From NCBI RefSeq assembly GCF_006352025.1, contig NZ_CP040936.1:3412001-3476000 (forward strand): 64,000 nucleotides of DNA, written 5' to 3'. This document shows positions 1-64,000 of this stretch, piece after piece. Under the pieces are notes generated by a model. It was not told where the DNA came from. It ran no database searches and saw only the letters and a list, made by a program, of their open reading frames with translations. Position 1 is the first letter of the stretch. Each line of letters opens with the position of its first letter. Position numbers and translations under genes: made by a program. Source of the stretch: Hymenobacter sp. DG01. Lineage in GTDB: Bacteria; Bacteroidota; Bacteroidia; Cytophagales; Hymenobacteraceae.

Positions 1-504
1 CGAGCCCAGCCAGAAATACTGATTGCCGTACTGCTGCTGCACCCACTGCATGGAGTAGTGCGTGAGGGCCAAGTAGGCTATAACGAAACCAATTACCAGC
101 CACGAGGGGCCGTAGCGCCGCAGCGTCCGCAGGTTCAGGGCCAGCAGAATCCCCCCGGCCACCATACTAAACAGCACCGAGAAAACCGTGATAGTACCGG
201 GCGAGTACAGGGCCGGACCAGTTTCCTCTACTTCGGGGGCTTCCTGGCCACGGGCGCGGCGGCGGGCCAGCTCCTGCTCAGCTTCCCGGTCTCTGGCTGC
301 CTGCTCCCGCTGGCTGGTTTCCTGCTGGCTGATCTGGAGCTCCTGCGTGATGGTAGCCGCGGCCGGCTCCGGGGTACCGCGCCGTTCCAGCTCCGCCAGA
401 GCCGCCAACACGGCTTCCTCGCGGTACTGGTAGCGGTTATCCACGTAGTCGCGCAATTCCGCGACGGTTTTGCGGCTCATTTTTGCCGCGAAGTCTTCAG
501 CCAT
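1..504 (-). CDS. Hypothetical membrane protein, 3' end cut by the window edge
   Basis: An open frame of 168 codons runs from ATG at 504 to base 1 without a stop, so the C-terminus lies outside the window. The first ~45 residues (MAEDFAAKMSRKTVAELRDY...) look like a small helical domain. A charged Gln/Glu/Arg-rich stretch follows (~residues 50-95), probably coiled or disordered. Two hydrophobic segments come next at ~105-125 and ~132-150. This layout is common in uncharacterised Bacteroidota membrane proteins; I do not recognise a named family. It lies about 100 bp downstream of kynU on the same strand, with nothing to tie it to that pathway. Overlapping plus-strand frames are shadows of it. 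Confidence 0.6.
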   Translation of the reverse strand, partial: MAEDFAAKMSRKTVAELRDYVDNRYQYREEAVLAALAELERRGTPEPAAATITQELQISQQETSQREQAARDREAEQELARRRARGQEAPEVEETGPALYSPGTITVFSVLFSMVAGGILLALNLRTLRRYGPSWLVIGFVIAYLALTHYSMQWVQQQYGNQYFWLGS

Positions 505-605
505 GGTATTCAGGTCAGCGAAATCAAAACGAGCTGGGAACCAGCATCCCTATTCTTACGCAGAACAGGTATTTCCAGCGAAAAACTTTCGGCTGGTGCC
601 AAATT

Positions 606-1889
606 CTATTCGGCCTGACGGGCCCAGCCGGCTAGCACCTCGCCTACCCGGTACACATCCTCGAAGGTGTTGTAGAGCGGCACCGGAGCCAGCCGAATCA
701 CGTTGGGCTCGCGCCAGTCGCCGATAACGCCTACCCCCATCAGGTGCTCAAACAGGTTGCGGCCGCCTTGGTGCACCAGCAAAGAAAGCTGGCAACCGCG
801 TTGGGCCGGGTCCTGGGGGGTAATGATTTCGAGGCGGGTTTTGGGCAGGTTGAGACGGGTGATGAGGAACTCCAGGTAGCCCGTCAGCAGTTCGCTTTTG
901 CGGCGCAGGGCCTCCATGCCGCCGGCTGCTTCGTGAATAGCCAGGGCAGCCTCGTGCACGGCCAGCGTCAGGATGGCCCCGTTGGACAGCTGCCAGCCGG
1001 CCGCGCCGCGCATGGGCCGGAAGCCCTTTTTCATCTGGAAGCGCTCCTTATCATCGTAGCCCCACCAGCCAGCCAGGCGCACCAGGTCGGGGCGGTCGGC
1101 AAACCGCTCGTGCACAAACGCGCCCGATACCCCGCCGGGCCCGGAGTTCAGGTATTTATAGGAGCACCAGCAGGCAAAGTCCACGTCCCAGTCGTGGAGG
1201 TGCAGCGGAATATTACCAGCCGCGTGGGCCAGATCGAAGCCCACCATGGCCCCTACTTTATGGCCCGCTTCGGTAATGGCGGCCATATCGTACACCTGCC
1301 CGGTGTAGTAATTGATGCCACCCATCAGGATGGTGCAGAGCGAGTCGCCCAGCTCCTCAATCTTGGCCAGAATATCTTCGGTGCGCAGGGTATGCTCGCC
1401 GGGGCGCGGCATCAACTCCACAATGGCGTCGTCGGGGTCGAGGCCGCGCATGCGCACCTGGGTTTCCAGGGCATACTGATCAGAAGGGAAAGCGCCGCCT
1501 TCCATCAGCACCTTGTAGCGGGTGGCGGTGGGCTGGTAGAAGGAAATCAGCAGCAGATGCAGGTTGGTGGTGAGGTTGTTCATCACGACGACCTCCACGG
1601 GCTTGGCACCTACTATGCGGGCTGAGGCTTCCTCCAGGCGCTTATGAAAGTGCATCCAGGGGGTTTCGCCCTTGAAATGACCTTCCACGGCCAGCTGCTC
1701 CCAGTTCCGGAACTGCTGCTCGGCGGCGGCGCGGGCCGTGCGGGGCTGCAGACCCAGGGAGTTGCCGCAGAAGTAGAGGCTGTCGTCGCCATTGGGCGCG
1801 GGCGGAATCAGAAACTGCTGGCGGAAGTCGCGCAGCGGGTCCTGCGCATCCAGTTGGCGGGCAAAGTCGAGGGTGGGTTCGAAGGTCAT
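606..1889 (-). CDS. kynU: Kynureninase
   Basis: PLP enzyme of 427 aa, usual length, that hydrolyses L-kynurenine (or 3-hydroxykynurenine) to alanine and (3-hydroxy)anthranilate. The N-terminus carries the family signature YFCGNSLGLQP. The PLP-binding lysine lies in CSYKYLNSGPGG (~residue 230), and GWWGYD and RPMRGAAGWQLSN are family motifs. I chose ATG at 1889 because the longer frame (from 1970) translates the repeat-rich spacer into non-homologous sequence. It is the last gene of a three-gene minus-strand set with ACMSD and 3-hydroxyanthranilate dioxygenase, separated from ACMSD by a 144-bp spacer with a tandem/inverted repeat. Confidence 0.96.
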   Translation of the reverse strand: MTFEPTLDFARQLDAQDPLRDFRQQFLIPPAPNGDDSLYFCGNSLGLQPRTARAAAEQQFRNWEQLAVEGHFKGETPWMHFHKRLEEASARIVGAKPVEVVVMNNLTTNLHLLLISFYQPTATRYKVLMEGGAFPSDQYALETQVRMRGLDPDDAIVELMPRPGEHTLRTEDILAKIEELGDSLCTILMGGINYYTGQVYDMAAITEAGHKVGAMVGFDLAHAAGNIPLHLHDWDVDFACWCSYKYLNSGPGGVSGAFVHERFADRPDLVRLAGWWGYDDKERFQMKKGFRPMRGAAGWQLSNGAILTLAVHEAALAIHEAAGGMEALRRKSELLTGYLEFLITRLNLPKTRLEIITPQDPAQRGCQLSLLVHQGGRNLFEHLMGVGVIGDWREPNVIRLAPVPLYNTFEDVYRVGEVLAGWARQAE

Positions 1890-1907
1890 CAGGACAAAGA
1901 TACCAAT

Positions 1908-2034
1908 GGTGAGTTGGTGATGAGGTGATGAGGTGATGAGGTAAATGGTGACAAGTGACAGGTGGCGCAAGCTGGCGGCAGACTTTTAGCCGGAGGCCAG
2001 TGTCCCGCATACTCCACTCATTCACCAACTCACC
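1908..2034. repeat. Intergenic 8-bp word array with inverted copy
   Basis: The plus strand carries three exact copies of an 8-bp unit, GATGAGGT, at 1919-1942, directly 5' of the kynU start. A 13-bp sequence at 1908-1920 (GGTGAGTTGGTGA) is repeated as its exact inverse at 2022-2034, the last base falling in the ACMSD stop codon. A transcript could fold the whole spacer into a hairpin. The architecture recurs in other spacers of this window (see findings). Function unknown. Confidence 0.8.
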
Positions 2035-3041
2035 TATATAAACCGGCCGGCATCCAGCCCGAGCCAGTCCAGGGCATTTTGGCCGAGCATGCGGGCCTTT
2101 ACCTCGTCGGGGTAGGGTAGGGAGCGGATCAGCTCGCCGGGCACAGCTTCGCCGAGGGGGAAGGGGTAGTCAGTGCCCAGGGTAATTTTCTCGGGGCCAA
2201 TGGTTTGAACGAGGTAGTCGAGCAGGCGCGGGTCGTGCACCAGAGAGTCAACCCAGAACCGGCCCAGGTACTCACGCGGGTGCACGGCATTGTCCACGGC
2301 GCACAGGTCGGGCCGCACCTCAAAGCCGTGCCCAATGCGCCCAATGGTGGTGGCAAAGGTGCCGCCGCCGTGGGCCACGGCCACGCGCAGGCGGGGCAGG
2401 CGCTCCAGCACGCCCCCAAAAATCAGGGAGCAGAGGGCGCGGGTGCTTTCGGCGGGCATGCCCACCAGCCAGGGCAGCCAGTACTTGGGCATCTGCTGCT
2501 GGCCCATCATGTCCCAGGGATGAATGAACACGCAGGCGCCCAGCTCCTCGGCGGCCTGAAACACCGGAAACAGCTCCGGCGCGTCCAGATTCCAGTCGTT
2601 GACGTGGGAGCCGATCTGCACGCCCGCCAGGCCCAGCTTCATGCAGCGCTCCAGCTCCCGGATGGCCAGGTCGGGGGCCTGCAGGGGCAGGGTGCCCAGC
2701 CCCACGAAGCGGGTAGGGTAGCGCCGCACCACGTCGGCAATGTGGTCGTTGAGCAGCTGGCTCAGGTCCAGGGTATCGAGGGGGCGGGCCCAGTAGCTAA
2801 ACATCACGGGCACAGTACTCAGTACCTGCACCTGCGTGCCCAGCTGGTCGTACTCGCGGATGCGCACGGCGGGGTCCCAGCAGTTGTCCTGAATTTCGCG
2901 GAAAAACCGGTCGTCCTGCATCATGCGGGCGCAGCACGGCCGGTGGTGCTCCAGCCGGATAAAGCCGCCGTACCCGTACCGCTCCCGCAAATCGGGCCAC
3001 CGCTCGGGCAGAATGTGGGTGTGAATATCAATGCTGAGCAC
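2034..3041 (-). CDS. 2-amino-3-carboxymuconate-6-semialdehyde decarboxylase (ACMSD)
   Basis: Amidohydrolase-superfamily zinc enzyme, 335 aa, the family length. It decarboxylates 2-amino-3-carboxymuconate semialdehyde to 2-aminomuconate semialdehyde and so diverts carbon from quinolinate/NAD synthesis to catabolism. Visible features are the metal site HTH at the N-terminus ([15 protein letters not shown]), [27 protein letters not shown] (~175), [14 protein letters not shown] (~225) and [11 protein letters not shown] (~292), all landmarks of ACMSD including the vertebrate enzyme. The start is 14 bp downstream of the stop of the dioxygenase gene, so the two are co-transcribed. Confidence 0.96.
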
Positions 3042-3055
3042 GGCGGAGGCGGGGG

Positions 3056-3586
3056 CTATTCGGCGGGAGTAGCCTTAGCCGGCGCCTCCATGTAGGTGCC
3101 GCACACCTGGCAGGTCCGCAGCTCATCAGAAGCCCAGAAACGGTTCATGATGGGCGGCAATTGGGCCACGATGTCGGTGATTTCAGCAAACTCTTCGTGG
3201 AGCTTGTGGCCGCAGTTTTCGCAGTACCACTGAAAGCCATCCAGTTCGCCGGGGGTGCGGTAGCGCTCCAGCACCAGGCCCACCGAGCCGGCCGGGCGGC
3301 GCGGCGAATGAGGCACCCCGGCGGGCAGCAGGAACATGCTGCCGGCTTTAATTTCGATGTCCACGGGTTTGCCGTCTTCAATCACCTTCACCACAATGTC
3401 GCCTTCCAGCTGCAGAAACAGTTCCTCGCCCTCGTCCACGTGGTAGTCTTTGCGGGCGTTGGGGCCGCCCACCACCATCACAATAAAGTCTTTGTTGTCT
3501 TTATAGACCTGCTGGTTGCCAACGGGCGGCTTGAGCAAGTGGCGGTGCTCGTCAATCCACTGCTGAAAGTTGAAGGGCCGAATCAT
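3056..3586 (-). CDS. nbaC: 3-hydroxyanthranilate 3,4-dioxygenase
   Basis: Cupin Fe(II) dioxygenase, 176 aa, that opens the ring of 3-hydroxyanthranilate to give the ACMSD substrate. Cupin metal ligands are seen in [16 protein letters not shown] (His and Glu) and [13 protein letters not shown] (His). Near the C-terminus two CxxC pairs (WYCENCGHK and TCQVCGTYM) form the rubredoxin-like metal site of the bacterial enzyme. ATG at 3586 ([10 protein letters not shown]) is preferred over the upstream in-frame start at 3619. It is the first gene of the operon; the 281-bp spacer separating it from the divergent SDR gene shows no clear promoter core to me. Confidence 0.95.
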
Positions 3587-3867
3587 ACGGGGTAGGCTAA
3601 GATGGAAGGGGGTAGGCAACGGGTGCGTTACGGCAAATAACGATATTCCCGTGTATCGGGGCTACGTATCTTGCTGCTTTCCCAGCCAAGGCGCCTACCC
3701 CTCCCCTATCCGGCTGGCATTGCGGACGCCTGCCCGAGGTTTGGCCCGTTGCAGGGGGTAGGGCACCTACCTCCGTGCCGACGCCGATGGCGCGAACGTT
3801 AATCAGTCGGGGCACTTCCGGCATCGGGCCGAAGCCGCTTTTCTTCACCTTCATTTCTCTTTTCCTC

Positions 3868-4653
3868 ATGGAATTACTTTCCCAACGCGCCCTGGTGGGC
3901 GGCAGCACCCAGGGCATTGGGCGGGCCGTGGCCGAAGCCCTGGCCCAGCGCGGCGCTACTGTAACCCTGCTGGCCCGCAACGAGGCCGCCCTGCGCGAAG
4001 TAGCCGCCGCCCTCCCTACCCCCGCCGGACAGCAGCACACCTTTCTGGTGGCCGATTTCACGGAGCCCGACCAGCTGCGGCAGCGGGTGCATGAGTACCT
4101 GGCCCAGGCCGGCCACGGCTTTGACATTCTGGTAAATAACACCGGTGGCCCGGCCGGGGGGCCTATTCTGGACGCCCCTGTGGAAGCTTTTCGGGCGGCG
4201 TTTGAGCAGCATCTGGTGTGCAACCACCTGCTGGCGCAGGCCGTGGTGCCGGGCATGCGCCAGCGCGGGCGGGGGCGCATTATCAACATCATCAGCACCT
4301 CCGTGAAGCAGCCGCTGCCGGGCCTGGGCGTCTCGAACACCATCCGGGGGGCGGTGGGCAACTGGGCCAAAACCCTGGCCAACGAGCTGGCCGCCGACGG
4401 CATCACGGTAAACAACGTGCTGCCGGGCGCTACCGTCACGCAGCGTCATACCTCCCTCATTGCCAAGAAAGTAGAGCAAACCAGCCAGACCACTGAAGAA
4501 GTAGAGGCAGCTATGCTGCGTGGTATTCCGGCCGGTCGGTTTGGCCAGGCGCAGGAGGTAGCAGCAGCGGTAGCCTTTCTGGCCTCGGAGGCCGCGGCCT
4601 ACATCACGGGTATCAACGTGCCGGTAGATGGGGGCCGCACCAGCAGCCTGTAG
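3868..4653 (+). CDS. SDR-family oxidoreductase with non-canonical active site
   Basis: Rossmann-fold short-chain dehydrogenase/reductase-like protein, 261 aa. The nucleotide-binding GGSTQGIG lies at residues ~8-15, and the NNTGGP version of the NNAG motif at ~90. The C-terminal VNVPVDGG-like motif (GINVPVDGGR) is normal for FabG-like SDRs. The catalytic YxxxK is not present: the aligned residues read SNTIRGAV, so Tyr is Ser and Lys is Arg. I recall other SDRs with a similar SNxxR sequence, so this may be a subfamily trait rather than decay. ATG at 3868 starts the conserved fold; the frame extends upstream but without homology. It is divergent from the kynurenine operon. Substrate unknown. Confidence 0.85.
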   Translation: MELLSQRALVGGSTQGIGRAVAEALAQRGATVTLLARNEAALREVAAALPTPAGQQHTFLVADFTEPDQLRQRVHEYLAQAGHGFDILVNNTGGPAGGPILDAPVEAFRAAFEQHLVCNHLLAQAVVPGMRQRGRGRIINIISTSVKQPLPGLGVSNTIRGAVGNWAKTLANELAADGITVNNVLPGATVTQRHTSLIAKKVEQTSQTTEEVEAAMLRGIPAGRFGQAQEVAAAVAFLASEAAAYITGINVPVDGGRTSSL

Positions 4654-4710
4654 CCCCGTTGCTTTGGGAGCCCATGCGCTCTTAATAGTAGCTCCCGCGG
4701 GCAGACAGTC

Positions 4711-4718
4711 TATATTTG
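4711..4718 (+). promoter_or_regulatory. Putative Bacteroidota -7 element for the GT2 gene
   Basis: TATATTTG matches the TAnnTTTG core used by the Bacteroidota primary sigma factor, 29 bp before the TTG start at 4748. I see no TTG at the -33 spacing, so this is only a partial promoter match. Confidence 0.35.
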
Positions 4719-4747
4719 AGCGTTTTCTGTGACTAGACCTGCTCTGC

Positions 4748-5470
4748 TTGGTACACTTCCATACGCTTTCCATCATTATTCCGGTTTACAACGAGGCCCG
4801 CACCATTCACCAGATCCTGGATTTGCTACGCGGCCTGGAGCTGGTGAATCAGATCAGAAAGGAAATTATTCTCGTGGATGACTGCTCCTCGGACGACTCG
4901 GTGGCGGTGATTGAGGCCTACGCGGCCCAGCACGCCCACCTGGGGTTGCGGCTGCTGCGGCATACAGTTAACCAGGGCAAGGGCGCGGCCCTGCACACGG
5001 GCATCCGCGAGGCCACCGGCGACTACGTCATCATTCAGGATGCCGACCTGGAGTATGACCCCGAAGAATATAACCTGCTGATTAAGCCTATTCTGCGCGG
5101 CTTTGCCGACGTGGTGTTCGGGTCCCGGTTCATGGGCGGCAATCCGCACCGCATTCTGTTCTTCTGGCACAGCATCGGCAACCAGATGCTCACCTTCCTG
5201 AGCAACATGTGCACCGACCTGAACCTGACCGACATGGAAACCTGCTACAAGCTCTTCCGCCGCGACATAATTCAGGGCCTTCAGCTGGAGGAAAAGCGTT
5301 TCGGATTTGAGCCCGAGGTAACGGCCAAGGTGTCGCGCGTGCCCAATGTGCGCATCTACGAGGTGGGCATCAGCTACTACGGCCGTACCTACGCCGAGGG
5401 CAAGAAGATAGGCTGGCGCGACGGATTCCGGGCCATTTACTGCATTCTTAAGTACGGGCTGCTGGGCTAG
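4748..5470 (+). CDS. Glycosyltransferase family 2, polyprenyl-phosphate sugar synthase type
   Basis: GT-A fold enzyme of 240 aa, soluble, without C-terminal membrane helices. [13 protein letters not shown] opens the fold, VDDCSSDDS and [11 protein letters not shown] (the DxD metal motif) follow, and [13 protein letters not shown] and [11 protein letters not shown] are typical of the dolichyl/undecaprenyl-phosphate mannose or glucose synthase (DPM1-like) group. The likely role is loading a sugar onto a lipid carrier for the membrane transferases nearby; the sugar cannot be told. The only plausible start is TTG at 4748, since an in-frame stop lies at 4730. A rho-independent terminator follows. 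Confidence 0.85.
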
Positions 5471-5506
5471 CTTCCGGGCAGTAACGGCTCCTGTTTTTAT
5501 TTGAAC

Positions 5507-5530
5507 AAGGCCGCCGCGGGCGGCTTTTTT
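5507..5530 (+). terminator. Rho-independent terminator
   Basis: A six-base GC stem (GCCGCC/GGCGGC, 3-nt loop) is flanked by AA on the left and followed by six T. It ends the GT2 transcript 37 bp after its stop and lies just before the next plus-strand gene. Confidence 0.8.
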
Positions 5531-5538
5531 CTGGCTGT

Positions 5539-7374
5539 ATGCTACTCTCTAAACACTACGCCGGCCGGGGGCCGATGCGCCTAGCCCTGGCCACCATGCT
5601 GGTGCTGCTGCTCTTTGCCTGGCACTTCTACCTGGAGCGGGCGGCCTACTACGACCTGGCCTACCACTTGTTTATCTACCTGAAAGACAAGTCTCTGTTC
5701 GTGCAGAACCGCCGCTTCGTGGCCATCGTTACGCAGCTACCTACCCTGCTGGCCCTGAAGGCGGGCCTGCCCCTGGATGGGGTGCTACGGCTGTACTCGG
5801 TGGTGTTTATTGTGTACTACCTGGCCGTTTTTCTGGTGTGTGCCTACTGGTTCCGCAACCAGCAGGTAGCCCTGGTAGTAGCACTACTTTACGTGCTGCT
5901 GGCCTCGCGCACGTTCTACTGGGCGCAATCGGAGCTGCCGCAGGGTCTGGCGGCCTTGCTGCTGTTTTACGGGGGCGTGGCCCGGCAGGCGCCCCTGCCC
6001 TGGCGGTTTAGTACCCTGGCCCTGGCGGCCCTGGTGCCGGTATTCATCTTCGGCCACCCGCTCATCATTCTCCCCTTCCTGTTTATCTGGGCCTACGACT
6101 GGGTGCTGAACCGCCGGTTTCGGGACTGGGCCTACTACGGCATGCTGGTGCTGGCCCTGGCCATGTACCAGCTGCGGGCCATGCTGATTCCGCCCGGCTC
6201 CTATGAGGCCACCCACATGACCTTCACGCCCAACCTGATTAAGTTTTTCCCTAACTACCTGGCTCTGGGCAGCTTTCATAATTTCTGGCAGCTCTGCAGC
6301 CGCAGCTTCCTGGCCCTGCCCTTGCTACTGCTGGCGCTTACCGTGTTTTACGCACGGCAGCGCACCTGGCCGGCCTGGCTACGGCTGGGGCTGGTGTGGG
6401 GGTTTGTGGGGGGCTATACCTTTATTATCAACGTTTCAAACCCCGACTATACTGACCCTACCTACCTCGAAAACCTGTACCTGCCGCTGACCTTGTTTGT
6501 GGCTGTGCCCTTTGCCCTGGAATTGCTGCCGGCCCTGGAGCGCCGCTGGAACGGGCGCGGGGCGGCCCTGGCAACCGGCCTGCTGGGGGTGCTACTGCTG
6601 GCCCGGCTGGCTCTGGTGTGGCAGCGCCACGTCCCGTACACGGCTCATCAGCAATGGCTTAATCAGCTGCTTACCTACACCAGCCAGTTTCCGGAGCGCA
6701 AGTTTATCATGGACTTCAACAACATGGATCCGCACCAGCTGCGGGCGGGCGGGTCGGCGTGGGCTTCGGCCAGCGAAACCATGATGGTCAGCGCCCGGCA
6801 ACACCCCGACTCCGTGCAGACCGTGCGCGTGGGCACCGATGTGGAGCAGATGGCCGCCGCGGGCGCCCAGCCGGGCATACTACTAGGGCCGTTTGAAACC
6901 ATGAACACATCTGATTTGCCGGCCCGCTACTTCCGCTTCCCTAATACCTCGTACCGCGTCCTTAACACCCTACCCCCTTCCGATACGGCAAGCCTCCGCC
7001 CCTATATTACCGCCCACCAAGGCGTGCGGTTGGTTTTGCCTGGCGCCGTGCCCACCACCTGGCAAGCCGGCCGGCAGCACACCTTGCCGGTGCTGATTCA
7101 GGTGCCCCCAGCGGCCCGCCCCCTGCACTCCGGCATCCGGGCACCGCACCCAACGCTGCTGCGCACGGCCTTCTACAAAGCCCACGACTGGCCCACCGAT
7201 GCTCTGCCCGTGGAAGTACCTCTGGAGGTAGATGTGTGGCAGCCCTGGACCCAGACCTTACCCCTCCGGGCCCCGCAGCAGCCCGGCCACTATACCTTCG
7301 AGGTCAGCCTGATCAGCAAAGACTACCGCGACTGGCCAGTGCGGCTGCGCATACCGGTGGAGGTAGTGGAGTAA
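5539..7374 (+). CDS. Large multi-spanning membrane protein, possible GT-C glycosyltransferase
   Basis: The protein has 611 aa. The first ~370 residues are a run of about ten hydrophobic helices with short loops, and the last ~240 are hydrophilic. The first periplasmic loop reads FYLERAAYYDLAYHLFIYL, with an acidic residue in the place where GT-C enzymes keep their catalytic Asp/Glu. I recognise no named family, so the transferase role is inference from topology and from neighbouring lipid-carrier sugar synthases. It is convergent with the minus-strand lipoprotein gene, and a 61-bp palindrome separates them. Confidence 0.65.
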   Translation: MLLSKHYAGRGPMRLALATMLVLLLFAWHFYLERAAYYDLAYHLFIYLKDKSLFVQNRRFVAIVTQLPTLLALKAGLPLDGVLRLYSVVFIVYYLAVFLVCAYWFRNQQVALVVALLYVLLASRTFYWAQSELPQGLAALLLFYGGVARQAPLPWRFSTLALAALVPVFIFGHPLIILPFLFIWAYDWVLNRRFRDWAYYGMLVLALAMYQLRAMLIPPGSYEATHMTFTPNLIKFFPNYLALGSFHNFWQLCSRSFLALPLLLLALTVFYARQRTWPAWLRLGLVWGFVGGYTFIINVSNPDYTDPTYLENLYLPLTLFVAVPFALELLPALERRWNGRGAALATGLLGVLLLARLALVWQRHVPYTAHQQWLNQLLTYTSQFPERKFIMDFNNMDPHQLRAGGSAWASASETMMVSARQHPDSVQTVRVGTDVEQMAAAGAQPGILLGPFETMNTSDLPARYFRFPNTSYRVLNTLPPSDTASLRPYITAHQGVRLVLPGAVPTTWQAGRQHTLPVLIQVPPAARPLHSGIRAPHPTLLRTAFYKAHDWPTDALPVEVPLEVDVWQPWTQTLPLRAPQQPGHYTFEVSLISKDYRDWPVRLRIPVEVVE

Positions 7375-7389
7375 GGCTTTCTTCAGAAA

Positions 7390-7450
7390 AAACCCGGCGG
7401 CCCGCCCCGGCCCGGAACCTGGTTCCGGGCCGGGGCGGGCCGCCGGGTTT
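7390..7450. terminator. Bidirectional terminator, 61-bp perfect palindrome
   Basis: Two 30-bp arms (7390-7419 and 7421-7450) are exact inverses around a single T at 7420. The GC-rich stem is flanked by A on one side and T on the other. It lies between convergent genes ending at 7374 and 7466, so it can terminate in both directions. The stem is far longer than a usual terminator. Confidence 0.85.
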
Positions 7451-7465
7451 CAGGGCCGGAAAAAG

Positions 7466-8020
7466 TTACCGCTGGCTGGCCAGGGAAATGCTCAGGTCGT
7501 CGAGGTAAACCGGCTGCTTGCTGTCAGCGCGCCACAGGTACACCAGGATTCGGCTGGTAGGCTTGGCCGCGTCCGGCATGGTAATGGTGTGCTCCACGTA
7601 CTGCCACTTGTTGTACACCTTCACGGCCTGGGCCACGTCCAGGCCTTCCCAGAGCAGATTGGGCGCGCCGGGAGTATCGCCTTTAATTTCGATGACCAAC
7701 TTGGCCGCTCCCTGTTCGCTGGCCAGCAGTACCCAGCCTCCCACCGTGAGCTTGGCGGGCCACTCAGGTGCCAGCCGGCTTAGCGGGTTGACGTACCCCA
7801 GGCTGAACTCGTGGCTGGGCCCTACCATGGTGCTGTACTGGCCGGTGTGGGCTTGGTCGCGGTTGAGGGTAGCCAGGGCCGGCGAATCGGCCAGCCAGCC
7901 GTCCAGGTTCTCGAAGCTGGTAGCGGCCAGGGTATTGGTAGCGGCCGGTTTAGCGGGCTTTTCGGAGCAGCCCGCGGCTGACAGCGCAAGGAGCAACCCG
8001 GCGGGAACGTACTTCAGCAT
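7466..8020 (-). CDS. Lipoprotein with a carbohydrate-binding-like beta domain (paralogue of the gene at 11067)
   Basis: The protein has 184 aa, starting at ATG 8020 with a lipoprotein signal peptide and lipobox LSAAGC. The mature part reads FENLDGW, AHTGQYS, EFSLGYV, a WV/LLA strand, KWQYVEHTITMP, and ends LVYLWRADSKQPVYLDDLSI. This strand pattern resembles jelly-roll carbohydrate-binding modules; the family is not certain. The lipoprotein at 11067-11606 shares the same landmarks in the same order. It is the last gene of a four-gene minus-strand run: lipoprotein, membrane protein, membrane protein, lipoprotein. Confidence 0.75.
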   Translation of the reverse strand: MLKYVPAGLLLALSAAGCSEKPAKPAATNTLAATSFENLDGWLADSPALATLNRDQAHTGQYSTMVGPSHEFSLGYVNPLSRLAPEWPAKLTVGGWVLLASEQGAAKLVIEIKGDTPGAPNLLWEGLDVAQAVKVYNKWQYVEHTITMPDAAKPTSRILVYLWRADSKQPVYLDDLSISLASQR

Positions 8021-8104
8021 AGCACAGGAAAGCAAATCAGAGGAGAGAAGGCAAGGGTAAAAGCCTGCCCGGGCGCGGGGCCAAGAGCGCCGTGAGAGGC
8101 TGCT

Positions 8105-9448
8105 TTAATGATCGAAGAAATGCTCTTTGTAGCGGGCCCAGTCCATGTTGCAGCAGTCCACCACCCCGCGGGAGTACTGCCAGCTCTGCCGCACACTCAG
8201 CAGCACCAGGGCCCCCACCACGAAAGCCACCGGCACGGCACGTGTGTTCCACCACCGGGCCAGAAAAGCGGCCAGACACAGGCTCAGCAGCGGATACAGG
8301 CTGATGAGGGGCCGGCAGCCAAACCCGCCGCCGTAGGTCCAGTCCCACCAGCTAAAGGTCAGGTACACCACAAACGGCACCAGCACCACCACTACCGGCA
8401 CCAGGGCCGGGGCAATCCGGCGCAGCCACATAATACCGAGCAGGGCAAACACCAGCACCGGACTCCAGAACAGCCAACCTTTTCGCGCGCTGAACAGCCC
8501 ATCCAGCAAGTGGGGCTTGAGCAGATAGAACCGCTCCCCGGGGTAAAACTCCATCAGCCACTGCCCGCCGGCCACGCGCCAGAATATCAGCTGCACGCTA
8601 CCCACGAGGGCTACAATAGCCACCATGATCAGCAGCTGCTGCCAGCGGCCCAGCCAGAAGCGCAGGCGCTGGGCTACGGCCGTGCGGCTGGTAAGCCCCC
8701 ACAACAGGGGTATGGCTATCATCCAGAGCTCTGAGGGCCGTACCAGCATCATCATGCCAAATACCAGTGCCAGCCTGATGCCTGCCGCCCAGCCCCCGCC
8801 CGGCCCGTACCACTGCCGGGTATAGCGCAGCAGCAGCACATTCAGCAGAAACAGCGTACCATGCGACATGGGCGCATCGACGGTGGCATAAACAAACAGG
8901 TTGGTTCCCAGACTAATGGCCAGCAGGGTCAGGGCCGCCAGATGATCCGGGACGTAGTGGCGCAGCTCCCGGCCCAGTAGCCATAGGCCCAGTAACGCAT
9001 ACACCGTGCACCCCCAGGCAATGTAGCGTTGGTAGGGCTCCGAGTAGCCATCGGTGGGGAAGCCGGCTACCGTGGCGTGCACCTGCGCCACGGCAAACCA
9101 CGGCGAGTAGGCCACGGCCATGCCAATGGGGTACTTGAACACGACCCGGCCGTTGGGCAAGTGCACCATGCTATAGTCAGGGTCCAGATCGGGGCGGTAC
9201 TGCTTACGAACGTAGGTTAGGAAGGACCCCTCGCCGACATCCTTGGTAATGAAGGCCGAGGGCAGATACAGGTAGTAGCCCCCGGCGTCCCAGATCAACA
9301 CATCGGACCGGTTCCAGCGCGAGGTATCCCTCATCAGGGCCACGTGCACAAAGGCAATAATCAGCCAGACGAAGCCCACGTGGGTGCTGGGCAACCAGCG
9401 GCGCCAGGCAGCGGCTGGGGTAGGTACCTGCGATATTTCGGCTTGCAT
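8105..9448 (-). CDS. Multi-spanning membrane protein, GT-C-like
   Basis: The protein has 447 aa and about ten hydrophobic segments. A long first extracytoplasmic loop (~45-120) contains RSDVLIWDAGGYYLYLPSAF with acidic residues after the first helix, as in GT-C glycosyltransferases. Late in the protein FSWWDWTYGGGFGCRP is a striking aromatic loop that I recall in uncharacterised Bacteroidota membrane proteins. ATG at 9448 (MQAEISQ) is preferred over the TTG at 9472. It lies 57 bp downstream of another such gene on the same strand. No named family recognised. Confidence 0.65.
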   Translation of the reverse strand: MQAEISQVPTPAAAWRRWLPSTHVGFVWLIIAFVHVALMRDTSRWNRSDVLIWDAGGYYLYLPSAFITKDVGEGSFLTYVRKQYRPDLDPDYSMVHLPNGRVVFKYPIGMAVAYSPWFAVAQVHATVAGFPTDGYSEPYQRYIAWGCTVYALLGLWLLGRELRHYVPDHLAALTLLAISLGTNLFVYATVDAPMSHGTLFLLNVLLLRYTRQWYGPGGGWAAGIRLALVFGMMMLVRPSELWMIAIPLLWGLTSRTAVAQRLRFWLGRWQQLLIMVAIVALVGSVQLIFWRVAGGQWLMEFYPGERFYLLKPHLLDGLFSARKGWLFWSPVLVFALLGIMWLRRIAPALVPVVVVLVPFVVYLTFSWWDWTYGGGFGCRPLISLYPLLSLCLAAFLARWWNTRAVPVAFVVGALVLLSVRQSWQYSRGVVDCCNMDWARYKEHFFDH

Positions 9449-9505
9449 ACGCCCGAAAAAGAATAGTAACAAAGGAAGGAAACATCCCGGCGCACCGGGA
9501 GCAGG

Positions 9506-10951
9506 CTACTGCTGATAGTACTGCTTGGGCCGGTCGGTTATGCCCCAGTAGTGCAGCAAGCGGGCCTGCAGGTCCGACTGGCTCGGGTCAGTCAGGGCAA
9601 CCCAGCTCAGCACGTTGCAATAAGGCGAAAGGCGTACCGTCGGCTCCGGGGCACGAACCATCTGGTCCAGGGCCCACCGCTCGCAGTCGTTGTTGCGGGG
9701 CAGCTTGGGCACGGCATCCATATAAATAAACGTAGCCAGAAACAGCCCGACCAGCACCGCGTACCCGTTGCGCACCCGCCCCCGCAGCTGAAACAGCAGA
9801 AAATACGTGGATACCCCGTAGGCATAAAATAAAGCCAGCAGCACCGGCATGATCGAGTCGCCCCGAATCAGGTAGGGCCGGTAGTCGCGGTAGCCTCCAA
9901 AGGGCAGCAGCACCAGGAACAGCACCGAAAACACTCCTACCGCCCGCAGGCTGCCCAGCACCCACGCGCGCTCCGGGGAGGGTGGAAACAGCCGCCGCAC
10001 CAGCTGCCCGTTCACCAGGATCAGGAGCAGCAGCAGGGGTAGGCCCCACTCCAGCTTCAGCTCCAGATAAAAGCCCTTGGGCAGCAGCTGATACAGTTGA
10101 CCCAGGGTGTGGGTATGCGAGTTTTCGGCGTTGTTGCGGCCAATGTAGAGCGAATACACGCTCAGGCCAGCCAGAACACCTAGCAGCAGCAAGGCCTGCC
10201 CCGAAAGCCATTGGTCTTGGCGGGGGGCGGCGGGGGTAGCCAAGGCGCGCCACCGGTGCCAGGCCCAGTACACCCCAATACCAAACAGCAGCACGGCCAC
10301 GGCAGCGGTAGCAATGGGCCCATTAAAGGAAATAACTACCATCAGCAGCACCAGCAGCAGGCCCCGCAGCGGGTGCAGGCGCAGGGGCTGCCGCTGCTGG
10401 GCGGCCCGGAAAAACGGCCAGAGCAGCAGCAGCAGCAAGGCCAACGGGAAAGCGTAGAAGAAGGTATAGGTGATGGCGCGGTTGGTAATGCCCATCTGCT
10501 CATAAAACCCCTCCGTCTGGAACAGGGGCACCAGCAGGGCCGCCGCCACCCAGAAGCCCCAGCTGCCGCGGGCCTGCCCCCCACCGCCTCGCCGCACGTA
10601 GGCCGCCAGCGCTAGCACAATCAGCACCTGCACCGCCGTCGAGAACAGGGCGCTGGCTACGTACAGGCTTTCGATGGGGGTAGTAAACTGCTGCAGCACC
10701 TGCGGCGCCTGCTTCCAGTACAGGCCCATGGCTGCGTGCGCAAAAAATCGGTTGGTACCGGCGTACATAGCCTTTTTAGTGACAACGGCCCAGCCGAACG
10801 GGTCCTGCAGCACTTGTGAGTACCACGGCGCCGGAAACACAATGGGCACCAGGTCGCCATCCAGGGGCAGTTGCAGATTCTGCCAGAACGTAAGCCCCGT
10901 GTCGAGTAGAATAAGCACGATGATCAGGCCGGTCCAGTAGCGTTTAGGCAT
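9506..10951 (-). CDS. Multi-spanning membrane protein, hypothetical
   Basis: The protein has 481 aa. It has an N-terminal helix (YWTGLIIVLILLDTGLTF), a loop rich in aromatic residues (~30-95), then about ten further helices and a short polar C-terminus containing CERWALDQMV. The start at ATG 10951 (MPKRYW) excludes the upstream hairpin sequence. The topology fits a lipid-linked sugar or polymer handling protein, but I see no catalytic signature and would leave it as unknown. It shares the minus-strand run with a second membrane protein and two paralogous lipoproteins. Confidence 0.65.
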   Translation of the reverse strand: MPKRYWTGLIIVLILLDTGLTFWQNLQLPLDGDLVPIVFPAPWYSQVLQDPFGWAVVTKKAMYAGTNRFFAHAAMGLYWKQAPQVLQQFTTPIESLYVASALFSTAVQVLIVLALAAYVRRGGGGQARGSWGFWVAAALLVPLFQTEGFYEQMGITNRAITYTFFYAFPLALLLLLLWPFFRAAQQRQPLRLHPLRGLLLVLLMVVISFNGPIATAAVAVLLFGIGVYWAWHRWRALATPAAPRQDQWLSGQALLLLGVLAGLSVYSLYIGRNNAENSHTHTLGQLYQLLPKGFYLELKLEWGLPLLLLLILVNGQLVRRLFPPSPERAWVLGSLRAVGVFSVLFLVLLPFGGYRDYRPYLIRGDSIMPVLLALFYAYGVSTYFLLFQLRGRVRNGYAVLVGLFLATFIYMDAVPKLPRNNDCERWALDQMVRAPEPTVRLSPYCNVLSWVALTDPSQSDLQARLLHYWGITDRPKQYYQQ

Positions 10952-10994
10952 AGCAGCAACAAGGGTTGGGGCAGCCGGGCTGCCGGATAAGCAT

Positions 10995-11040
10995 AAAACG
11001 GGATGCCAGCCCGACCCAAAGGCATCGGTCCGGCATCCCG
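10995..11040 (-). terminator. Terminator-like hairpin downstream of the lipoprotein gene
   Basis: On the minus strand a 9-bp stem CGGGATGCC/GGCATCCCG (11032-11040 with 10999-11007) is followed by TTTT. It lies between the lipoprotein stop (11067) and the next start (10951), so transcription may be partly terminated within this gene run. Confidence 0.6.
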
Positions 11041-11066
11041 CCCTGAAGTATAGCAATCAGCCGCAC

Positions 11067-11606
11067 TTATTCCTTGATGCTCAGCTTCACGTCGTCGATG
11101 AGCACGTAGTCGCTGGCATCGGCGCGCCACAGCGACAGGCGCAGGTGCTGGGCTGCCGTAATGTTGTCGGGCAGGGTAATATCCTTGCTCACGGGCACCC
11201 ACTTGCCGTACGATTTCACCACTTCGCCCAGCCGGATACCGTCGCCGAATACCTGCTTGCTGTTGGTGTCATCCATCACCTGCACGCCCAGCATACCCGT
11301 GGCTTTGTCGTTGGGCAGGAAAGCGTAGGCCTCCAGGTGTACGGTCTTGATTTTGGTGGGCGTGGCCTGGCCCAGGGCCATGTCGAAGGTCAGGCTGAAC
11401 TCCCGGTCTTTGTCCACCTTAATGGCATATCTACCCGAGTGCGCCCGGCCCCGGTCCAGCATCGCCGGATCAACGTTCCACCCTGCTACCGATTCAAAAT
11501 CGTTGAACGTGATGGTTTTGGCATCGGAAGCGCCGGAGCTGGCCTTTTCGTCGGAAGAGCAGGCCCCAAGCACTGCCAGACTCAGCAGGACAGTAAATTT
11601 TTTCAT
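11067..11606 (-). CDS. Lipoprotein with a carbohydrate-binding-like beta domain (paralogue of the gene at 7466)
   Basis: The protein has 179 aa. The signal peptide MKKFTVLLSLAVLGAC ends in a lipobox, and a Ser/Asp/Lys linker follows. The mature domain runs NDFESVAGW, RAHSGRYAIKV, REFSLTF, LEAYAFLPND, GKWVPVSKDITLP and LRLSLWRADASDYVLIDDVKLSI, paralleling the 7466 lipoprotein landmark by landmark. Both look like secreted, membrane-anchored beta-sandwich proteins. A TACCTTTG promoter core lies 54 bp upstream. The substrate or partner is not visible. Confidence 0.75.
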   Translation of the reverse strand: MKKFTVLLSLAVLGACSSDEKASSGASDAKTITFNDFESVAGWNVDPAMLDRGRAHSGRYAIKVDKDREFSLTFDMALGQATPTKIKTVHLEAYAFLPNDKATGMLGVQVMDDTNSKQVFGDGIRLGEVVKSYGKWVPVSKDITLPDNITAAQHLRLSLWRADASDYVLIDDVKLSIKE

Positions 11607-11659
11607 GTAAGGTGAAGGTTGTAAAATGATTCGTGTAGCGGCTTTCAGTGAAGGCGCGG

Positions 11660-11667
11660 CAAAGGTA
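11660..11667 (-). promoter_or_regulatory. Putative -7 element TACCTTTG
   Basis: Exact TAnnTTTG match on the minus strand, 54 bp upstream of the lipoprotein start at 11606. A TTG lies upstream with a spacing of 14 rather than the usual ~19-21. The rest of the 289-bp spacer (11607-11895) is GC-rich with short palindromes and no gene. Confidence 0.4.
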
Positions 11668-11895
11668 TAAACTCTGCTAGTCAAGCAGCTATTGCGCCTT
11701 AAAAAGAACCGCGTCTTCTGTTTTGCGCGCCGGCCGGCGGCCTGGCTTCCGGCGGCCCCTACCCCCCGCCAGGCCGGCAGGCCTGCCTTCCGCGGCAGCG
11801 GGCAAGGGCCCGGCGGGCGTACAGCTTGCAGCTTCTTTTCCTTTCTTTGATGCTGCAATGCCCCCGCGCGGGCTTCCACTTCCCGTATTTGCTTG

Positions 11896-13485
11896 ATGTC
11901 AGCCCCCCGCCCCCTTTATATCCGCGCCTATTTTTTGTGTATTATCCTCCTGGGGCTGCTCTTGTACAAGGATTACGGGGTGTCCTGGGATGAGTCCATT
12001 GACCGCACCAACGGCATCGTAAACGCCAAATACATTACCAACCTATTCGCACCCCAGTGGACGGAGCAGCAGGCGGTTTTCTCGAATGTGCCGGAGTTTG
12101 CCGGCTATGAGGAGCGCGACCATGGCGTTATCTTCCACTTGCCGCTGGCCTTTATGGAGGTTGCCTGGCCTGATCTGGACTCGCGCACGTACTACCTGGT
12201 CCGGCACTTCTGCATTTACCTCACGTTTGTCCTGGCCCTCTGGTCGGTGTATCACCTGGCCCGCATCCGGTTCCGCAGCTGGCAGCTAGGGCTACTGGCC
12301 AGCACCATACTCCTGCTTTCGCCGCGCATTTTTGCCGATGCCTTCAGCAACGGCAAGGATCTGGTGTTTCTGAGCTTTTTCACGTTCGGTATCTACACAC
12401 TGGTCCGGCTGCTGGAGCGGCCTACCCTGGGCCGCGCCGTGCTGCACGGCCTGGCCACCGCCATAGCCACCGACATCCGGATTCTGGGCTGCCTGCTGGG
12501 GGCGCTTACGGTGGCCCTGTTTGTGCTGGAGCTGGCAGCTCCGGCTGCCTCGGCTCACCGCAAAAGCCTGCTCCGCGCCTTTTTACTGTACTGCCTGGCC
12601 AGCGCCGCGTTTACCGTGGCCGGCTGGCCCTACCTGTGGGAGGCCCCTCTGGATAACTTTCTGCTTGCCTTCGAGAAAATGAAGCGCTTCCGCTGGGACG
12701 GCTACATTCTCTACCTGGGCGAGCGAGTACACTCCTTGGCCCTGCCCTGGCACTACGCCCCCGTCTGGATTGTCATTAGCACCCCCATTGCCTACGTGGT
12801 AGCCAGCCTGATTGGCATTGGGGCCAGCGGGTACGCGCTGGTCCGCCACCCTTTGGCCACCCTGAGAACCCCGCAGGGCCGCCTGGATGCGCTGCTGCTG
12901 ATGTGGCTGTTTTTGCCCCTGCTAATGGTGATTGTGCTGCACTCTGTGATTTATGATGGCTGGCGCCACCTGTACTTTATTTATCCGGCGCTGGTGCTGC
13001 TGGCCGTACGCGGGGTTCACGTCATCTGGCAGGCCAGCCGGGGCCGGGTTTCCGTCCGGCGGCTGGCGCTGGGGGTCGCCGTGCTGGCGGGCGCCGAGGC
13101 AGGGTACACGGCCGTCCGGATGGTACGCTCCCATCCCAACCAGCAGGTGTACTACTCGTTTCTTTCCGATCCGGAGGCCAGCCAGCTGTTCGAGGGCGAC
13201 TACTGGGGCCTGTCGTACCGGCAAGGACTGGAATGGATTCTGGCCAACTCCACCTCCTCCCGCATTGCCATTGACGCGCCCTTCCGGATTGTGCTAGAAA
13301 ACAACCTGGCCGTGCTCCGGCCCGAAGAGCGGGCCCGCTTCGCCATAGACCCCGACAGCCAGGAGCGGTACTTTCTTACGGCCTACCGCACCCACCCCGA
13401 GCCCTACCCCGACAGCATCGGCCATGAAGTGCACGCCGTGAAAGTAAACGGCATCCGGATTCTATCGGTGTTTTACCGCTGGTAG
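11896..13485 (+). CDS. GT39-like membrane glycosyltransferase
   Basis: The protein has 529 aa and about eleven hydrophobic segments. After the first helix the loop reads YGVSWDESIDR, the Asp-Glu position expected for a GT-C catalytic loop (PMT/ArnT superfamily). Helix-loop landmarks such as SPRIFADAFSNGKD and YDGWRHLYFIYPA recur in dolichyl-phosphate-mannose-type mannosyltransferases. It would use a lipid-linked sugar, for example from the GtrB-like enzymes just downstream, and act on the outer face of the inner membrane. ATG at 11896 is taken rather than the TTG three bases earlier. Confidence 0.75.
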   Translation: MSAPRPLYIRAYFLCIILLGLLLYKDYGVSWDESIDRTNGIVNAKYITNLFAPQWTEQQAVFSNVPEFAGYEERDHGVIFHLPLAFMEVAWPDLDSRTYYLVRHFCIYLTFVLALWSVYHLARIRFRSWQLGLLASTILLLSPRIFADAFSNGKDLVFLSFFTFGIYTLVRLLERPTLGRAVLHGLATAIATDIRILGCLLGALTVALFVLELAAPAASAHRKSLLRAFLLYCLASAAFTVAGWPYLWEAPLDNFLLAFEKMKRFRWDGYILYLGERVHSLALPWHYAPVWIVISTPIAYVVASLIGIGASGYALVRHPLATLRTPQGRLDALLLMWLFLPLLMVIVLHSVIYDGWRHLYFIYPALVLLAVRGVHVIWQASRGRVSVRRLALGVAVLAGAEAGYTAVRMVRSHPNQQVYYSFLSDPEASQLFEGDYWGLSYRQGLEWILANSTSSRIAIDAPFRIVLENNLAVLRPEERARFAIDPDSQERYFLTAYRTHPEPYPDSIGHEVHAVKVNGIRILSVFYRW

Positions 13486-13668
13486 CACGGGCGCGCTAAG
13501 GCCAGTAGCGGACTACTGCGCCTCCTGCTCCCTACCCCTTCCGCCCCCGTGTACCGCCCGTGCCCGGTGGCCTAACAGCCCCGCCCGCCGGGTGCCACGC
13601 CGGCTTCCCCTGTCAAGGTCCATATACTTTCGCCATTTTTACCTGCCGAAACCCCACGCTCCGCCCCT

Positions 13669-14646
13669 TTGGACCTATCCGTTGTCATTCCTATTTACAA
13701 TGAAGAGGCCAACATCCATGCCCTCTATCACCGGCTGCGGGGCGTGCTGGCGCCCATGCAGGTTGCCTACGAGCTCATCTTCATCAACGACGGCTCGCGC
13801 GACCAGTCCCTGGCCCTGATTCGGGAGCTGGCCGCCCACGACCCGCGGGTGCGCTACGCCGATTTCAGCCGCAATTTCGGCCACCAGATTGCCGTAACCG
13901 CCGGCCTGGATTTGTCGGGCGGCGAGGCCGTGGTTATCATTGATGCCGACCTGCAGGACCCGCCCGAGCTGATTCCGGCGCTCTATGCCCGGCTGCAGGA
14001 AGGTTACGAAGTAGTGTACGCCAAGCGCCGCACCCGCCAGGGCGAAAGCGCAGCCAAACTTCTAACAGCCAAGCTGTTCTACCGCCTACTGGCCAGTATT
14101 ACCCATATTTCCATTCCGGTGGATACCGGCGACTTCCGCATTGTGTCACGCAAGGTGGTGGCAGCCCTGAAGCAGATGCCCGAGCAGAACAAGTTTATCC
14201 GGGGCCAGATTTCCTGGATTGGCTACCGCCAGACTTACCTGGAGTACGACCGGGCCGAGCGGGCCGGCGGAGCCACGGGCTACACCTACAGCAAAATGAT
14301 CCGGCTGGCCCTGGATGGCATCACCGGCTTTTCCGACGCCCCCCTGAAAGCGGCCACGCTTAGCGGCTTTCTGGTGTCGGGGGTGGCCTTTCTGGTGATG
14401 CTCTACACGCTCTACGCCCGCTTTATCAGCGGTGATTACCAGCCGGGTTGGGCTTCATTGATGATCAGCATCTTATTTTTGGGCGGGGTTCAGCTGATTG
14501 CCGTGGGCATTATCGGAGAGTACATTGCCCGGCTCAGCGCCAACGTCCGCCAGCGGCCCCTCTACATTATTTCTGATACCAACGTGGGGGTCACCGGACC
14601 AGCTTCGCCGGTGCCTACCCCCCTGCCTAACGCCGAGCCCTCATGA
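13669..14646 (+). CDS. GT2 glycosyltransferase with two C-terminal membrane helices (GtrB/ArnC type), copy 1
   Basis: The protein has 325 aa. The GT-A domain has VVIPIYNEEANIH, FINDGSRD, DADLQDPPE (DxD) and KRRTRQGES. SRKVV.ALKQMPEQNKF and the aromatic RQTYLEYDR complete the polyprenyl-phosphate hexose synthase signature. Two helices near 235-260 and 270-295 anchor it. It transfers a sugar from a nucleotide donor to undecaprenyl phosphate. The start is TTG at 13669, giving the same MDLS N-terminus as its close paralogue at 15423. Its stop overlaps the next ATG (ATGA), so the methyltransferase gene is translationally coupled. Confidence 0.88.
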   Translation: MDLSVVIPIYNEEANIHALYHRLRGVLAPMQVAYELIFINDGSRDQSLALIRELAAHDPRVRYADFSRNFGHQIAVTAGLDLSGGEAVVIIDADLQDPPELIPALYARLQEGYEVVYAKRRTRQGESAAKLLTAKLFYRLLASITHISIPVDTGDFRIVSRKVVAALKQMPEQNKFIRGQISWIGYRQTYLEYDRAERAGGATGYTYSKMIRLALDGITGFSDAPLKAATLSGFLVSGVAFLVMLYTLYARFISGDYQPGWASLMISILFLGGVQLIAVGIIGEYIARLSANVRQRPLYIISDTNVGVTGPASPVPTPLPNAEPS

Positions 14647-15398
14647 ATCTTGAATACGAACTGAAATACCACCAGATTGAAGAAAACTACTGGTGGTTTC
14701 AGGCCCGGCGCGACATGGTATTCCGGTTGGTGCAGAACCTGCGGCTACCTCACACGGCCCCCATCCTGGAAATCGGTTGCTCGGGCGGGCCGCTGCTGCA
14801 GCGCCTGGCCGGCCAGGGCTACACCAACCTTACGGGCATTGATGTGAGCGAGGCAGGCATTGCCGTAGCCCGGCAGCGCGGCATCCCGAACGTGTCGTGC
14901 ATGGACGGCGCCCACCTCAACTTCCCCGATGCCTCTTTCGATCTGGTTATTGCCTCCGATGTGCTGGAGCACATCCAGGACGAGGCCCAGGCCCTGCGGG
15001 AGTGGAGCCGCGTGCTGCGGCCCGGCGGACAGCTGCTGGTGTTTGTGCCGGCCTTTTCCTTTCTGTGGGGCAAGCACGACGAGGTGAACCAGCACTTCCG
15101 GCGCTACTCGGCCCCACAGCTGACCGGCGCGCTACGGCAGGCCGGCTTTGCGGTGCAGCGCCACTCCTACTGGAACGTGGGCCTGTTTTTCCCGACGGCC
15201 GCCGTGCGCCTGCTCAACCGCGTCCGCCCGCCCCAGCCTACCCCCGGCGAGACGCTCAAAGACGACTTCTTCGCCACGCCGCCCCTGCTCAACACGTTAC
15301 TGCGCGGCTTCATTGTGGCCGAAAACCGGGTGCTGCAGGCCCTCAATGCCCCCGTGGGCGTCAGTGTATTTTCTTTGGCCCGCAAGCCGGCCGCCTAA
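14643..15398 (+). CDS. Class I SAM-dependent methyltransferase
   Basis: The protein has 251 aa. Motif I is ILEIGCSGGPLLQRL (~residue 40), the acidic ribose-binding residue is in TGIDVSE, and motif IV reads FDLVIASDVLEHI, the Methyltransf_11 pattern. The C-terminal third has a hydrophobic patch (NVGLFFPTAAVRLLN), suggesting membrane association. Placed between two near-identical polyprenyl-phosphate sugar synthases and overlapping the first by four bases, it probably methylates a lipid-linked sugar or glycan. The substrate is inference. Confidence 0.85.
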   Translation: MNLEYELKYHQIEENYWWFQARRDMVFRLVQNLRLPHTAPILEIGCSGGPLLQRLAGQGYTNLTGIDVSEAGIAVARQRGIPNVSCMDGAHLNFPDASFDLVIASDVLEHIQDEAQALREWSRVLRPGGQLLVFVPAFSFLWGKHDEVNQHFRRYSAPQLTGALRQAGFAVQRHSYWNVGLFFPTAAVRLLNRVRPPQPTPGETLKDDFFATPPLLNTLLRGFIVAENRVLQALNAPVGVSVFSLARKPAA

Positions 15399-15422
15399 CT
15401 TTTCCAGCGCTACCGTACCGCC

Positions 15423-16382
15423 GTGGACCTTTCTATCGTCATTCCGATTTACAACGAGGAAACCAACCTACCTGCCCTGTATGCCCGCGTGGCCCAGATG
15501 CTGGACGCCCAGCCCTCCTGGCAGGCCGAGGTGATTCTGGTCAACGACGGCTCGCGCGACCGGTCCCTGGAGCTGATCCGGGAGTTGGCCGCCCGCGACC
15601 CGCGCATTCACTACATCACCTTCAGCCGCAACTTCGGCCACCAGATTGCCATTACCGCCGGCCTGGATTTGTCGAAGGGCGCAGCCGTGGTAGTGATGGA
15701 CGGCGACCTGCAGGACCCGCCCGAGCTGATTCCGGAGCTTTACGCCAAGCTGCGCGAGGGCTACGAGGTAGTGTATGCCAAGCGCCGTACCCGCCAGGGC
15801 GAGAGCATGATTAAGCTCTTCACAGCCAAAATGTTCTACCGCCTGCTGGCCAGCATCACGTCGGTAAACATTCCGCTCGACACCGGCGACTTCCGCATTG
15901 TGTCGCGCAAGGTGGTGAAGGCCCTGAAGCAGATGCCGGAGCAGAACAAGTTTATCCGGGGCCAGATTGCCTGGATCGGCTACCGCCAGACTTACCTGGA
16001 GTTTGACCGCTCGGAGCGGGCCAGCGGGGAGCCGGGCTACACCTACAGCAAGCTGATCCGGCTGGCCCTGGACGGCATCACTTCCTTCTCCGACCTGCCC
16101 CTGCGCATTGCGACCATCGGCGGGTTTACCGTGTCGGGGGTGGCTTTTCTGGTGATGCTGTACGCCGTGTACGCCCGCTTCTTTCTGCATAACTACGGGG
16201 TAGGCTGGCCTTCCATTATGGTGAGCGTACTGTTTTTGGGCGGGGTGCAGCTGATGGCCGTAGGCGTAATTGGCGAGTACGTAGCGCGCCTGGGCGCCAA
16301 TGCCCGCCAGCGTCCCCTCTACATCATCGAGGACACCGACCTGACCCCGGAAGCTTCTCCCGAAGCCCAGTATAGCAAGTAG
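15423..16382 (+). CDS. GT2 glycosyltransferase with two C-terminal membrane helices (GtrB/ArnC type), copy 2
   Basis: The protein has 319 aa, aligning without large gaps to copy 1 at 13669. By eye about three quarters of residues are identical, with long invariant stretches around EGYEVVYAKRRTRQGES and PEQNKFIRGQI. The metal motif is DGDLQDPPE rather than DADLQDPPE. The start is GTG at 15423, 24 bp after the methyltransferase stop. Two membrane helices follow the catalytic domain. The DNA also keeps long identical runs, so the pair comes from a recent duplication or gene conversion. Confidence 0.88.
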   Translation: MDLSIVIPIYNEETNLPALYARVAQMLDAQPSWQAEVILVNDGSRDRSLELIRELAARDPRIHYITFSRNFGHQIAITAGLDLSKGAAVVVMDGDLQDPPELIPELYAKLREGYEVVYAKRRTRQGESMIKLFTAKMFYRLLASITSVNIPLDTGDFRIVSRKVVKALKQMPEQNKFIRGQIAWIGYRQTYLEFDRSERASGEPGYTYSKLIRLALDGITSFSDLPLRIATIGGFTVSGVAFLVMLYAVYARFFLHNYGVGWPSIMVSVLFLGGVQLMAVGVIGEYVARLGANARQRPLYIIEDTDLTPEASPEAQYSK

Positions 16383-16513
16383 CACCCCGACATTCATACC
16401 CGGCCCGCATCCAGGCGGGCCAGCGTGCCCATCGGCCAGCGCCGCGGGAGGATTTCCTACCCCCATGAAAAGCGGAAAGCGTTCCGGCCAAAACGCCCGG
16501 ATTCGTGTAGATT

Positions 16514-16535
16514 AGGTAGAGTTCCTCTACCTTTT
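16514..16535 (+). terminator. Hairpin with T-run immediately before the dehydrogenase start
   Basis: An exact 8-bp stem AGGTAGAG/CTCTACCT with loop TTC is followed by TTT. It ends only 5-6 bp before the ATG at 16541. It may terminate the upstream GT2 transcript, or act as a leader element if the dehydrogenase mRNA starts upstream. Confidence 0.55.
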
Positions 16536-16540
16536 CTGGC

Positions 16541-17983
16541 ATGCTACAGCTGCACAACTTCATCGGCGGAGAGTTTCTGCCCCCGGCCGCGGGCACCTAC
16601 CTGCCCGTGGTTAATCCGGCTACCGGGCAGGTGTTTGGGCAGGTGCCTGACTCTAGCCCGGCCGACATCGACCAAGCCGTGCGGGCCGCTACCGCTGCCC
16701 TGCCCGCCTGGCGCGCCCTGCCGCCCGAGGAACGGGGTAGGCGCCTGGTGAAGCTGGCTGCACTGATTGACCGGGACCTGGAGGCTCTGGCCCGGGCCGA
16801 AAGCGAGGACAACGGCAAGCCCCTGGCCCTGGCCCGCACCCTGGATATTCCGCGGGCAGCCAGCAACTTCGCTTTTTTTGGCACGGCGGCCCAGCATTTC
16901 GCTACCGAAGCTCACGTACAGGAGGGCATGGCCCTGAACTACACTGTGCGCCATCCGGTGGGCGTAGTGGCCTGCATTTCGCCCTGGAACCTGCCGCTGT
17001 ACTTGTTTACCTGGAAAATAGCGCCCGCCCTGGCGGCTGGCTGCTGCGTGGTAGCCAAACCCTCAGAAGTGACGCCCTACACGGCCTATCTGCTCAGTGA
17101 GCTAAGCCGGGAAGCGGGCCTACCTCCGGGCGTACTCAACATTGTGCACGGCACTGGGCCGGGCGCCGGGCAGGCCCTGGTAGAGCACCCGGGCATCCGG
17201 GCCATCAGCTTTACCGGTGGTACGGCAACCGGCGCCCACATAGCCCGCACGGCGGCTCCGCAGTTCAAAAAACTTTCCCTGGAGCTGGGCGGCAAGAATC
17301 CCAACCTCATCTTTGCCGACTGCGACCTGACGGAAGCCGTGCAAACCAGCATTCGGAGCAGCTTTGCCAACCAGGGCCAGATTTGCCTGTGCGGCTCGCG
17401 CATTTTCGTGGAGCGCCCCCTCTATGAAGCTTTCAAGGCGGCCTTTCTGGCCCAGGTCCGGGAGCTGACCGTGGGCGACCCGCTGGAGGCCACTACTCGG
17501 CAGGGCGCCATCGTCAGCGAAGCGCATCTGCGCAAAATTCTCTCTTACATCGAGTTGGCCCACCAGGAAGGCGGTCAGCTACTAGCCGGCGGGCGGCAGC
17601 TGCACCTGTCGGGCCGCTGCGCCGAAGGGTATTTTCTGGAGCCCACCGTGTTTGAGGGGCTGGCACCCGACTGCCGCGTAAATCAGGAAGAAATATTTGG
17701 GCCGGTGGTTACGCTCACGCCCTTTGATACTGAGGAGCAGGCAGTAACCTGGGCCAACGGCACCGAGTATGGCCTCTCAGCTACCCTCTGGACCCGCGAC
17801 CTGACGCGGGCTCACCGGGTAGCGCAGCAGCTGCAGGCGGGGGTAGTGTGGGTGAATACCTGGCTGCACCGCGACCTGCGCACCCCGTTCGGGGGCATGA
17901 AAAACTCCGGCCTGGGGCGGGAGGGTGGACTGGAAGCCCTGCGCTTCTTCACGGAAGCCCAGAATGTGTGCATAAAACTCTGA
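16541..17983 (+). CDS. Aldehyde dehydrogenase, probably 2-aminomuconate semialdehyde dehydrogenase
   Basis: NAD(P)-dependent ALDH of 480 aa. ISPWNLPLYLFTWKIAPALAAG, FTGGTATG, the general base in LELGGKNPN and the catalytic Cys in NQGQICLCGSR are all present. The C-terminal WLHRDLRTPFGGMKNSG resembles the hydroxymuconate/aminomuconate semialdehyde group rather than betaine or succinate semialdehyde enzymes. That substrate is the product of the ACMSD encoded 13.5 kb away, so the enzyme would carry on kynurenine catabolism. Assignment to ALDH is firm; the exact substrate is inferred. Confidence 0.85.
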   Translation: MLQLHNFIGGEFLPPAAGTYLPVVNPATGQVFGQVPDSSPADIDQAVRAATAALPAWRALPPEERGRRLVKLAALIDRDLEALARAESEDNGKPLALARTLDIPRAASNFAFFGTAAQHFATEAHVQEGMALNYTVRHPVGVVACISPWNLPLYLFTWKIAPALAAGCCVVAKPSEVTPYTAYLLSELSREAGLPPGVLNIVHGTGPGAGQALVEHPGIRAISFTGGTATGAHIARTAAPQFKKLSLELGGKNPNLIFADCDLTEAVQTSIRSSFANQGQICLCGSRIFVERPLYEAFKAAFLAQVRELTVGDPLEATTRQGAIVSEAHLRKILSYIELAHQEGGQLLAGGRQLHLSGRCAEGYFLEPTVFEGLAPDCRVNQEEIFGPVVTLTPFDTEEQAVTWANGTEYGLSATLWTRDLTRAHRVAQQLQAGVVWVNTWLHRDLRTPFGGMKNSGLGREGGLEALRFFTEAQNVCIKL

Positions 17984-18065
17984 GCCAGCCATTTCCGGAG
18001 GGCGCGCAACCTATTGCAACGCAAGTACTGTTCTGGTCGTATCTTCGGAGCAGATTTCCACCCCT

Positions 18066-18818
18066 ATGTCTCTCACATTGCCGGAGCCCGTTCCTCAGCT
18101 GGCTCTAGTGCTGCCCTGCTACCGCCCGCCCGGCAACTGGGCCGCCAACATTCTGGAAAGCCTGGCCCGACTCCAGGTCCTTCTGCCTGCCACAACCATT
18201 CACTTGTACGTAGTAAACGACGGGGCTGAGCCCGATGTAAGCGCCGCTGACCTGGCGCTGCTGCGCGACTCCCTGCCTTATTTCACTTACCTCTCCTACC
18301 CCACCAACCAGGGCAAAGGCCACGCCCTGCGGGCCGGGGTAGCCAAAGTGCGGGAGCCCTACTGCCTGTTTACTGATATTGATTTTCCGTATCAGGAGCA
18401 CAGCGTGGCGGCCGTGTACGAAGCCCTGACCCACGCCGACTGCGACATTGCCGTGGGCGTACGCAACGAGGCCTATTATGCCCACGTTCCGCCGGCCCGG
18501 CGCCGGGTATCGCGGCTGCTGCGGCGCGTAACCCGCCACGCCCTGCGCCTGCCCGTGGAGGATACCCAGTGCGGGCTGAAAGGCTTCAACCAGCAAGGCC
18601 GGGCCCTGTTTCTGCGCACCACCACCCGGCGCTACCTCTTTGACCTGGAGCTGCTGTTTCTGGCGGCCCGAACAGCCCGGCTGCGCATTAGCCCGGTGGC
18701 CGTAGAACTGAAGCCCAATATCGTTTTCTCGGCTCTGAACCTGCGTATTCTGCTTACGGAAAGCCTTAACCTGCTGCGGATTGTGGGTAGCCCCAGCCGC
18801 CGCCGGCCTATCCTGTAG
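18066..18818 (+). CDS. Glycosyltransferase family 2 protein
   Basis: The protein has 250 aa with GT-A start LALVLPCYRPPGNWAANIL. YVVNDGAEP and NQGKGHALRAGV (nucleotide-sugar site) follow, with FTDIDFPY as the DxD-type metal motif. EDTQCGLKGFN and LFDLELLFLA are typical of the DPM1/WcaA-like group. It has no clear transmembrane anchor. It is closest in style to the GT2 gene at 4748 and not to the two-helix pair. Its stop lies 5 bp from the stop of the convergent membrane gene, with no room for a terminator. Confidence 0.83.
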   Translation: MSLTLPEPVPQLALVLPCYRPPGNWAANILESLARLQVLLPATTIHLYVVNDGAEPDVSAADLALLRDSLPYFTYLSYPTNQGKGHALRAGVAKVREPYCLFTDIDFPYQEHSVAAVYEALTHADCDIAVGVRNEAYYAHVPPARRRVSRLLRRVTRHALRLPVEDTQCGLKGFNQQGRALFLRTTTRRYLFDLELLFLAARTARLRISPVAVELKPNIVFSALNLRILLTESLNLLRIVGSPSRRRPIL

Positions 18819-18823
18819 ATACC

Positions 18824-20713
18824 CTACCGTACTGCCCAGCTGTAAAGGCGCAACGGCCCAGCCTCGGCCAGCAGCGTCAGGGGGAGGCGGGCCGGCAGCT
18901 GGGCGCCCGCTTCAATAAGCTGCCGGGCCTGCGGGTTGGCCTGACTGGCGGCAAAGGGGTTTGACCCATCGTAGTACCGCTGGTCGAAAAGCACGAGCAC
19001 GGGTCGGCCATCAGCTTGCAGGCGCGCCTTTAGCTCCGGAGCGGGGCCGGCCGGGTCGAACAGGGTACGCAGCTGCCGTAGATGCTCGGGCGGCGTGCGC
19101 GCCATCTTGCTGGCCATCAGGGGCAGATTGGTGCGTAGGGCCAGTTGGTAGCAGCGCAGGGAATGAGCGTTTTCGTCGTCCACGGTCAGAGCCAGGTCTT
19201 CGCTTCCCACATGAAAAAAAGGTACCGGCAGAATAGCCTGGTACTGCTCGGGCCGCACGGAATAGAGCAAGTTATTGAGCTCGGGTTGCTGCTCGATGTC
19301 CGTTAGCACGTTAGGCAACAAGCTTTTGCGGTAGTGCTTGATGGTGTCGCGGGTATCTACCAGGGCCAGCACCACCAAGCCTGCCGCCAGCACCCAACGG
19401 CCCCGCCACCGGCTCTGGCTCAGCCAGAAATCCAGTCCTACCAGCACCAGCAAGTTTACGGCCCAGAAGAAAGGCCAGCTGAAGCGGGCCACTGCCCGGA
19501 AGTGCGACGCGGCAGCCGTAATCTTCTGCAGGTAGTAGAACACGCTCAGGTAGTTCTGAAACACGTATTGGTCGTCGGCCACGGTGTACTCGGTACCGAT
19601 GGAGGCCAGCAGCCCGATCAGGGCGGCGCCCAGCAGCAGCAGCAGAGGCCGGCGGGCGGGCAGGCGGCGCCAGGCCGGGGCATAGGCGCGCAGGGCCCCG
19701 CGGCGCAGCAGCCACACCAGCCCCAGCAGCAACAGGCTAAACAAAGCAAACGCCCCCAGGTAGGCCCCCGACTCGTAGCTGACCCGCGGCCGGGCTTCCA
19801 GCACAAATCGGATGCTCTCGTAGGAGTACGACTGGGTAAGGGCGGAAAGCTGCAGCTTCCAGACGGGGTAGTCGAAGCCCGTAGCCTTAGCTCGTCGCAG
19901 GGAGTAGTAAGCATCGGTCAGCCGAATCAGCAGGAAGCAGGCTGCCACCGGGCCCACCGTGAGCAGGGCTCCTACCCCCGTCAGGCGGGGGTAGCGGAGC
20001 CAGCGCCGACGCGGCAGCAGCCACCAGGCAAAAAAGCCGGCCGTCAGCAGTGCCAGCAGCATCAGGTAGTATAGGTGCACCAGCCCGGCCAGGATAAAGC
20101 CGGCCACCAGGCCCGCTACTAGGCCCCGCACCGGCTGCCCGTCCTGCACCCGCCGGTACAGGCGCATTACCCCCCAGATGGCCAGCAGTACCACCCAGCT
20201 ATAAGACAGGCTGAAGTGCCCAAGCAGCAGGCGCTCGGTTTGCGGGTTCAGCCAGGGCAGCATCAGGGCAAACAGCAGCACCAGCCCCCAGTGCCGCAGC
20301 AGCCTGTGCAGCAGCAGCACGAGCAGGCCTGTACTCAGCAGCAGGCCCAGCAGCAGCAGCCCGTGGTAGAGCTCCAGGCTGTAAGGAGTCAGGTCGGAAA
20401 TGTAGTGCGACCACACGCGCACGGTCCAGGCTAGGGGCGGAGTATTATCGGTGTAATAGAGGTAGTCCCCGAAGGGATAATTCATCATCCCGAACCAGCG
20501 CAGGCCGTTGGCCCAGGGCTGCTGCACGTAGGCCAGAAAGGTGTAGTAGTTCTTGGACCCGTCAAAGGTATCGACCAGCAGGAAGCGGCCCGGCTCGGTA
20601 AACAGGGCCCCGAAGGCCCGCAGGATCAGGGCGGTTTGCAGGATCAGGGCCAGCCCCACCAGCAGTCCACGGGAGGGCTGCCACTGCCGGACGGCAGCAA
20701 AAGAAAACGTCAT
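18824..20713 (-). CDS. Large multi-spanning membrane protein, possible GT-C transferase
   Basis: The protein has 629 aa. About eleven helices fill the first ~430 residues, and a ~200-residue hydrophilic C-terminal domain follows (from DTRDTIKHYRKSLLPNV). The first outer loop reads FLLVDTFDGSKNYYTFLAYVQQP and has an Asp pair near the membrane. MMNYPFGDYLYYTDNTPP resembles loops in uncharacterised Bacteroidota YfhO/GT-C-like proteins. The same overall plan (helices then soluble domain) is seen in the 5539-7374 protein. Function is inferred only from topology and from the surrounding glycosyltransferase genes. Confidence 0.62.
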   Translation of the reverse strand: MTFSFAAVRQWQPSRGLLVGLALILQTALILRAFGALFTEPGRFLLVDTFDGSKNYYTFLAYVQQPWANGLRWFGMMNYPFGDYLYYTDNTPPLAWTVRVWSHYISDLTPYSLELYHGLLLLGLLLSTGLLVLLLHRLLRHWGLVLLFALMLPWLNPQTERLLLGHFSLSYSWVVLLAIWGVMRLYRRVQDGQPVRGLVAGLVAGFILAGLVHLYYLMLLALLTAGFFAWWLLPRRRWLRYPRLTGVGALLTVGPVAACFLLIRLTDAYYSLRRAKATGFDYPVWKLQLSALTQSYSYESIRFVLEARPRVSYESGAYLGAFALFSLLLLGLVWLLRRGALRAYAPAWRRLPARRPLLLLLGAALIGLLASIGTEYTVADDQYVFQNYLSVFYYLQKITAAASHFRAVARFSWPFFWAVNLLVLVGLDFWLSQSRWRGRWVLAAGLVVLALVDTRDTIKHYRKSLLPNVLTDIEQQPELNNLLYSVRPEQYQAILPVPFFHVGSEDLALTVDDENAHSLRCYQLALRTNLPLMASKMARTPPEHLRQLRTLFDPAGPAPELKARLQADGRPVLVLFDQRYYDGSNPFAASQANPQARQLIEAGAQLPARLPLTLLAEAGPLRLYSWAVR

Positions 20714-20751
20714 AAATGAGTACGTCCGTGAAACGGTGCTTCTGCGGCAGC

Positions 20752-20784
20752 TACCCCGGACGCAGGTAGCCCAGCCGGGGTAGG
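20752..20784 (-). other. Inverted repeat between the deacetylase and membrane protein genes
   Basis: CTACCCCGG (20752-20760) and its exact inverse CCGGGGTAG (20776-20784) form a 9-bp stem with a 15-nt loop directly after the deacetylase stop. It lacks a T-run, so termination is doubtful. Both arms contain the heptamer CTACCCC/GGGGTAG that is common in this window. Confidence 0.45.
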
Positions 20785-20785
20785 G

Positions 20786-22087
20786 TTAGCGCGTGAGTTG
20801 GAGGCGGCAGCGGCGCCGCTGGTTTCCTACCCGCAGCTCCGCTACATATAGGCCGGCAGCCGGAAAGCGGTTCACGTCCAGCCATTGCTCGTGCCGGCCG
20901 CTTTCCTGGCGGCTGCCGTCCAGCAGCCGTACCACCTCGCGGCCCTGCATGTCCAGAATGCGCAGCCACACGTTAGCGGCCACAGGTAGCTGGTAAGCCA
21001 GCAGGCTGGACTGCGTAAAGGGGTTGGGGTAGTTGGGTTCCAGCACGAGTTTCTCAGCCAGAATGTGCGCCTCGTCGTCGGCCAGGTCAGTATCGGGCTC
21101 GGGAGCGGGAGCCAGCACCGGGCCGGAAGTGGGGTCGGAGGCAGGGTCAGGAGCGGGCAGTGCCAACACTGGGCGCGAGGGCTGCAGCATGGCGCCGGTC
21201 TGGTGCTGCACCTGGGCATACTGGTGGCCGATGAATGCCAGATGCTTTTGGTCCCAGGCACTGTACTGGCCCTGGCTGCTCATGGTCTGGCTGTAGGCCT
21301 GATACACTTGCATCTGACGCTCTTTCTGCTGGGCGTTCAGGTTTTCCGGCCGGCGCGCAACATTGTAGCCCACATACTGCACGAAGCAGCATTCCAGCTG
21401 AGCGGCGGCACTTTTCGCCAGCAGGCCAGCCATGCGGTGGTCGGCGTGGTCGCCGGGGTTCAGCTGCTCATCGGGCTGCGGGCAATGAATGGTGAGCTTG
21501 CCTTCAACGGCCTGCTGGGCCAGCAGCTCCCGGATGGTTTGGCTCAGGTCATTCCAGGAAGTGTAGGCTTTGCCGCCGCTGAGGGGGGTAATGGGGGTTC
21601 CTTTTTCGCGCAGCAGACGCAGACTTTGAAATTTGCCCCGGGGCATGCCTTTACCATCGAGGCCGCCGTCGGGTAGGTGCAGGAAGCAGGCCACCGTGTT
21701 CTTGTAGCGGTACACATCAATGGCGTGCCCGTTGATAACCAGCGTTTCGAGAGGCTTGGGGGCGCTGGGCGTGGCGCCGGGAACCTGGTCCACGGCCTGC
21801 AGTACGGAAGCCCGGTGGCCAGCCTCCCGGCTTTGCCAGTAGGCGTCGCTGGGCTCATTTGCCTGCCCACCCGTCAGGCAGATAAAAATCATGCGGCGGC
21901 GGGTGCGCTGTACTTCCTCGCAGAGGTTGCCGCCCATAAACAGTTGCCAGTCGTCAGGGTGGGCGGTAATTACGGCCGTCCAGCGGCGGGGCGGGGTGGT
22001 GGTAGCATTCTGGGCCCGTCCGGCCCAAGGCAACGCCGCGCCCACGCAAAGCAACATGAGAAAAACCCAGCGTAAACTATTCCTCAT
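20786..22087 (-). CDS. Secreted PIG-L-family deacetylase with a T9SS C-terminal sorting domain
   Basis: The protein has 433 aa. A Sec signal peptide (LMLLCVGAALPWAGRAQ) precedes a LmbE/PIG-L domain with the zinc motif AHPDDWQLFMGG and a downstream DHADHR. These enzymes remove N-acetyl groups from sugar conjugates. After a Pro/Ala/Asp-rich linker (~305-345) the last ~85 residues read LEPNYPNPFTQSS, VWLRILDMQGREV and GLYVAELRVGN. These are the landmarks of the type A T9SS sorting domain, which sends the protein across the outer membrane. An outward-facing amidohydrolase of glycans is the best reading. Confidence 0.88.
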   Translation of the reverse strand: MRNSLRWVFLMLLCVGAALPWAGRAQNATTTPPRRWTAVITAHPDDWQLFMGGNLCEEVQRTRRRMIFICLTGGQANEPSDAYWQSREAGHRASVLQAVDQVPGATPSAPKPLETLVINGHAIDVYRYKNTVACFLHLPDGGLDGKGMPRGKFQSLRLLREKGTPITPLSGGKAYTSWNDLSQTIRELLAQQAVEGKLTIHCPQPDEQLNPGDHADHRMAGLLAKSAAAQLECCFVQYVGYNVARRPENLNAQQKERQMQVYQAYSQTMSSQGQYSAWDQKHLAFIGHQYAQVQHQTGAMLQPSRPVLALPAPDPASDPTSGPVLAPAPEPDTDLADDEAHILAEKLVLEPNYPNPFTQSSLLAYQLPVAANVWLRILDMQGREVVRLLDGSRQESGRHEQWLDVNRFPAAGLYVAELRVGNQRRRCRLQLTR

Positions 22088-22121
22088 ACGGAGCGGGTAG
22101 GGGCAAGGGGAGTGTGCTTTT

Positions 22122-22129
22122 CAAAGTTA
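22122..22129 (-). promoter_or_regulatory. Putative -7 element TAACTTTG for the deacetylase gene
   Basis: Exact TAnnTTTG match on the minus strand, 35 bp upstream of the start at 22087. No TTG at standard -33 spacing is visible. The remaining spacer up to 22314 has an AT-rich patch around 22140-22190 and no gene. Confidence 0.4.
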
Positions 22130-22314
22130 AGACTCAGCAGTCAAAAATCTTGCATGCTGTCAGCAACTTGAAAATTTTATTAATCCCGTTACCTGGCCGG
22201 TTATCCTACCCCCGGCCGTCGGCCAAACCCTCTCCCTATTTCACATCTTACTATCTCACGCCCAGGCACCTAGTGCACCCGGCGTACCACCCGGCCCGGG
22301 CGTGGCAGCAGGTT

Positions 22315-23775
22315 TTAGTCCAGCCGGGCCAGAGCGGCTTCCAGGTCGGTGAGGGTGGTTTCCTGAAAGCGCAAGGTATCGGAGGGCGAGCTGGTGGTAG
22401 CCTCGCGGCGGGCCAGAAAGGGAGTCCCGTTTTCGTAGCGCAGGCCCAACACCACCACCGTGGCCCCGGTGGGGGCGCTGGCAAAGTGGTAGCCCGCGGC
22501 CTGGGGCGTACCGGCCAGCACCACGCGGCGCCCTGGCACCAGCATCCGCACGGCCGTATGCTCCCCGTCGGTGGGGGTAGCGGCGGGCACGTAGAAAGCG
22601 GCAGCAGCGCCCGCCCAGGGCTGTCCTACGGCTAGCCAGCCCAGCCGCGTGGGCTGCAGGGCATTGGGCGCGGGTGCCAGCTCCTGCTGTTGCGGCTCAG
22701 GGGACGCAGCCGCAATGGGCTCGGGCAAAGCGGCCGGATCGGGGGCAGAGGCCAGGCCAGCCTGGAAGTTAAACCGGATGGGCAGCACCATTTTCACCTT
22801 CACAAAACGCCCATCCTGCTGGCCCGGCGTCCAGCGGCCCGAGGTTTGACGGAGCACCCGCAGCACCTCCTCGTCGCAGCCGTCGCCAATGCCGCGCAAG
22901 ATGCGTGGGCTTTGCACCCGGCCGGCCTCATCAACTACAAACGAGGCAAACACCAGCCCCTGGGTCTGGCGCTCCTGGGCCTGGCGGGGGTAGCGCACCA
23001 GCCGGTTGATATCGGCTGGGCCCTGCCCGAAGCGGGGCATCTGCTGGGCGGTGGTGTACACCTGCTCCGTAGGGGCCGCAGAGGCTTCACCTTCCAGCCA
23101 GCGCACGGGCGCTGCCGAGCCGGTAGCCTGCCCGTAGAAGAGCGGATGGCTACCTCCTCGACTCCCGGCCAGTTCCAGCTGCAGGTGGCGGCCAGCGGCC
23201 AGCATCAGCTGCTGGCCGGCAGCGGTGGCCCGCACCAGTACGGCACCCGTCAGCTCCAGCGGGGCGCCGGAGAGGGTTTCCGTGAGCAGGTTGGAAAGCA
23301 GCATGTCGGAGGCGGCGTAGCACTCCTTCAGCTCTACCCACACGGTACCGGTGGCAGGGCGCTGCCGGGCATCTACCAGCGCCCCGGCCGGAATGCGCAC
23401 CACCGTACCTTCGCGCCCGCGCACTTCGGCGGCTTTGGTGGGGTCAATCTGGAAATATTCGCTGGCTTTCAGGGTCAGATCCTGGAGGCGGGCTTCGGCG
23501 GGCGGGGCATCAGAACCCACGCCGGCGGGGCGCCGGGTGCTACCCCGGTAGACCACCAAAGGCGCCAGGCGACTGGTGGGCCGCTCCAAGCGGTGCCAGT
23601 CGCGGCGCACGGAGGTGGCACCTACGGGGTTAGCTACAGAGTCAAGGGCCAGTGTATCGGCCAGGGCGGGGGCGGTAGCGGTGGGGGTAGGGCGCTGGGC
23701 AGCGCGCTCCTGCTGGCAGGCTACCAGCAGCACGCTACTCACACCCAGGTACAGAAAACGAAGCGAGGTACGCAT
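22315..23775 (-). CDS. Lipoprotein with a TonB C-terminal-like domain
   Basis: The protein has 486 aa. The signal peptide MRTSLRFLYLGVSSVLLVAC ends in a lipobox; a second in-frame ATG lies two codons upstream at 23781. A TonB_C-like domain occupies ~residues 250-335: VRYPRQAQ, FASFVVDEAGRVQSPRILRG, GCDEEVLRVL and WTPGQQDGR. It is followed by a Pro/Ala-rich linker and a ~120-residue C-terminal part. Standard TonB is anchored by an inner-membrane helix; here the anchor is a lipid and the domain is internal. The function may be structural rather than energy transduction. Confidence 0.75.
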   Translation of the reverse strand: MRTSLRFLYLGVSSVLLVACQQERAAQRPTPTATAPALADTLALDSVANPVGATSVRRDWHRLERPTSRLAPLVVYRGSTRRPAGVGSDAPPAEARLQDLTLKASEYFQIDPTKAAEVRGREGTVVRIPAGALVDARQRPATGTVWVELKECYAASDMLLSNLLTETLSGAPLELTGAVLVRATAAGQQLMLAAGRHLQLELAGSRGGSHPLFYGQATGSAAPVRWLEGEASAAPTEQVYTTAQQMPRFGQGPADINRLVRYPRQAQERQTQGLVFASFVVDEAGRVQSPRILRGIGDGCDEEVLRVLRQTSGRWTPGQQDGRFVKVKMVLPIRFNFQAGLASAPDPAALPEPIAAASPEPQQQELAPAPNALQPTRLGWLAVGQPWAGAAAAFYVPAATPTDGEHTAVRMLVPGRRVVLAGTPQAAGYHFASAPTGATVVVLGLRYENGTPFLARREATTSSPSDTLRFQETTLTDLEAALARLD

Positions 23776-23945
23776 TAACATAGGACCACTCTACGCGGGA
23801 AACACTGGATTTATTGATGTAAGGTTACATTTTTCTACTAAATACTTGAAGTGGAGCTGGTTTAGTTGAGTTTCATCTGCTACTTGCCCGCCGCGGGTCA
23901 GCTTTTGCCTCCTTCACTACCCTCTTTTCCAGCCCGTACTGCCTT

Positions 23946-24866
23946 ATGCTCGACCAGATTATTGAAGCGCGCCAGGCCGCCCTGAGTCCGGGGTTCAACG
24001 TGCGCCGGATTTTGCCCTACCGCCTGCGCCGGATGCTGGGCCCGTTCATCTTCATGGACCATGCCGGGCCGGTCAGCTTCGCCCCCGAGAAGCTGCCTGA
24101 GCTGGATGTGCTGCCGCATCCGCACATTGGCCTCTCCACGGTCAGCTACCTGTTTGGCGGGCAGGTCACGCACCGCGACAGTCTGGGCGTGGAGCAGGTT
24201 ATCCGGCCGGGCGAGGTGAACTGGATGACGGCCGGCTCGGGCATTGCCCACTCCGAGCGTTTCGAGGACCCGGCCACGCTGGCCGGTGGCGCTCTGGAAA
24301 TGATTCAGACCTGGGTAGCCCTGCCTGAAAAGGACGAGGAAAGTGCCCCGGCCTTTACCAACTACCAGCCCCAAGAGCTGCCCGTTTTCACGGAGCCCGG
24401 TGTGTGGATGCGCCTGATTGCCGGCGAGGCCTTCGGGCTGCGCAATGAGGTCCGAACCCACTCGCCCCTGTTTTACCTGCACGTAGTGCTGCAGCCCGGT
24501 GCCCGGTTTGGCCTGCCGCGCGGCTACCCTGAGCGCGGCGCCTACGTGGCGAAGGGGCTGGTGGAGGTCAGCGGCCGCCCCTATGGTCCTGGCCAGCTGC
24601 TGGTGTTCACACCCGGTATTGATCCGGTGCTGGTGGCCCGTGAGGCCAGCACGCTGATGCTGCTGGGCGGCGAGCCCCTGGGTGAGCGGTACATCTGGTG
24701 GAATTTCGTGTCGTCGCGCCGGGAGCGGATTGAACAGGCCAAGGCCGACTGGCAAGCTGGCCGCATTGCCCTACCCCCCAACGACAACGCGGAGTTTGTG
24801 CCTCTGCCCCAGGACAAGAGCCGACCAGCGGGTGGTGGCTCGCCCCCGCCACAGGCCTTGTCGTAA
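23946..24866 (+). CDS. Pirin-family protein
   Basis: Double-cupin protein of 306 aa, the pirin length. The N-terminal cupin has FIFMDHAGPV, the metal pair in HPHIGLST, and GSGIAHSE supplying the other His and Glu. The C-terminal pirin domain follows from ~residue 180 (YLHVVLQPGARF). Some pirins oxidise quercetin-like flavonoids and others act as redox-sensing partners, so the function is not fixed by sequence. It stands alone between a divergent lipoprotein gene and a small hypothetical gene. Confidence 0.92.
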   Translation: MLDQIIEARQAALSPGFNVRRILPYRLRRMLGPFIFMDHAGPVSFAPEKLPELDVLPHPHIGLSTVSYLFGGQVTHRDSLGVEQVIRPGEVNWMTAGSGIAHSERFEDPATLAGGALEMIQTWVALPEKDEESAPAFTNYQPQELPVFTEPGVWMRLIAGEAFGLRNEVRTHSPLFYLHVVLQPGARFGLPRGYPERGAYVAKGLVEVSGRPYGPGQLLVFTPGIDPVLVAREASTLMLLGGEPLGERYIWWNFVSSRRERIEQAKADWQAGRIALPPNDNAEFVPLPQDKSRPAGGGSPPPQALS

Positions 24867-24947
24867 GCAGGAGCTAACCCGCACATTCTCCACTGGTAAG
24901 CCAGCAACTACCTTTTGTCAATCAACTACTTTTATATACTAAATTAT

Positions 24948-24977
24948 TTGGATTATTAACTAATTTTATTAGCTTTG
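24948..24977 (+). promoter_or_regulatory. Full Bacteroidota promoter for the small gene at 25016
   Basis: TTG at 24948-24950 and TAGCTTTG at 24970-24977 are separated by 19 bp, which fits the known TTG-N19-21-TAnnTTTG consensus. The start codon follows 38 bp later. It is the best promoter match I found in the window and lies in an AT-rich stretch. Confidence 0.7.
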
Positions 24978-25015
24978 AAGTATTGTTCTTCCAGCCGCCC
25001 TTTCTCCTTCCGACT

Positions 25016-25276
25016 ATGAAAAACGAGCTTCAGTACGTGGTTTGCTGCCAGCTTACCCTAGCCGAGCTTAGCTGCGGTCAGGTAATGAGCACCCGGCAGG
25101 TAAAGCAGCTGGTAGCCAGTTCCACGGCCGAGCTGCCCGAGCTGTTCACCGACCTTTACGAGCAATTCCGGAGCCCCCAGCTGTTGGGGCTGCAGATTAC
25201 CTCCATCCGGTACCGCCAGCCGGCCACTCGTCGGGTTCAGGAGGAAGCCTCCGTGGAAGAGCTGCAGGAGTGCTGA
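25016..25276 (+). CDS. Small hypothetical protein
   Basis: The protein has 86 aa, reading from MKNELQYVVCCQLTLAEL, with no signal peptide or membrane helix. It is mixed helical with Cys-Cys near the N-terminus, a central LFTDLYEQFRSPQLLGLQ segment, and an acidic Glu-rich tail ending in Cys. I do not recognise a family. It is well supported as a gene by the near-perfect promoter upstream and by the terminator starting 21 bp after its stop. It is a single-gene transcript and may be regulatory or accessory; nothing in the context says which. Confidence 0.65.
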   Translation: MKNELQYVVCCQLTLAELSCGQVMSTRQVKQLVASSTAELPELFTDLYEQFRSPQLLGLQITSIRYRQPATRRVQEEASVEELQEC

Positions 25277-25296
25277 CCAGAAGACAGATACCTATA

Positions 25297-25326
25297 AAAA
25301 AAGCCCCTCCGCGGAGGGGCTTTTTT
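25297..25326. terminator. Bidirectional rho-independent terminator
   Basis: An 18-bp perfect palindrome (GCCCCTCCGCGGAGGGGC, 25303-25320) is flanked by A6 on the left and T6 on the right. It serves both the small plus-strand gene ending at 25276 and the minus-strand peptidase ending at 25338. Confidence 0.92.
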
Positions 25327-25337
25327 ATGCGGGCGGC

Positions 25338-27563
25338 TTACAGGTTTTTCAGCACGAAATCCGTCATCTGGCGGTAGAGGTGCAGGCGGGTGTTGCCCCC
25401 GTAAATACCGTGGTTGCGGTTGGGGTAGTACAGGGTCTGGTAGTCTTTGTTGGCCTTAATCATGGCCTCGGTGAAGGCTACCGAGTTCTGGAAGTGCACG
25501 TTGTCGTCGCCGGTGCCGTGTACCAGCAGGAGCTTGCCCTTGAGCTGGTCGGCAAACTGCACGGGCGAGTTGTCGTCGTAGCCCTGGGGATTTTGCTGGG
25601 GCGTTTTCAGGAATCGCTCGGTGTACACCGAGTCGTAGTAGCGCCAATTGGTAACGGGGGCCACCGATACGCCCATCTTAAATACATCGGCGTTTTTGGT
25701 CAGGGCCAGGGCCGTCATGTAGCCCCCGAAGCTCCAGCCCCAGATGCCAATGCGCGACTTATCCACGTAGGGCAGGGTAGCAAAATACCGGGCGCTGGCA
25801 GCCTGGTCAATGGTTTCCAGCTTACCCAGGTTGGCATAGGTGCTCTTTTTGAAAGCCGCGCCGCGGGCGCCGGTGCCCCGATTATCTACTGATACCACAA
25901 TGTAGCCCTGCTCGGCCAGCAGCTGGTGCCAGAGGTAGTTGGTGAAGGCAATGCCTCCGCCCGCATCGTCTTTCACGGTCTGGGAGCCGGGGCCGCCGTA
26001 CACGTACATCAGCACGGGGTATTTCTTGCTGGCATCGAAGTTGGCGGGCTTCAGTACGGAGGCATTCAGCTCTACCCCTTCGGCCGTCTTGAAGCTGATA
26101 AACTCCAGTTTGCCCAGGTTGTACTGGGTCAGCTTCTGGCGCAGGGCAGCATTGTCTTCCAGCACCTTCACCAGCTTGCCATCCTGGCCGTTGCGTAGGC
26201 TCACTACCTGGGGTTGCCCGGCTTCGGAGTGGTAGTTGAGGAAGTAGCGGGTGTCGGCGCTCATGTTCACCACGTCATTACCGGGGCCGGCCTCGCTGAG
26301 GCGGGCTTTGCCCTTGCCTTTCAGGTCGATGCGGTAGAGGTGACGCTGCAGAGGCGAGGCTTCGGTGCTGGTGAAGTACACTACCCCCTTCTTCTCGTCA
26401 AACCCATCAATGCTGGTGATTTCCCAGTTGCCTTTGGTGAGCTGGCGGACCAGCTTGCCGTTCATGTTGTACAGGTAAAGGTGGCGGTAGCCGTCCTTTT
26501 CGCTGCTGAACAGAAACTCCTTGCCGCCCTGCAGGTAGCGCAGGTCGTCGTTTACCTCCACGTAGGCGGGGTCAGTGTCCGTCAGCACCACACTGGTTTT
26601 GCCGGTACGGGCATCGGCGTGCAGAATTTCCAGCTTGTTCTGCAGGCGGTTCATGCGCCGGATGCTGAGCAGGTTAGGCGTCTGGGTCCAGATGATGCGC
26701 GGAATGTACTGGTCAGCCTCCGGGCCCACATCCATTTTGGTTGATTTGCCGGCCGCCACATCATAGGCCGAAATGCTTACGATGGAGTTTTTCTCGCCGG
26801 CCTTGGGGTATTTGTAGCGGTAGTCTTTGGGGTAGAGCGGGCCCCATTCCTGCATGTTGTACTCGGGCACCTCCGTTTCATCGAAGGTGTAGTAGGCAAT
26901 CTGCCGCGAGTCGGGCGACCATTGAAAGCCCTGAGCAAACTCAAACTCCTCCTCGTACACCCAGTCGGTGCCCCCGTTGATGATGCGGTTCCGGGCCCCG
27001 TCGGTGGTCACGGCCGTTTCCTGCATAGTTGCCAGGTCCACCACAAACAGGTTGTTGTCGCGGACGAAGGCTACCCGCTTGCCATCCGGCGAGAAGGTAG
27101 CGTAGAGCTGCTTGCCAGCTGTTTTGCTCAGGGGCACCAGCTGCTTGCTACCCCGGTCGTACACGAAAAAGTACGACTTGCTGGAGCGCCGGTAAATCGG
27201 CTCGGTATCGGTGCTGAACAGGATTTTGGTTTCGTCGGCGTTGAAGCTGTAGCCGTCCACTGGCAGGGGCTGGCTCTGACCGGGCAGCTTCAGCTCGGCA
27301 CCCGTCACCAGGGTTTGCACGGGCTGGCCGGTGGTTACGTCATTCTGCACCAGGTTGCCCTGGCTGAGCGAAGAGTAGTAGCGGCCGTCCTTCATCCAGT
27401 TGAAACCAGGCACAGAGCGGGCCGAGAACGTGCCCTTCTGCCAGATATCTTCGAGGGTAATGTTTTGCTTTTGCTGGGCAAAAGCGGCCGGCGCGCTGCC
27501 GGGAAGCACGGCCGGGCTGGCCGCAGTCAGGAACAGGGCCAGGCCCAGGAAACGAAAATTCAT
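25338..27563 (-). CDS. Dipeptidyl peptidase IV-like S9 peptidase
   Basis: The protein has 741 aa with a signal peptide (MNFRFLGLALFLTAASPAVL...). The N-terminal eight-bladed propeller covers ~50-490 and contains WVYEEEF, the double-Glu motif that binds the substrate amino terminus in DPP-IV. The alpha/beta-hydrolase domain has the nucleophile in GWSFGGYM, the Asp in GTGDDNVHF and the His in NRNHGIYGG. It trims X-Pro (or X-Ala) dipeptides from peptides in the periplasm or on the surface. ATG at 27563 is chosen because the signal peptide begins there. Confidence 0.95.
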   Translation of the reverse strand: MNFRFLGLALFLTAASPAVLPGSAPAAFAQQKQNITLEDIWQKGTFSARSVPGFNWMKDGRYYSSLSQGNLVQNDVTTGQPVQTLVTGAELKLPGQSQPLPVDGYSFNADETKILFSTDTEPIYRRSSKSYFFVYDRGSKQLVPLSKTAGKQLYATFSPDGKRVAFVRDNNLFVVDLATMQETAVTTDGARNRIINGGTDWVYEEEFEFAQGFQWSPDSRQIAYYTFDETEVPEYNMQEWGPLYPKDYRYKYPKAGEKNSIVSISAYDVAAGKSTKMDVGPEADQYIPRIIWTQTPNLLSIRRMNRLQNKLEILHADARTGKTSVVLTDTDPAYVEVNDDLRYLQGGKEFLFSSEKDGYRHLYLYNMNGKLVRQLTKGNWEITSIDGFDEKKGVVYFTSTEASPLQRHLYRIDLKGKGKARLSEAGPGNDVVNMSADTRYFLNYHSEAGQPQVVSLRNGQDGKLVKVLEDNAALRQKLTQYNLGKLEFISFKTAEGVELNASVLKPANFDASKKYPVLMYVYGGPGSQTVKDDAGGGIAFTNYLWHQLLAEQGYIVVSVDNRGTGARGAAFKKSTYANLGKLETIDQAASARYFATLPYVDKSRIGIWGWSFGGYMTALALTKNADVFKMGVSVAPVTNWRYYDSVYTERFLKTPQQNPQGYDDNSPVQFADQLKGKLLLVHGTGDDNVHFQNSVAFTEAMIKANKDYQTLYYPNRNHGIYGGNTRLHLYRQMTDFVLKNL

Positions 27564-27710
27564 GCGGAGAAAAGTAAAATGTCGGCGGGAATCAGCCGTT
27601 AAGGTAGGAAATGCGGGCAGCATGGTTGTACGCCGCCGGGGCCGCAGCGGCCCGGCACGCCGCCGGGTAGGCTTCCTACTTCGCGTTCAAAACCCGACCT
27701 TTACGAAGCT

Positions 27711-28640
27711 ATGCATTTTCGTTCTATTGTTCTGCTCCTGTCCCTGCTGGGGGTAGCGGCGGCCTGCGACTCCAGCCTCTCGCCCGGTCCGCGCGTGGAT
27801 CTGGTCAGCAGCACCCGCTACAACACCATTGACCGCCGCCTGACCCGCACCGCCGACACCTTGGCTGTTAAGATGTACGCCCAGGCCCAGGGCAGCCCCT
27901 TGCACCGGCTCACGATTTCGGCGGAGTATGTGCCGGTACCGGAGCCCATTATTTACAACGACCAGTTTGAGGTGGACGACCCGCCCCGCCGGACGCTGGT
28001 GTACCTCGACTCGACGCTGGCGCCGGGCTCCGATTCCCTTGCTCTGGTGCATGTGCTCAGCTCCCGCACCACCTCGGGCCTGGAGGTATGGCGCTACTCG
28101 GCCACCGATGAGGAAAACCGCACTGGCTCCCGCAGCTTCCGGCTGCGCTATGCCCGCCCCGATACCCTCCTGAACTATCATAATTACACCGTGCCCATGC
28201 AAGCGCCGGGCGCGTTCGGGCGCCGCAGCTTCCTGGCCCTGCGCGAGGGGCTGGTGTTCCCAAAGTTTTCGGTGCATAGCCTGGCCCAGAACCAAGCCCT
28301 CATCGACCTGGTGTACCTGCCCAACCCCACTACCGGGGCCCCTACCCTGGTTACCCCCCTCGATGCCACCCTGGGCCTGAAGTGGAGCACCCGGCGGGCT
28401 ACCGTCATTCGTCGTACCAGCCTCAACAGTACCACCTTCGGGAACACCACCGATTTCACGACCACCTTCAACCAGGGCACCGATTTTACGCCGCTTACCA
28501 GCACAGGCCCGCTCACCAAGGGCCAGGTAATAGCGTTCCAGACCCCGGCCCCCAACAGCCGTTACGGCATTATTCTGGTAGAAGATATTCTGACCACGGG
28601 CAGCCGGGCCGTGGTGCTGCAGGTACGGGTAGCCAAATAA
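27711..28640 (+). CDS. Hypothetical lipoprotein
   Basis: The protein has 309 aa. Signal peptide MHFRSIVLLLSLLGVAAAC has a clear lipobox. The mature part is all-beta in style, with an Ig-like pattern in the first ~150 residues (YNTIDRRLTRTADTLAVKMYAQ). The second half is Thr/Ser/Asn-rich and ends in a strand-like VVLQVRVAK. I do not recognise a family; similar proteins in Bacteroidota occur as single surface lipoproteins. It is convergent with the FadL-like gene, and a strong hairpin separates them. Confidence 0.65.
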   Translation: MHFRSIVLLLSLLGVAAACDSSLSPGPRVDLVSSTRYNTIDRRLTRTADTLAVKMYAQAQGSPLHRLTISAEYVPVPEPIIYNDQFEVDDPPRRTLVYLDSTLAPGSDSLALVHVLSSRTTSGLEVWRYSATDEENRTGSRSFRLRYARPDTLLNYHNYTVPMQAPGAFGRRSFLALREGLVFPKFSVHSLAQNQALIDLVYLPNPTTGAPTLVTPLDATLGLKWSTRRATVIRRTSLNSTTFGNTTDFTTTFNQGTDFTPLTSTGPLTKGQVIAFQTPAPNSRYGIILVEDILTTGSRAVVLQVRVAK

Positions 28641-28671
28641 GCAGGCCGCTAACCCGCCCTGGTCTCAACGC

Positions 28672-28707
28672 AAAAAGGAGCTTCCTGATATCAGGAAGCT
28701 CCTTTTT
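28672..28707. terminator. Bidirectional terminator, loopless palindrome
   Basis: Perfect 36-bp palindrome centred at 28689/28690: A5, then GGAGCTTCCTGA and its inverse, then T5-6. It sits between convergent genes ending at 28640 and 28740. Confidence 0.92.
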
Positions 28708-28739
28708 TGTGCGCTCAGCTGAGCTGGTAAGCTAATGGC

Positions 28740-30239
28740 TTAGAAGCTAAATCCAGCCGTAAGGGTAGTTGTGAAGCGGTTGTCATCCACCACGATGCGA
28801 GGAGTACGGGTGGGGTTGGCCAGCTCGTAGGGGGTATATACCTGCTTGCCGGAACCATATACCCCGGCCACATCCAGGAAGAAGTTCTTCTGGCGCAGCC
28901 CGAGCCCACCCGTGTAGAAGGTTTGGGCGCGGTCGGCGCTGCTGGTGTTTTTATACGGGTCGCCGTAGTGAGCAAAGCCCGCCCGCAGCCGAAATACATC
29001 TAGGCGCAGCTCGCCCCCTACCCGCAGGTTTACGGCCGATTGGTACTGGTTGCGGATGGCGTCGTTGGCAGGGCCCAGGTCACCGGGCGTTACGGCCGTG
29101 GTGTTGCGGTCGTAGCCCAGGCGCGCTTGTCCGTAGTTTACGTACTCGGCGTCGGCGCTCAGGAAACCGTTTTTGCCCAGTACCACGGCTACGCCCCCCG
29201 TAGCCCGGAAGGGCGAGGTGACGGTATAAGCCAGGTCTTCGGCCGGGAAGTTGCCGTCGCCGGTGGTGTGCCGGGTGCCGTCATCCAGGGTAATGGGCGA
29301 GTCGAACGTGGCATCCAGAGTAGCGCTGTAGGTTTCCACTACCTCGGAGTAGGTAGGCGACTGAACGGAGGCACCCACCCGCACGATATCATTGGGCCGG
29401 TAAATAACCCCAAGGCGGGCATTTACACCCGTGCCGCTGGTTTCAATGTTTTCCCGTAGGCTCAGGCTCCCGAACTTTCCGCCGGGGTCGCTGCTGGGCG
29501 GGGTAGGGTCGGTAGCGGTCAGGTTTGAAATGGTGCTGTAGCGGGTGTGCACAATTCCGATTGCCCCCCCGATGTACAGCTTGTCGCGGTAGCTGTTGGC
29601 GTAGCCAAAATCAAATTGGGTCTGGCCCCCGCTGCGCTCTATGGTTTCGCGCTGGGTCAGGGTGCCGGTATTGTCGTAGTCGGCCGGGATATAGGTACCA
29701 TCGGCGTCGCGCTCTGTCAGCAGGGCCTGGTACGCCAGCTTATCCAGAATGGCGCCCTGGTCTTCGCTTAACCGCTGCAGAATATCCTGCTCCAGCGGGG
29801 GGGTAGCCGAGTAGCGCAGGTTTTGGTTGAAGTTGTTGGTACGGTTCAGGCCAAAGGCAAACGTACCGCTCCGCCAGGGGCTGGTGTTGTCGGAATCCGG
29901 CCGACGGCCAGAAAAAACAAACCCCAAGCTACCGATCTGCAGGTTACTGCGCGAATCGGTGCCGCGGGACCCGAAGGCCTGCGTGGTGGTATTGCTGCTC
30001 CCGAAGCCCGGCGAAAAGCTGATTTCAGAGCGTTGAAACAGGCCCAGGCCGGCCGGGTTGGTCAGGATGCTTCCAAAGTCGGCTCCTACTGCGGAGCTGG
30101 CCCCACCAATGCCCAGCGTGCGGGCCGTGCCGCCGGGCTGGTTCTGGGAAAAGCGCAGTGCATCGGCTGAACTTTGGGCAAAGGCGTAGCCAGCCGGGCT
30201 TAATAAAGCCGCAGCCAGGTAATATTTCAGGTTTTTCAT
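28740..30239 (-). CDS. OmpP1/FadL-like outer-membrane transport protein
   Basis: The protein has 499 aa. The signal peptide MKNLKYYLAAALLSPAGYAFAQ is followed by ALRFSQNQPGGTARTLGIGGASSAVGADFGS, the usual N-terminal plug of this beta-barrel group. ILTNPAGLGLF is the NPAG motif. The rest shows alternating strands, YRPNDIVRVGASVQSPTYSEV, and a C-terminal Phe (TTLTAGFSF), as in outer-membrane barrels. It probably passes hydrophobic compounds through the outer membrane. ATG 30239 is the start with a signal peptide. A hairpin lies just upstream at 30257-30279. Confidence 0.85.
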   Translation of the reverse strand: MKNLKYYLAAALLSPAGYAFAQSSADALRFSQNQPGGTARTLGIGGASSAVGADFGSILTNPAGLGLFQRSEISFSPGFGSSNTTTQAFGSRGTDSRSNLQIGSLGFVFSGRRPDSDNTSPWRSGTFAFGLNRTNNFNQNLRYSATPPLEQDILQRLSEDQGAILDKLAYQALLTERDADGTYIPADYDNTGTLTQRETIERSGGQTQFDFGYANSYRDKLYIGGAIGIVHTRYSTISNLTATDPTPPSSDPGGKFGSLSLRENIETSGTGVNARLGVIYRPNDIVRVGASVQSPTYSEVVETYSATLDATFDSPITLDDGTRHTTGDGNFPAEDLAYTVTSPFRATGGVAVVLGKNGFLSADAEYVNYGQARLGYDRNTTAVTPGDLGPANDAIRNQYQSAVNLRVGGELRLDVFRLRAGFAHYGDPYKNTSSADRAQTFYTGGLGLRQKNFFLDVAGVYGSGKQVYTPYELANPTRTPRIVVDDNRFTTTLTAGFSF

Positions 30240-30256
30240 GGGGGAGAGGATGAGCA

Positions 30257-30279
30257 CCGGCTCCTCTGGCAGGAGCCGG
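30257..30279 (-). other. Hairpin in the spacer upstream of the FadL-like gene
   Basis: CCGGCTCCT and its inverse AGGAGCCGG form a 9-bp stem with a 5-nt loop, 18 bp before the start at 30239 on the minus strand. It lacks a T-run in that direction. It may separate the upstream lipoprotein transcript or shape the leader. Confidence 0.45.
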
Positions 30280-30323
30280 CAGAACACACCAGATAGGAAC
30301 TACCTATTAACTAACAAAACTGC

Positions 30324-31622
30324 TTAATTGCCCCGGCCCCGGCCACCGCTGCTGCTTCCGCCACCGCCGCCGTTGCCGCCACTGCTTCGGCCGCCGCTGC
30401 CACTGTCAAAGCTGCGGGAAGGCTCGGAGTAGGAGCGAGAGGGCTGAGAATAAGAACGAGAAGGCTCAGAGTAAGAGCGGGAAGGCTGGGAGTACGTGCG
30501 CGTCGGCTCGGAACCCGTACCCGAATCGTAGGAGCGGGTGGGCTGCTGGTACACCCGCTGGCGGCGGGGTTCGGCTACTACCCCACCGGCATCGGCCGGC
30601 TGCGGACGAGTGCCGCCGACATTATCCCAGCTCCGACGGGGGCGGCTGGTTTCCGTACCGGCCTGGGTGGCCGTGCTGCTGCCACTCTCACTCAGTACCC
30701 GCCAGCGGCGCGTGGGCTGCGTAGTGGGCGTAGCTTCCACAGACCGGCTTTCGGTTGTTGCCCCGGGCTGAGCCCCGCCCGTTACTACCTCGCGGCTACG
30801 CCCACGGCCGACAGCTGGCGCCGGAGCAGCCGTAGCGCTCGACGTGGTGCTGGTGCCCGGTGCTACGAGGCCGCCCTCCACTATCCCGCGGCTCCGGCTG
30901 CCCGATACCGCGCCCGGCTGGGTGCCACCGGTGGTCAGGCCTCCATCGGCCAGCCGGCTGCGGGTCCCCGTCACGACAGAGCGCACTGCCTGTGAGCGGA
31001 TGCCTCTACCGCCGTAGTAGCCGTTGTAAAAGCCCCCACCCCCATAGAAACCGCCACCATAATAGCCGCCCCAGGGGTTGCCATAGTAGCCGTAGGGGTT
31101 GTAGCCATAGCCATAATCATAGGGGGCGTAGCCAAAGGCCCGCCAGGGGCGGTACCAGGGGCGGCCCAGCCCAATGGTGATGTTCACATAAGACCCGCCC
31201 CAGTAGGGGCCGTAAAAGGGGTCGTAGAACGCGCTGGGGCCCCAGGCCGAATATGCCGGGCCGCCGTACCAGAAGGGGTCAGTGTAGGCAAAGTCGTAGT
31301 AGCCCAGTCCCATGCCGCGGTAGGCCGGCTGATGGAAGCGCCGCAAGCGGGCGGCGTAGAAGTCATCATCGTAATACTCGGTGCTGCCGCTGGCCTGCGA
31401 GGTACTGGTGCCCGCATAATCAGGGTTGGCTACGTCGCCGGTTTCTTCGGTGGGCACCGGCTCGGTGCTGGCTACTTCCGTCTGGGCCGGCGCTGTGGTG
31501 CGGTCCTTAGAGGAATAATACACGCCGTCACTCTCCGTGGAGGTAAGGGCCGCGGTGCCCGCGCAGCTACCTAGCGTAAGCAGGGCCATAGCGGGTAATA
31601 CGGATGGGAATAATCTTTTCAT
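30324..31622 (-). CDS. Lipoprotein with Tyr/Gly-rich and Ser/Arg repeat regions
   Basis: The protein has 432 aa with signal peptide and lipobox (LLTLGSC). The order is: a Thr/Glu-rich stretch (~25-80), an Asp-rich YYDDDFYAARLRRF, then a Tyr/Gly/Trp/Pro region (~100-215) with YGYGYNPYGYYGNPWGG. A Thr/Arg/Gly-rich part follows, then a tandem repeat of ~7 residues (SYSQPSR/SYSEPSR, four copies at ~385-412), ending in Gly/Ser. The composition suggests a flexible or adhesive surface protein. I know similar low-complexity lipoproteins only as hypothetical proteins. It is divergent from proS. Confidence 0.7.
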   Translation of the reverse strand: MKRLFPSVLPAMALLTLGSCAGTAALTSTESDGVYYSSKDRTTAPAQTEVASTEPVPTEETGDVANPDYAGTSTSQASGSTEYYDDDFYAARLRRFHQPAYRGMGLGYYDFAYTDPFWYGGPAYSAWGPSAFYDPFYGPYWGGSYVNITIGLGRPWYRPWRAFGYAPYDYGYGYNPYGYYGNPWGGYYGGGFYGGGGFYNGYYGGRGIRSQAVRSVVTGTRSRLADGGLTTGGTQPGAVSGSRSRGIVEGGLVAPGTSTTSSATAAPAPAVGRGRSREVVTGGAQPGATTESRSVEATPTTQPTRRWRVLSESGSSTATQAGTETSRPRRSWDNVGGTRPQPADAGGVVAEPRRQRVYQQPTRSYDSGTGSEPTRTYSQPSRSYSEPSRSYSQPSRSYSEPSRSFDSGSGGRSSGGNGGGGGSSSGGRGRGN

Positions 31623-31811
31623 GGCTGCTTACGCGTAAGGAATGATCCGGAAGATGAAGAGCGAACAGGAACCCGGCGGCACAAGGACCGAAAACGGGTC
31701 CACACCTCCGAATTTAATAACGTAATTTGGACCCGAAACGGTGCCCTATTTCGTACGACAAATCTTGTACCAAAAAAGGAACTTTTTCGCTACCTCTAAG
31801 ATACTTTGAAT

Positions 31812-33287
31812 ATGAGCAAAAGTTTGCCCAAGCGCAGTGAAGATTACTCGCTGTGGTACAACGAGTTGGTAAAGCGCGCTGGTTTAGCTGAAAACTCCTC
31901 GGTGCGGGGCTGTATGGTGATTAAGCCTTACGGCTACGCCATCTGGGAAAAAATGCAGCGCACCCTCGACGATATGTTCAAGCGCACGGGCCACCAGAAC
32001 GCGTATTTCCCGCTGTTCGTGCCCAAAAGCCTGTTCGAAGCCGAGGAGAAAAACGCCGAAGGCTTCGCCAAGGAATGCGCCGTAGTAACCCACTACCGCC
32101 TGCAGAACGACCCCGATAAGCCGGGCAAGCTGCGCGTGGACCCCAACGCCAAGCTGGAAGAGGAGCTGATTGTGCGCCCCACCTCGGAGGCCATTATCTG
32201 GAGCACCTACAAAAACTGGATTCAAAGCTACCGCGACCTGCCTCTGCTCATCAACCAGTGGGCTAACGTGGTACGCTGGGAAATGCGCACCCGCCTGTTT
32301 CTGCGCACCGCCGAGTTTCTGTGGCAGGAAGGCCACACGGCCCACGCCACCGCCGAGGAAGCCCTGGCCGAAACCCGCCAGATGCTGGAGGTGTACGCCC
32401 AGTTTGCCGAGGAATGGCTGGCCCTACCCGTGGTAAAAGGTGTAAAGACTGAAAACGAGCGGTTTGCCGGTGCCATTGAAACCTACTGCATTGAAGGCTT
32501 GATGCAAGATGGCAAGGCCCTGCAGGCGGGTACTTCGCACTTCTTGGGCCAGAACTTCGCCAAGGCGTTTGATGTGCAGTTCACCAACAAAGCCGGGCAG
32601 CTGGAGCACGTATGGGGCACAAGCTGGGGCGTGAGCACCCGCCTCATGGGGGCCTTGGTAATGGCTCACTCCGATGATGAAGGCCTGGTGCTACCCCCCA
32701 AGCTGGCGCCCATCCAGGTGGTCATCGTGCCTATCTACAAAACCGGCCAGCTCGACGAGCTCATGGAGCGCATCCGCCCCATGCAGATGGGCTTGATTGA
32801 GCGCGGCATTTCGGTGAAGGTAGATGACCGGGACACTGAGCGCCCCGGCTTCAAGTTTGCCGAGTGGGAGCTGAAAGGCGTGCCCGTGCGCATAGCCGTG
32901 GGCATGCGCGACCTGGAGAACGGCACCCTGGAAGTGGCCCGCCGCGACACCAAGGAGAAGATGACCCTACCCCTGGCCGACATTGTAAATAGTGTGGACC
33001 AGCTGCTGCAGGACATTCAGCAGAACATCTACCGCCGGGCCCTCAACTTCCGCGAAACCCACACTACCCGCGTGGAAAGCTACGAGGAGTTCAAGCAGGT
33101 ACTCGATGGCAAAGGCGGTTTCGTGGTGGCCCACTACGATGGCACCTCTGAAACCGAGGAGCGCATCAAGGAAGAAACCAAAGCCACCATCCGCTGCCTG
33201 GCCCTGGCCGAGCCGGAGGAAGAAGGTATCTGCATCCTGACGGGCCGCCCGTCCAAGCGTCGCGCCCACTTCGCCCGCGCTTACTAG
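31812..33287 (+). CDS. proS: Prolyl-tRNA synthetase, archaeal/eukaryotic-type
   Basis: Class II synthetase of 491 aa that charges tRNA-Pro. The length (about 490 rather than ~570) and the absence of the INS editing domain between motifs 2 and 3 mark the archaeal/eukaryotic type (ProS type 3), usual in Bacteroidota. Motif 2 is seen in [20 protein letters not shown] and motif 3 in [19 protein letters not shown]. The C-terminal extension ends [14 protein letters not shown], characteristic of this type. ATG at 31812 is used although an in-frame TTG lies two codons upstream. A strong hairpin follows the stop. Confidence 0.96.
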
Positions 33288-33309
33288 AGCAGCACCGAAG
33301 CAGGAGTTA

Positions 33310-33347
33310 AAAAGCCTGTCATCCTGAACACAGGATGACAGGCTTTT
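33310..33347. terminator. Bidirectional terminator built on a GTCATCCTG hairpin
   Basis: 17-bp perfect arms (33310-33326 and 33331-33347) around an AACA loop end in A4/T4. It serves proS and the convergent small gene ending at 33354. The core TGTCATCCTGA resembles the dispersed GTCATTCCGAGC palindrome at 56566, so the terminator may be a domesticated repeat. Confidence 0.85.
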
Positions 33348-33353
33348 GACTTT

Positions 33354-33599
33354 TTACTGAGCATCGGCAATGGCCTGCTTTAGCTCATCATCCGAAAGAT
33401 TTTCCTGCCAGCCGGGGGCTAGCTCCAGCCGCACGGTTTGGGCGCCGCCGGTGGGCGTGCACACTACGGTTACTCCGCCTTCATTAGCGGTGCTGCGCTC
33501 CACGGCTTCGGCGGTGGCAGCGGTTTCTACGCCGGCGTAGGCTTGCACGCAGGTCCAGGTGGTATTGTGGGGGTCGGTTATTTCGCGTTGTGTCATCAT
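33354..33599 (-). CDS. Small hypothetical protein
   Basis: The protein has 81 aa (or 80 from the second ATG). It is soluble, with no signal peptide, and reads EITDPHNTTWTCVQAY, then an Ala/Glu-rich helix, TVVCTPTGGAQTVRLELAPGW and an acidic C-terminal helix LSDDELKQAIADAQ. I do not recognise a family. It lies 52 bp downstream of the Gre-family gene on the same strand and shares the terminator with proS, so it is probably co-transcribed with the Gre gene. Confidence 0.6.
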   Translation of the reverse strand: MMTQREITDPHNTTWTCVQAYAGVETAATAEAVERSTANEGGVTVVCTPTGGAQTVRLELAPGWQENLSDDELKQAIADAQ

Positions 33600-33651
33600 G
33601 GGGGTAGTACGCCGGGGGCCAGCCTGGGTTCCCTACCCCTGCGCCAGCGCG

Positions 33652-34170
33652 CTACTCTTCGGTGTACTGAATGGCGGCTACTTCCAGCTCTTCTTGCTTG
33701 GGACCCAGCCGCACCTGCACGCGCTGACCCAGTTTGGCGCCCTGCACGGCCCGGGCAATGGGCGCCACAAACGCTACCTTGCCCGCTGCCACCGAAGCCT
33801 CATCAACGCCCACAATGGTAAAGCGGCGCTCGGGCCCTACCCCTCCCGCCGGCCGCAACGTCACGGTAGCCCCGAAGCGCACCTCCTGGGGTGGCTGGCT
33901 GCGGGGGTCCACTACTTTGGCGCTGGCAATGCGGGCGTTCAGGGCGCTGAGTTGGCCGTTAAGCACTGTCAGGCGGCGGGTACGGTCGGCTTCGTTTTCG
34001 CGGTTGGCTTCGGCCAGGGTGCGCTCGGCTTCCAGGGCCGCGAGTTCCTGCCGCAACTGCTCCAGGCCCTCCGGGGTCACGTAGTTGGGGGTGCCGGGGG
34101 GTAGGGAAGGCCGGGGCGGGATAATGGGGGCCTCCAGCGAATCATCTTCTTTGGTGAATGCTCGACTCAT
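33652..34170 (-). CDS. GreA/GreB-family transcription elongation factor-like protein
   Basis: The protein has 172 aa. MSRAFTKEDD followed by a Pro-rich stretch and NYVTPEGLEQLRQELAALE is the N-terminus of the GreB-like group. A coiled coil covers ~30-85. The FKBP-like C-terminal domain follows (RFTIVGVDEAS, APIARAVQGAKLGQRV). True Gre factors carry GDLSENAEY at the coiled-coil tip, whose acidic pair activates RNA cleavage by polymerase. Here the tip reads NRENEADRTRRL, so cleavage activity is uncertain and it may act as an antagonist-type secondary-channel factor. It is transcribed away from the nfeD-floA pair. Confidence 0.82.
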   Translation of the reverse strand: MSRAFTKEDDSLEAPIIPPRPSLPPGTPNYVTPEGLEQLRQELAALEAERTLAEANRENEADRTRRLTVLNGQLSALNARIASAKVVDPRSQPPQEVRFGATVTLRPAGGVGPERRFTIVGVDEASVAAGKVAFVAPIARAVQGAKLGQRVQVRLGPKQEELEVAAIQYTEE

Positions 34171-34282
34171 AGCTCTTGCTAACGCACCGGCCGGAGTGGG
34201 GTTGCGGGGTGGGCTGCTCTCGTCTAGCGCGCTACTGAGCCGGGTTCTGCGTATCTTTTCTCAACTAAACCTCCTACCCTCT

Positions 34283-34750
34283 ATGGACTGGCTCACGATT
34301 GCACTGCTACTGTTGTTCGGCCTGCTGTTTCTGGTGGCCGAAGTCATTTTTATTCCGGGCACTACCGTGGTGGGGCTGGTAGGCTTTGGCTTGCTGGCCG
34401 CCGGCATCTGGTTCAGTTACCGCGACCTGGGGGCTACTACCGGCCATATTCTGTTGGGCAGTTCCCTGGTAGCCGTGGGGGTGCTGGTGTACCTGGGGCT
34501 GCGGCCCAAAGCCATCAACCGGGTGGCCCTGACCAGCGTGAACCACGCCCGCGTGCACGACGTGCGCCACCCCGACGTGCAGCCCGGCACTACCGGCCGC
34601 GCCCTCTCGGCGCTGCGCCCAGCCGGCACCGTGCTTTTCGATGATGACCGCCGCGAAGTAACCACGCGGGGCGAGTTTATATCAGCTGGCACGCAGGTGC
34701 GGGTATTGGCCATTGAGCACAACCGCATTGTGGTGGAAGGCTTGGTCTAA
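34283..34750 (+). CDS. NfeD-family membrane protein
   Basis: Short-type NfeD of 155 aa. Hydrophobic segments cover ~5-65 (WLTIALLLLFGLLFLVAEVIFIPG...). The soluble beta-barrel OB domain runs from ~95 to the end (GTTGRALSALRPAGTVLFDD, VLAIEHNRIVVEG). NfeD proteins pair with flotillin/SPFH proteins, and a FloA gene follows here 80 bp downstream. Together they organise membrane microdomains. ATG at 34283 begins the first helix; the longer frame upstream is not supported. Confidence 0.9.
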   Translation: MDWLTIALLLLFGLLFLVAEVIFIPGTTVVGLVGFGLLAAGIWFSYRDLGATTGHILLGSSLVAVGVLVYLGLRPKAINRVALTSVNHARVHDVRHPDVQPGTTGRALSALRPAGTVLFDDDRREVTTRGEFISAGTQVRVLAIEHNRIVVEGLV

Positions 34751-34830
34751 GCCGCTGCGCAGTTCTCGTTTTTTGTTGTTAGTTGCCGGCCGCAAGCCCC
34801 CTACCCCCTTCATCTTCTCAAACCTCCCGC

Positions 34831-35832
34831 ATGGATTTCCCTTTCTTTCCAATTATCGTCGGTGGCATTGTGCTGCTGGTGTTCCTGTACTTCTTCCCCA
34901 TCAGCCTCTGGATTACGGCGCTGTTTTCGGGGGTGCGGGTGAGCTTGTTTCAGCTGGCCTTTATGCGGGTGCGTAAGGTGCCGCCGTCTCTTATCGTCAA
35001 CTCCCTGATTACCTCTACCAAAGCCGGCCTGGAGCTGACTGCCAACGACCTGGAAACTCACTATCTGGCGGGCGGCAACGTGCCCAGCGTTATCAAGGCC
35101 CTGATTTCGGCCGATAAGGCCAACATCCCGCTCAGCTTCAAGCAGGCTACAGCCATCGACCTGGCCGGGCGCGACGTGTTTGAGGCCGTAACTACTTCGG
35201 TAAACCCCAAGGTGATTAACACGCCCAACGTAGCGGCCGTGGCCCAGGATGGCATTCAGCTGATTGCCAAGGCCCGCGTGACGGTGCGCGCCAATATTGC
35301 CCAGCTAGTAGGGGGAGCCGGCGAAGAAACCATTCTGGCCCGCGTGGGCGAAGGCATCGTGACCAGCATCGGCTCGTCCCGCTCGCACAAGGAAGTGCTC
35401 GAAAACCCCGATAAAATTTCCAAGCTGGTGCTCAGCAAAGGCCTCGATGCCGGCACGGCCTTCGAAATTCTCTCCATTGACATTGCCGACGTGGACATCG
35501 GAGAAAACATCGGGGCCAAGCTCCAGACCGATCAGGCTTCGGCCGACTTGCGCGTGGCCGAGGCCCGCGCCGAGGAACGCCGGGCCATGGCCGTAGCCAT
35601 GGAGCAGGAAAACCGGGCTAAAACCCAGGAAGCCAAGTCGCGGGTGGTAGAAGCCGAAGCGGAAATTCCGAAAGCCATTGCCGAAGCCTTCCGTTCCGGC
35701 AACCTGGGCGTGATGGACTACTACAAAATGCGCAACATCCAGTCGGATACCGACATGCGCGACTCCATTGCCAACCCTGGCGGCCAGAGCGGCAGCACCA
35801 AGCCCGGCCGCGACGAGACGCGGCTCTCTTAA
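34831..35832 (+). CDS. floA: Flotillin-like protein FloA
   Basis: The protein has 333 aa. One N-terminal hairpin-like hydrophobic segment ([21 protein letters not shown]) is followed by the FloA (YqfA/UPF0365) fold. [46 protein letters not shown] and [11 protein letters not shown] are hallmarks. The C-terminal Glu/Ala/Arg-rich coiled coil ([16 protein letters not shown]) drives oligomerisation. FloA marks membrane microdomains and, with NfeD, forms a conserved two-gene unit, as here. The start at 34831 excludes a Pro-rich upstream extension. Confidence 0.95.
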
Positions 35833-35978
35833 GGAATGTGGTAAATGTGAAGAATGTGAGAAGTTGAGTTTGCTTCAGTCCCACAAAACAGCGAGGCTGG
35901 TTTCAGATTCGAAACCAGCCTCGCTGTTTTATTTCATTTCCCCATTCTTAGCATCTGCCACATTCCGCACATTCCACC
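35833..35978. repeat. Intergenic 9-bp word array with inverted copy, nested around a terminator
   Basis: Directly after the floA stop the plus strand has three degenerate 9-bp units (GAATGTGGT type, 35834-35860). At the other end, 35943-35972, an inverted version appears. CCACATTCC at 35958-35966 is the exact inverse of 35833-35841, and the two 26-bp arms match at about 21 positions. The terminator at 35885-35930 sits in the middle. Confidence 0.7.
35885..35930. terminator. Bidirectional terminator
   Basis: 20-bp perfect arms (35885-35904 and 35911-35930) with a 6-nt loop and A4/T4 ends. It lies between convergent floA and the OmpA gene. Confidence 0.9.
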
Positions 35979-38021
35979 TTACTTCTTAGTAATCCGGAAC
36001 TCCACGCGGCGGTTGAGCTTACGGGTTTCTTCCTGCTCGTTGCTGGCAATGGGCTTGCTCCCCCCGAAGCCTTCGGTGGTAATGCGTCCGCCGCTGATAC
36101 CCTTGCTCACCAGGTACTTCTTCACCTCGTTTACGCGGTCCTGGCTGAGCTTCACGTTCAGCTGTGGGTCGCCCTGGTTATCGGTGTGGCCTTCCAGCTT
36201 GATTTCTACCTGGGGGTAGTCTTTCAGGATGCGAACCAGGCGCAGCAGCTCGGGGTAGGAGTTTTCGCGCAGGTAGTATTTGCTCTGGGCAAAGAAGATG
36301 TTATTGAGCTTGATGGTCTGGCCCACGGCGAAGGGCACCAGGTACAAATCCTGGTTTACCTCTGAGTACTTCTGGCGGTCCGTCACGTCTAGGTTATCCG
36401 ATTCGGCCAGGTAGTCTTTGGCTTCGGCCCGGTAGCCGTAGTGGGCACCCGAGGGCAACACAATGGTGTAGGAGCCATCCAGAGGGCTGGTTTCGGCCAC
36501 CCCGATTTCCTCGCCGGTCAGCAGGTTTTCGTAGCGAATGGTAGCGGCCACGGGCTTCTTGGAAGCGGCATCCAGCACCTTGCCACGCACCAGCGTCACT
36601 ACTTCCGGCCGGAAAGTTGGCGTCAGGCTAATACGGAAAATGTCCTTGGAGCCTCCTATGCCGTTGCGCGCCGACACCAGGTAAGCATCCTCACCCGCCG
36701 CCGACACGGTATAGTAGGCGTCAAAATCGGGGGAGTTGACGCTGGCGCCCAGGTTACGGGGCTTGGTCCAGTTGGTCCAGGTGTCGTCGAGGCGCTTGGA
36801 GTAGAACACGTCGCTCTTGCCGTAGCCCCCATGCCCTTCGGAGGCGAAGTACAGGGTCTTGCCATCGGCGGCCAGGAAGGGCGCAAACTCCGGCTTCTTG
36901 GTATTGATGTTGGCGCCCAGGTTTTTCGGTTTGCTCCACGTTTTGCCATCGGCTTTCAGAAGGCTCACGAAGATATCCTGCTCGCCCTGCCCGTCGCGGC
37001 GGTCCACGGCCATGAGCAGCACTTTGCCCGAGGTAGCGAGGTAGTAGTCCACGTTTTCCTCATCGTTGTTGTAGAAATCCTCGATTTCAATCTTCACCGG
37101 CTGGCTCCACCCCGTTTTGGTGCGCCGGGCCATGCTCAGGCCCTTGGGGTCGAGGGAGCCATCGGGGTTATACACGTTAATCAGTACGGCCGTATTGCCA
37201 TCCGACGATACCGAGGCCAGACCGTTGGGGCCGGGCGTGTTGATGGGGCTGCCGATGTTTTTGGCCTGATTCCAGGTTTTCTTCTGCGGGTTGGACAGGG
37301 TGCTGTACCACACGTCCTGCACGTCTTTGGCGCCGCCTACGTTCTGGGGGCTTTCCTGGCGGGCGAAAAACAGGGTGCGGCCATCGGGCGATATAACCGG
37401 GTGGGTATCAACGTACTTAGAATTGACGTTGGGCCCCAGGTTTACCATGGCCGAGTCGAAGCTCACGCTGGGCTGCTCGTTGCGAAATTCCTTTTTCACC
37501 ATGGATTCGGCCACGTCGGCAATGCCGATGGCGTCAATCTGGTTTACGCCATTCACGGCCTTGGTATTCATCGTGACGATGACGCCAATGGTACGGTAGG
37601 TACCCGGCGAAAACGTTACCTGCAGGGAGCGAAACTGCTCCGGAATCGGGCCGGGGCTGTCGTTGGTATATACTTGGTGCTTGGCCCCGCGTGTATCCAC
37701 CAATTCAATTTTGCTGACCGAGCCGGGGTTGAAGTTTTCAACCACCGTCACCTGCTTGGCGACCAAAGATTTCCCGAACCGCACCTCAATAAACTCGTTG
37801 CTGCCTTCCTTTTTCGGAATCCAGGCCTCATTGCTGGCTTGGCCCAGGGGGGTAGCATTGGGTTCGCCCAGCACCTTCTCGGGCGAGAACGGCTCCTTGC
37901 CCTCGGCTTTCTGCGACGACACCGCCACGATTTTAGACGCCCACACCGCGTGTTGTGCTTTTGCCAGCGAGTTCATCCCTACCACCAACCCCAGCGACAA
38001 CAGTATTTTTGTAACGTTCAT
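35979..38021 (-). CDS. OmpA-family protein with PD40 repeats
   Basis: The protein has 680 aa with a signal peptide (ILLSLGLVVGMNSLAKAQ). Domains in order are a discoidin/galactose-binding-like beta domain (~25-165: VLGEPNA, EVRFGKSLVAKQVTVVE), PD40-type propeller blades (~195-465, recurring SPDGRTLFFA, AADGKTLYFASE), a carboxypeptidase-regulatory-like beta domain (~470-545), and a C-terminal OmpA domain (LEGHTDNQGDPQLNVKLSQ, NRRVEF) that binds peptidoglycan. The plan is similar to T9SS-associated PorE-like proteins but with a different N-terminal domain. It probably anchors an envelope complex to the cell wall. Confidence 0.88.
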   Translation of the reverse strand: MNVTKILLSLGLVVGMNSLAKAQHAVWASKIVAVSSQKAEGKEPFSPEKVLGEPNATPLGQASNEAWIPKKEGSNEFIEVRFGKSLVAKQVTVVENFNPGSVSKIELVDTRGAKHQVYTNDSPGPIPEQFRSLQVTFSPGTYRTIGVIVTMNTKAVNGVNQIDAIGIADVAESMVKKEFRNEQPSVSFDSAMVNLGPNVNSKYVDTHPVISPDGRTLFFARQESPQNVGGAKDVQDVWYSTLSNPQKKTWNQAKNIGSPINTPGPNGLASVSSDGNTAVLINVYNPDGSLDPKGLSMARRTKTGWSQPVKIEIEDFYNNDEENVDYYLATSGKVLLMAVDRRDGQGEQDIFVSLLKADGKTWSKPKNLGANINTKKPEFAPFLAADGKTLYFASEGHGGYGKSDVFYSKRLDDTWTNWTKPRNLGASVNSPDFDAYYTVSAAGEDAYLVSARNGIGGSKDIFRISLTPTFRPEVVTLVRGKVLDAASKKPVAATIRYENLLTGEEIGVAETSPLDGSYTIVLPSGAHYGYRAEAKDYLAESDNLDVTDRQKYSEVNQDLYLVPFAVGQTIKLNNIFFAQSKYYLRENSYPELLRLVRILKDYPQVEIKLEGHTDNQGDPQLNVKLSQDRVNEVKKYLVSKGISGGRITTEGFGGSKPIASNEQEETRKLNRRVEFRITKK

Positions 38022-38385
38022 ACAATCAAGGCCAAAACAAAAGCTTTCGGGAGAACACCTACGGACAAACGATAATCCAGAACCCTGAAGACGTCCTGAA
38101 CCGATCGGAAGTTTCGGTGCCCGGCGAAAGCCGCGCTAAAAGTGCCGCCTACCTAGCGGCTCTTTTCCGTAAGGTGAAGTTAAAAAAGCCTGCACTACCG
38201 GCCTGATTCGAACCAAGCCTCCTGCTTTTTGATCCGCTAAAGTACAGTTCCTGCCGACAAGAAACGCCGCCGGCCGAAACCCGGCGCTACCGAACGGGGT
38301 TTGGAGCCTGAACGCAACGGTCATTTTTTTAAGTACCTTGCGCCCCGCGTACCCACTCCCCCCACAAGTACAATTTCTCTTCACA
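38022..38385. other. 364-bp divergent spacer with a complex stem-loop
   Basis: No gene is visible. At 38183-38230 an outer stem AAAAAGC/GCTTTTT encloses an inner stem that pairs best on the minus strand (GGCTTG/CAGGCC with a G-T pair) around the loop GTTCGAAT. The loop resembles a tRNA T-loop, but no acceptor, D or anticodon arms can be built. The structure would sit in the leader of the OmpA gene or end a small RNA. Near 38333 TACCTTG is a near-miss to a promoter core for the plus-strand dioxygenase gene. Confidence 0.5.
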
Positions 38386-39363
38386 ATGGAAGAAAAGCTG
38401 CTGGAGGAAATCCCCTCCCTCGATTTGGCTGACTTTCGCTCCGGCGACCCTGAGCGCAAAGCCCGCTTCGTACAACAACTCGGCGAAGCCTATCAGAACA
38501 TCGGCTTTATTGCCCTCAAAAACCACGGCCTGACGGAAGAGCAGACCGAGAAGCTTTACACGGATGTAAAGGCCTTCTTCTCCCTGCCCGACGACGTAAA
38601 GCGCCAGTACGAAAAGCCAGAGCTGGCGGGCCAGCGAGGCTACGTGAGCAAAGGCAAGGAACACGCCAAAGGCCGCAACACCGGCGACCTGAAGGAGTTC
38701 TACCACGTAGGCCAGGAAGTTGACGATGCCAATGACCCCATCAAGTCGGAGTATCCTGACAACATCTGGCCCCAGGAGGTAGGCAGCTTCGCCGATACGT
38801 CGCTGACCACTTACAAAACGCTGGAGTCGGCCGGTAAGGACGTGCTGCGCGCCATTGCCCTGTACCTGCAGCTGCCCGAAAACTACTTCGACGACAAGGT
38901 GCGCAACGGCAACAGCATCCTGCGTCCCATTCACTACTACCCCATCGAAAACCCCGATGAGGTGCCGGCTGATGCTGTGCGCGCCGCCGAGCACGGCGAC
39001 ATCAACCTGATTACCCTGCTGATGGGTGCCTCGGCCGATGGCCTGCAGGTGCTGCGCCGCGATGGTAAGTGGATTCCAATTACGGCCCTGCCCGACCAGA
39101 TTGTGGTAAACGTGGGCGACATGCTTCAGCGGCTGACCAACGGGGTACTCAAAAGCACGATTCACCGCGTAGTGAACCCCCCCCGCGAGAAAATGAACTC
39201 CTCGCGCTACAGCATTCCGTTCTTTATGCACCCGCGCTCCGAAATGAGCCTGGCTGCTCTGGAAAGCTGCGTGACTGCCGACAACCCCAAGAAGGAAGCC
39301 GATATTACGGCCGGCGAGTTCTTGAACGAGCGCCTCATTGAGCTGGGCCTGAAAAAGAAGTAA
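38386..39363 (+). CDS. Isopenicillin-N-synthase-family 2-oxoglutarate/Fe(II) dioxygenase
   Basis: The protein has 325 aa. The DIOX_N part has IPSLDLADF and NIGFIALKNHGL. The iron ligands are H and D in AAEHGDINLITLL and H in KSTIHRVVNP, and the 2-oxoglutarate-binding RxS is in SSRYSIPFF. The family oxidises many small molecules; the bacterial members are mostly uncharacterised and the substrate cannot be named. ATG at 38386 opens the domain. It has its own terminator and is probably monocistronic. Confidence 0.9.
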   Translation: MEEKLLEEIPSLDLADFRSGDPERKARFVQQLGEAYQNIGFIALKNHGLTEEQTEKLYTDVKAFFSLPDDVKRQYEKPELAGQRGYVSKGKEHAKGRNTGDLKEFYHVGQEVDDANDPIKSEYPDNIWPQEVGSFADTSLTTYKTLESAGKDVLRAIALYLQLPENYFDDKVRNGNSILRPIHYYPIENPDEVPADAVRAAEHGDINLITLLMGASADGLQVLRRDGKWIPITALPDQIVVNVGDMLQRLTNGVLKSTIHRVVNPPREKMNSSRYSIPFFMHPRSEMSLAALESCVTADNPKKEADITAGEFLNERLIELGLKKK

Positions 39364-39388
39364 TAGCTTTTTCCTGAGCAAAGATGCC

Positions 39389-39422
39389 AACGGCCCGCCT
39401 CCTACCTCGGAGGCGGGCCGTT
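39389..39422 (+). terminator. Terminator-like hairpin after the dioxygenase gene
   Basis: 14-bp perfect arms (AACGGCCCGCCTCC and inverse) with a 6-nt loop start 26 bp after the stop. The T-run is weak (TTGTTG), yet the stem is strong. Confidence 0.75.
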
Positions 39423-39562
39423 GTTGTATAGCGCGGGCTTGAGTTGGCTGCCTTACACACCTGGCGTACCCAACCGTAGCAGGAGCGGGAGGCTGGAACC
39501 GGCGCTACATCCGGCGGCAACGTGTATCTTGCCTGACACCCTTCTGTTTCTGCGCTTTTACT

Positions 39563-40792
39563 TTGGTTCCGCACGAAGACATCCAGCTGGCCCCGCCGCC
39601 CCGCCGCTCGGAACGGGTGAAACGGGTACGCAATATTATTTTCCTTAAGGACGTAGCCGCCCTGGGACTATCTGCCTTTGGCGGGCCGCAGGCCCACATG
39701 GCCATGATGCTGCGCCTGCTGGTAGATAAGCGCCGCTACCTCACGGCTGCCGAGCTGCTGGAGCTTACGGCCCTCTGCCAGATTTTGCCGGGGCCAACCT
39801 CCACCCAAACCATTACGGCCATTGGCTTCCGTTTGGGTGGCCCTAATCTGGCTTATCTGACGCTGCTGGTCTGGATGCTGCCCGCCGTGTGCCTGATGAC
39901 CGGGGCCGGCCTGACCATCAGCTACCTCGATAAGGCACAGGTAGCTCGGCTGGTGCAATACGTGCAGCCCGTGGCCATTGGCTTTGTAGCCTACTCGGCG
40001 TATAAGATTGCCGAAAAAGTAATTCATACCAAGACCTCTGTGGCTCTTATGGTGCTGGCGGCCATGTTGGTGTACCAGTTTCAGGTGCCCTGGCTGATGC
40101 CCCTGTTATTGCTGCTCGGAGGCCTGGTTACCACCTTCCGCTACCGCAAGCTGCCCCAGGAGCCCAAGGTGCCGCTGCGGATTGAGTGGTCGAATTTTGT
40201 GCTCTGGCTGGGCGTGTTTATTGGGGCCGCCGTGCTGGGCCAGTACACCCAGCTGCTGCCCGTGCGCCTGTTCGAGAACTTCTACCGCAACGGCAGCCTC
40301 GTGTTCGGGGGCGGGCAGGTGCTGGCCCCACTATTTTACACCGAGTTTGTAGAGTTTAAGCACTACCTAACCCCCGAAGAGTTTCTCTCGGGCCTGGGCA
40401 TGGTGCAGGCCTTACCGGGTCCCAACTTCTCGTTTGCTTCCTACATCGGGGCCTTGGCCATGCGCCGGGAGGGTAGCGGGTTCGATGGGCAACTGCTGGG
40501 GGCACTGGTTGGAGCCGTGGGCATTTTCATGCCCGGCACCCTGCTTATCTTTTTTCTAATTCGGTTCTGGGACCAGCTGAAACGCTACCGGGTTATTAAG
40601 GCGTCGTTGGAAGGCATCAATGCCGTATCGGCGGGGCTGGTGTGCGCCGCAACCTTCCTGCTCTACCACCCCCTGCCCGATACGCCCGTGAACCTGATAC
40701 TCATTGCCGTCACGTTTCTGCTGCTGCTCTGGGAGCGGGTTCCGTCCTATTTGATTGTATTAGTGGCGTTGCTGGCCGGCTTCGTGTTTTAG
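39563..40792 (+). CDS. chrA: Chromate transporter, fused two-domain ChrA type
   Basis: The protein has 409 aa with two homologous halves. Half one has GLSAFGGPQAHMAMM and LCQILPGPTSTQ; half two has GSLVFGGGQVLAPL and GMVQALPGPNFSFASYIGA. These FGG/PGP pairs are the ChrA signature, with about ten helices in all. It exports chromate (and possibly sulfate-like anions). The only reasonable start is TTG at 39563; the first in-frame ATG would delete the first conserved motif. No regulator gene adjoins it. Confidence 0.9.
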   Translation: MVPHEDIQLAPPPRRSERVKRVRNIIFLKDVAALGLSAFGGPQAHMAMMLRLLVDKRRYLTAAELLELTALCQILPGPTSTQTITAIGFRLGGPNLAYLTLLVWMLPAVCLMTGAGLTISYLDKAQVARLVQYVQPVAIGFVAYSAYKIAEKVIHTKTSVALMVLAAMLVYQFQVPWLMPLLLLLGGLVTTFRYRKLPQEPKVPLRIEWSNFVLWLGVFIGAAVLGQYTQLLPVRLFENFYRNGSLVFGGGQVLAPLFYTEFVEFKHYLTPEEFLSGLGMVQALPGPNFSFASYIGALAMRREGSGFDGQLLGALVGAVGIFMPGTLLIFFLIRFWDQLKRYRVIKASLEGINAVSAGLVCAATFLLYHPLPDTPVNLILIAVTFLLLLWERVPSYLIVLVALLAGFVF

Positions 40793-40885
40793 TTACCCCA
40801 GCCATTAGTCCTAAATCGCGCCCTACCCCCGCCCACTGCCCTAACCTTAACAGGGGCACATCGGGTACTTGAGCCGTCGAGAAAT

Positions 40886-40928
40886 GAAATCAGCCCGCCC
40901 TTCCAGAGAGGAAGGGCGGGCTGATTTC
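40886..40928. terminator. Bidirectional terminator
   Basis: 19-bp perfect arms (40886-40904 and 40910-40928) around AGAGA, with ATTTC/GAAAT ends. It separates chrA from the convergent nucleotide-sugar cluster ending at 40952. Confidence 0.88.
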
Positions 40929-40951
40929 GTTATTGGTTGTTGACCGGCCTG

Positions 40952-41830
40952 TTAGCCCTTTACCACCAACTGTTCGGGCAGGTGCAGGAGGTAGTCGCCG
41001 TAGCCGCTCTTGCGCAGGGGCTCAGCAATCTTGCGCAGCTGGTCAGCATCGATAAAGCCCTGACGGTAGGCAATTTCCTCAATGGAACCCACCTTCAGGC
41101 CCTGGCGCTGCTCGATTACCCGCACAAACTCGCCGGCCTGCATAAGGCTCTCAAAGGTGCCAGTATCCAGCCAGGCGGTACCACGGCCCAAGATGCCTAC
41201 TTTCAGCTTACCCCGGCGCAGATACTCCTGGTTGACGTCGGTAATTTCATACTCACCGCGGGCCGAGGGCTGCAGGTTGCGGGCAATTTCCACTACTTCA
41301 TTATCATAGAAGTAGAGACCGGGCACCGCGTAGTTGCTCTTGGGCTGCTTGGGCTTTTCCTCAATGCTGAGGGCCTTATTGTTGGCATCAAATTCCACCA
41401 CGCCGTAGCGCTCCGGGTCGTGCACGTGGTAGGCGTACACCACGCCGCCGTCGGGGTTGTTATTGGCTTTGAGCAGTTCCTCCATGCCTTCGCCGTGGAA
41501 GATGTTGTCGCCAAGCACGAGGGCCACCTTGTCGTCGCCGATGAAGTCGGCGCCCAGCACGAAGGCCTGCGCCAGGCCGTTGGGTACTTCCTGAATGGTG
41601 TACTGGAAGTTGCAGCCCAGGCTTTTACCGTCGCCGAGCAGCTTCTGAAACTGCGCCTGGTCGTGGGGCGTCGTGATAATGAGGATGTCCTTGATACCAG
41701 CCATCATCAGAATCGACAAGGGATAGTAAATCATCGGCTTGTCATAGACGGGCATGAGCTGCTTGGAAACCGCCAGCGTGAGCGGGTGCAGCCGCGTGCC
41801 GGAACCGCCGGCGAGGATGATACCTTTCAT
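40952..41830 (-). CDS. rmlA: Glucose-1-phosphate thymidylyltransferase
   Basis: The protein has 292 aa, usual length. [18 protein letters not shown] is the nucleotidyltransferase signature, with [21 protein letters not shown] and EEKPKQPKS. It forms dTDP-glucose from glucose-1-phosphate and dTTP. It is the last gene of the minus-strand nucleotide-sugar run. Its product is the substrate of RmlB encoded two genes upstream; rmlC and rmlD are absent from the window, so the final sugar need not be rhamnose. Confidence 0.96.
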
Positions 41831-41880
41831 AAGGAGGGTAGTTGGTAGCTTAGAAGCTTGAGGTCGTAGAGAACTGCACC

Positions 41881-42888
41881 TTAGTTGCGCTCCGCAATAA
41901 ACTCTTGGTTGGCTTTAAACCAGGCCAGCGTTTTCTGCAGGCCTTCCCGGATGCGGATCTGGGGGTTGTAGCCCAGCAGGTTCTGGGCTTTGCTGATGTC
42001 GGCCAGGGAGTCACGGATGTCGCCGGGGCGGTCGGGGCCATACTCGGGGGTGATGTCGGAGCCGGCTTCTTCCTTTAGGATATTGAACAGGTCGTTGAGG
42101 GAAGTGCGGTCGGCCACGGCGATGTTGTACACTTGGTTTACCGCCTCGGGGTTTTGCACCAGCGCCGCCCGGATGTTAGCCTGCACGCAGTTCTCCACGA
42201 AGGTAAAGTCGCGGGTCTGGCCTCCGTCGCCGTTCATGCGCGGGCGCTTGCCTTCCAGCACGGCATCAATAAAGAGCGGAATTACGGCCGCGTAGGCGCC
42301 GTTCGGGTCTTGGCGGGGCCCGAAGATGTTGAAGTAGCGCAGCCCGATGATTTCCATCCCATAGGTTTTGCCAAACACATCGGCGTAGAGCTCGTTGGCG
42401 TACTTGGTTACGGCGTAGGGCGAAAGGGGCTTACCGATTCGGTCCTCTATTTTGGGTAGGGCCTTATGGTCGCCGTAGGTAGAGGATGAGGCCGCGTACA
42501 CAAAGCGCTTCACGCCGGCTTCCTTAGCACCTACCAGCATGTTCACGAAGCCTCCTACATTCACGTCGTTGCTCGTGATGGGGTCGTTGATGGAGCGGGG
42601 TACTGAGCCGAGCGCAGCCTGGTGCAGCACCACATCAATGCCCTGGCAGGCATCGAGGCAGGTTTGCCGGTCCCGGATGTCGCCTTCAATCACGCGCAGA
42701 GCCGGATTACCCTCAAACAGCGCCACGTTTTTGCGGAAGCCGTTGGAGTAGTTGTCCAGCACACGCACTTCCTTAGCGCCGTACTTGAGCAGATATTCAA
42801 CCAGATTTGAGCCGATAAAACCGGCTCCGCCCGTCACCAGGAAAGCCAGGTTATCGAGTGGCTGGTCGTGAAAAGGAGTTTCGTACAT
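41881..42888 (-). CDS. UDP-N-acetylglucosamine (or uronate) 4-epimerase, WbpP/TviC type
   Basis: Extended SDR of 335 aa. [15 protein letters not shown] binds [18 protein letters not shown] and the catalytic [11 protein letters not shown] follow. The string SVPRSI and the N-terminal extension before the Rossmann motif match WbpP/TviC-type epimerases more than GalE, which is present separately. Together with the TviB/WbpO-like dehydrogenase in the cluster it could yield UDP-N-acetylgalactosaminuronate. Substrate choice is inferred. Confidence 0.85.
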
Positions 42889-42892
42889 ATGT

Positions 42893-43002
42893 CAATTAAA
42901 AACTGAGAATTAAAAATTAAAAATTGGCTGTTTGAACTGCGCAGAGCACCTTATGTAGGCGTCAGCGCAATTTTCAATTCTCCATTTTTAATCTTTAATC
43001 AA
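42893..43002. repeat. Intergenic 7-bp word array with inverted copy
   Basis: Just 5' of the epimerase start the plus strand shows a 7-bp register based on AATTAAA (42894-42927), with one variant unit AACTGAG. The far end of the spacer, 42969-42992, is the inverse of 42895-42918 at 21 of 24 positions. The spacer is much more AT-rich than its neighbours. Confidence 0.8.
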
Positions 43003-43003
43003 T

Positions 43004-44056
43004 CTACCGGTTGTACTGCTTCTGGTAGTATTCCTGGTAGGCGCCGCTGGTCACGTGGTCGAGCCACTCCTGGTTTTCCAAGTACCAATCCACAGTCTGG
43101 GACAACCCTTGTTCGAACGTTACGGATGGCTTCCAGCCCAGCTCGTTCATGATTTTGCTGGAATCGATGGCATAGCGCAGGTCGTGGCCGGCTCGGTCCG
43201 TCACGAAGGTGATGAGCTGGCGCGAAGTGCCTTTTTCCTTGCCCGTTTTCTCGTCCAGCGTGTCGCAGAGCAGGTGAATCAGGTCGAGGTTTTTCCACTC
43301 GTTCACGCCGCCAATGTTGTAGGTCTCGCCTACTTTGCCCTTATGGAAAACCGCGTCAATAGCCGTGGCGTGGTCTTTCACGAACAGCCAGTCGCGCACG
43401 TTCTCGCCCTTGCCGTACACCGGCACCGGCTGGTTGGTGCGGATGCGGTGAATGGCCAGCGGAATCAGCTTTTCGGGGAAGTGGTTGGGCCCGTAGTTGT
43501 TAGAGCAGTTGCTCAGCTTCACGGGCATGTGGTAGGTGTGATGCCAGGCCCGCACGAAGTGGTCCGACGAGGCCTTAGAGGCCGAGTACGGCGAACGGGG
43601 GTCATAGGGAGTTTCCTCGGTGAACATCTCCGGACCCATTTCCAGCGAGCCGTACACCTCATCGGTACTCACGTGGTAGAAGGTTTTGCCCTCGTAGCCC
43701 AGGGGCTTCCAGAGATTTTTGGCCGCGTTGAGCAGGTGCACCGTACCCAGCACGTTCGTTTTCACGAAGGCCAGTGGGTCAGTGATGCTGCGGTCCACGT
43801 GCGACTCAGCGGCCAGGTGAATCACGGCATCGGGCTCCTCGGTAGCAAACAGCTGATCTACGAAGGCCTGATCGGTAATATCGCCTTTTACCAACCGGTA
43901 GTTGGGGGCCGATTCAATGTCGCGCAGGTTTTCGAGGTTGCCGGCGTAGGTCAGGGCATCCAGGTTCAGAATCTGATATTCCGGATACTTGGTCACGAAC
44001 AGGCGCACCACGTGCGACCCAATGAAGCCGGCCCCGCCGGTGATAATGATTTTCAT
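43004..44056 (-). CDS. rmlB: dTDP-glucose 4,6-dehydratase
   Basis: The protein has 350 aa. NAD-binding [23 protein letters not shown], the dehydratase signature VSTDEVYG and the catalytic YSASKASSDHFVRA identify RmlB. Its product, dTDP-4-keto-6-deoxyglucose, is the branch point to rhamnose and many amino or deoxy sugars. Spacers on both sides carry word-array repeats. It shares the nucleotide-sugar run with rmlA. Confidence 0.97.
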   Translation of the reverse strand: MKIIITGGAGFIGSHVVRLFVTKYPEYQILNLDALTYAGNLENLRDIESAPNYRLVKGDITDQAFVDQLFATEEPDAVIHLAAESHVDRSITDPLAFVKTNVLGTVHLLNAAKNLWKPLGYEGKTFYHVSTDEVYGSLEMGPEMFTEETPYDPRSPYSASKASSDHFVRAWHHTYHMPVKLSNCSNNYGPNHFPEKLIPLAIHRIRTNQPVPVYGKGENVRDWLFVKDHATAIDAVFHKGKVGETYNIGGVNEWKNLDLIHLLCDTLDEKTGKEKGTSRQLITFVTDRAGHDLRYAIDSSKIMNELGWKPSVTFEQGLSQTVDWYLENQEWLDHVTSGAYQEYYQKQYNR

Positions 44057-44065
44057 TCTTTCAGG

Positions 44066-44183
44066 AGTAACTGAGTAATGGAGTAACTGGGTAGGCAGAG
44101 CGAAGAACCACCAAGCAACTGAGTAAACAATCCGGCCTGTTCAAGCAGGCAATGGGAGCAGGCTACGCAGGTGCTCAGTTACT
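44066..44183. repeat. Intergenic 8-bp word array with inverted copy
   Basis: 8-bp units AGTAACTG, AGTAATGG and AGTAACTG run at 44066-44089, right before the rmlB start. A direct copy AACTGAGTAA recurs mid-spacer at about 44117-44126. CTCAGTTACT at 44174-44183 is the exact inverse of 44066-44075. A short hairpin CCTG...CAGG lies near 44136. Confidence 0.75.
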
Positions 44184-44186
44184 AAG

Positions 44187-45212
44187 CTACTTGCTCAGTG
44201 CCTGTTGCCACTTCCAGGCGCTGCTCAGAGCTTCCTCCAGGGTGGAGGTAGTCTGGAAGCCCAGCTCTTGGGTTGATTTGGTTACGTCGGCATAGATGGC
44301 GGGCACGTCGCCGGGGCGGGGCGGGCCGATGACGTAGTTCAGCTGCTGGCCGGTAGCCCGTTCAAATGCCTGCACTACCTCCAGCACCGAGTTGCCCCGG
44401 CCGGTACCCACGTTAAAAGTTTCTACCCGTTCGGCCTGAGCATCAAGCAGGCGCTGCACGGCCACTACGTGAGCTTTTGCCAGGTCCACCACGTGCACAT
44501 AGTCGCGGATGTTGGTTCCGTCGGGCGTATCGTAGGTGTTGCCGTAAATAGTGAGCTTTTCCCGGATGCCGGCCGCTGTTTGGGTTACATACGGAATCAG
44601 GTTCTGGGGTACGCCGAGGGGTAGCTCACCGATTTTGGCCGATGGGTGCGCTCCAATCGGATTAAAGTAGCGCAGCAGAATAGTGCGCAGGCTGGCGCCG
44701 GGAGCAGCGGCCACGTCTCGCAAAATGTCTTCGCACATCTGCTTGGTAGCACCGTAGGGCGAGTTGGCCTTTTTAGTAGGCGTCTGCTCGGTTACGGGCA
44801 GCGCATCGGGCACGCCATACACGGTGCAGGACGAGGAAAACACCAAAGACTCCACGCCAAACTCGCGCATCACCTGCAACAAGGTTAGCAGAGAGCCTAC
44901 GTTGTTCTGGTAGTACTCCAGAGGCTTCTGCACCGATTCGCCGACCGCCTTGTAGGCCGCAAAGTGAATGACGCCCCGCAGACTGCCTTCTTCGGCAAAC
45001 ACGGCCCGCATGGCTTCAATGTCGTTGCAGTCGATGCCATGGAAAGGCACTTTTACACCCAGGATTTCCTCTAAGCCCCGCAAGGCCGACTCCTGGGAGT
45101 TGCTGAAGTTGTCAATGATAACGGGCTGAAAGCCGGCCTCATACAACTCTACTACTGCGTGCGAGCCGATGTAGCCGGCTCCACCCGTAACGAGGATTTT
45201 GGTTCTGTCCAT
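44187..45212 (-). CDS. galE: UDP-glucose 4-epimerase
   Basis: The protein has 341 aa. ILVTGGAGYIGSHAVVEL, FAAYKAVGESV, SSSCTVYG and the catalytic SPYGATKQMCE, plus the long RYFNPIGAHPSAKIGE region, are those of GalE. It interconverts UDP-glucose and UDP-galactose, supplying galactose to surface glycans. It is co-oriented with the rest of the cluster but separated by a ~130-bp repeat-bearing spacer on each side, so the cluster may not be a single tight operon. Confidence 0.96.
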   Translation of the reverse strand: MDRTKILVTGGAGYIGSHAVVELYEAGFQPVIIDNFSNSQESALRGLEEILGVKVPFHGIDCNDIEAMRAVFAEEGSLRGVIHFAAYKAVGESVQKPLEYYQNNVGSLLTLLQVMREFGVESLVFSSSCTVYGVPDALPVTEQTPTKKANSPYGATKQMCEDILRDVAAAPGASLRTILLRYFNPIGAHPSAKIGELPLGVPQNLIPYVTQTAAGIREKLTIYGNTYDTPDGTNIRDYVHVVDLAKAHVVAVQRLLDAQAERVETFNVGTGRGNSVLEVVQAFERATGQQLNYVIGPPRPGDVPAIYADVTKSTQELGFQTTSTLEEALSSAWKWQQALSK

Positions 45213-45224
45213 ATCAGTTAATGA

Positions 45225-45305
45225 GATGGTAAGATGGTGAGATGGTGAGTTGAAGTGTCGCTTGTGCCGTTACTACGGGCAAACTCACCATCTTACCATA
45301 TCACC
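45225..45305. repeat. Intergenic 8-bp word array with exact inverted copy
   Basis: Three 8-bp units GATGGTAA, GATGGTGA, GATGGTGA occupy 45225-45248 just 5' of galE. A 16-bp segment at 45226-45241 is exactly inverted at 45284-45299 (CTCACCATCTTACCAT), giving a perfect stem across the spacer. A second register one unit along is nearly as good. Confidence 0.85.
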
Positions 45306-45306
45306 G

Positions 45307-46605
45307 TTACAGGCTCCAGTATGCCAGGTCTTTGATTTTACCGCGGAACAGACCTTTAATATCCACTAGCACCGCCGGCTGGTTGGTAATGCCTTTGAAG
45401 TAAGACTCCTCAAGGGCCGCGTAGGGCAGGTGGCTTACTGCTACCACTACCCCGTCATAATCGGTGCGGATCTGGTCTTCCGGAATCAGGCGGAAACCGT
45501 ATTCGTGGTATAGTTCCTCCGAATCGGCGTGGGGGTCCACGATGTCCACGTTTACCGAGAAGTTTTTCAGCTCGTTGATGACATCGGCCACTTTGGAGTT
45601 GCGAATGTCTTCTACGTTTTCCTTGAAGGTAGCACCCATTACCAGCACCCGGCTCTTGGAAATATCCTTGCCCTGCTTGATCATGGTCTGCACCGTTTTA
45701 CGGGCGATGTAGGCGCCCATATTATCGTTGGTGGTGCGGCCCGACAGAATCACCTTGGCATCGTAGCCCAGCTCTTTAGCCTTGTAGGTGAGGTAGTAAG
45801 GGTCAACGCCAATGCAGTGCCCGCCCACCAGACCGGGCGAGAATTTCAGGAAGTTCCACTTGGTGCCGGCCGCTTCCAGCACCTCATAGGTGTTGATGTG
45901 CATGCGGTCAAAAATCATCGACAGCTCGTTCATCAACGCAATATTCACGTCGCGCTGGGTATTTTCGATGATTTTAGCGGCTTCCGCTACCTTAATGCTG
46001 CTGGCGCGGTGCACGCCGGCCTGCACTACCAACTCGTAGGTGCGGGCAATTTCCTCCAAAGACTCCGCGTCGCAGCCGGCTACTACCTTCACAATGCTGG
46101 AAAGAGTGTGCTCCTTGTCGCCGGGGTTAATGCGCTCGGGCGAGTAACCCACCTTGAAGTCGCCTTTGGCGAAGCTCAGCCCTGACTGCTTTTCCAGTAC
46201 CGGAATGCAGTCCTCCTCGGTGCAGCCCGGGTACACGGTGCTTTCAAATACCACATAGTCGCCCTTCTTCAGCACCTTGCCCACTGACGAAGAGGCGCCC
46301 AGCAGCGGTTTCAGGTCAGGCTGAGCGTGCTCATCAATGGGCGTGGGCACGGCCACAATGTAGAAGGTAGCCTGGCGCAGCACTTCCAGCGAGTCGGTAA
46401 ACTCAATATCGCAGCCCTCAAAGTCCTTGGCCTCCAGCTCTCCACTCGGATCAATGTTGTTACGCATCATATCCACGCGCTTGGCATTGATATCAAAGCC
46501 GATAACCTGGATTTTGCGGGCGAATTCGAGGGCGATGGGCAGACCTACGTAGCCGAGGCCAATGACGGCCAGCTTGGCCTGTTTCTGGAGAAGTTGCTCG
46601 TACAC
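45307..46605 (-). CDS. UDP-N-acetyl-hexosamine 6-dehydrogenase, TviB/WbpO type
   Basis: Nucleotide-sugar dehydrogenase of 432 aa. LAVIGLGYVGLPIALEFA binds NAD, YIVAVPTPID follows, ESTVYPGCTEEDC is family-typical and the catalytic Cys lies in GGHCIGVDPYYLTYKA. VLVMGATFKENVEDIRNSK starts the C-terminal domain. The wording of these motifs fits the TviB/WbpO group, which oxidises UDP-GlcNAc or UDP-GalNAc to the uronate. With the WbpP/TviC-type epimerase this would make a Vi-antigen-like building block. Confidence 0.9.
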   Translation of the reverse strand: MYEQLLQKQAKLAVIGLGYVGLPIALEFARKIQVIGFDINAKRVDMMRNNIDPSGELEAKDFEGCDIEFTDSLEVLRQATFYIVAVPTPIDEHAQPDLKPLLGASSSVGKVLKKGDYVVFESTVYPGCTEEDCIPVLEKQSGLSFAKGDFKVGYSPERINPGDKEHTLSSIVKVVAGCDAESLEEIARTYELVVQAGVHRASSIKVAEAAKIIENTQRDVNIALMNELSMIFDRMHINTYEVLEAAGTKWNFLKFSPGLVGGHCIGVDPYYLTYKAKELGYDAKVILSGRTTNDNMGAYIARKTVQTMIKQGKDISKSRVLVMGATFKENVEDIRNSKVADVINELKNFSVNVDIVDPHADSEELYHEYGFRLIPEDQIRTDYDGVVVAVSHLPYAALEESYFKGITNQPAVLVDIKGLFRGKIKDLAYWSL

Positions 46606-46622
46606 GATAGCGGAATTTAGAA

Positions 46623-46638
46623 ACTTGAAGACTTGAAA
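46623..46638. repeat. Two tandem 8-bp units 5' of the dehydrogenase gene
   Basis: ACTTGAAG and ACTTGAAA lie side by side 17-33 bp before the start at 46605. This is the shortest example of the spacer word arrays in the window; I see no inverted partner. Confidence 0.5.
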
Positions 46639-46675
46639 ATGAGTGGGAGGCGCGGACCGGGAACGGCGTGGCTGC

Positions 46676-47272
46676 CTAACCGGGGCTGATACGCGAAACC
46701 AAGCCGTCGGTTAGCTGATATTGCTCTTGGCTTTCGGGACAGGTGGCGCGGCCATCCTCCCCGAAGCGTAGGGGGTGGCCGTAGGTACTCAGCCAGCCCC
46801 GATGGCGGGCCGGATTGCCGTACACCAGAGCGTACGGCGCTACGTCGCGCGTTACCACGGAGCCTGCCCCTACAAGGGCATACTCCCCAAGGCTGACCCC
46901 GCAGACAATGGTACTGTTGGCCCCAATACTGACGCCTTGGGCCAGGCGGGTGGGAAGGTAGTGCCCGTCGCCACGCCGCGGTACGGCGGCGCGGGGATTC
47001 AGTACGTTGGTAAACACAGCCGAAGGACCAATAAACACGTCATCGGCGCAGGTCACGCCGCTGTACAGGCTCACGTTGTTCTGGACTTTCACGTTGCGCC
47101 CCAGCGTTACACCCTCCGCCACAAACACATTCTGGCCCAATGAGCAGCCCGGGCCCAGCTCAGCACCGGCGCTTACGTGGCAAAAGTGCCAGATGCGGCA
47201 CCCGGCCCCAATGCGGCAGCCCTCGTCCAGGACGGCTGTGGGATGCGCATAATAACCGGAAGCGTCGGGCAT
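46676..47272 (-). CDS. Left-handed beta-helix N-acetyltransferase, WbpD-like
   Basis: The protein has 198 aa of hexapeptide repeats: CRIGAGCRIWHF, LGQNVFVAEGVTLGRNVKVQNNVSLY and DDVFIGPSAVFTNVLNPRA. The last segment is characteristic of WbpD/WlbB, which N-acetylates UDP-3-amino-2-acetamido-glucuronate. The partner transaminase and oxidoreductase (WbpE, WbpB) are not in the window, so the substrate remains a guess. ATG at 47272 is preferred, since 100 residues of upstream frame carry no homology. A TACCTTTG promoter core lies 35 bp upstream. Confidence 0.85.
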   Translation of the reverse strand: MPDASGYYAHPTAVLDEGCRIGAGCRIWHFCHVSAGAELGPGCSLGQNVFVAEGVTLGRNVKVQNNVSLYSGVTCADDVFIGPSAVFTNVLNPRAAVPRRGDGHYLPTRLAQGVSIGANSTIVCGVSLGEYALVGAGSVVTRDVAPYALVYGNPARHRGWLSTYGHPLRFGEDGRATCPESQEQYQLTDGLVSRISPG

Positions 47273-47306
47273 GCCGAAGGGAGATGGTGAGCAGAATTTC
47301 AGCCGG

Positions 47307-47314
47307 CAAAGGTA
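47307..47314 (-). promoter_or_regulatory. Putative -7 element TACCTTTG
   Basis: Exact TAnnTTTG core on the minus strand, 35 bp before the acetyltransferase start at 47272. It may drive the first gene of the nucleotide-sugar cluster. No -33 TTG at standard spacing. Confidence 0.45.
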
Positions 47315-47408
47315 GGGGTTTTGGAAGTGTGTTGAGAATTTATTGCGACACTTCCGCCTGACTACCGGCCGGTTGCTTACCGCGGCGCGGTGTAGTGCTG
47401 GGCCCAGC

Positions 47409-48272
47409 CTACCCCGGCCAGGTAGCGCGCACCAGCCGGGCCTTGCCAAACAAATCCAGTTGGGCTTCGGGGGCCTGGTAGCCCAGACCTTGCAGCATGG
47501 CAAGGGTTTCAGCCGCAAACTGCTCATTGATTTCAAAGTACACCGTGCCTCCCGACTCCAATAAACGGCAACCCAGCCCGGCAATGCGGCGGTAGAAAAG
47601 CAGCGGGTTGTGGTTGGGTACGAACAGGGCGGTAGCCGGCTCGTAGTCGAGCACGTTGGGGCGCATCAGGGGGCGCTCCTGCTCCAGCACGTAGGGCGGG
47701 TTACTAACCAGTATCTGCAACGGCGCCTGCAGCCGGGGCTCTTCCTGCAGAATATCTACCTGCTGAAAATCAACCGTAACCCCATAGGTAGCGGCATTGC
47801 GCCGGGCTACGGACAGGGCTTCGGCCGAAATATCCACGGCCGTCAGGTGCGGGGAGGCCAGCTGCTGGGCCAGGGCCAGCGGAATACAGCCCGAGCCTGT
47901 GCCCACATCCAGCACCCGCAAGCCGGAGCGGTGGCGCTGCTCTTCTGCAATCAGGGCCACCAGCTCCTCGGTTTCGGGCCGCGGGATAAGGGTGGCGGGC
48001 GTTACTTCCAGCTCCAGGCCGGCAAAGTGGGCCTGGCCAAGCACGTACTGCAGCGGCTCGTGGCGAAGCAGCCGGGCCTGCAGGGGCTCCAGGGCCGCCA
48101 GCACATCGGTGGGCACGGGCTCTGCGGCCTGCATGCGCCGCTGCAAGGGCGTGAGCTGCAGCAGATGCTCTAGCACCTGGCCGGCAATGGCTTCGGCTTC
48201 GGGAGCCGGGTAGAGGGTAGCCAGCTCCGCCGCGAGGTGGGCAGTAAGCTGGCGAAGCGTGGGCGTGGGCAT
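47409..48272 (-). CDS. prmC: Peptide chain release factor N5-glutamine methyltransferase
   Basis: The protein has 287 aa. An N-terminal helical domain (~1-90) precedes the SAM-binding fold with RPETEELVALI, VLDVGTGSGCIPLALA and the NPPY motif in ILVSNPPYVLEQE. PrmC methylates the Gln of the GGQ motif in release factors. It is divergent from ribD. A TAnnTTTG core lies so close to the ATG (48277-48284) that the mRNA may start at or next to the start codon. Confidence 0.95.
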   Translation of the reverse strand: MPTPTLRQLTAHLAAELATLYPAPEAEAIAGQVLEHLLQLTPLQRRMQAAEPVPTDVLAALEPLQARLLRHEPLQYVLGQAHFAGLELEVTPATLIPRPETEELVALIAEEQRHRSGLRVLDVGTGSGCIPLALAQQLASPHLTAVDISAEALSVARRNAATYGVTVDFQQVDILQEEPRLQAPLQILVSNPPYVLEQERPLMRPNVLDYEPATALFVPNHNPLLFYRRIAGLGCRLLESGGTVYFEINEQFAAETLAMLQGLGYQAPEAQLDLFGKARLVRATWPG

Positions 48273-48276
48273 AGGG

Positions 48277-48284
48277 CAAAAGTA
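48277..48284 (-). promoter_or_regulatory. Putative -7 element TACTTTTG abutting the prmC start
   Basis: The core ends only 4 bp before the prmC ATG at 48272. With a usual -7 distance, transcription would begin at about the start codon, so a leaderless prmC mRNA is possible. Confidence 0.4.
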
Positions 48285-48368
48285 CGACAGATAGAGCGGG
48301 GCGGCGGGGTGGTTTCGCGGGGAACTGTATCTTCACCCTGCTTCCGCCCTACCCCTACCCACCCGCCC

Positions 48369-49424
48369 ATGCTTGCTACTTCCACTTCTTCTTTTTCCGA
48401 TTTCGACCAACTGATGATGCACCGGGCCCTGGACCTGGCCCGACTGGGGGCAGGCCACACCCGGCCTAACCCCCTGGTCGGGTGCGTCATCACGCACAAT
48501 GGGCGCATTCTGGGGGAAGGGTGGCACCAGCGGTACGGCGGGCCGCACGCGGAGGTGAATGCCGTAGCCGCGGTAACGGAGCCGCACCTGCTACCCCAAA
48601 GCCGTGTGTACGTGACGTTGGAGCCTTGCTCCCACTTCGGCAAAACGCCGCCCTGCGCCGACTTGCTCATTGAGAAGCAGGTAGCGGAGGTCGTCATATG
48701 CAGCCTCGACCCGAACCCGCTGGTGGCGGGCCGCGGTATTGCCCGGCTGCGTGAAGCCGGCATTAAGGTAGAAACAGGGCTGCTGGAAGCCGAAGGGCGC
48801 TGGCTGAACCGGCGGTTTTTCACCTTCCAGGAACAGCAGCGGCCCTACGTGGTGCTGAAATGGGCCGAAACCGCCGACGGCTACTTAGCCGGGCCGTACT
48901 TCCAGCCGGTGGCCATCAGCGGCGAGCTGGCCCGGGTGGCCGTGCACCAGTGGCGCTCCGAGGAGCACGCCATTCTGGTGGGCACCCGCACGGCCCTGCA
49001 CGATAACCCCCGCCTGAACGTGCGCGAGTGGCCCGGCCCCAGCCCCGTCCGCCTCGTCATCGACAAAAACCTGAGCCTGCCGCCTACCCATCACCTCTTC
49101 GACGGCAGCCAGCCCACCATTGTATATACCTATCGGCAGCGGGCTTCCAAGGACCACCTCACGTTCACGACCCTGTCTCAGGCCGAGGATCTGTTTCCGC
49201 AGATTCTGCAGAGCCTGCACCAGCAGCAGGTACAGTCCGTGCTGGTAGAAGGTGGCCCTACGGTACTCAACTCCCTCCTGAAAGATGGACTATGGGACGA
49301 GGCCCGCGTTATTCGCAGCGCCCGGCGCCTTGGTGGCGGCGTGGCGGCCCCCCATATCGGCCTCACCGGCCTGCACGAGCAGTTCCGCCTTGGCCCGGAC
49401 GAGGTGTTTATATATAAGAAGTGA
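48369..49424 (+). CDS. ribD: Bifunctional diaminohydroxyphosphoribosylaminopyrimidine deaminase/reductase
   Basis: Riboflavin enzyme of 351 aa. The N-terminal deaminase domain has RPNPLVGCVI, GGPHAEVNA and the zinc motif LEPCSHFGKTPPCADLLI. The C-terminal reductase domain begins ~150 (VVLKWAETADGYLAG) and includes ILVGTRTALHDNPRLNVR and VEGGPTVLNSLL. ATG at 48369 is used because the longer frame runs into the prmC promoter region. A repeat-bearing spacer separates it from the next plus-strand gene. Confidence 0.95.
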   Translation: MLATSTSSFSDFDQLMMHRALDLARLGAGHTRPNPLVGCVITHNGRILGEGWHQRYGGPHAEVNAVAAVTEPHLLPQSRVYVTLEPCSHFGKTPPCADLLIEKQVAEVVICSLDPNPLVAGRGIARLREAGIKVETGLLEAEGRWLNRRFFTFQEQQRPYVVLKWAETADGYLAGPYFQPVAISGELARVAVHQWRSEEHAILVGTRTALHDNPRLNVREWPGPSPVRLVIDKNLSLPPTHHLFDGSQPTIVYTYRQRASKDHLTFTTLSQAEDLFPQILQSLHQQQVQSVLVEGGPTVLNSLLKDGLWDEARVIRSARRLGGGVAAPHIGLTGLHEQFRLGPDEVFIYKK

Positions 49425-49427
49425 GGG

Positions 49428-49513
49428 GGTGATGTGGTGATGTGGTGATGAGGACACGAAAGGCGTAAGGGGTTTACCTTTACCAATCGAACCCTCCTTT
49501 ACCCCATCACCTC
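49428..49513. repeat. Intergenic 8-bp word array with degenerate inverted copy
   Basis: Three 8-bp units GGTGATGT, GGTGATGT, GGTGATGA fill 49428-49451 straight after ribD. The sequence just before the next ATG (CCCCATCACCTCATG) is a near-inverse, with 11 of 13 positions matching. The unit is the same as in the kynU spacer at 1919-1942, 47.5 kb away. Confidence 0.75.
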
Positions 49514-49996
49514 ATGTCCGAAGAACTTCACCTCGATACTACCCTTACAAAAGCCGAGCAATACCGCCAGCTCCTACCCCAGATTGAGGCCCTAACCACC
49601 GGCGAGCCGGACCTGACAGCCAACCTCGCCAACACGGCGGCCGCGCTACGACAGGCGTTCGGCTTTTTTTGGGTGGGCTTCTACCTGGTGAAAGACGACG
49701 AACTGGTGCTGGGTCCGTTCCAGGGACCTATTGCCTGCACCCGCATCCGGCGCGGCAAGGGCGTTTGTGGGGCCAGCTGGGAGCGGGCCGCCACGGTGCT
49801 GGTGCCCGACGTGGAGCAGTTTCCTGGTCATATTGCCTGCAGCTCCGATTCCAAGTCGGAAATAGTAGTGCCGGTGCTCAAGAACGGGCAGGTGGTAGCC
49901 GTGCTGGACGTGGACAGCGACCAGTTGAATGATTTCGACCACGACGACCAGCAAGCCCTGGAGCAGCTCATGCCGCTGGTAGCCGGGTGGTTTTAG
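49514..49996 (+). CDS. msrC: Free methionine-(R)-sulfoxide reductase, GAF domain
   Basis: Single GAF domain protein of 160 aa. The three functional cysteines are in GPIACTRIRRGKGVCG and IACSSDSKSE, and FWVGFYL and EIVVPVLKNG are family landmarks. It reduces free (not protein-bound) Met-R-sulfoxide using thioredoxin. The start lies within the inverted arm of the upstream repeat. It stands between ribD and a DHFR-like gene on the same strand. Confidence 0.93.
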   Translation: MSEELHLDTTLTKAEQYRQLLPQIEALTTGEPDLTANLANTAAALRQAFGFFWVGFYLVKDDELVLGPFQGPIACTRIRRGKGVCGASWERAATVLVPDVEQFPGHIACSSDSKSEIVVPVLKNGQVVAVLDVDSDQLNDFDHDDQQALEQLMPLVAGWF

Positions 49997-50104
49997 CACG
50001 GGAAAGGGGGTAGGAAGCAGGGCATAAAGTCTTGGCTTGTGGTGCATCAGAAGCCCTGAGCGCTTAACTTACTACGCACAACCCGAACCCACTCCACCCC
50101 ACCC

Positions 50105-50683
50105 ATGCGTAAAGTAGTTTTATACATTGCGACTAGCCTCGATGGCTACATCGCCTCGCCCGATGGCTCCGTTGAATGGCTGCCTACTCCGCCCCCGGGC
50201 GAAGACTATGGTTATGCCAACTTCCTGGCCACGGCCGACGCTACCCTGCTCGGCCGCGCTACCTATGAGCAGGTCCTGACGTTTGGCGAGTGGCCCTACC
50301 CGACCCTCACCAACTACGTGTTCACGCACCGCCCGCCCGCCGAGCCGGCCCACCCCTCGGTGCATTTCATTACCGAAGACCCTACGCGGTTTGTGGCGCA
50401 GCTGAAGCGCGAGGCCGGTGATACCATCTGGCTGATTGGGGGTAGCACCCTGGCCGCCCCGCTGCTGGCCGCCGGCCTGATTGACGAGCTGATGCTGTTT
50501 ATTGTGCCGCAGCTGCTGGGCTCGGGCATTCCGCTGTGGCGGGAGCAACCCCAGCCCCGTTCACTGGATTTGCAGAAAACCCAGACCTGGCCCGACGGCA
50601 CCACCCTGCTGCATTACCTGCTGCCCACTTTGGAAGCGCAACAGGCCGTAAGCACTGAAGCGCCCGCCGCCTTGGCTAACTAA
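50105..50683 (+). CDS. Dihydrofolate-reductase-like (RibD C-terminal domain) protein
   Basis: The protein has 192 aa. VVLYIATSLDGYIASPDGSVEWL is the hallmark of the RibD_C/YwjB-YyaP group. TLLGRATYEQVL, IWLIGGSTLAAPLL and LIDELMLFIVPQLLGSGI follow. These small NADPH reductases are mostly uncharacterised; true folate activity is unlikely. The C-terminal ~20 residues are an unrelated Ala-rich tail. It ends 10 bp before the 66-bp palindrome. Confidence 0.85.
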   Translation: MRKVVLYIATSLDGYIASPDGSVEWLPTPPPGEDYGYANFLATADATLLGRATYEQVLTFGEWPYPTLTNYVFTHRPPAEPAHPSVHFITEDPTRFVAQLKREAGDTIWLIGGSTLAAPLLAAGLIDELMLFIVPQLLGSGIPLWREQPQPRSLDLQKTQTWPDGTTLLHYLLPTLEAQQAVSTEAPAALAN

Positions 50684-50692
50684 CCCGAACTG

Positions 50693-50758
50693 CTACCCCT
50701 GAAAAGCCAGTGAGGCCCCGCTACCGGTAGCGGGGCCTCACTGGCTTTTCAGGGGTAG
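50693..50758. terminator. Bidirectional terminator, 66-bp perfect palindrome without spacer
   Basis: Arms of 33 bp (50693-50725 and 50726-50758) are exact inverses with no unpaired centre (...CTACC|GGTAG...). The outer ends are CTACCCCT and AGGGGTAG. It lies between convergent genes ending at 50683 and 50765. Internal AAAA/TTTT blocks break the stem about 10 bp from the ends, so it is not a textbook terminator. Confidence 0.8.
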
Positions 50759-50764
50759 TGAATG

Positions 50765-51445
50765 CTAGAAGATAGAAGGAGCATCGGTCTTGAGCTGGGC
50801 AATAACGGTCTGACCGCCTTTTACCTTCTCGCCAATCTGCACTTTCACCTCTGTATCCAGGGGCACGAAAATATCCACGCGGGAGCCGAACTTAATGAAG
50901 CCGAACTCCTCGCCCTGGCTTACTTCGTCGCCCTCATTTACATACCATACAATGCGGCGGGCCATGGCGCCGGCAATCTGGCGAAACAGCACAAACGGAC
51001 CAGCTTCCGACTCCACTACCACCGTGGTACGCTCGTTTTTGGTGCTGCTTTTGGGGTGCCAGGCTACCAGGTAGTTGCCGGGGTGGTACTTGAAGTAGCG
51101 CACGATGCCCGAAATAGGGTTGCGGGTGATGTGCACGTTAATCGGCGACATGAAGATGCTGATCTGCTTGCGCTCATCGTCGAAGTACTCGGGCTCGTGC
51201 ACATTCTCAATCACCACCACCTTCCCGTCGGCCGGGGCAATAACCAGGTCCTCGTGGGTGAAGAGGCGGCGGGCCGGGCTCCGGAAAAACTGCAGCAGCG
51301 TCAGGAAGACGATAACTGAAATAACGGCAAATACCTTGTTGAACCCGTCGTTTTCGGCGTTGTAGCGGAACAGCAGCAGGTTCACGGCCAGCAGGGCCAG
51401 CAGGGTAAAGAACAGAATACGTCGTCCTTCTTTGTGGATCTTCAT
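50765..51445 (-). CDS. psd: Phosphatidylserine decarboxylase, short archaeal-type
   Basis: The protein has 226 aa. An N-terminal double hydrophobic segment (~10-50) is followed by VIAPADGKVVVIE, IFMSPINVHITRNP, HPGNYLVAWHPKS and a C-terminal FGSRVDIFVP. In this short class the Ser of the GS pair becomes the pyruvoyl group on self-cleavage. It makes phosphatidylethanolamine, downstream of the CDP-diacylglycerol formed by cdsA, which lies 1.9 kb away on the same strand with gdhA between them. A repeat array precedes the start. Confidence 0.94.
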   Translation of the reverse strand: MKIHKEGRRILFFTLLALLAVNLLLFRYNAENDGFNKVFAVISVIVFLTLLQFFRSPARRLFTHEDLVIAPADGKVVVIENVHEPEYFDDERKQISIFMSPINVHITRNPISGIVRYFKYHPGNYLVAWHPKSSTKNERTTVVVESEAGPFVLFRQIAGAMARRIVWYVNEGDEVSQGEEFGFIKFGSRVDIFVPLDTEVKVQIGEKVKGGQTVIAQLKTDAPSIF

Positions 51446-51447
51446 GA

Positions 51448-51480
51448 ATCGCTGATTTGCGCTGATTACGTTGATTTAGC
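51448..51480. repeat. GCTGATT word array 5' of psd
   Basis: The word GCTGATT occurs at 51451 and 51461, a variant GTTGATT at about 51470 and another copy at about 51499, with 9-10 bp spacing in the array. It begins a few bases 5' of the psd start. I find no inverted partner. Confidence 0.55.
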
Positions 51481-51576
51481 TTACGCTGTCCTCCGGTTCG
51501 CTGATTCAGACGCTCTTTCTAAAAAAATAAACTGGCTGCCCGCTGTCAAAACCGGCCTGCCACCAGCTAAACTACA

Positions 51577-51609
51577 CAAAGATAGCCCGAGCCACCGGCC
51601 CGGGCTATC
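51577..51609 (-). other. Promoter core overlapping a hairpin in the psd-gdhA spacer
   Basis: On the minus strand TATCTTTG (51577-51584) matches TAnnTTTG and could drive psd, 132 bp away. It overlaps a hairpin GATAGCCCG/CGGGCTATC (51581-51589, 51601-51609) that could end the gdhA transcript, since a short T-run follows in that direction. The rest of the 275-bp spacer shows no gene; a 94-codon plus-strand frame there is not convincing. Confidence 0.4.
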
Positions 51610-51720
51610 AAAAGCAAATATAATGAGGAGTTGGCAGAAGGGAATCAGCCCCTCCCCACGCCCGCTCATTCCACTAATTTCTGCCAGAGAAACCAGTGCA
51701 GTCAGCGGGAACCTGTGATA

Positions 51721-53010
51721 CTAGAAGCCGCCGCGGAACTTGTAGGTCTGGGCTACTTTATCAATGGCTACCACGTAGGCGGCAATGCGCATCGGGATGT
51801 TGTACTTCTGGGAGGTAGCGTACACCTTCTCGAAAGCCTCGGTCATGATGCGGTCAGCGCGCTCAGTCACCATGTCTTCGCTCCACTTGAAGCCCTGGCG
51901 GTTCTGCACCCACTCGAAGTACGATACCGTAACCCCACCCGAGTTGGCCAGGATATCCGGCACCACCATAATGCCTTTCTCGTTGATAATGGAGTCAGCC
52001 GAGGCCGAAGTCGGGCCGTTGGCGCCTTCCACAATCAGCTTGGCCTTGATGGCGTGGGCGTTGTGCTCGGTGATGACGTCTTCCACGGCGGCGGGTACCA
52101 GCAGGTCCACGTCGGCCAGCAGCAGGTCGTCGGCGTTTTCCATCAGCGTAGCGCCAGTGTAGCCATCAAGACGACCTTTATGGGCGTTCTTATACGCTAC
52201 GGCTTCGTCGATGTTGATGCCGGCTTCATTCCAGTAAGCACCGCTCACGTCGGAAACACCTTTGATTTTCACGCCCTTCTCGCAGAGCAGCTTGGCCGCC
52301 CAGGAGCCCACGTTGCCGAAGCCCTGCACCACCGCCGACGTTTGAGCGGGGTCCATGCCCAGCTTTTTCATGGCAGCCAGCGCCGATACCATCACACCGC
52401 GGCCAGTGGCCTCGGTGCGGCCCAGCGAACCACCCATTACCAGGGGCTTACCGGTTACTACGGCCGGCGAGGTAGCACCCACCGTTTTGCTGAACTCGTC
52501 CATCAGCCAGGCCATTTCGCGGGGGCCGGTGCCCATGTCAGGAGCCGGAATATCGCGGTCGGGGCCGAACACGTCCTTCATGGCCAGGGTGTAGCCACGG
52601 GTCAGACGCTCGATTTCGCCGGCGCTCATGGTGGTCGGGTCGCAGATGATGCCACCCTTAGCGCCACCGTAAGGAATATCTACCACGGCGCACTTCCAGG
52701 TCATCCAGGCGGCCAGGGCCTTCACCTCATCGAGGTGCACGTTTTTATCGTAGCGGATGCCGCCCTTGCTGGGGCCCAGGATGGTGTTGTGCACAACCCG
52801 GTAGCCTTCAAACACGCGCACTTTGCCGTTGTCCATCGTCACGGGGATGTGCACGATAACCTGCTTATCAGGCGCTTTCAGAACGTTGTAGGTTTCGTCA
52901 TCAAGCCCGAGGATTTCCGTGGCCACGTTGAAACGCGACATCATGGATTCCAGGGGGTTTTCGGCATCAACGCGGGGTGCCGGCTCTTTGTACACCGTGG
53001 TGGCAGCCAT
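51721..53010 (-). CDS. gdhA: Glu/Leu/Phe/Val dehydrogenase (glutamate dehydrogenase)
   Basis: The protein has 429 aa, hexameric GDH II length. PSKGGIRYDKNVHLDEVKAL and the catalytic KCAVVDIPYGGAKGGI are the substrate site. VVQGFGNVGSWAAKLL binds the dinucleotide. LVEGANGPTS and DILANSGGVTVSYFEW are typical. It interconverts glutamate with 2-oxoglutarate and ammonia. The start at 53010 follows the MAATTVYKEP N-terminus; a TACCTTTG core lies 85 bp upstream. Confidence 0.96.
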   Translation of the reverse strand: MAATTVYKEPAPRVDAENPLESMMSRFNVATEILGLDDETYNVLKAPDKQVIVHIPVTMDNGKVRVFEGYRVVHNTILGPSKGGIRYDKNVHLDEVKALAAWMTWKCAVVDIPYGGAKGGIICDPTTMSAGEIERLTRGYTLAMKDVFGPDRDIPAPDMGTGPREMAWLMDEFSKTVGATSPAVVTGKPLVMGGSLGRTEATGRGVMVSALAAMKKLGMDPAQTSAVVQGFGNVGSWAAKLLCEKGVKIKGVSDVSGAYWNEAGINIDEAVAYKNAHKGRLDGYTGATLMENADDLLLADVDLLVPAAVEDVITEHNAHAIKAKLIVEGANGPTSASADSIINEKGIMVVPDILANSGGVTVSYFEWVQNRQGFKWSEDMVTERADRIMTEAFEKVYATSQKYNIPMRIAAYVVAIDKVAQTYKFRGGF

Positions 53011-53357
53011 ACGGGTAAGGGGTTGGGTGGGTGAGAATATTTACCTAGCGACTAAAGCGGTGGGAGCTGCAGCCGCGCACAAAAATTGGGTGGTCAAAGG
53101 TAGTAGGTTTATGCCATACGCGGGGAAGGCCGCTTGGGGTACGGCACAGGCCCAACTAACCTTCTGCTTATCTTCTTAATAAGAGCGGGCCGCCGGTTGC
53201 AAGGTTTATAGCATCCGGCCTGAATAGCTACGAGCCTTGCTAAAACCCTGCTTTATTTTCTTAACATTAAAAAAGCCAGCTAACCTCCCAAGAGGCTAGC
53301 TGGCTTTTACTTTTTAGAGAATTTTACCACCTGGGGCCGCTTGCTGCGGCGGTGTGC
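53011..53357. other. 347-bp spacer with gdhA promoter core and cdsA terminator
   Basis: No gene is visible. On the minus strand TACCTTTG at 53095-53102 is the likely gdhA -7 element. The terminator described separately sits at 53271-53308. Between them the sequence is unremarkable, with a modest AT-rich patch around 53230-53270. Confidence 0.5.
53271..53308 (-). terminator. Rho-independent terminator of cdsA
   Basis: 17-bp arms (53271-53287 and 53292-53308) with one mismatch and a 4-nt loop. On the minus strand the stem is followed by a T-run. It starts about 50 bp after the cdsA stop. Confidence 0.85.
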
Positions 53358-54263
53358 CTACCCCAGCAGAAGCTGTAAAAGCGCCAGCACGGGTAAAATG
53401 AACAGGAAAGCATCGAACCGGTCGAGCAGGCCGCCGTGGCCGGGCATGATGCGGCCCGAGTCTTTCACATCGACGCTGCGCTTGAGCATGGATTCGGCCA
53501 GGTCGCCGAGGGGGCCGAATACGGCTACCACGCCGGCTACTACCAGGCGGTAGGTCAGGGAGAGTTCCGGCAACAGGTAGCCCAGAGCCCAACCCATACC
53601 CAAGGTCAGCAGGAAGCCCCCGATGGCACCTTCCCAGGTTTTGCCGGGTGAGATTTTAGGCGCCAGCTTGTGCTTACCGAAGGTTTTGCCAGCCGCGTAA
53701 GCCCCAATATCCGAGGACCACACCAGCAGCAGCAGCGCAAAAATCCGGCGGTAGTCGTAGCCTTGTGGCGTGAAAGCCAGCACGTTCAGCAAGCTCATGG
53801 GCAGGCTCACGTAGAGCAGTCCCAGCAGCGCTACACCCACGTTGGAAAAGGGTGAGAAATCTTGTTTTTCGCGCGGCCACGCAGCCATTTCTCGCAGAAT
53901 CAGAATAACGGGCAGCAGCACTACCAACGAAAACCCCAGCTTAAGCAGCAGGCTTTTCTCTCGGGTAATAAAGCCTGGATTAAGGCTGCTTAGCGCCGCA
54001 CCTCCCCCGAATATATCCCCGAGGTAGTTAGGCATCGCACACAGGTAAGCCGCGCCCAGAAAAAACACTAAGCTCAGCCCACCACCCAGCAGCGCGGCCG
54101 GCTTGTACCCTACCTCCCGCATCATGCGGTAGAACTCCCAGAGCATCCGCATCTGCACTACCCCAAAAAACAGCGCGAATGTCCAGGCGCTGTACCACAC
54201 GCTCCCCAGCAGTAGCACGGCCCCAATGGCGCCGAAGATGACGCGCTGAGTCAAGTTGGACAT
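53358..54263 (-). CDS. cdsA: Phosphatidate cytidylyltransferase
   Basis: The protein has 301 aa with eight or so helices. The signature KISPGKTWEGAIGGF (~190) and the C-terminal GDLAESMLKRSVDVKD with GHGGLLDRFDAF are the CdsA hallmarks. It makes CDP-diacylglycerol for all phospholipids. ATG at 54263 (MSNLTQRVI) is the common start of the family; a GTG at 54326 would add a Pro/Ala-rich leader and is less likely. It shares the strand with the CPBP protease gene upstream and lies near psd. Confidence 0.95.
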   Translation of the reverse strand: MSNLTQRVIFGAIGAVLLLGSVWYSAWTFALFFGVVQMRMLWEFYRMMREVGYKPAALLGGGLSLVFFLGAAYLCAMPNYLGDIFGGGAALSSLNPGFITREKSLLLKLGFSLVVLLPVILILREMAAWPREKQDFSPFSNVGVALLGLLYVSLPMSLLNVLAFTPQGYDYRRIFALLLLVWSSDIGAYAAGKTFGKHKLAPKISPGKTWEGAIGGFLLTLGMGWALGYLLPELSLTYRLVVAGVVAVFGPLGDLAESMLKRSVDVKDSGRIMPGHGGLLDRFDAFLFILPVLALLQLLLG

Positions 54264-54384
54264 GGGCGGCTTTCCGGCCGGGGGCTCAGTAGTGGCAGAC
54301 GAGGCAGGGGCGGGAGAAACAGACACCAGCGGGGAATTTAAGGGGAGAGAAATCAGGAAGTAGTAGCAAAAGCCTCACAGGGGT

Positions 54385-55413
54385 TTACTCGGCGCGCGTT
54401 GTGTCCACACCATCATGGCTAAGGGTGCGGGCAGCGGCCGGGGCTCCAGGCTCGGGGGTGCTTACGGCTACGCCGGTGCTGCCCAGGGTCCGCAGCGTGG
54501 TGGGTAGCTCGTGGCGACCGGGCTGCTGCATCTGACGGTAAAGCTGCCAGAGCATGGCAGCGCAAATAGCCAGTGAGGCTACTACCAGGTACCAGGGCAG
54601 GCTTTCGGTAGAGTCGGGGTCATAGTCGGCGCTGGCCCACTGATGCTGAGCATTGTAAAGCAGGCCCAGCTGAAAGGCATTCTGGGCGAAATGCGCTGCC
54701 ATAGGCACCAGAATGTTGCCGCTCCACTCGTAGAGGTAGCCCAGCACCAGGCCCAGCACAAAGCGCGGCACAAAGCCCTGAAACTGAAAGTGTGCAGCAC
54801 TGAATACAGCCGCCGCCAGCCAGATGCCGGCGTGACGTCCGGCCCACTGCACCAGGTTGCGCTGCAGCACGCCCCGGAAAAACAGCTCCTCACTGACGGC
54901 CGGCACCACGGCCATAACCAGCAGCCCGATAACCAGGCGCAAGGGCGAGGAAAAGTTAGTCAGGACTTTCAGGGTGGCTTTGGCCTGCTCTTCCTTTAGC
55001 AGCATCCACTCCGGCAGGTCCCAGCTGGCGTTCCAGGCAATCAGGGCCGACATCACCGGCAGGCTCAATACAATCAAGCCGGCGGCCAGCAGCAGCCACT
55101 GCACCGCGACCGGCCGGCGAGGCGCCACATAGTCGAGTATCCGGTTGCCCGTTAGCACGATGAAGGCCACCGCCGCGCCCCCGAAAGCCCCTAGCAGCAG
55201 CAGGCCCTGGCTTAGCATGGATACGCCCCAACCATTGGGGTAGTCGGCGGGCCGCTGGGTTACGTTGCCTAGCTCCATGAGGCCAACCCCAAAAAACAGA
55301 TTGCTGGTAATAGCAATCAGCAGCATGGAAAGGCTGAAGGTGGCCACCAGCAGGACGACAAGCAGGCCGAGGTTGGCAAGGGGGTGCAACCGGCTGGAGA
55401 CGAAACCTTTCAT
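54385..55413 (-). CDS. CPBP-family intramembrane metalloprotease
   Basis: The protein has 342 aa and about eight helices. The Abi/CPBP motifs are SEELFFRGVLQRNL (the EExxxR motif) at ~180, FSAAHFQFQGF and a later HFAQNAF. They form the metal-binding glutamyl active site of this CAAX-protease-like family. The C-terminal ~70 residues are polar and unrelated. Some bacterial CPBP proteins process peptides or aid bacteriocin immunity; the role here is unknown. It lies ~120 bp upstream of cdsA. Confidence 0.88.
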   Translation of the reverse strand: MKGFVSSRLHPLANLGLLVVLLVATFSLSMLLIAITSNLFFGVGLMELGNVTQRPADYPNGWGVSMLSQGLLLLGAFGGAAVAFIVLTGNRILDYVAPRRPVAVQWLLLAAGLIVLSLPVMSALIAWNASWDLPEWMLLKEEQAKATLKVLTNFSSPLRLVIGLLVMAVVPAVSEELFFRGVLQRNLVQWAGRHAGIWLAAAVFSAAHFQFQGFVPRFVLGLVLGYLYEWSGNILVPMAAHFAQNAFQLGLLYNAQHQWASADYDPDSTESLPWYLVVASLAICAAMLWQLYRQMQQPGRHELPTTLRTLGSTGVAVSTPEPGAPAAARTLSHDGVDTTRAE

Positions 55414-55423
55414 GGGAATTTGG

Positions 55424-55515
55424 TGCTTAGAGCGTAGGATTTAGGGCTTAGTGGCTATTTCCGCGGGTACAAGGCTCAGGTGCCAGGCACCCAGCACTTC
55501 CGACTAAGCACTAAG
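55424..55515. repeat. Intergenic 7-bp word array with short inverted copies
   Basis: Degenerate 7-bp units around a TTAG core (CTTAGAG, CGTAGGA, TTTAGGG, CTTAGTG) run at 55426-55453, 5' of the CPBP gene. CTAAGCA at 55504-55510 and CACTAAG at 55509-55515 are the inverses of two of these words. A small hairpin GGTGCC-A-GGCACC lies between. Confidence 0.65.
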
Positions 55516-55518
55516 TCG

Positions 55519-55526
55519 TAAATTTG
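55519..55526 (+). promoter_or_regulatory. Putative -7 element TAAATTTG for dus
   Basis: Exact TAnnTTTG match 24 bp before the GTG start at 55551, directly after the inverted arm of the upstream repeat. No clear -33 TTG. Confidence 0.45.
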
Positions 55527-55550
55527 CGCAAAATACTAGAATAGACTGCC

Positions 55551-56540
55551 GTGGTACACATCCGCAACATTGCCCTCCCCGATTTCCCTTTGCTGCTCGC
55601 ACCCATGGAGGACGTGTCGGACCCGCCGTTCCGGGCCGTGTGCAAGCAGGGCGGGGCTGATTTGATGTACACCGAGTTTATTTCCTCGGAAGGCCTGATC
55701 CGGGCCGCCGCCAAAAGCCGGCAGAAGCTCGACGTATTCGACTATGAGCGGCCCATCGGCATTCAGCTCTTCGGCTCCGATGTGGAAACCATGGGCGAGT
55801 GCGCCCGCATCAGCACCGAAGCCGGCCCCGACCTCATCGACATCAACTACGGCTGCCCCGTGAAGCAAGTGGCCTGCCGGGGCGCCGGGGCGGCACTGTT
55901 GCGCGATATTCCGAAGATGGTCGAAATGACCTCGGCCGTCGTGAAGGCTACCCACTTGCCCGTGACGGTAAAAACCCGCCTGGGCTGGGACGACTCGACC
56001 AAGAACGTGGAGGACGTGGCTGAGCGCCTGCAGGATATTGGCATTGAGGCCCTCACGGTCCACGGCCGCACCCGCGTGCAGATGTACAAGGGCGAGGCCG
56101 ACTGGGAGCTGATTGGCCGCATCAAGAATAACCCGCGCATCAAAATTCCCATCTTCGGCAACGGCGACATCGACTCGCCCCAGAAGGCTGTGGAGTACAA
56201 AAACCGCTACGGCGTGGATGGCGTGATGATTGGCCGGGCCGCCATTGGCTACCCCTGGATTTTTCGGGAAGTGAAGCACTACGCCGCCACCGGCCAACTC
56301 CTACCCCCTCCTACCGTGGAAGAACGGGTGCAGGCCTGCCGCATGCACTTCGAGAAAAGCCTGGAGTGGAAAGGACCGCGCGCTGGCGTGTTTGAAATGC
56401 GCCGCCACTACGCCCAGTATTTCCGGGGTCTGGAAGGTGCCCGCCAGTGGCGCACCCGCCTCGTGGAAAGCAATGACCCGCTGGAAATCCACGCCATCAT
56501 GGACGAAATCATTGCCGCCGAGCCCGTGCTGGTGGGGTAG
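55551..56540 (+). CDS. dusB: tRNA-dihydrouridine synthase, DusB type
   Basis: FMN enzyme of 329 aa that reduces uridines in tRNA. LLAPMEDVSDPPFRAV, IGIQLFGSD, the catalytic Cys in DINYGCPVKQVACRGAGAALL, and VKTRLGWDD, TVHGRTRVQMYKG and GVMIGRAAIGYPWIF are all in place. The wording fits DusB rather than DusA or DusC. The start is GTG at 55551. The downstream spacer carries a REP-like palindrome. Confidence 0.95.
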   Translation: MVHIRNIALPDFPLLLAPMEDVSDPPFRAVCKQGGADLMYTEFISSEGLIRAAAKSRQKLDVFDYERPIGIQLFGSDVETMGECARISTEAGPDLIDINYGCPVKQVACRGAGAALLRDIPKMVEMTSAVVKATHLPVTVKTRLGWDDSTKNVEDVAERLQDIGIEALTVHGRTRVQMYKGEADWELIGRIKNNPRIKIPIFGNGDIDSPQKAVEYKNRYGVDGVMIGRAAIGYPWIFREVKHYAATGQLLPPPTVEERVQACRMHFEKSLEWKGPRAGVFEMRRHYAQYFRGLEGARQWRTRLVESNDPLEIHAIMDEIIAAEPVLVG

Positions 56541-56565
56541 TTATCTACCTACCGTCTAATTTATG

Positions 56566-56662
56566 AACGTCATTCCGAGCTGGTCGAGGAATCTCGCGTG
56601 CTGATGTTGCAATAAGCATAACGCCAGCATACGAGAATCATCGACCAGCTCGGAATGACGTT
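56566..56662. repeat. REP-like palindrome of the GTCATTCCGAGC type
   Basis: Two 38-nt arms (56566-56603, 56625-56662) are inverse at about 34 positions, the outer 22 bp being exact. A 21-nt loop separates them. The sequence contains GTCATTCCGAGC and GAGGAATCTCGCG, words I associate with dispersed intergenic palindromes in Hymenobacter-like genomes. A REP-associated transposase gene lies 1.5 kb downstream. Its position after dusB also allows it to act as a terminator. Confidence 0.75.
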
Positions 56663-56684
56663 TTGAAGTTCTTTATCCCCCCTC

Positions 56685-57647
56685 ATGCCTACCCTCCCCC
56701 CCGCCCCGGCCGTCGCGGCTGCTCCCGAAGCCACGCCGGTAGCCGCACCCCCACCCCACCGCACGCCGGCCTCGGCCTGGGTGCTGCTGATTACGCTGGC
56801 TACTATCTGGGGCACCTCCTTTATCCTGATGAAGAAGGGCCTGGTAGTGTTTTCGGCTATGGAGCTGGGGGCTACGCGGGTGAGCGTGGCGGCGCTGCTG
56901 TTGCTGCCGTTTGCGCTTAAGCACCTGGGCAGGGTGGAGCGCAGCCGCTTCAAGTGGCTGGTGTTAAGCGGGGTAGTTGGCACCTTGGTTCCGGCCTTCC
57001 TGTTTGCCTACGCCGAAACCCGCATGGCCTCGGGCCTGGCCGGCGTGCTCAATGCCCTCACGGCCGTGTTTACCCTAGTAGTGGGCGCGGCTCTGTTCGG
57101 GCAGAAGCTGACAGGCCTGCGGGTGCTGGGCATCGGGCTGGGCCTGGCCGGCACGGTGGTGCTGATGCTACTGGGCGGCAGCGGCGGCGACGCTACTCCC
57201 TCGGGGGAAAGCAATGCTTGGTACGGCCTCTATATCGTGCTGGCAACGCTGGGCTACGGCGTAAGTGTGAACGTAATTAAGCACCACCTGCATGGCATTC
57301 CTTCGGTGGCGGTAACGGGCCTCTTGCTGCTGTTTATCGGCGGTCCGGCCTTGGCCTACCTGCTGCTGGGCACCGAGTTTTTACACAAGCTGGCAACCGT
57401 ACCCGGTGCCTGGAAAGCCTTCGGCTATATTGCTCTGCTGGCTACCATGAGCACGGCCGTAGCCATGGTGCTGTTCAACAAGCTCATCCAAAGCTCTACG
57501 GCCCTGTTTGCCGCTTCCAACACCTACCTGGTGCCCATTATGGCCCTGGGCTGGGGCCTGCTCGACGGGGAGCAGTTCAACCTCTGGCACCTGCTGGGCA
57601 TGCTGATTATTCTGGTCAGCGTAGCCATTATTCACCGGGCGAAGTAG
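56685..57647 (+). CDS. EamA/DMT-family transporter
   Basis: The protein has 320 aa. After a ~28-residue Pro/Ala leader come ten helices in two EamA repeats (ITLATIWGTSFILMKKGL begins the first; the second begins near WYGLYIVLATLGYGVSVN). These drug/metabolite transporters export amino acids or other small molecules; the substrate cannot be inferred. It is followed after 2 bp by the acetyltransferase gene, so the two are co-transcribed and probably coupled. Confidence 0.9.
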   Translation: MPTLPPAPAVAAAPEATPVAAPPPHRTPASAWVLLITLATIWGTSFILMKKGLVVFSAMELGATRVSVAALLLLPFALKHLGRVERSRFKWLVLSGVVGTLVPAFLFAYAETRMASGLAGVLNALTAVFTLVVGAALFGQKLTGLRVLGIGLGLAGTVVLMLLGGSGGDATPSGESNAWYGLYIVLATLGYGVSVNVIKHHLHGIPSVAVTGLLLLFIGGPALAYLLLGTEFLHKLATVPGAWKAFGYIALLATMSTAVAMVLFNKLIQSSTALFAASNTYLVPIMALGWGLLDGEQFNLWHLLGMLIILVSVAIIHRAK

Positions 57648-57649
57648 GT

Positions 57650-58144
57650 ATGATCCGACCTCTACACTTTCCAGCCGATGAGGCAGCTTATCAGGCCCTA
57701 CGCCAGGATGGGTTGCAGCGCCAGCCGGAGTGCTTCCGCGTTACCCCCACCGACGACGCCAACCGCCCGCAGCGCCTAGCCGGGTATCAGCCCAGTAATG
57801 AGCACATGATCTGGGGTGCTTTCAAGGATACGTCGCTGGTAGGCATCATCCGTTTTGAGCGGGAAAGCCTGCAAAAGCTACGTCATAAAGGCCAGATCCG
57901 GGGCCTGTATGTACGGGCAGAAGCGGCTGGATCTGGCCTGGGGCGACAATTACTACGCACAGCGGTAAGCTTCGCCCGCACCCTACCCGGGTTGGAGCAG
58001 GTGCAGCTTAGCGTGGTGGCTTCCAACGCCCGGGCCCGCGGACTGTACACGACTGAGGGTTTCGTACTTACCGGCCGCGAGCCACACGCCCTCAAGTGGG
58101 AAGGCCGCTATTTCGATGAGGAAACGATGGTGCTGTTTCTGTAG
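57650..58144 (+). CDS. GNAT-family N-acetyltransferase
   Basis: The protein has 164 aa. The acetyl-CoA-binding motif A reads IRGLYVRAEAAGSGLGRQLL, with the second half VQLSVVASNARARGLYTTEGF. The start is 2 bp after the EamA stop. A transporter-GNAT pair may modify and export a small molecule, but this is inference. It is convergent with the REP-associated transposase gene, 26 bp away. Confidence 0.88.
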   Translation: MIRPLHFPADEAAYQALRQDGLQRQPECFRVTPTDDANRPQRLAGYQPSNEHMIWGAFKDTSLVGIIRFERESLQKLRHKGQIRGLYVRAEAAGSGLGRQLLRTAVSFARTLPGLEQVQLSVVASNARARGLYTTEGFVLTGREPHALKWEGRYFDEETMVLFL

Positions 58145-58170
58145 GCAAGGCCTTATCTACCTGCCACTCT

Positions 58171-58755
58171 TTACTTTATAACTTCATCAATCAAATACAC
58201 ATACGGCCAATCGTGAAAACGCTCCGGCAGGGTCAGGCGTTGCGGGTGGCTCAGCAGGTAGGAGTTGATGCGGGTTAGTTCGGCGGCGTCCTGTCCGGGT
58301 AGCTCGTGAAAGCCGGTTTGCCAGAAATCGGCTTCGGCAGGGAGCTGGCCGCGGAGCAGGCGCCGGGCCTGGGTGGCGGTACGCTGGTGCAGCAGCTCCA
58401 CGGTTTTTGGCAGGGAGAGGCCTACCCCCGCCGGCAGGTGCAGCACGACGTGCACATGGTTGGGCACTATCACGAAGCAAGGCACCCGCAGCCCCTGCTC
58501 TTCCAGCATCAGCAGCTCTCCGGCTACCATTTCGGCTAACTTTTCCTTCTCCAGATAGGCCGGGCCTACCGTGCGGACGTCCAGGAGGGCATCAAAGCCG
58601 GCGAAAAACTGCTTCTCAGCGCGGCGGTGCGCTTCTAGAGAATCAGCGGCTTGCTGGGCGGCTACGCGCTGAGTGTGCAGCTCCCGGCCGGCTTGCGCGG
58701 GGATGGAGCCAGCTAAGCGCAGGGTTAAAAAGATGGTTTCGCCGGGTGGGAGCAT
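58171..58755 (-). CDS. REP-associated tyrosine transposase (RAYT), Y1/HUH family
   Basis: The protein has 194 aa. The HUH motif is in FVIVPNHVHVVLHLP (~100-115), and the catalytic-Tyr helix reads INSYLLSHPQRL (~165-177), the RAYT version of the Tyr-Asn-Pro motif. An N-terminal strand ETIFLTLRLAGSIP is also typical. RAYTs are single-copy domesticated relatives of IS200/IS605 transposases that act on REP palindromes. ATG at 58755 lies 13 bp after the stop of the small gene upstream; a longer start would overlap that gene. No flanking transposon ends are visible. All expected motifs look intact. Confidence 0.88.
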   Translation of the reverse strand: MLPPGETIFLTLRLAGSIPAQAGRELHTQRVAAQQAADSLEAHRRAEKQFFAGFDALLDVRTVGPAYLEKEKLAEMVAGELLMLEEQGLRVPCFVIVPNHVHVVLHLPAGVGLSLPKTVELLHQRTATQARRLLRGQLPAEADFWQTGFHELPGQDAAELTRINSYLLSHPQRLTLPERFHDWPYVYLIDEVIK

Positions 58756-58768
58756 CAAATATGGCGAG

Positions 58769-59086
58769 TCAGTCACAATCAAAATTAGGGCTGAATAGGC
58801 GTTGTCCTTTAAGAGGGCCATATTCTTCAATAGATATTCTCGCGTCTTCCTGAGTTGCTTTAACTAACTCATCGAAACTCTCAAAACAGCGAAGCTTATC
58901 ATAGATAAACTTCTCAGCAGCCATATCCTCCTCCAATATTTCGTAAGAATACAGCTTGTAAACACCTTGCCATTTTTGCAATCCAACCACTAGCCAGCAT
59001 ACTTTACCCTCCCGCATATAGCAAAGACTTTTGCCAATCTGCTTTCCTGCTTCTATCCATTCTTTTATCTCTTGTAACCTCGCCAT
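58769..59086 (-). CDS. AT-rich hypothetical protein next to the helicase-nuclease gene
   Basis: The protein has 105 aa, soluble and rich in Glu/Lys/Asp: RLQEIKEWIEAGKQIGKSLCYM, VCWLVVGLQKWQGVYKLYSYEIL, FESFDELVKATQE. By eye its GC content is near 40%, against about 60% or more in most neighbours, which points to recent transfer. It begins 20 bp after the helicase-nuclease stop on the same strand, so it is probably in that operon. I do not recognise a family; a small accessory or immunity-type protein is possible but unproven. Confidence 0.65.
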   Translation of the reverse strand: MARLQEIKEWIEAGKQIGKSLCYMREGKVCWLVVGLQKWQGVYKLYSYEILEEDMAAEKFIYDKLRCFESFDELVKATQEDARISIEEYGPLKGQRLFSPNFDCD

Positions 59087-59106
59087 AACCTTTGCTAGAT
59101 TAACTT

Positions 59107-62100
59107 CTACACTGCTGGGCGCAGGATGCCGTTTACTTCCGCTACCTCTCCCCTTTCCAGCAACCCAGTCAATACAGGCTCTAGTTGTTGGCGCATTTCC
59201 TCTGACAGACGGCTGAAGCCGAGCAGGCGGACGGTGGGCAGAAACACGGCTTCGCGGGGCAGAGCGAAGCTTTGTTCGATAACAGTGCGCAGGGCGCGGG
59301 CCAGTTCTTCGGGGGCCACGAAGGTGAGCTTGCGGGAAATGGCGGGCAGCTGGCTTCGGTCGCGGAGGGGCGGTTGCTGCATGCTGAGGTCCCAGAGGAA
59401 GTCGCCGTGCTGGCGCAGGTGGCGCAGGTTGGCGGCTAGCAGCGCCGCGTCGCGGCCGGCTTTGCGCATGCGGGCGCCCACTTGGGTGGCTCCGCTAGCC
59501 TGAGCCAGGCGGCGCGTGGCTTCATCGAGGTGAATGGGGCTTTCGATGCGGACTATCTGCGTGAGCCAGTTGGCGAGTTGGCCCAGGCTATGCTGGTGCA
59601 GTTCGCGGTGGCCGACGGCGGCGGGCAGCTGCGCTACCTGGTAGGGTTCAGTCAGAGCCTGGTCGGTGGCCGACAACTCTTCGCGCTCAATACCAGCGGT
59701 TTCCGGCACTACTTCGGGTTCTTCCGGCTCGTCGGGGTCGTCTTGGGCGGCGAGGCGGCGGGCTTCTTCGATGGCTTGCACCGCGCGCTCGGTTTCGCGC
59801 TGGGGGTCCCGGAACCAGTCGGTGCTCCAGATGCGGTGCAGGCGCCACCCCACGGCTTCGAGCACCTGCTGCCGCAGCCGGTCCCGGTCGCGGGCCGAGC
59901 GGGCCGAGTGGTACATGGCCCCATCGCACTCAATGCCCAGCAGGTAGCGGCCGGGCTGATCGGGGTCCACTACCGCCAAATCAATGTAAAAGCCCTGGCT
60001 GCCAATTTGCGGCCGCACTTGGTAGCCGCGGGCCGTGAGGGTGCGGTACACAGCCTCCTCAAATGGTGAATCCAGGCTACGGCCGGTTTCCTCGTTTTGG
60101 TTCAAGCGGCCGTGCTGGGCAAAGTTGAGGAAGGTTTTGAGCGCCGCCACACCCTTGGCGCGGGTACGGTTCAGGTCCAGATCATCGGCGGTGAGGTTGG
60201 TAAAAACTTCGCAGCGCTGCTTGGCCCTGGTGATGAGCACGTTCAGGCGCCGTTCGCCCCCCTCGCCATTCAGCGGCCCGAAGCTCATAGTGAGGTAGCC
60301 CTCCTTGGTGCGGCCGTAGCCCACGCTGATCAGAATCACGTCGCGCTCATCGCCTTGCACGTTTTCGAGGTTCTTGATGAAGAAGGGCTCGTGGGGGTGA
60401 CGGTTGAAAAACGACTCGGTTTCGGGGTGCTGCCGGCGCAGCCTTTCTAACGCATCCTGAATGGCCTGGCGCTGGGCCGTGCTGAAGGCTACTACCCCCA
60501 ACGTGAGGCGCGGGGTGGTACGGGCATGGTGCAGCACGGCTTCGGCCACGGCCTGAGCTTCCAGCGGATTGGTGCGGGTAGCGCCCCGCTCGTAGTGGGT
60601 TTCAGGCAGATGATGGTACACCAGCCCCAGCTGCCCCTGCCCGCCGGGACTGGGGAAAATCACCAGCTTGTCTTCGTAAAACAAGTGGTTGGAGGCCGCA
60701 ATCAGGCTTTGGTGCAGACTGCGGTAGTGCCAGCGCAATATCCGCTCAGGCATCTGGCGGGCCTTGCACAGCTCTAGAATACTCTGGATATCGGCCGTTA
60801 CGTTTTCCTCATCGGCCTCTTCCCCGCTGCCGGTCAGGGAGTCGAAGAAGGAGGTGGGCGGCAGCTGCTTGGAGTCGCCGACTACCACCAGCTGCCGGCC
60901 CCGCGCAATGGCGCCCAGCGCATCCACAGGCCTCACCTGCGAGGCCTCATCGAACACCACTAAATCGAACTCCACTGCCCCCGGCGGCAGGTAGCTGGCC
61001 ACCGACAGCGGCGACATCATGAACACCGGCTTGATGGCCTGTACCGCCCGCCCGGCCTGCTGCATGAGCTTGCGCAGGGGCAGGTGGCGGGTCTTTTTAG
61101 CGAATTCATTGCGCAAGAGCAGCATCTGGCCGCCGGCCTGCGGGTGCGGCAGGCCCTCGTGGTGCTGGCGCAAGGCCCGGATGCGGTTGTGGTAAAGAGA
61201 GTCCTGGTCGGCTTGGCGGAAGCGAGCGGCTATTTCCTCGTGACTGGCCCGCTCGAACTGCCGTAGGGCCGGGTGCTGCTCGTAGGCCTGTCGCTGCAGA
61301 AATTCCAGCCAGGTCTGACGCACTGCCGCTGCCAGCAGGCGCGAAGCGTGGGGCCAGCCTTCGGCTAGCAGCAGGAGTTCCGGCAGCTGCTCCTGTTGCG
61401 CAATGGCCGCTACGTTGTTCCACTCCGTGGCCAGACGCAGGGCCGGCAAGTCGGCGGCCCAGGCGGCCAAGGTGCCTTGTTGCACATCGAAGGGCTGAAA
61501 CTGCAGCCGTCCGGCCGGTCCGAAGCGACGCGCTTCGTTGAACTGTAGGGCATCGACTACGGCTTGCACGGCAGCGCGGTGCTGGGCCAGGGCGGTTTCC
61601 AGGTTGTTTAAGCGCGTTGCTAGGTCGTGCTGCTGGTGCGCCTCACCCCCCGCCCCCCCCTCCGAAAAGGGAGAGGGTGAGCCGGACGATTGGTCATTTT
61701 GCCAATTGGCTACGGCTGCCTGGGTAAGGTAGGCCAGCAGGGTGGCCGGCAACTCCCCGCGCGCAATCCGTTGGTGGGTTAGGGTCAGATACTCCTGGAT
61801 TTTCAGCAGCGTGGGCCAGTCAGACCGCTCTCCTTGCCAGCTGGCGCCGAATAACTGCTGGCCTAGGCCACTTCCTTCGGCTACCTTTTTGGCGTGACGG
61901 GCCGCCTCGTGAATGGCATCCACTACCGCAATTAGCCCGGCAGACTCTTTAGGCAAAGGTCCGCGCCAGAAGCTTTGCAGGCGCTTCCGGGCCCGGCGGT
62001 AGTCGCCGTTGAGGAGGTTCCACCACTTGTCACCAGCGGCAAGCAGGGTTGCCCGCTCCGCGAGGAACTGCTGGTCCCAAGCTTCGGGCAGAAGGGTGGC

Positions 62101-64000
62101 CTCGTGCTGCTGGCGCAGGGTGGTGTAGGCCAGTCCGGCCTTGAGTATTTCCTGGATGCGCCCTGCCTGCTGGTGCCAGGCCGCGTCGGCTACGGCGGCT
62201 CCTGACAGTGGCGGCGCTAGTTGGGCGTGGCGGGCGGCGGGCAGGAGCTGCTCGGCGGCCGTGCGCTCCGTGGGCATGGGCAGCCCCAGCAACTGGCCTA
62301 GCACACGGCCCGCTTCCTGTAAGTCCGTTACGGCGGCTTGGGCTTCGGCTAACCGGGTAGACAGGGCTGCTTGGTCAGCAGGCAGTAATACGGTCAACTC
62401 GCTGCCCCAAAATAGAAGGTCTTTGGGTGCCCCGATTTTCTGCAGCGTGGCCTGCAGGCGGGTGGCCTGGGCTTCGGCCTGGGCGGCATCGGCATCGGTC
62501 CAGGCAGCCAGGCCGGCAAAGGCAATGCGCGGTAGTTCAGTAGCACTACGCTTTTCGGCCAGGCGCAGCAGCTCGCCGGCCACTTGCTGGGCCGTGCGGC
62601 GGCTGCGGCCGATGGGGGCATTCACAGCCAGAGCATAGTCGTTGAGGGCCTGACGATAGCGCGGCAGCTGGGCCATCTGGTCCTCCACATTGGCTGCGGC
62701 GGCCGGTCGGCCGAGATTGAGAGTGGCTTTCAGCTCATCATGGAGGGCTTTTTTATTGGCCTTGTGGCTGTGCAGCTCCAGACAGGCCGCGCCCAAGCCT
62801 AACGCATCGAGGCGGCGCTTTACTACTTCCAAAGCGGCCATCTTCTCGGCCACGAACAGCACCTTCTTGCCCGCCCCAATAGCTTCAGCCAGCAGGTTAG
62901 CAATGGTCTGCGACTTACCGGTGCCGGGCGGGCCCTGCACCACTAGGTTGCGGCCCTCCTGCACGGCCAGTAGGGCCAGCAGCTGGGAGCTGTCGGCATC
63001 CAGTACTTGGTGCAGTTCGTGGGCGGTGCTTTCGGTATCGAGGAAAGCCGTGTCGCTCACCGTGGGCAGCGCGTCCTGGAAGCCGGTTTCCGCGCCTAGC
63101 AGCGCCTCAATGGCCGGATGATCGAGCAGTGTAGTGCCGCTGGGCCAGGTGGCGGGGTCCAGGTCGCGGTAGAGCAGGAATTTCCCGAAGGAAAAGAAGC
63201 CCAGCGCAATCTGGTCGGGCGCAACCTGCCAGCGGGGCAGGCCTTGCACGGCTTCACCCACGGACGCGAGGTAGGCGGCTACCCCGGTTTCTTCGTCCCA
63301 CTCCGGCAGGCTCAGCCCGAAACTGGCCTTCAGCTTGGCTTGCAAGGACAGGTTGGCCTCTACCTCAGCGCCGGTGTAGCGCAGTTTGAACCGCTCGGCG
63401 GCGGTGCCGCGCTCCAGCAGCACGGGTACCAGCACCAGGGGCGCCTGCCGGAGCTCTTCGCTACTAGCGGCTTCATACCAAGTGAGCATGCCCAGAGCCA
63501 GATACAGGATGTTCACGCCCTGCTCTTCCAGGCTGGTGCGGGCGGCGTAGTAAGTGTTCAGCAGCCGACTTTCCAGCTTTGCCAGTGGCTCGGCCGTCTG
63601 CAGCTTGTTGTCGGTGAGCAGGACCTGCTTCTGCTCGGCGGTAAGCTCTGGCTGCGGAGTCATTTCCTCAGCAGTTGCCGTTTCCTCCGGGGTTTGCTCA
63701 GGCTGAGGGGGTAGGGAAGCCAATGGCTCCGATAGGGTTTCGGCTCCTGCGGGGGGTAGGGCGCTTATGGACTCGGGGATGCTTCCGGGTTTCTGCCTGG
63801 TCGGCTCGGGAGCAGCCTGGAAGTACATCGTTTTGCCCTGGCTTACTAACACCTCGTACACCGCGGCGGCTTCTTCCTGCACCACGGCCACGCCCTGGGC
63901 TTTGGAAGGCCGAAAGTTGAGCAGCGGATTTCGCAGACCCAGGTCAAGCAGTTCCTGGCGGGAAGCTTCGAGGCGGGCTGCGAAGGAAGGTATGCTTTGC
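59107..64000 (-). CDS. DUF4011-helicase-nuclease-DUF3320 protein (Hhe-like), 5' end outside the window
   Basis: About 1630 residues are visible, and the frame stays open through base 64000, so the true start lies beyond. The visible N-terminus has ELLDLGLRNPLLNFR, the DUF4011 start. Superfamily I helicase motifs follow: Walker A GPPGTGKSQTIANLL (near 62905-62936), Walker B VVFDEASQV (near 60950), and QGDERDVILISVGYGR and LNVLITRAKQR at the helicase end. A Vsr/MTES_1575-like nuclease domain (~59790-60090) has FEEAVYRTL, YIDLAVVD, GIECDG and HRIWSTDWFRDP. A DUF3320 domain ends the protein. This plan matches the anti-phage protein I recall as Hhe. Active-site residues look intact. Confidence 0.85.
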   Translation of the reverse strand, partial: QSIPSFAARLEASRQELLDLGLRNPLLNFRPSKAQGVAVVQEEAAAVYEVLVSQGKTMYFQAAPEPTRQKPGSIPESISALPPAGAETLSEPLASLPPQPEQTPEETATAEEMTPQPELTAEQKQVLLTDNKLQTAEPLAKLESRLLNTYYAARTSLEEQGVNILYLALGMLTWYEAASSEELRQAPLVLVPVLLERGTAAERFKLRYTGAEVEANLSLQAKLKASFGLSLPEWDEETGVAAYLASVGEAVQGLPRWQVAPDQIALGFFSFGKFLLYRDLDPATWPSGTTLLDHPAIEALLGAETGFQDALPTVSDTAFLDTESTAHELHQVLDADSSQLLALLAVQEGRNLVVQGPPGTGKSQTIANLLAEAIGAGKKVLFVAEKMAALEVVKRRLDALGLGAACLELHSHKANKKALHDELKATLNLGRPAAAANVEDQMAQLPRYRQALNDYALAVNAPIGRSRRTAQQVAGELLRLAEKRSATELPRIAFAGLAAWTDADAAQAEAQATRLQATLQKIGAPKDLLFWGSELTVLLPADQAALSTRLAEAQAAVTDLQEAGRVLGQLLGLPMPTERTAAEQLLPAARHAQLAPPLSGAAVADAAWHQQAGRIQEILKAGLAYTTLRQQHEATLLPEAWDQQFLAERATLLAAGDKWWNLLNGDYRRARKRLQSFWRGPLPKESAGLIAVVDAIHEAARHAKKVAEGSGLGQQLFGASWQGERSDWPTLLKIQEYLTLTHQRIARGELPATLLAYLTQAAVANWQNDQSSGSPSPFSEGGAGGEAHQQHDLATRLNNLETALAQHRAAVQAVVDALQFNEARRFGPAGRLQFQPFDVQQGTLAAWAADLPALRLATEWNNVAAIAQQEQLPELLLLAEGWPHASRLLAAAVRQTWLEFLQRQAYEQHPALRQFERASHEEIAARFRQADQDSLYHNRIRALRQHHEGLPHPQAGGQMLLLRNEFAKKTRHLPLRKLMQQAGRAVQAIKPVFMMSPLSVASYLPPGAVEFDLVVFDEASQVRPVDALGAIARGRQLVVVGDSKQLPPTSFFDSLTGSGEEADEENVTADIQSILELCKARQMPERILRWHYRSLHQSLIAASNHLFYEDKLVIFPSPGGQGQLGLVYHHLPETHYERGATRTNPLEAQAVAEAVLHHARTTPRLTLGVVAFSTAQRQAIQDALERLRRQHPETESFFNRHPHEPFFIKNLENVQGDERDVILISVGYGRTKEGYLTMSFGPLNGEGGERRLNVLITRAKQRCEVFTNLTADDLDLNRTRAKGVAALKTFLNFAQHGRLNQNEETGRSLDSPFEEAVYRTLTARGYQVRPQIGSQGFYIDLAVVDPDQPGRYLLGIECDGAMYHSARSARDRDRLRQQVLEAVGWRLHRIWSTDWFRDPQRETERAVQAIEEARRLAAQDDPDEPEEPEVVPETAGIEREELSATDQALTEPYQVAQLPAAVGHRELHQHSLGQLANWLTQIVRIESPIHLDEATRRLAQASGATQVGARMRKAGRDAALLAANLRHLRQHGDFLWDLSMQQPPLRDRSQLPAISRKLTFVAPEELARALRTVIEQSFALPREAVFLPTVRLLGFSRLSEEMRQQLEPVLTGLLERGEVAEVNGILRPAV
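61641..61682. repeat. Dispersed-repeat-like segment translated in frame inside the helicase gene
   Basis: A C-run/G-run segment with 7-bp inverted ends (CTCACCC at 61642-61648, GGGTGAG at 61675-61681) and CCGAAAAGGGAGAGGG inside. On the coding strand it reads SPSPFSEGGAGGEA, a sequence typical of a CTCACCCCC...AAAGGGAGAGG type repeat often found between genes. It lies in a poorly conserved linker and keeps the frame. Confidence 0.65.

Follow-up and report, generated by a model that had tools for sequence, protein, structure and literature searches.

A PDC-S37-type helicase-nuclease as a candidate single-gene antiviral system in a fixed chromosomal slot of Hymenobacter

The large gene and its neighbours

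The window, i.e., the whole 64,000-nucleotide stretch of DNA analysed here (G000:C1:3412001-3476000), ends within a large open reading frame on the reverse strand (59107..63999). The remainder of this frame was read from the next stretch of the genome, which added only 13 codons to the part covered by the preliminary description: the ATG start lies 38 bases past base 64000, the full gene occupies L007:107-5038 (G000:C1:3471107-3476038, reverse strand), and the full-length protein has 1643 amino acids. The GC content (0.644) and GC3 (0.756) of the gene fall within the range of its neighbours (window GC, 0.612), and a foreign origin by composition was rejected on these values. The gene is separated from an upstream amino-acid permease gene by 152 bases, and a hairpin-like stretch (recognised by eye) in this gap suggests that the large gene may form its own transcription unit.

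By using Pfam models, all domains proposed earlier were detected in the visible part of the protein with scores above their cut-offs. These include DUF4011 (63331..63954; residues 16-223; 142.9 bits against 22.2), the superfamily I (SF1) helicase matches AAA_11 (59.2 against 27) and AAA_12 (48.8 against 27) at residues 343-398 and 1010-1268, an MTES_1575 or Vsr-like PD-(D/E)XK nuclease, also supported by alignment (59770..60063; residues 1313-1410; 135.4 against 38.2), and DUF3320 (residues 1466-1513; 53.7 against 25). Based on Pfam and alignment, the Walker A motif GPPGTGKSQ (62908..62934; residues 369-377 of the full protein) and helicase motifs II to VI (FDEASQ, GDSKQLPP, WHYRS, QGDERD, and LNVLITRA; 60211..60966) were located, all on the reverse strand. 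The Walker A Lys375 is kept in 56/56 aligned relatives and the Asp-Glu pair of motif II (D1030-E1031) in 55/55; another 70 distant relatives were picked for containing GPPGTGKS, and the Walker A count among these reflects that selection. In the nuclease, Asp1372 is kept in all 55 aligned relatives and Asp1353 in 54 of them, whereas Glu1370 is kept in 48 and lost in seven, with nine changes on the tree, which makes the EC-D residues previously suggested as a mutation target a poor choice. By sequence, the large protein contains a complete Upf1/Dna2-like SF1 motor and the acidic residues of the nuclease.

In the AlphaFold2 model, about 550 residues forming a helical arm (61045..62712, reverse strand) interrupt the helicase ahead of motif II. 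The AlphaFold model also shows an HHHEE pattern at two places (59389..59586, overlapping DUF3320, and 59116..59313, both on the reverse strand), which are predicted to be winged helices on this basis and on that of PMC3710099, in which DUF3320 is treated as a winged helix-turn-helix (wHTH). No fold match of their own was obtained for them, the VIA-align rows spanning only residues 72-446 of the C-terminal model, and a Foldseek search with the N-terminal model (residues 14-1130) returned weak helicase and coiled-coil matches only, none below E 0.001.

Alignment further identified a REP-like palindrome lying in frame within the arm (61633..61710, reverse strand), which encodes the loop SGSPSPFSEGGAGGE at residues ~777-802 and distinguishes the window's copy from the PDC-S37 profile discussed below. 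The loop columns are filled in 2-45% of 56 orthologues, and some near relatives have similar altered loops. The core of the palindrome was found at 17 genome sites with at most three mismatches versus one site for a reversed control, and two of these sites form an inverted pair at C1:2772700-2772807.

Twenty bases after the large gene lies a 105-aa AT-rich ORF (58769..59086, reverse strand), whose GC content of 0.406 (versus 0.612 for the window) identifies it as the gene of foreign composition mentioned earlier, the large gene itself being native-looking. No Pfam or PADLOC match was found for this ORF, and tblastn (E 1e-8) detected no homologue in 113 Hymenobacter loci (L039-L151); ORFs with 50% identity occupy the same place in two genomes of a related genus (L170 and L172). 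It is possible that it acts as an accessory or regulator. The adjacent gene (58171..58755, reverse strand; start tentatively moved to the ATG at 58755) had been described as a transposase, and Pfam and NCBIfam point to a RAYT-like (REP-associated Y1) protein, although its scores are below the curated cut-offs (Y1_Tnp, 17.9 against 23; REP_Tyr_transpos, 47.8 against 80). No second copy was found in the genome at E 0.001, and the REP elements may have their partner in this transposase. Homologues are present at 66 of the 113 loci, with more than one locus from some genomes, making it a common neighbour at this site. A GNAT acetyltransferase gene identified by Pfam (57650..58144, forward strand), also there in three genomes of a related genus, and a DMT transporter gene (56685..57647, forward strand), which forms the conserved right flank of the site discussed below, complete the locus. 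The immediate neighbours of the large gene comprise only the permease gene, the small ORF, the RAYT-like gene, and the GNAT gene, with no modification gene among them.

Family assignment and known relatives

The best-matching PADLOC model was PDC-S37 (PDLC05009), a phage defence candidate of PADLOC-DB (for which the letters PDC presumably stand). With 2083.9 bits, residues 7-1627 align to positions 7-1545 of the 1550-position profile as one full-length stretch, and no structural difference was seen in this end-to-end match to a family that is itself a candidate. The PADLOC model of Hhe, a protein that reportedly came from a 2020 defence-island screen and has DUF4011, a helicase, and a Vsr-like nuclease in this order, gave 827.4 bits in three stretches, the PDC-S37 score being 2.5 times higher. 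Among the NCBIfam models, the Hhe equivalog NF042953 scored 1075.9 bits, short of its 2000-bit cut-off, whereas the 'anti-phage protein ProA' model NF058533 barely passed its own (1569.7 against 1500). The ProA match begins at profile position 357 of 1903, i.e., positions 1-356, an N-terminus of about 350 residues preceding DUF4011, are missing from the window's protein.

The ProA model was also applied to 392 genomes of the phylum, and matches at E 1e-150 were found in 45, with 21 above the cut-off. The best 14 (1971-2224 bits) start at profile position 1 in 13 cases and at 58 in one, while eight matches above the cut-off are short forms, the window's protein among them; another long protein (L174) reached 2320.9 bits from position 1. 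In a midpoint-rooted tree of 89 proteins (410 helicase columns), all 24 long proteins are split off by one state change at a fork with SH-aLRT 87, and the window's protein lies outside them, within a short group of 53 rows (SH-aLRT 96). This suggests that one curated model covers two distinct groups, the long ProA and the short PDC-S37 proteins.

Based on the PADLOC and NCBIfam scores and the position in the short group, the window's protein is best filed as PDC-S37, Hhe-like in plan and, as far as profiles and tree can tell, neither Hhe nor, strictly, ProA. The proposal of a candidate anti-phage protein is thereby supported by the models of both collections, and the term Hhe-type fits with respect to architecture and fails with respect to membership. 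Membership of Hhe in the strict sense would agree with the shared combination of DUF4011, an SF1 helicase, and a Vsr-like nuclease in a single polypeptide, with the PADLOC Hhe score, and with Klebsiella plasmid Hhe proteins of 46% identity, which align between residues 143 and 1430 in two pieces covering 52% of the query. It is highly improbable, and was rejected, in view of the equivalog score of little over half the NCBI cut-off and of a broken Hhe alignment beside a full-length PDC-S37 match. ProA shares DUF4011, helicase, nuclease, and DUF3320 with the window's protein, which passes the cut-off and differs by lacking the long N-terminus and by its place outside the long group.

At least 361 relatives, 80 of which were retained, were confirmed across many phyla, including Bacteroidota, Pseudomonadota, and even an Asgard archaeal MAG, and a relative with 40% identity was present on one viral contig. 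In the literature search, no paper was found that uses ProA or PDC-S37 as the name of a defence protein, and no activity was found in print for the PDC-S37 family, which is a predicted defence family. Its helicase-Vsr-wHTH architecture had already appeared in print in 2013 (PMC3710099). In the available text of that paper, the MTES_1575 protein of Microbacterium testaceum has an SF-I helicase, a Vsr REase, and two wHTH domains, with DUF3320 overlapping a wHTH, as in the window's protein; it additionally has transglutaminase and HEPN domains, neither of which was detected by Pfam here.

Another related architecture is that of CnuH from CoCoNuT type III-B, in which, according to the available text of PMC11090510, a Vsr-like nuclease is directly fused to the helicase and a coiled-coil helical insertion occurs. 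The same text presents CoCoNuTs as McrBC-type (Type IV restriction) systems and type III-B as lacking a wHTH. Unlike these systems, the window's gene is adjoined only by the four neighbours given above. The likeness bears on the possibility of an RNA-directed or self-killing effector, in which a Upf1-like motor would act on stalled transcription or on RNA, and infection would be followed by damage to host nucleic acid by the nuclease. The closest solved motors are Upf1, Sen1, and IGHMBP2, with RNA-bound structures among them, and the CoCoNuT systems containing the type III-B fusion of Vsr-like nuclease and UPF1-like helicase are predicted, in the available text, to target RNA (PMC11090510). 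This reading is considered quite unlikely.

Some minor features of the long ProA proteins were also observed. Glu1370 is absent in 21/24 long proteins versus 7/46 short ones (one of the seven being an alignment gap) and is kept in 39/46 short ones. These counts are suggestive, and the coupling between gain of the long N-terminus and loss of Glu is not claimed, since a single change on the tree accounts for the long form and independent pairs offer no test; on that single branch, the loss in long proteins (L199-L262) hints at a change of effector. On visual inspection, the long N-terminus is reminiscent of a transglutaminase-like Cys-His domain, as in the plan given in the available text of PMC3710099, and no Pfam match was found for it in the two long proteins scanned.

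The chromosomal slot and its occupants

The large gene was found in 55 of 115 Hymenobacter genomes. Its absence from the other 60 led to rejection of a core gene common to all relatives, the outcome that the preliminary description had set against its own proposal. In 49 of the 55 carriers, the gene is located at one site between the permease and transporter genes (43 between both flanks on one contig, including G014 with a broken frame, and six next to a single flank where the contig ends), and six carriers have it elsewhere. The permease is present in 114/115 genomes and the transporter in 115/115, and the interval between them varies from 180 bases to more than 120 kb in genomes with both on one contig. 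The order of this one-gene slot is permease, occupant, often a RAYT-like gene, and transporter. Conserved core flanks with variable content between them are one mark of a core defence hotspot, a second being a set of different immune systems at the site. No description of the slot was found in print among the matches listed.

The same slot is filled in all eight genomes examined from a related genus (g6), four with PDC-S37 and four with a sister protein, and by parsimony the slot would be older than the split of the two genera. In another genus of the family (g2), a 46-49% identical protein was found in 7/7 genomes, with no slot flank within the 12.6-20 kb read around the gene, and one Hymenobacter plasmid carries a copy 73% identical to the window's protein. 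A random accessory island was rejected by this synteny, and the earlier expression 'accessory patch' is misleading for a fixed chromosomal site that is common to most carriers and also used by carriers in the related genus.

The contents of 58 other slot intervals were read, 47 of which come from genomes with neither PDC-S37 nor the sister protein; seven slots of such genomes (contig break or interval above 19.4 kb) and that of G019 were left out. A PADLOC scan (E 1e-20) of 62 of the 126 ORFs of at least 240 aa in these occupants revealed, among the matches listed (25/26 families), Ssp genes with a Fic gene at two loci and one mad3 protein. The two loci (G039 and G078) contain SspB, SspC, SspD, and an SoFic gene in the slot. 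Many other intervals contain RAYT-like transposases or ORFs that by eye are not related to defence (peptidases, sensor kinases, and exporters), and the interval of G010 is nearly empty (180 bases). Some of the ORFs called in these other slots are likely spurious owing to simple longest-ORF calling at high GC. With 49 PDC-S37, six sister, and two Ssp occupants among the 115 genomes, the slot appears to have a preferred kind of occupant and not to be a rich island. A protein beside the Ssp genes of G078 (L134:6375-8132) gave a weak MzaB match of 56.8 bits.

A comparable arrangement is cDHS1 of Pseudomonas aeruginosa, where, in the available text of PMC10250203, core genes flank a conserved chromosomal position that contains defence genes and no single mobile element. 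There, a large DUF4011 gene marks the right flank in every isolate and at least 31 systems are present, whereas in Hymenobacter it is the DUF4011 gene that varies between genomes as an occupant, and other systems detected at the site were few.

The sister protein, present in six Hymenobacter and four g6 genomes and always inside the slot, is a helicase-nuclease of 1519-1557 aa (six measured, with Walker A, DEAS, and ECDG motifs intact) whose aligned part is 25-27% identical to the window's protein. In the two of ten slot members scanned by Pfam, MTES_1575 was present and DUF4011 and DUF3320 were not detected. For the one compared with NCBIfam, the best named models were far below their cut-offs (ProA, 239.4 against 1500). 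Sphingobium plasmid proteins are 42% identical to the sister protein, and three of these are annotated as DUF3320-containing, so relatives of the sister may have this domain. Among the 123 genomes of Hymenobacter and g6, 59 have PDC-S37, ten have the sister protein, and none has both; the chance of zero overlap is 0.001, a value that the common slot partly forces.

The occurrence of both proteins was further compared on a tree of the flank ends (105/115 loci, 198 columns, 21/101 inner branches well supported). Presence of PDC-S37 requires 16 changes versus a shuffle mean of 34.7 (0/300 as low). At least five switches between PDC-S37 and sister were counted, about as many as for random labels (mean 5.8), and the sister protein is accordingly scattered. 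Two sister-carrying genomes (G076 and G098) and one with PDC-S37 (G077) share flanks of 92-95% identity that extend to the very edge of the occupant on either side (about 300 bases compared per side), which makes this a clean swap.

Evolutionary distances were compared for 45 of 53 slot carriers. PDC-S37 distances correlate with those of the permease at r 0.45 (0/2000 permutations) and of the transporter at r 0.34 (1/2000), while the value for flank versus flank is 0.47. PDC-S37 also shows faster evolution than either flank, with a median distance of 0.275 versus 0.193 for permease and 0.216 for transporter, and some pairs are too divergent for their flanks, such as G056 and G002 (0.275 versus 0.023 for permease). 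These correlations and over-divergent pairs point to mostly descent in place, with replacements.

A superfamily relative was found in every genome of two other genera of the family (g4 and g5; 16/16 and 49/49, G124-G188). The open frames of this branch are mostly 1310-1360 aa (overall about 1310-1430), a few of them with a stop inside the match, and the one protein scanned (L179:7642-11634) showed an incomplete DUF4011 match and, with a score under the cut-off, a nuclease-like C-terminus. This core branch is probably housekeeping, perhaps ancestral, and its presence in all genomes of two genera cautions that helicases of this kind may serve housekeeping. A corresponding explanation would make the window's gene a Dna2-like genome-maintenance helicase-nuclease that has kept its ancestral position and has disappeared from some Hymenobacter lineages. 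The locus fixed across Hymenobacter and the related genus, the mostly flank-like inheritance, the Dna2 and Upf1 relatives, and the core branch in g4 and g5 are all consistent with it. Nevertheless, it appears unlikely: the gene is absent from more than half of the genus and evolves fast relative to its flanks, a non-orthologous protein precisely replaces it where the flanking sequences are nearly identical, one relative is plasmid-borne, Ssp genes occupy the site in other genomes, and the best-matching models are antiphage models.

Proposed antiviral function

The preferred reading, to which a probability of roughly 60% is assigned, is a single-gene antiviral helicase-nuclease of the PDC-S37 family in a fixed chromosomal immune slot, acting by the following mechanism. 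DUF4011, the arm, and the winged helices would recognise an abnormal structure of the invader nucleic acid, possibly free ends, forks, or gapped DNA, as no modification gene is found among the immediate neighbours. ATP-driven 5'-3' translocation, the polarity of Upf1-like enzymes, would then deliver strands to the nuclease, which may cut the DNA of the invader or, sacrificing the cell, that of the host. Occupants of the slot would be exchanged by recombination between the conserved flanks. Several observations weigh against this antiviral reading: the fixed site and flank-like distance signal are equally expected of a housekeeping gene that has been lost in some genomes, a probably housekeeping branch of the superfamily is core in two genera, few other known defence genes (the two Ssp and Fic loci and one mad3 match) were detected among the slot ORFs scanned, Glu1370 is lost in some of the aligned proteins, and neither the winged helices nor the N-terminal model gave a significant fold match of the kind sought.

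It is further conceivable, at somewhat below even odds, that the two non-orthologous helicase-nucleases, PDC-S37 and a sister family in which neither DUF4011 nor winged helices were detected, are mutually exclusive and swap cleanly by flank recombination in a one-gene immune slot, performing the same job with different sensors. If so, the slot would be a natural experiment isolating the contribution of DUF4011 and the winged helices. Closely related genomes with different occupants (G077 versus G076 and G098) would allow phage sensitivity to be compared on a similar background, and such a comparison would test whether these domains set specificity. The defence family and its domain architecture were already known. 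The slot with interchangeable occupants provides an unusually tidy setting, and it suggests that a defence gene can hold a chromosomal address for longer than the lifetime of a genus while being swapped, and not only in mobile islands.

As a separate observation on the helical arm, three carriers (L059, L063, and L068, from G012, G001, and G019, respectively) have open frames of 1861-1953 aa, and the extra stretch in these proteins re-aligns to about residues 526-870 of the arm (38-49%).
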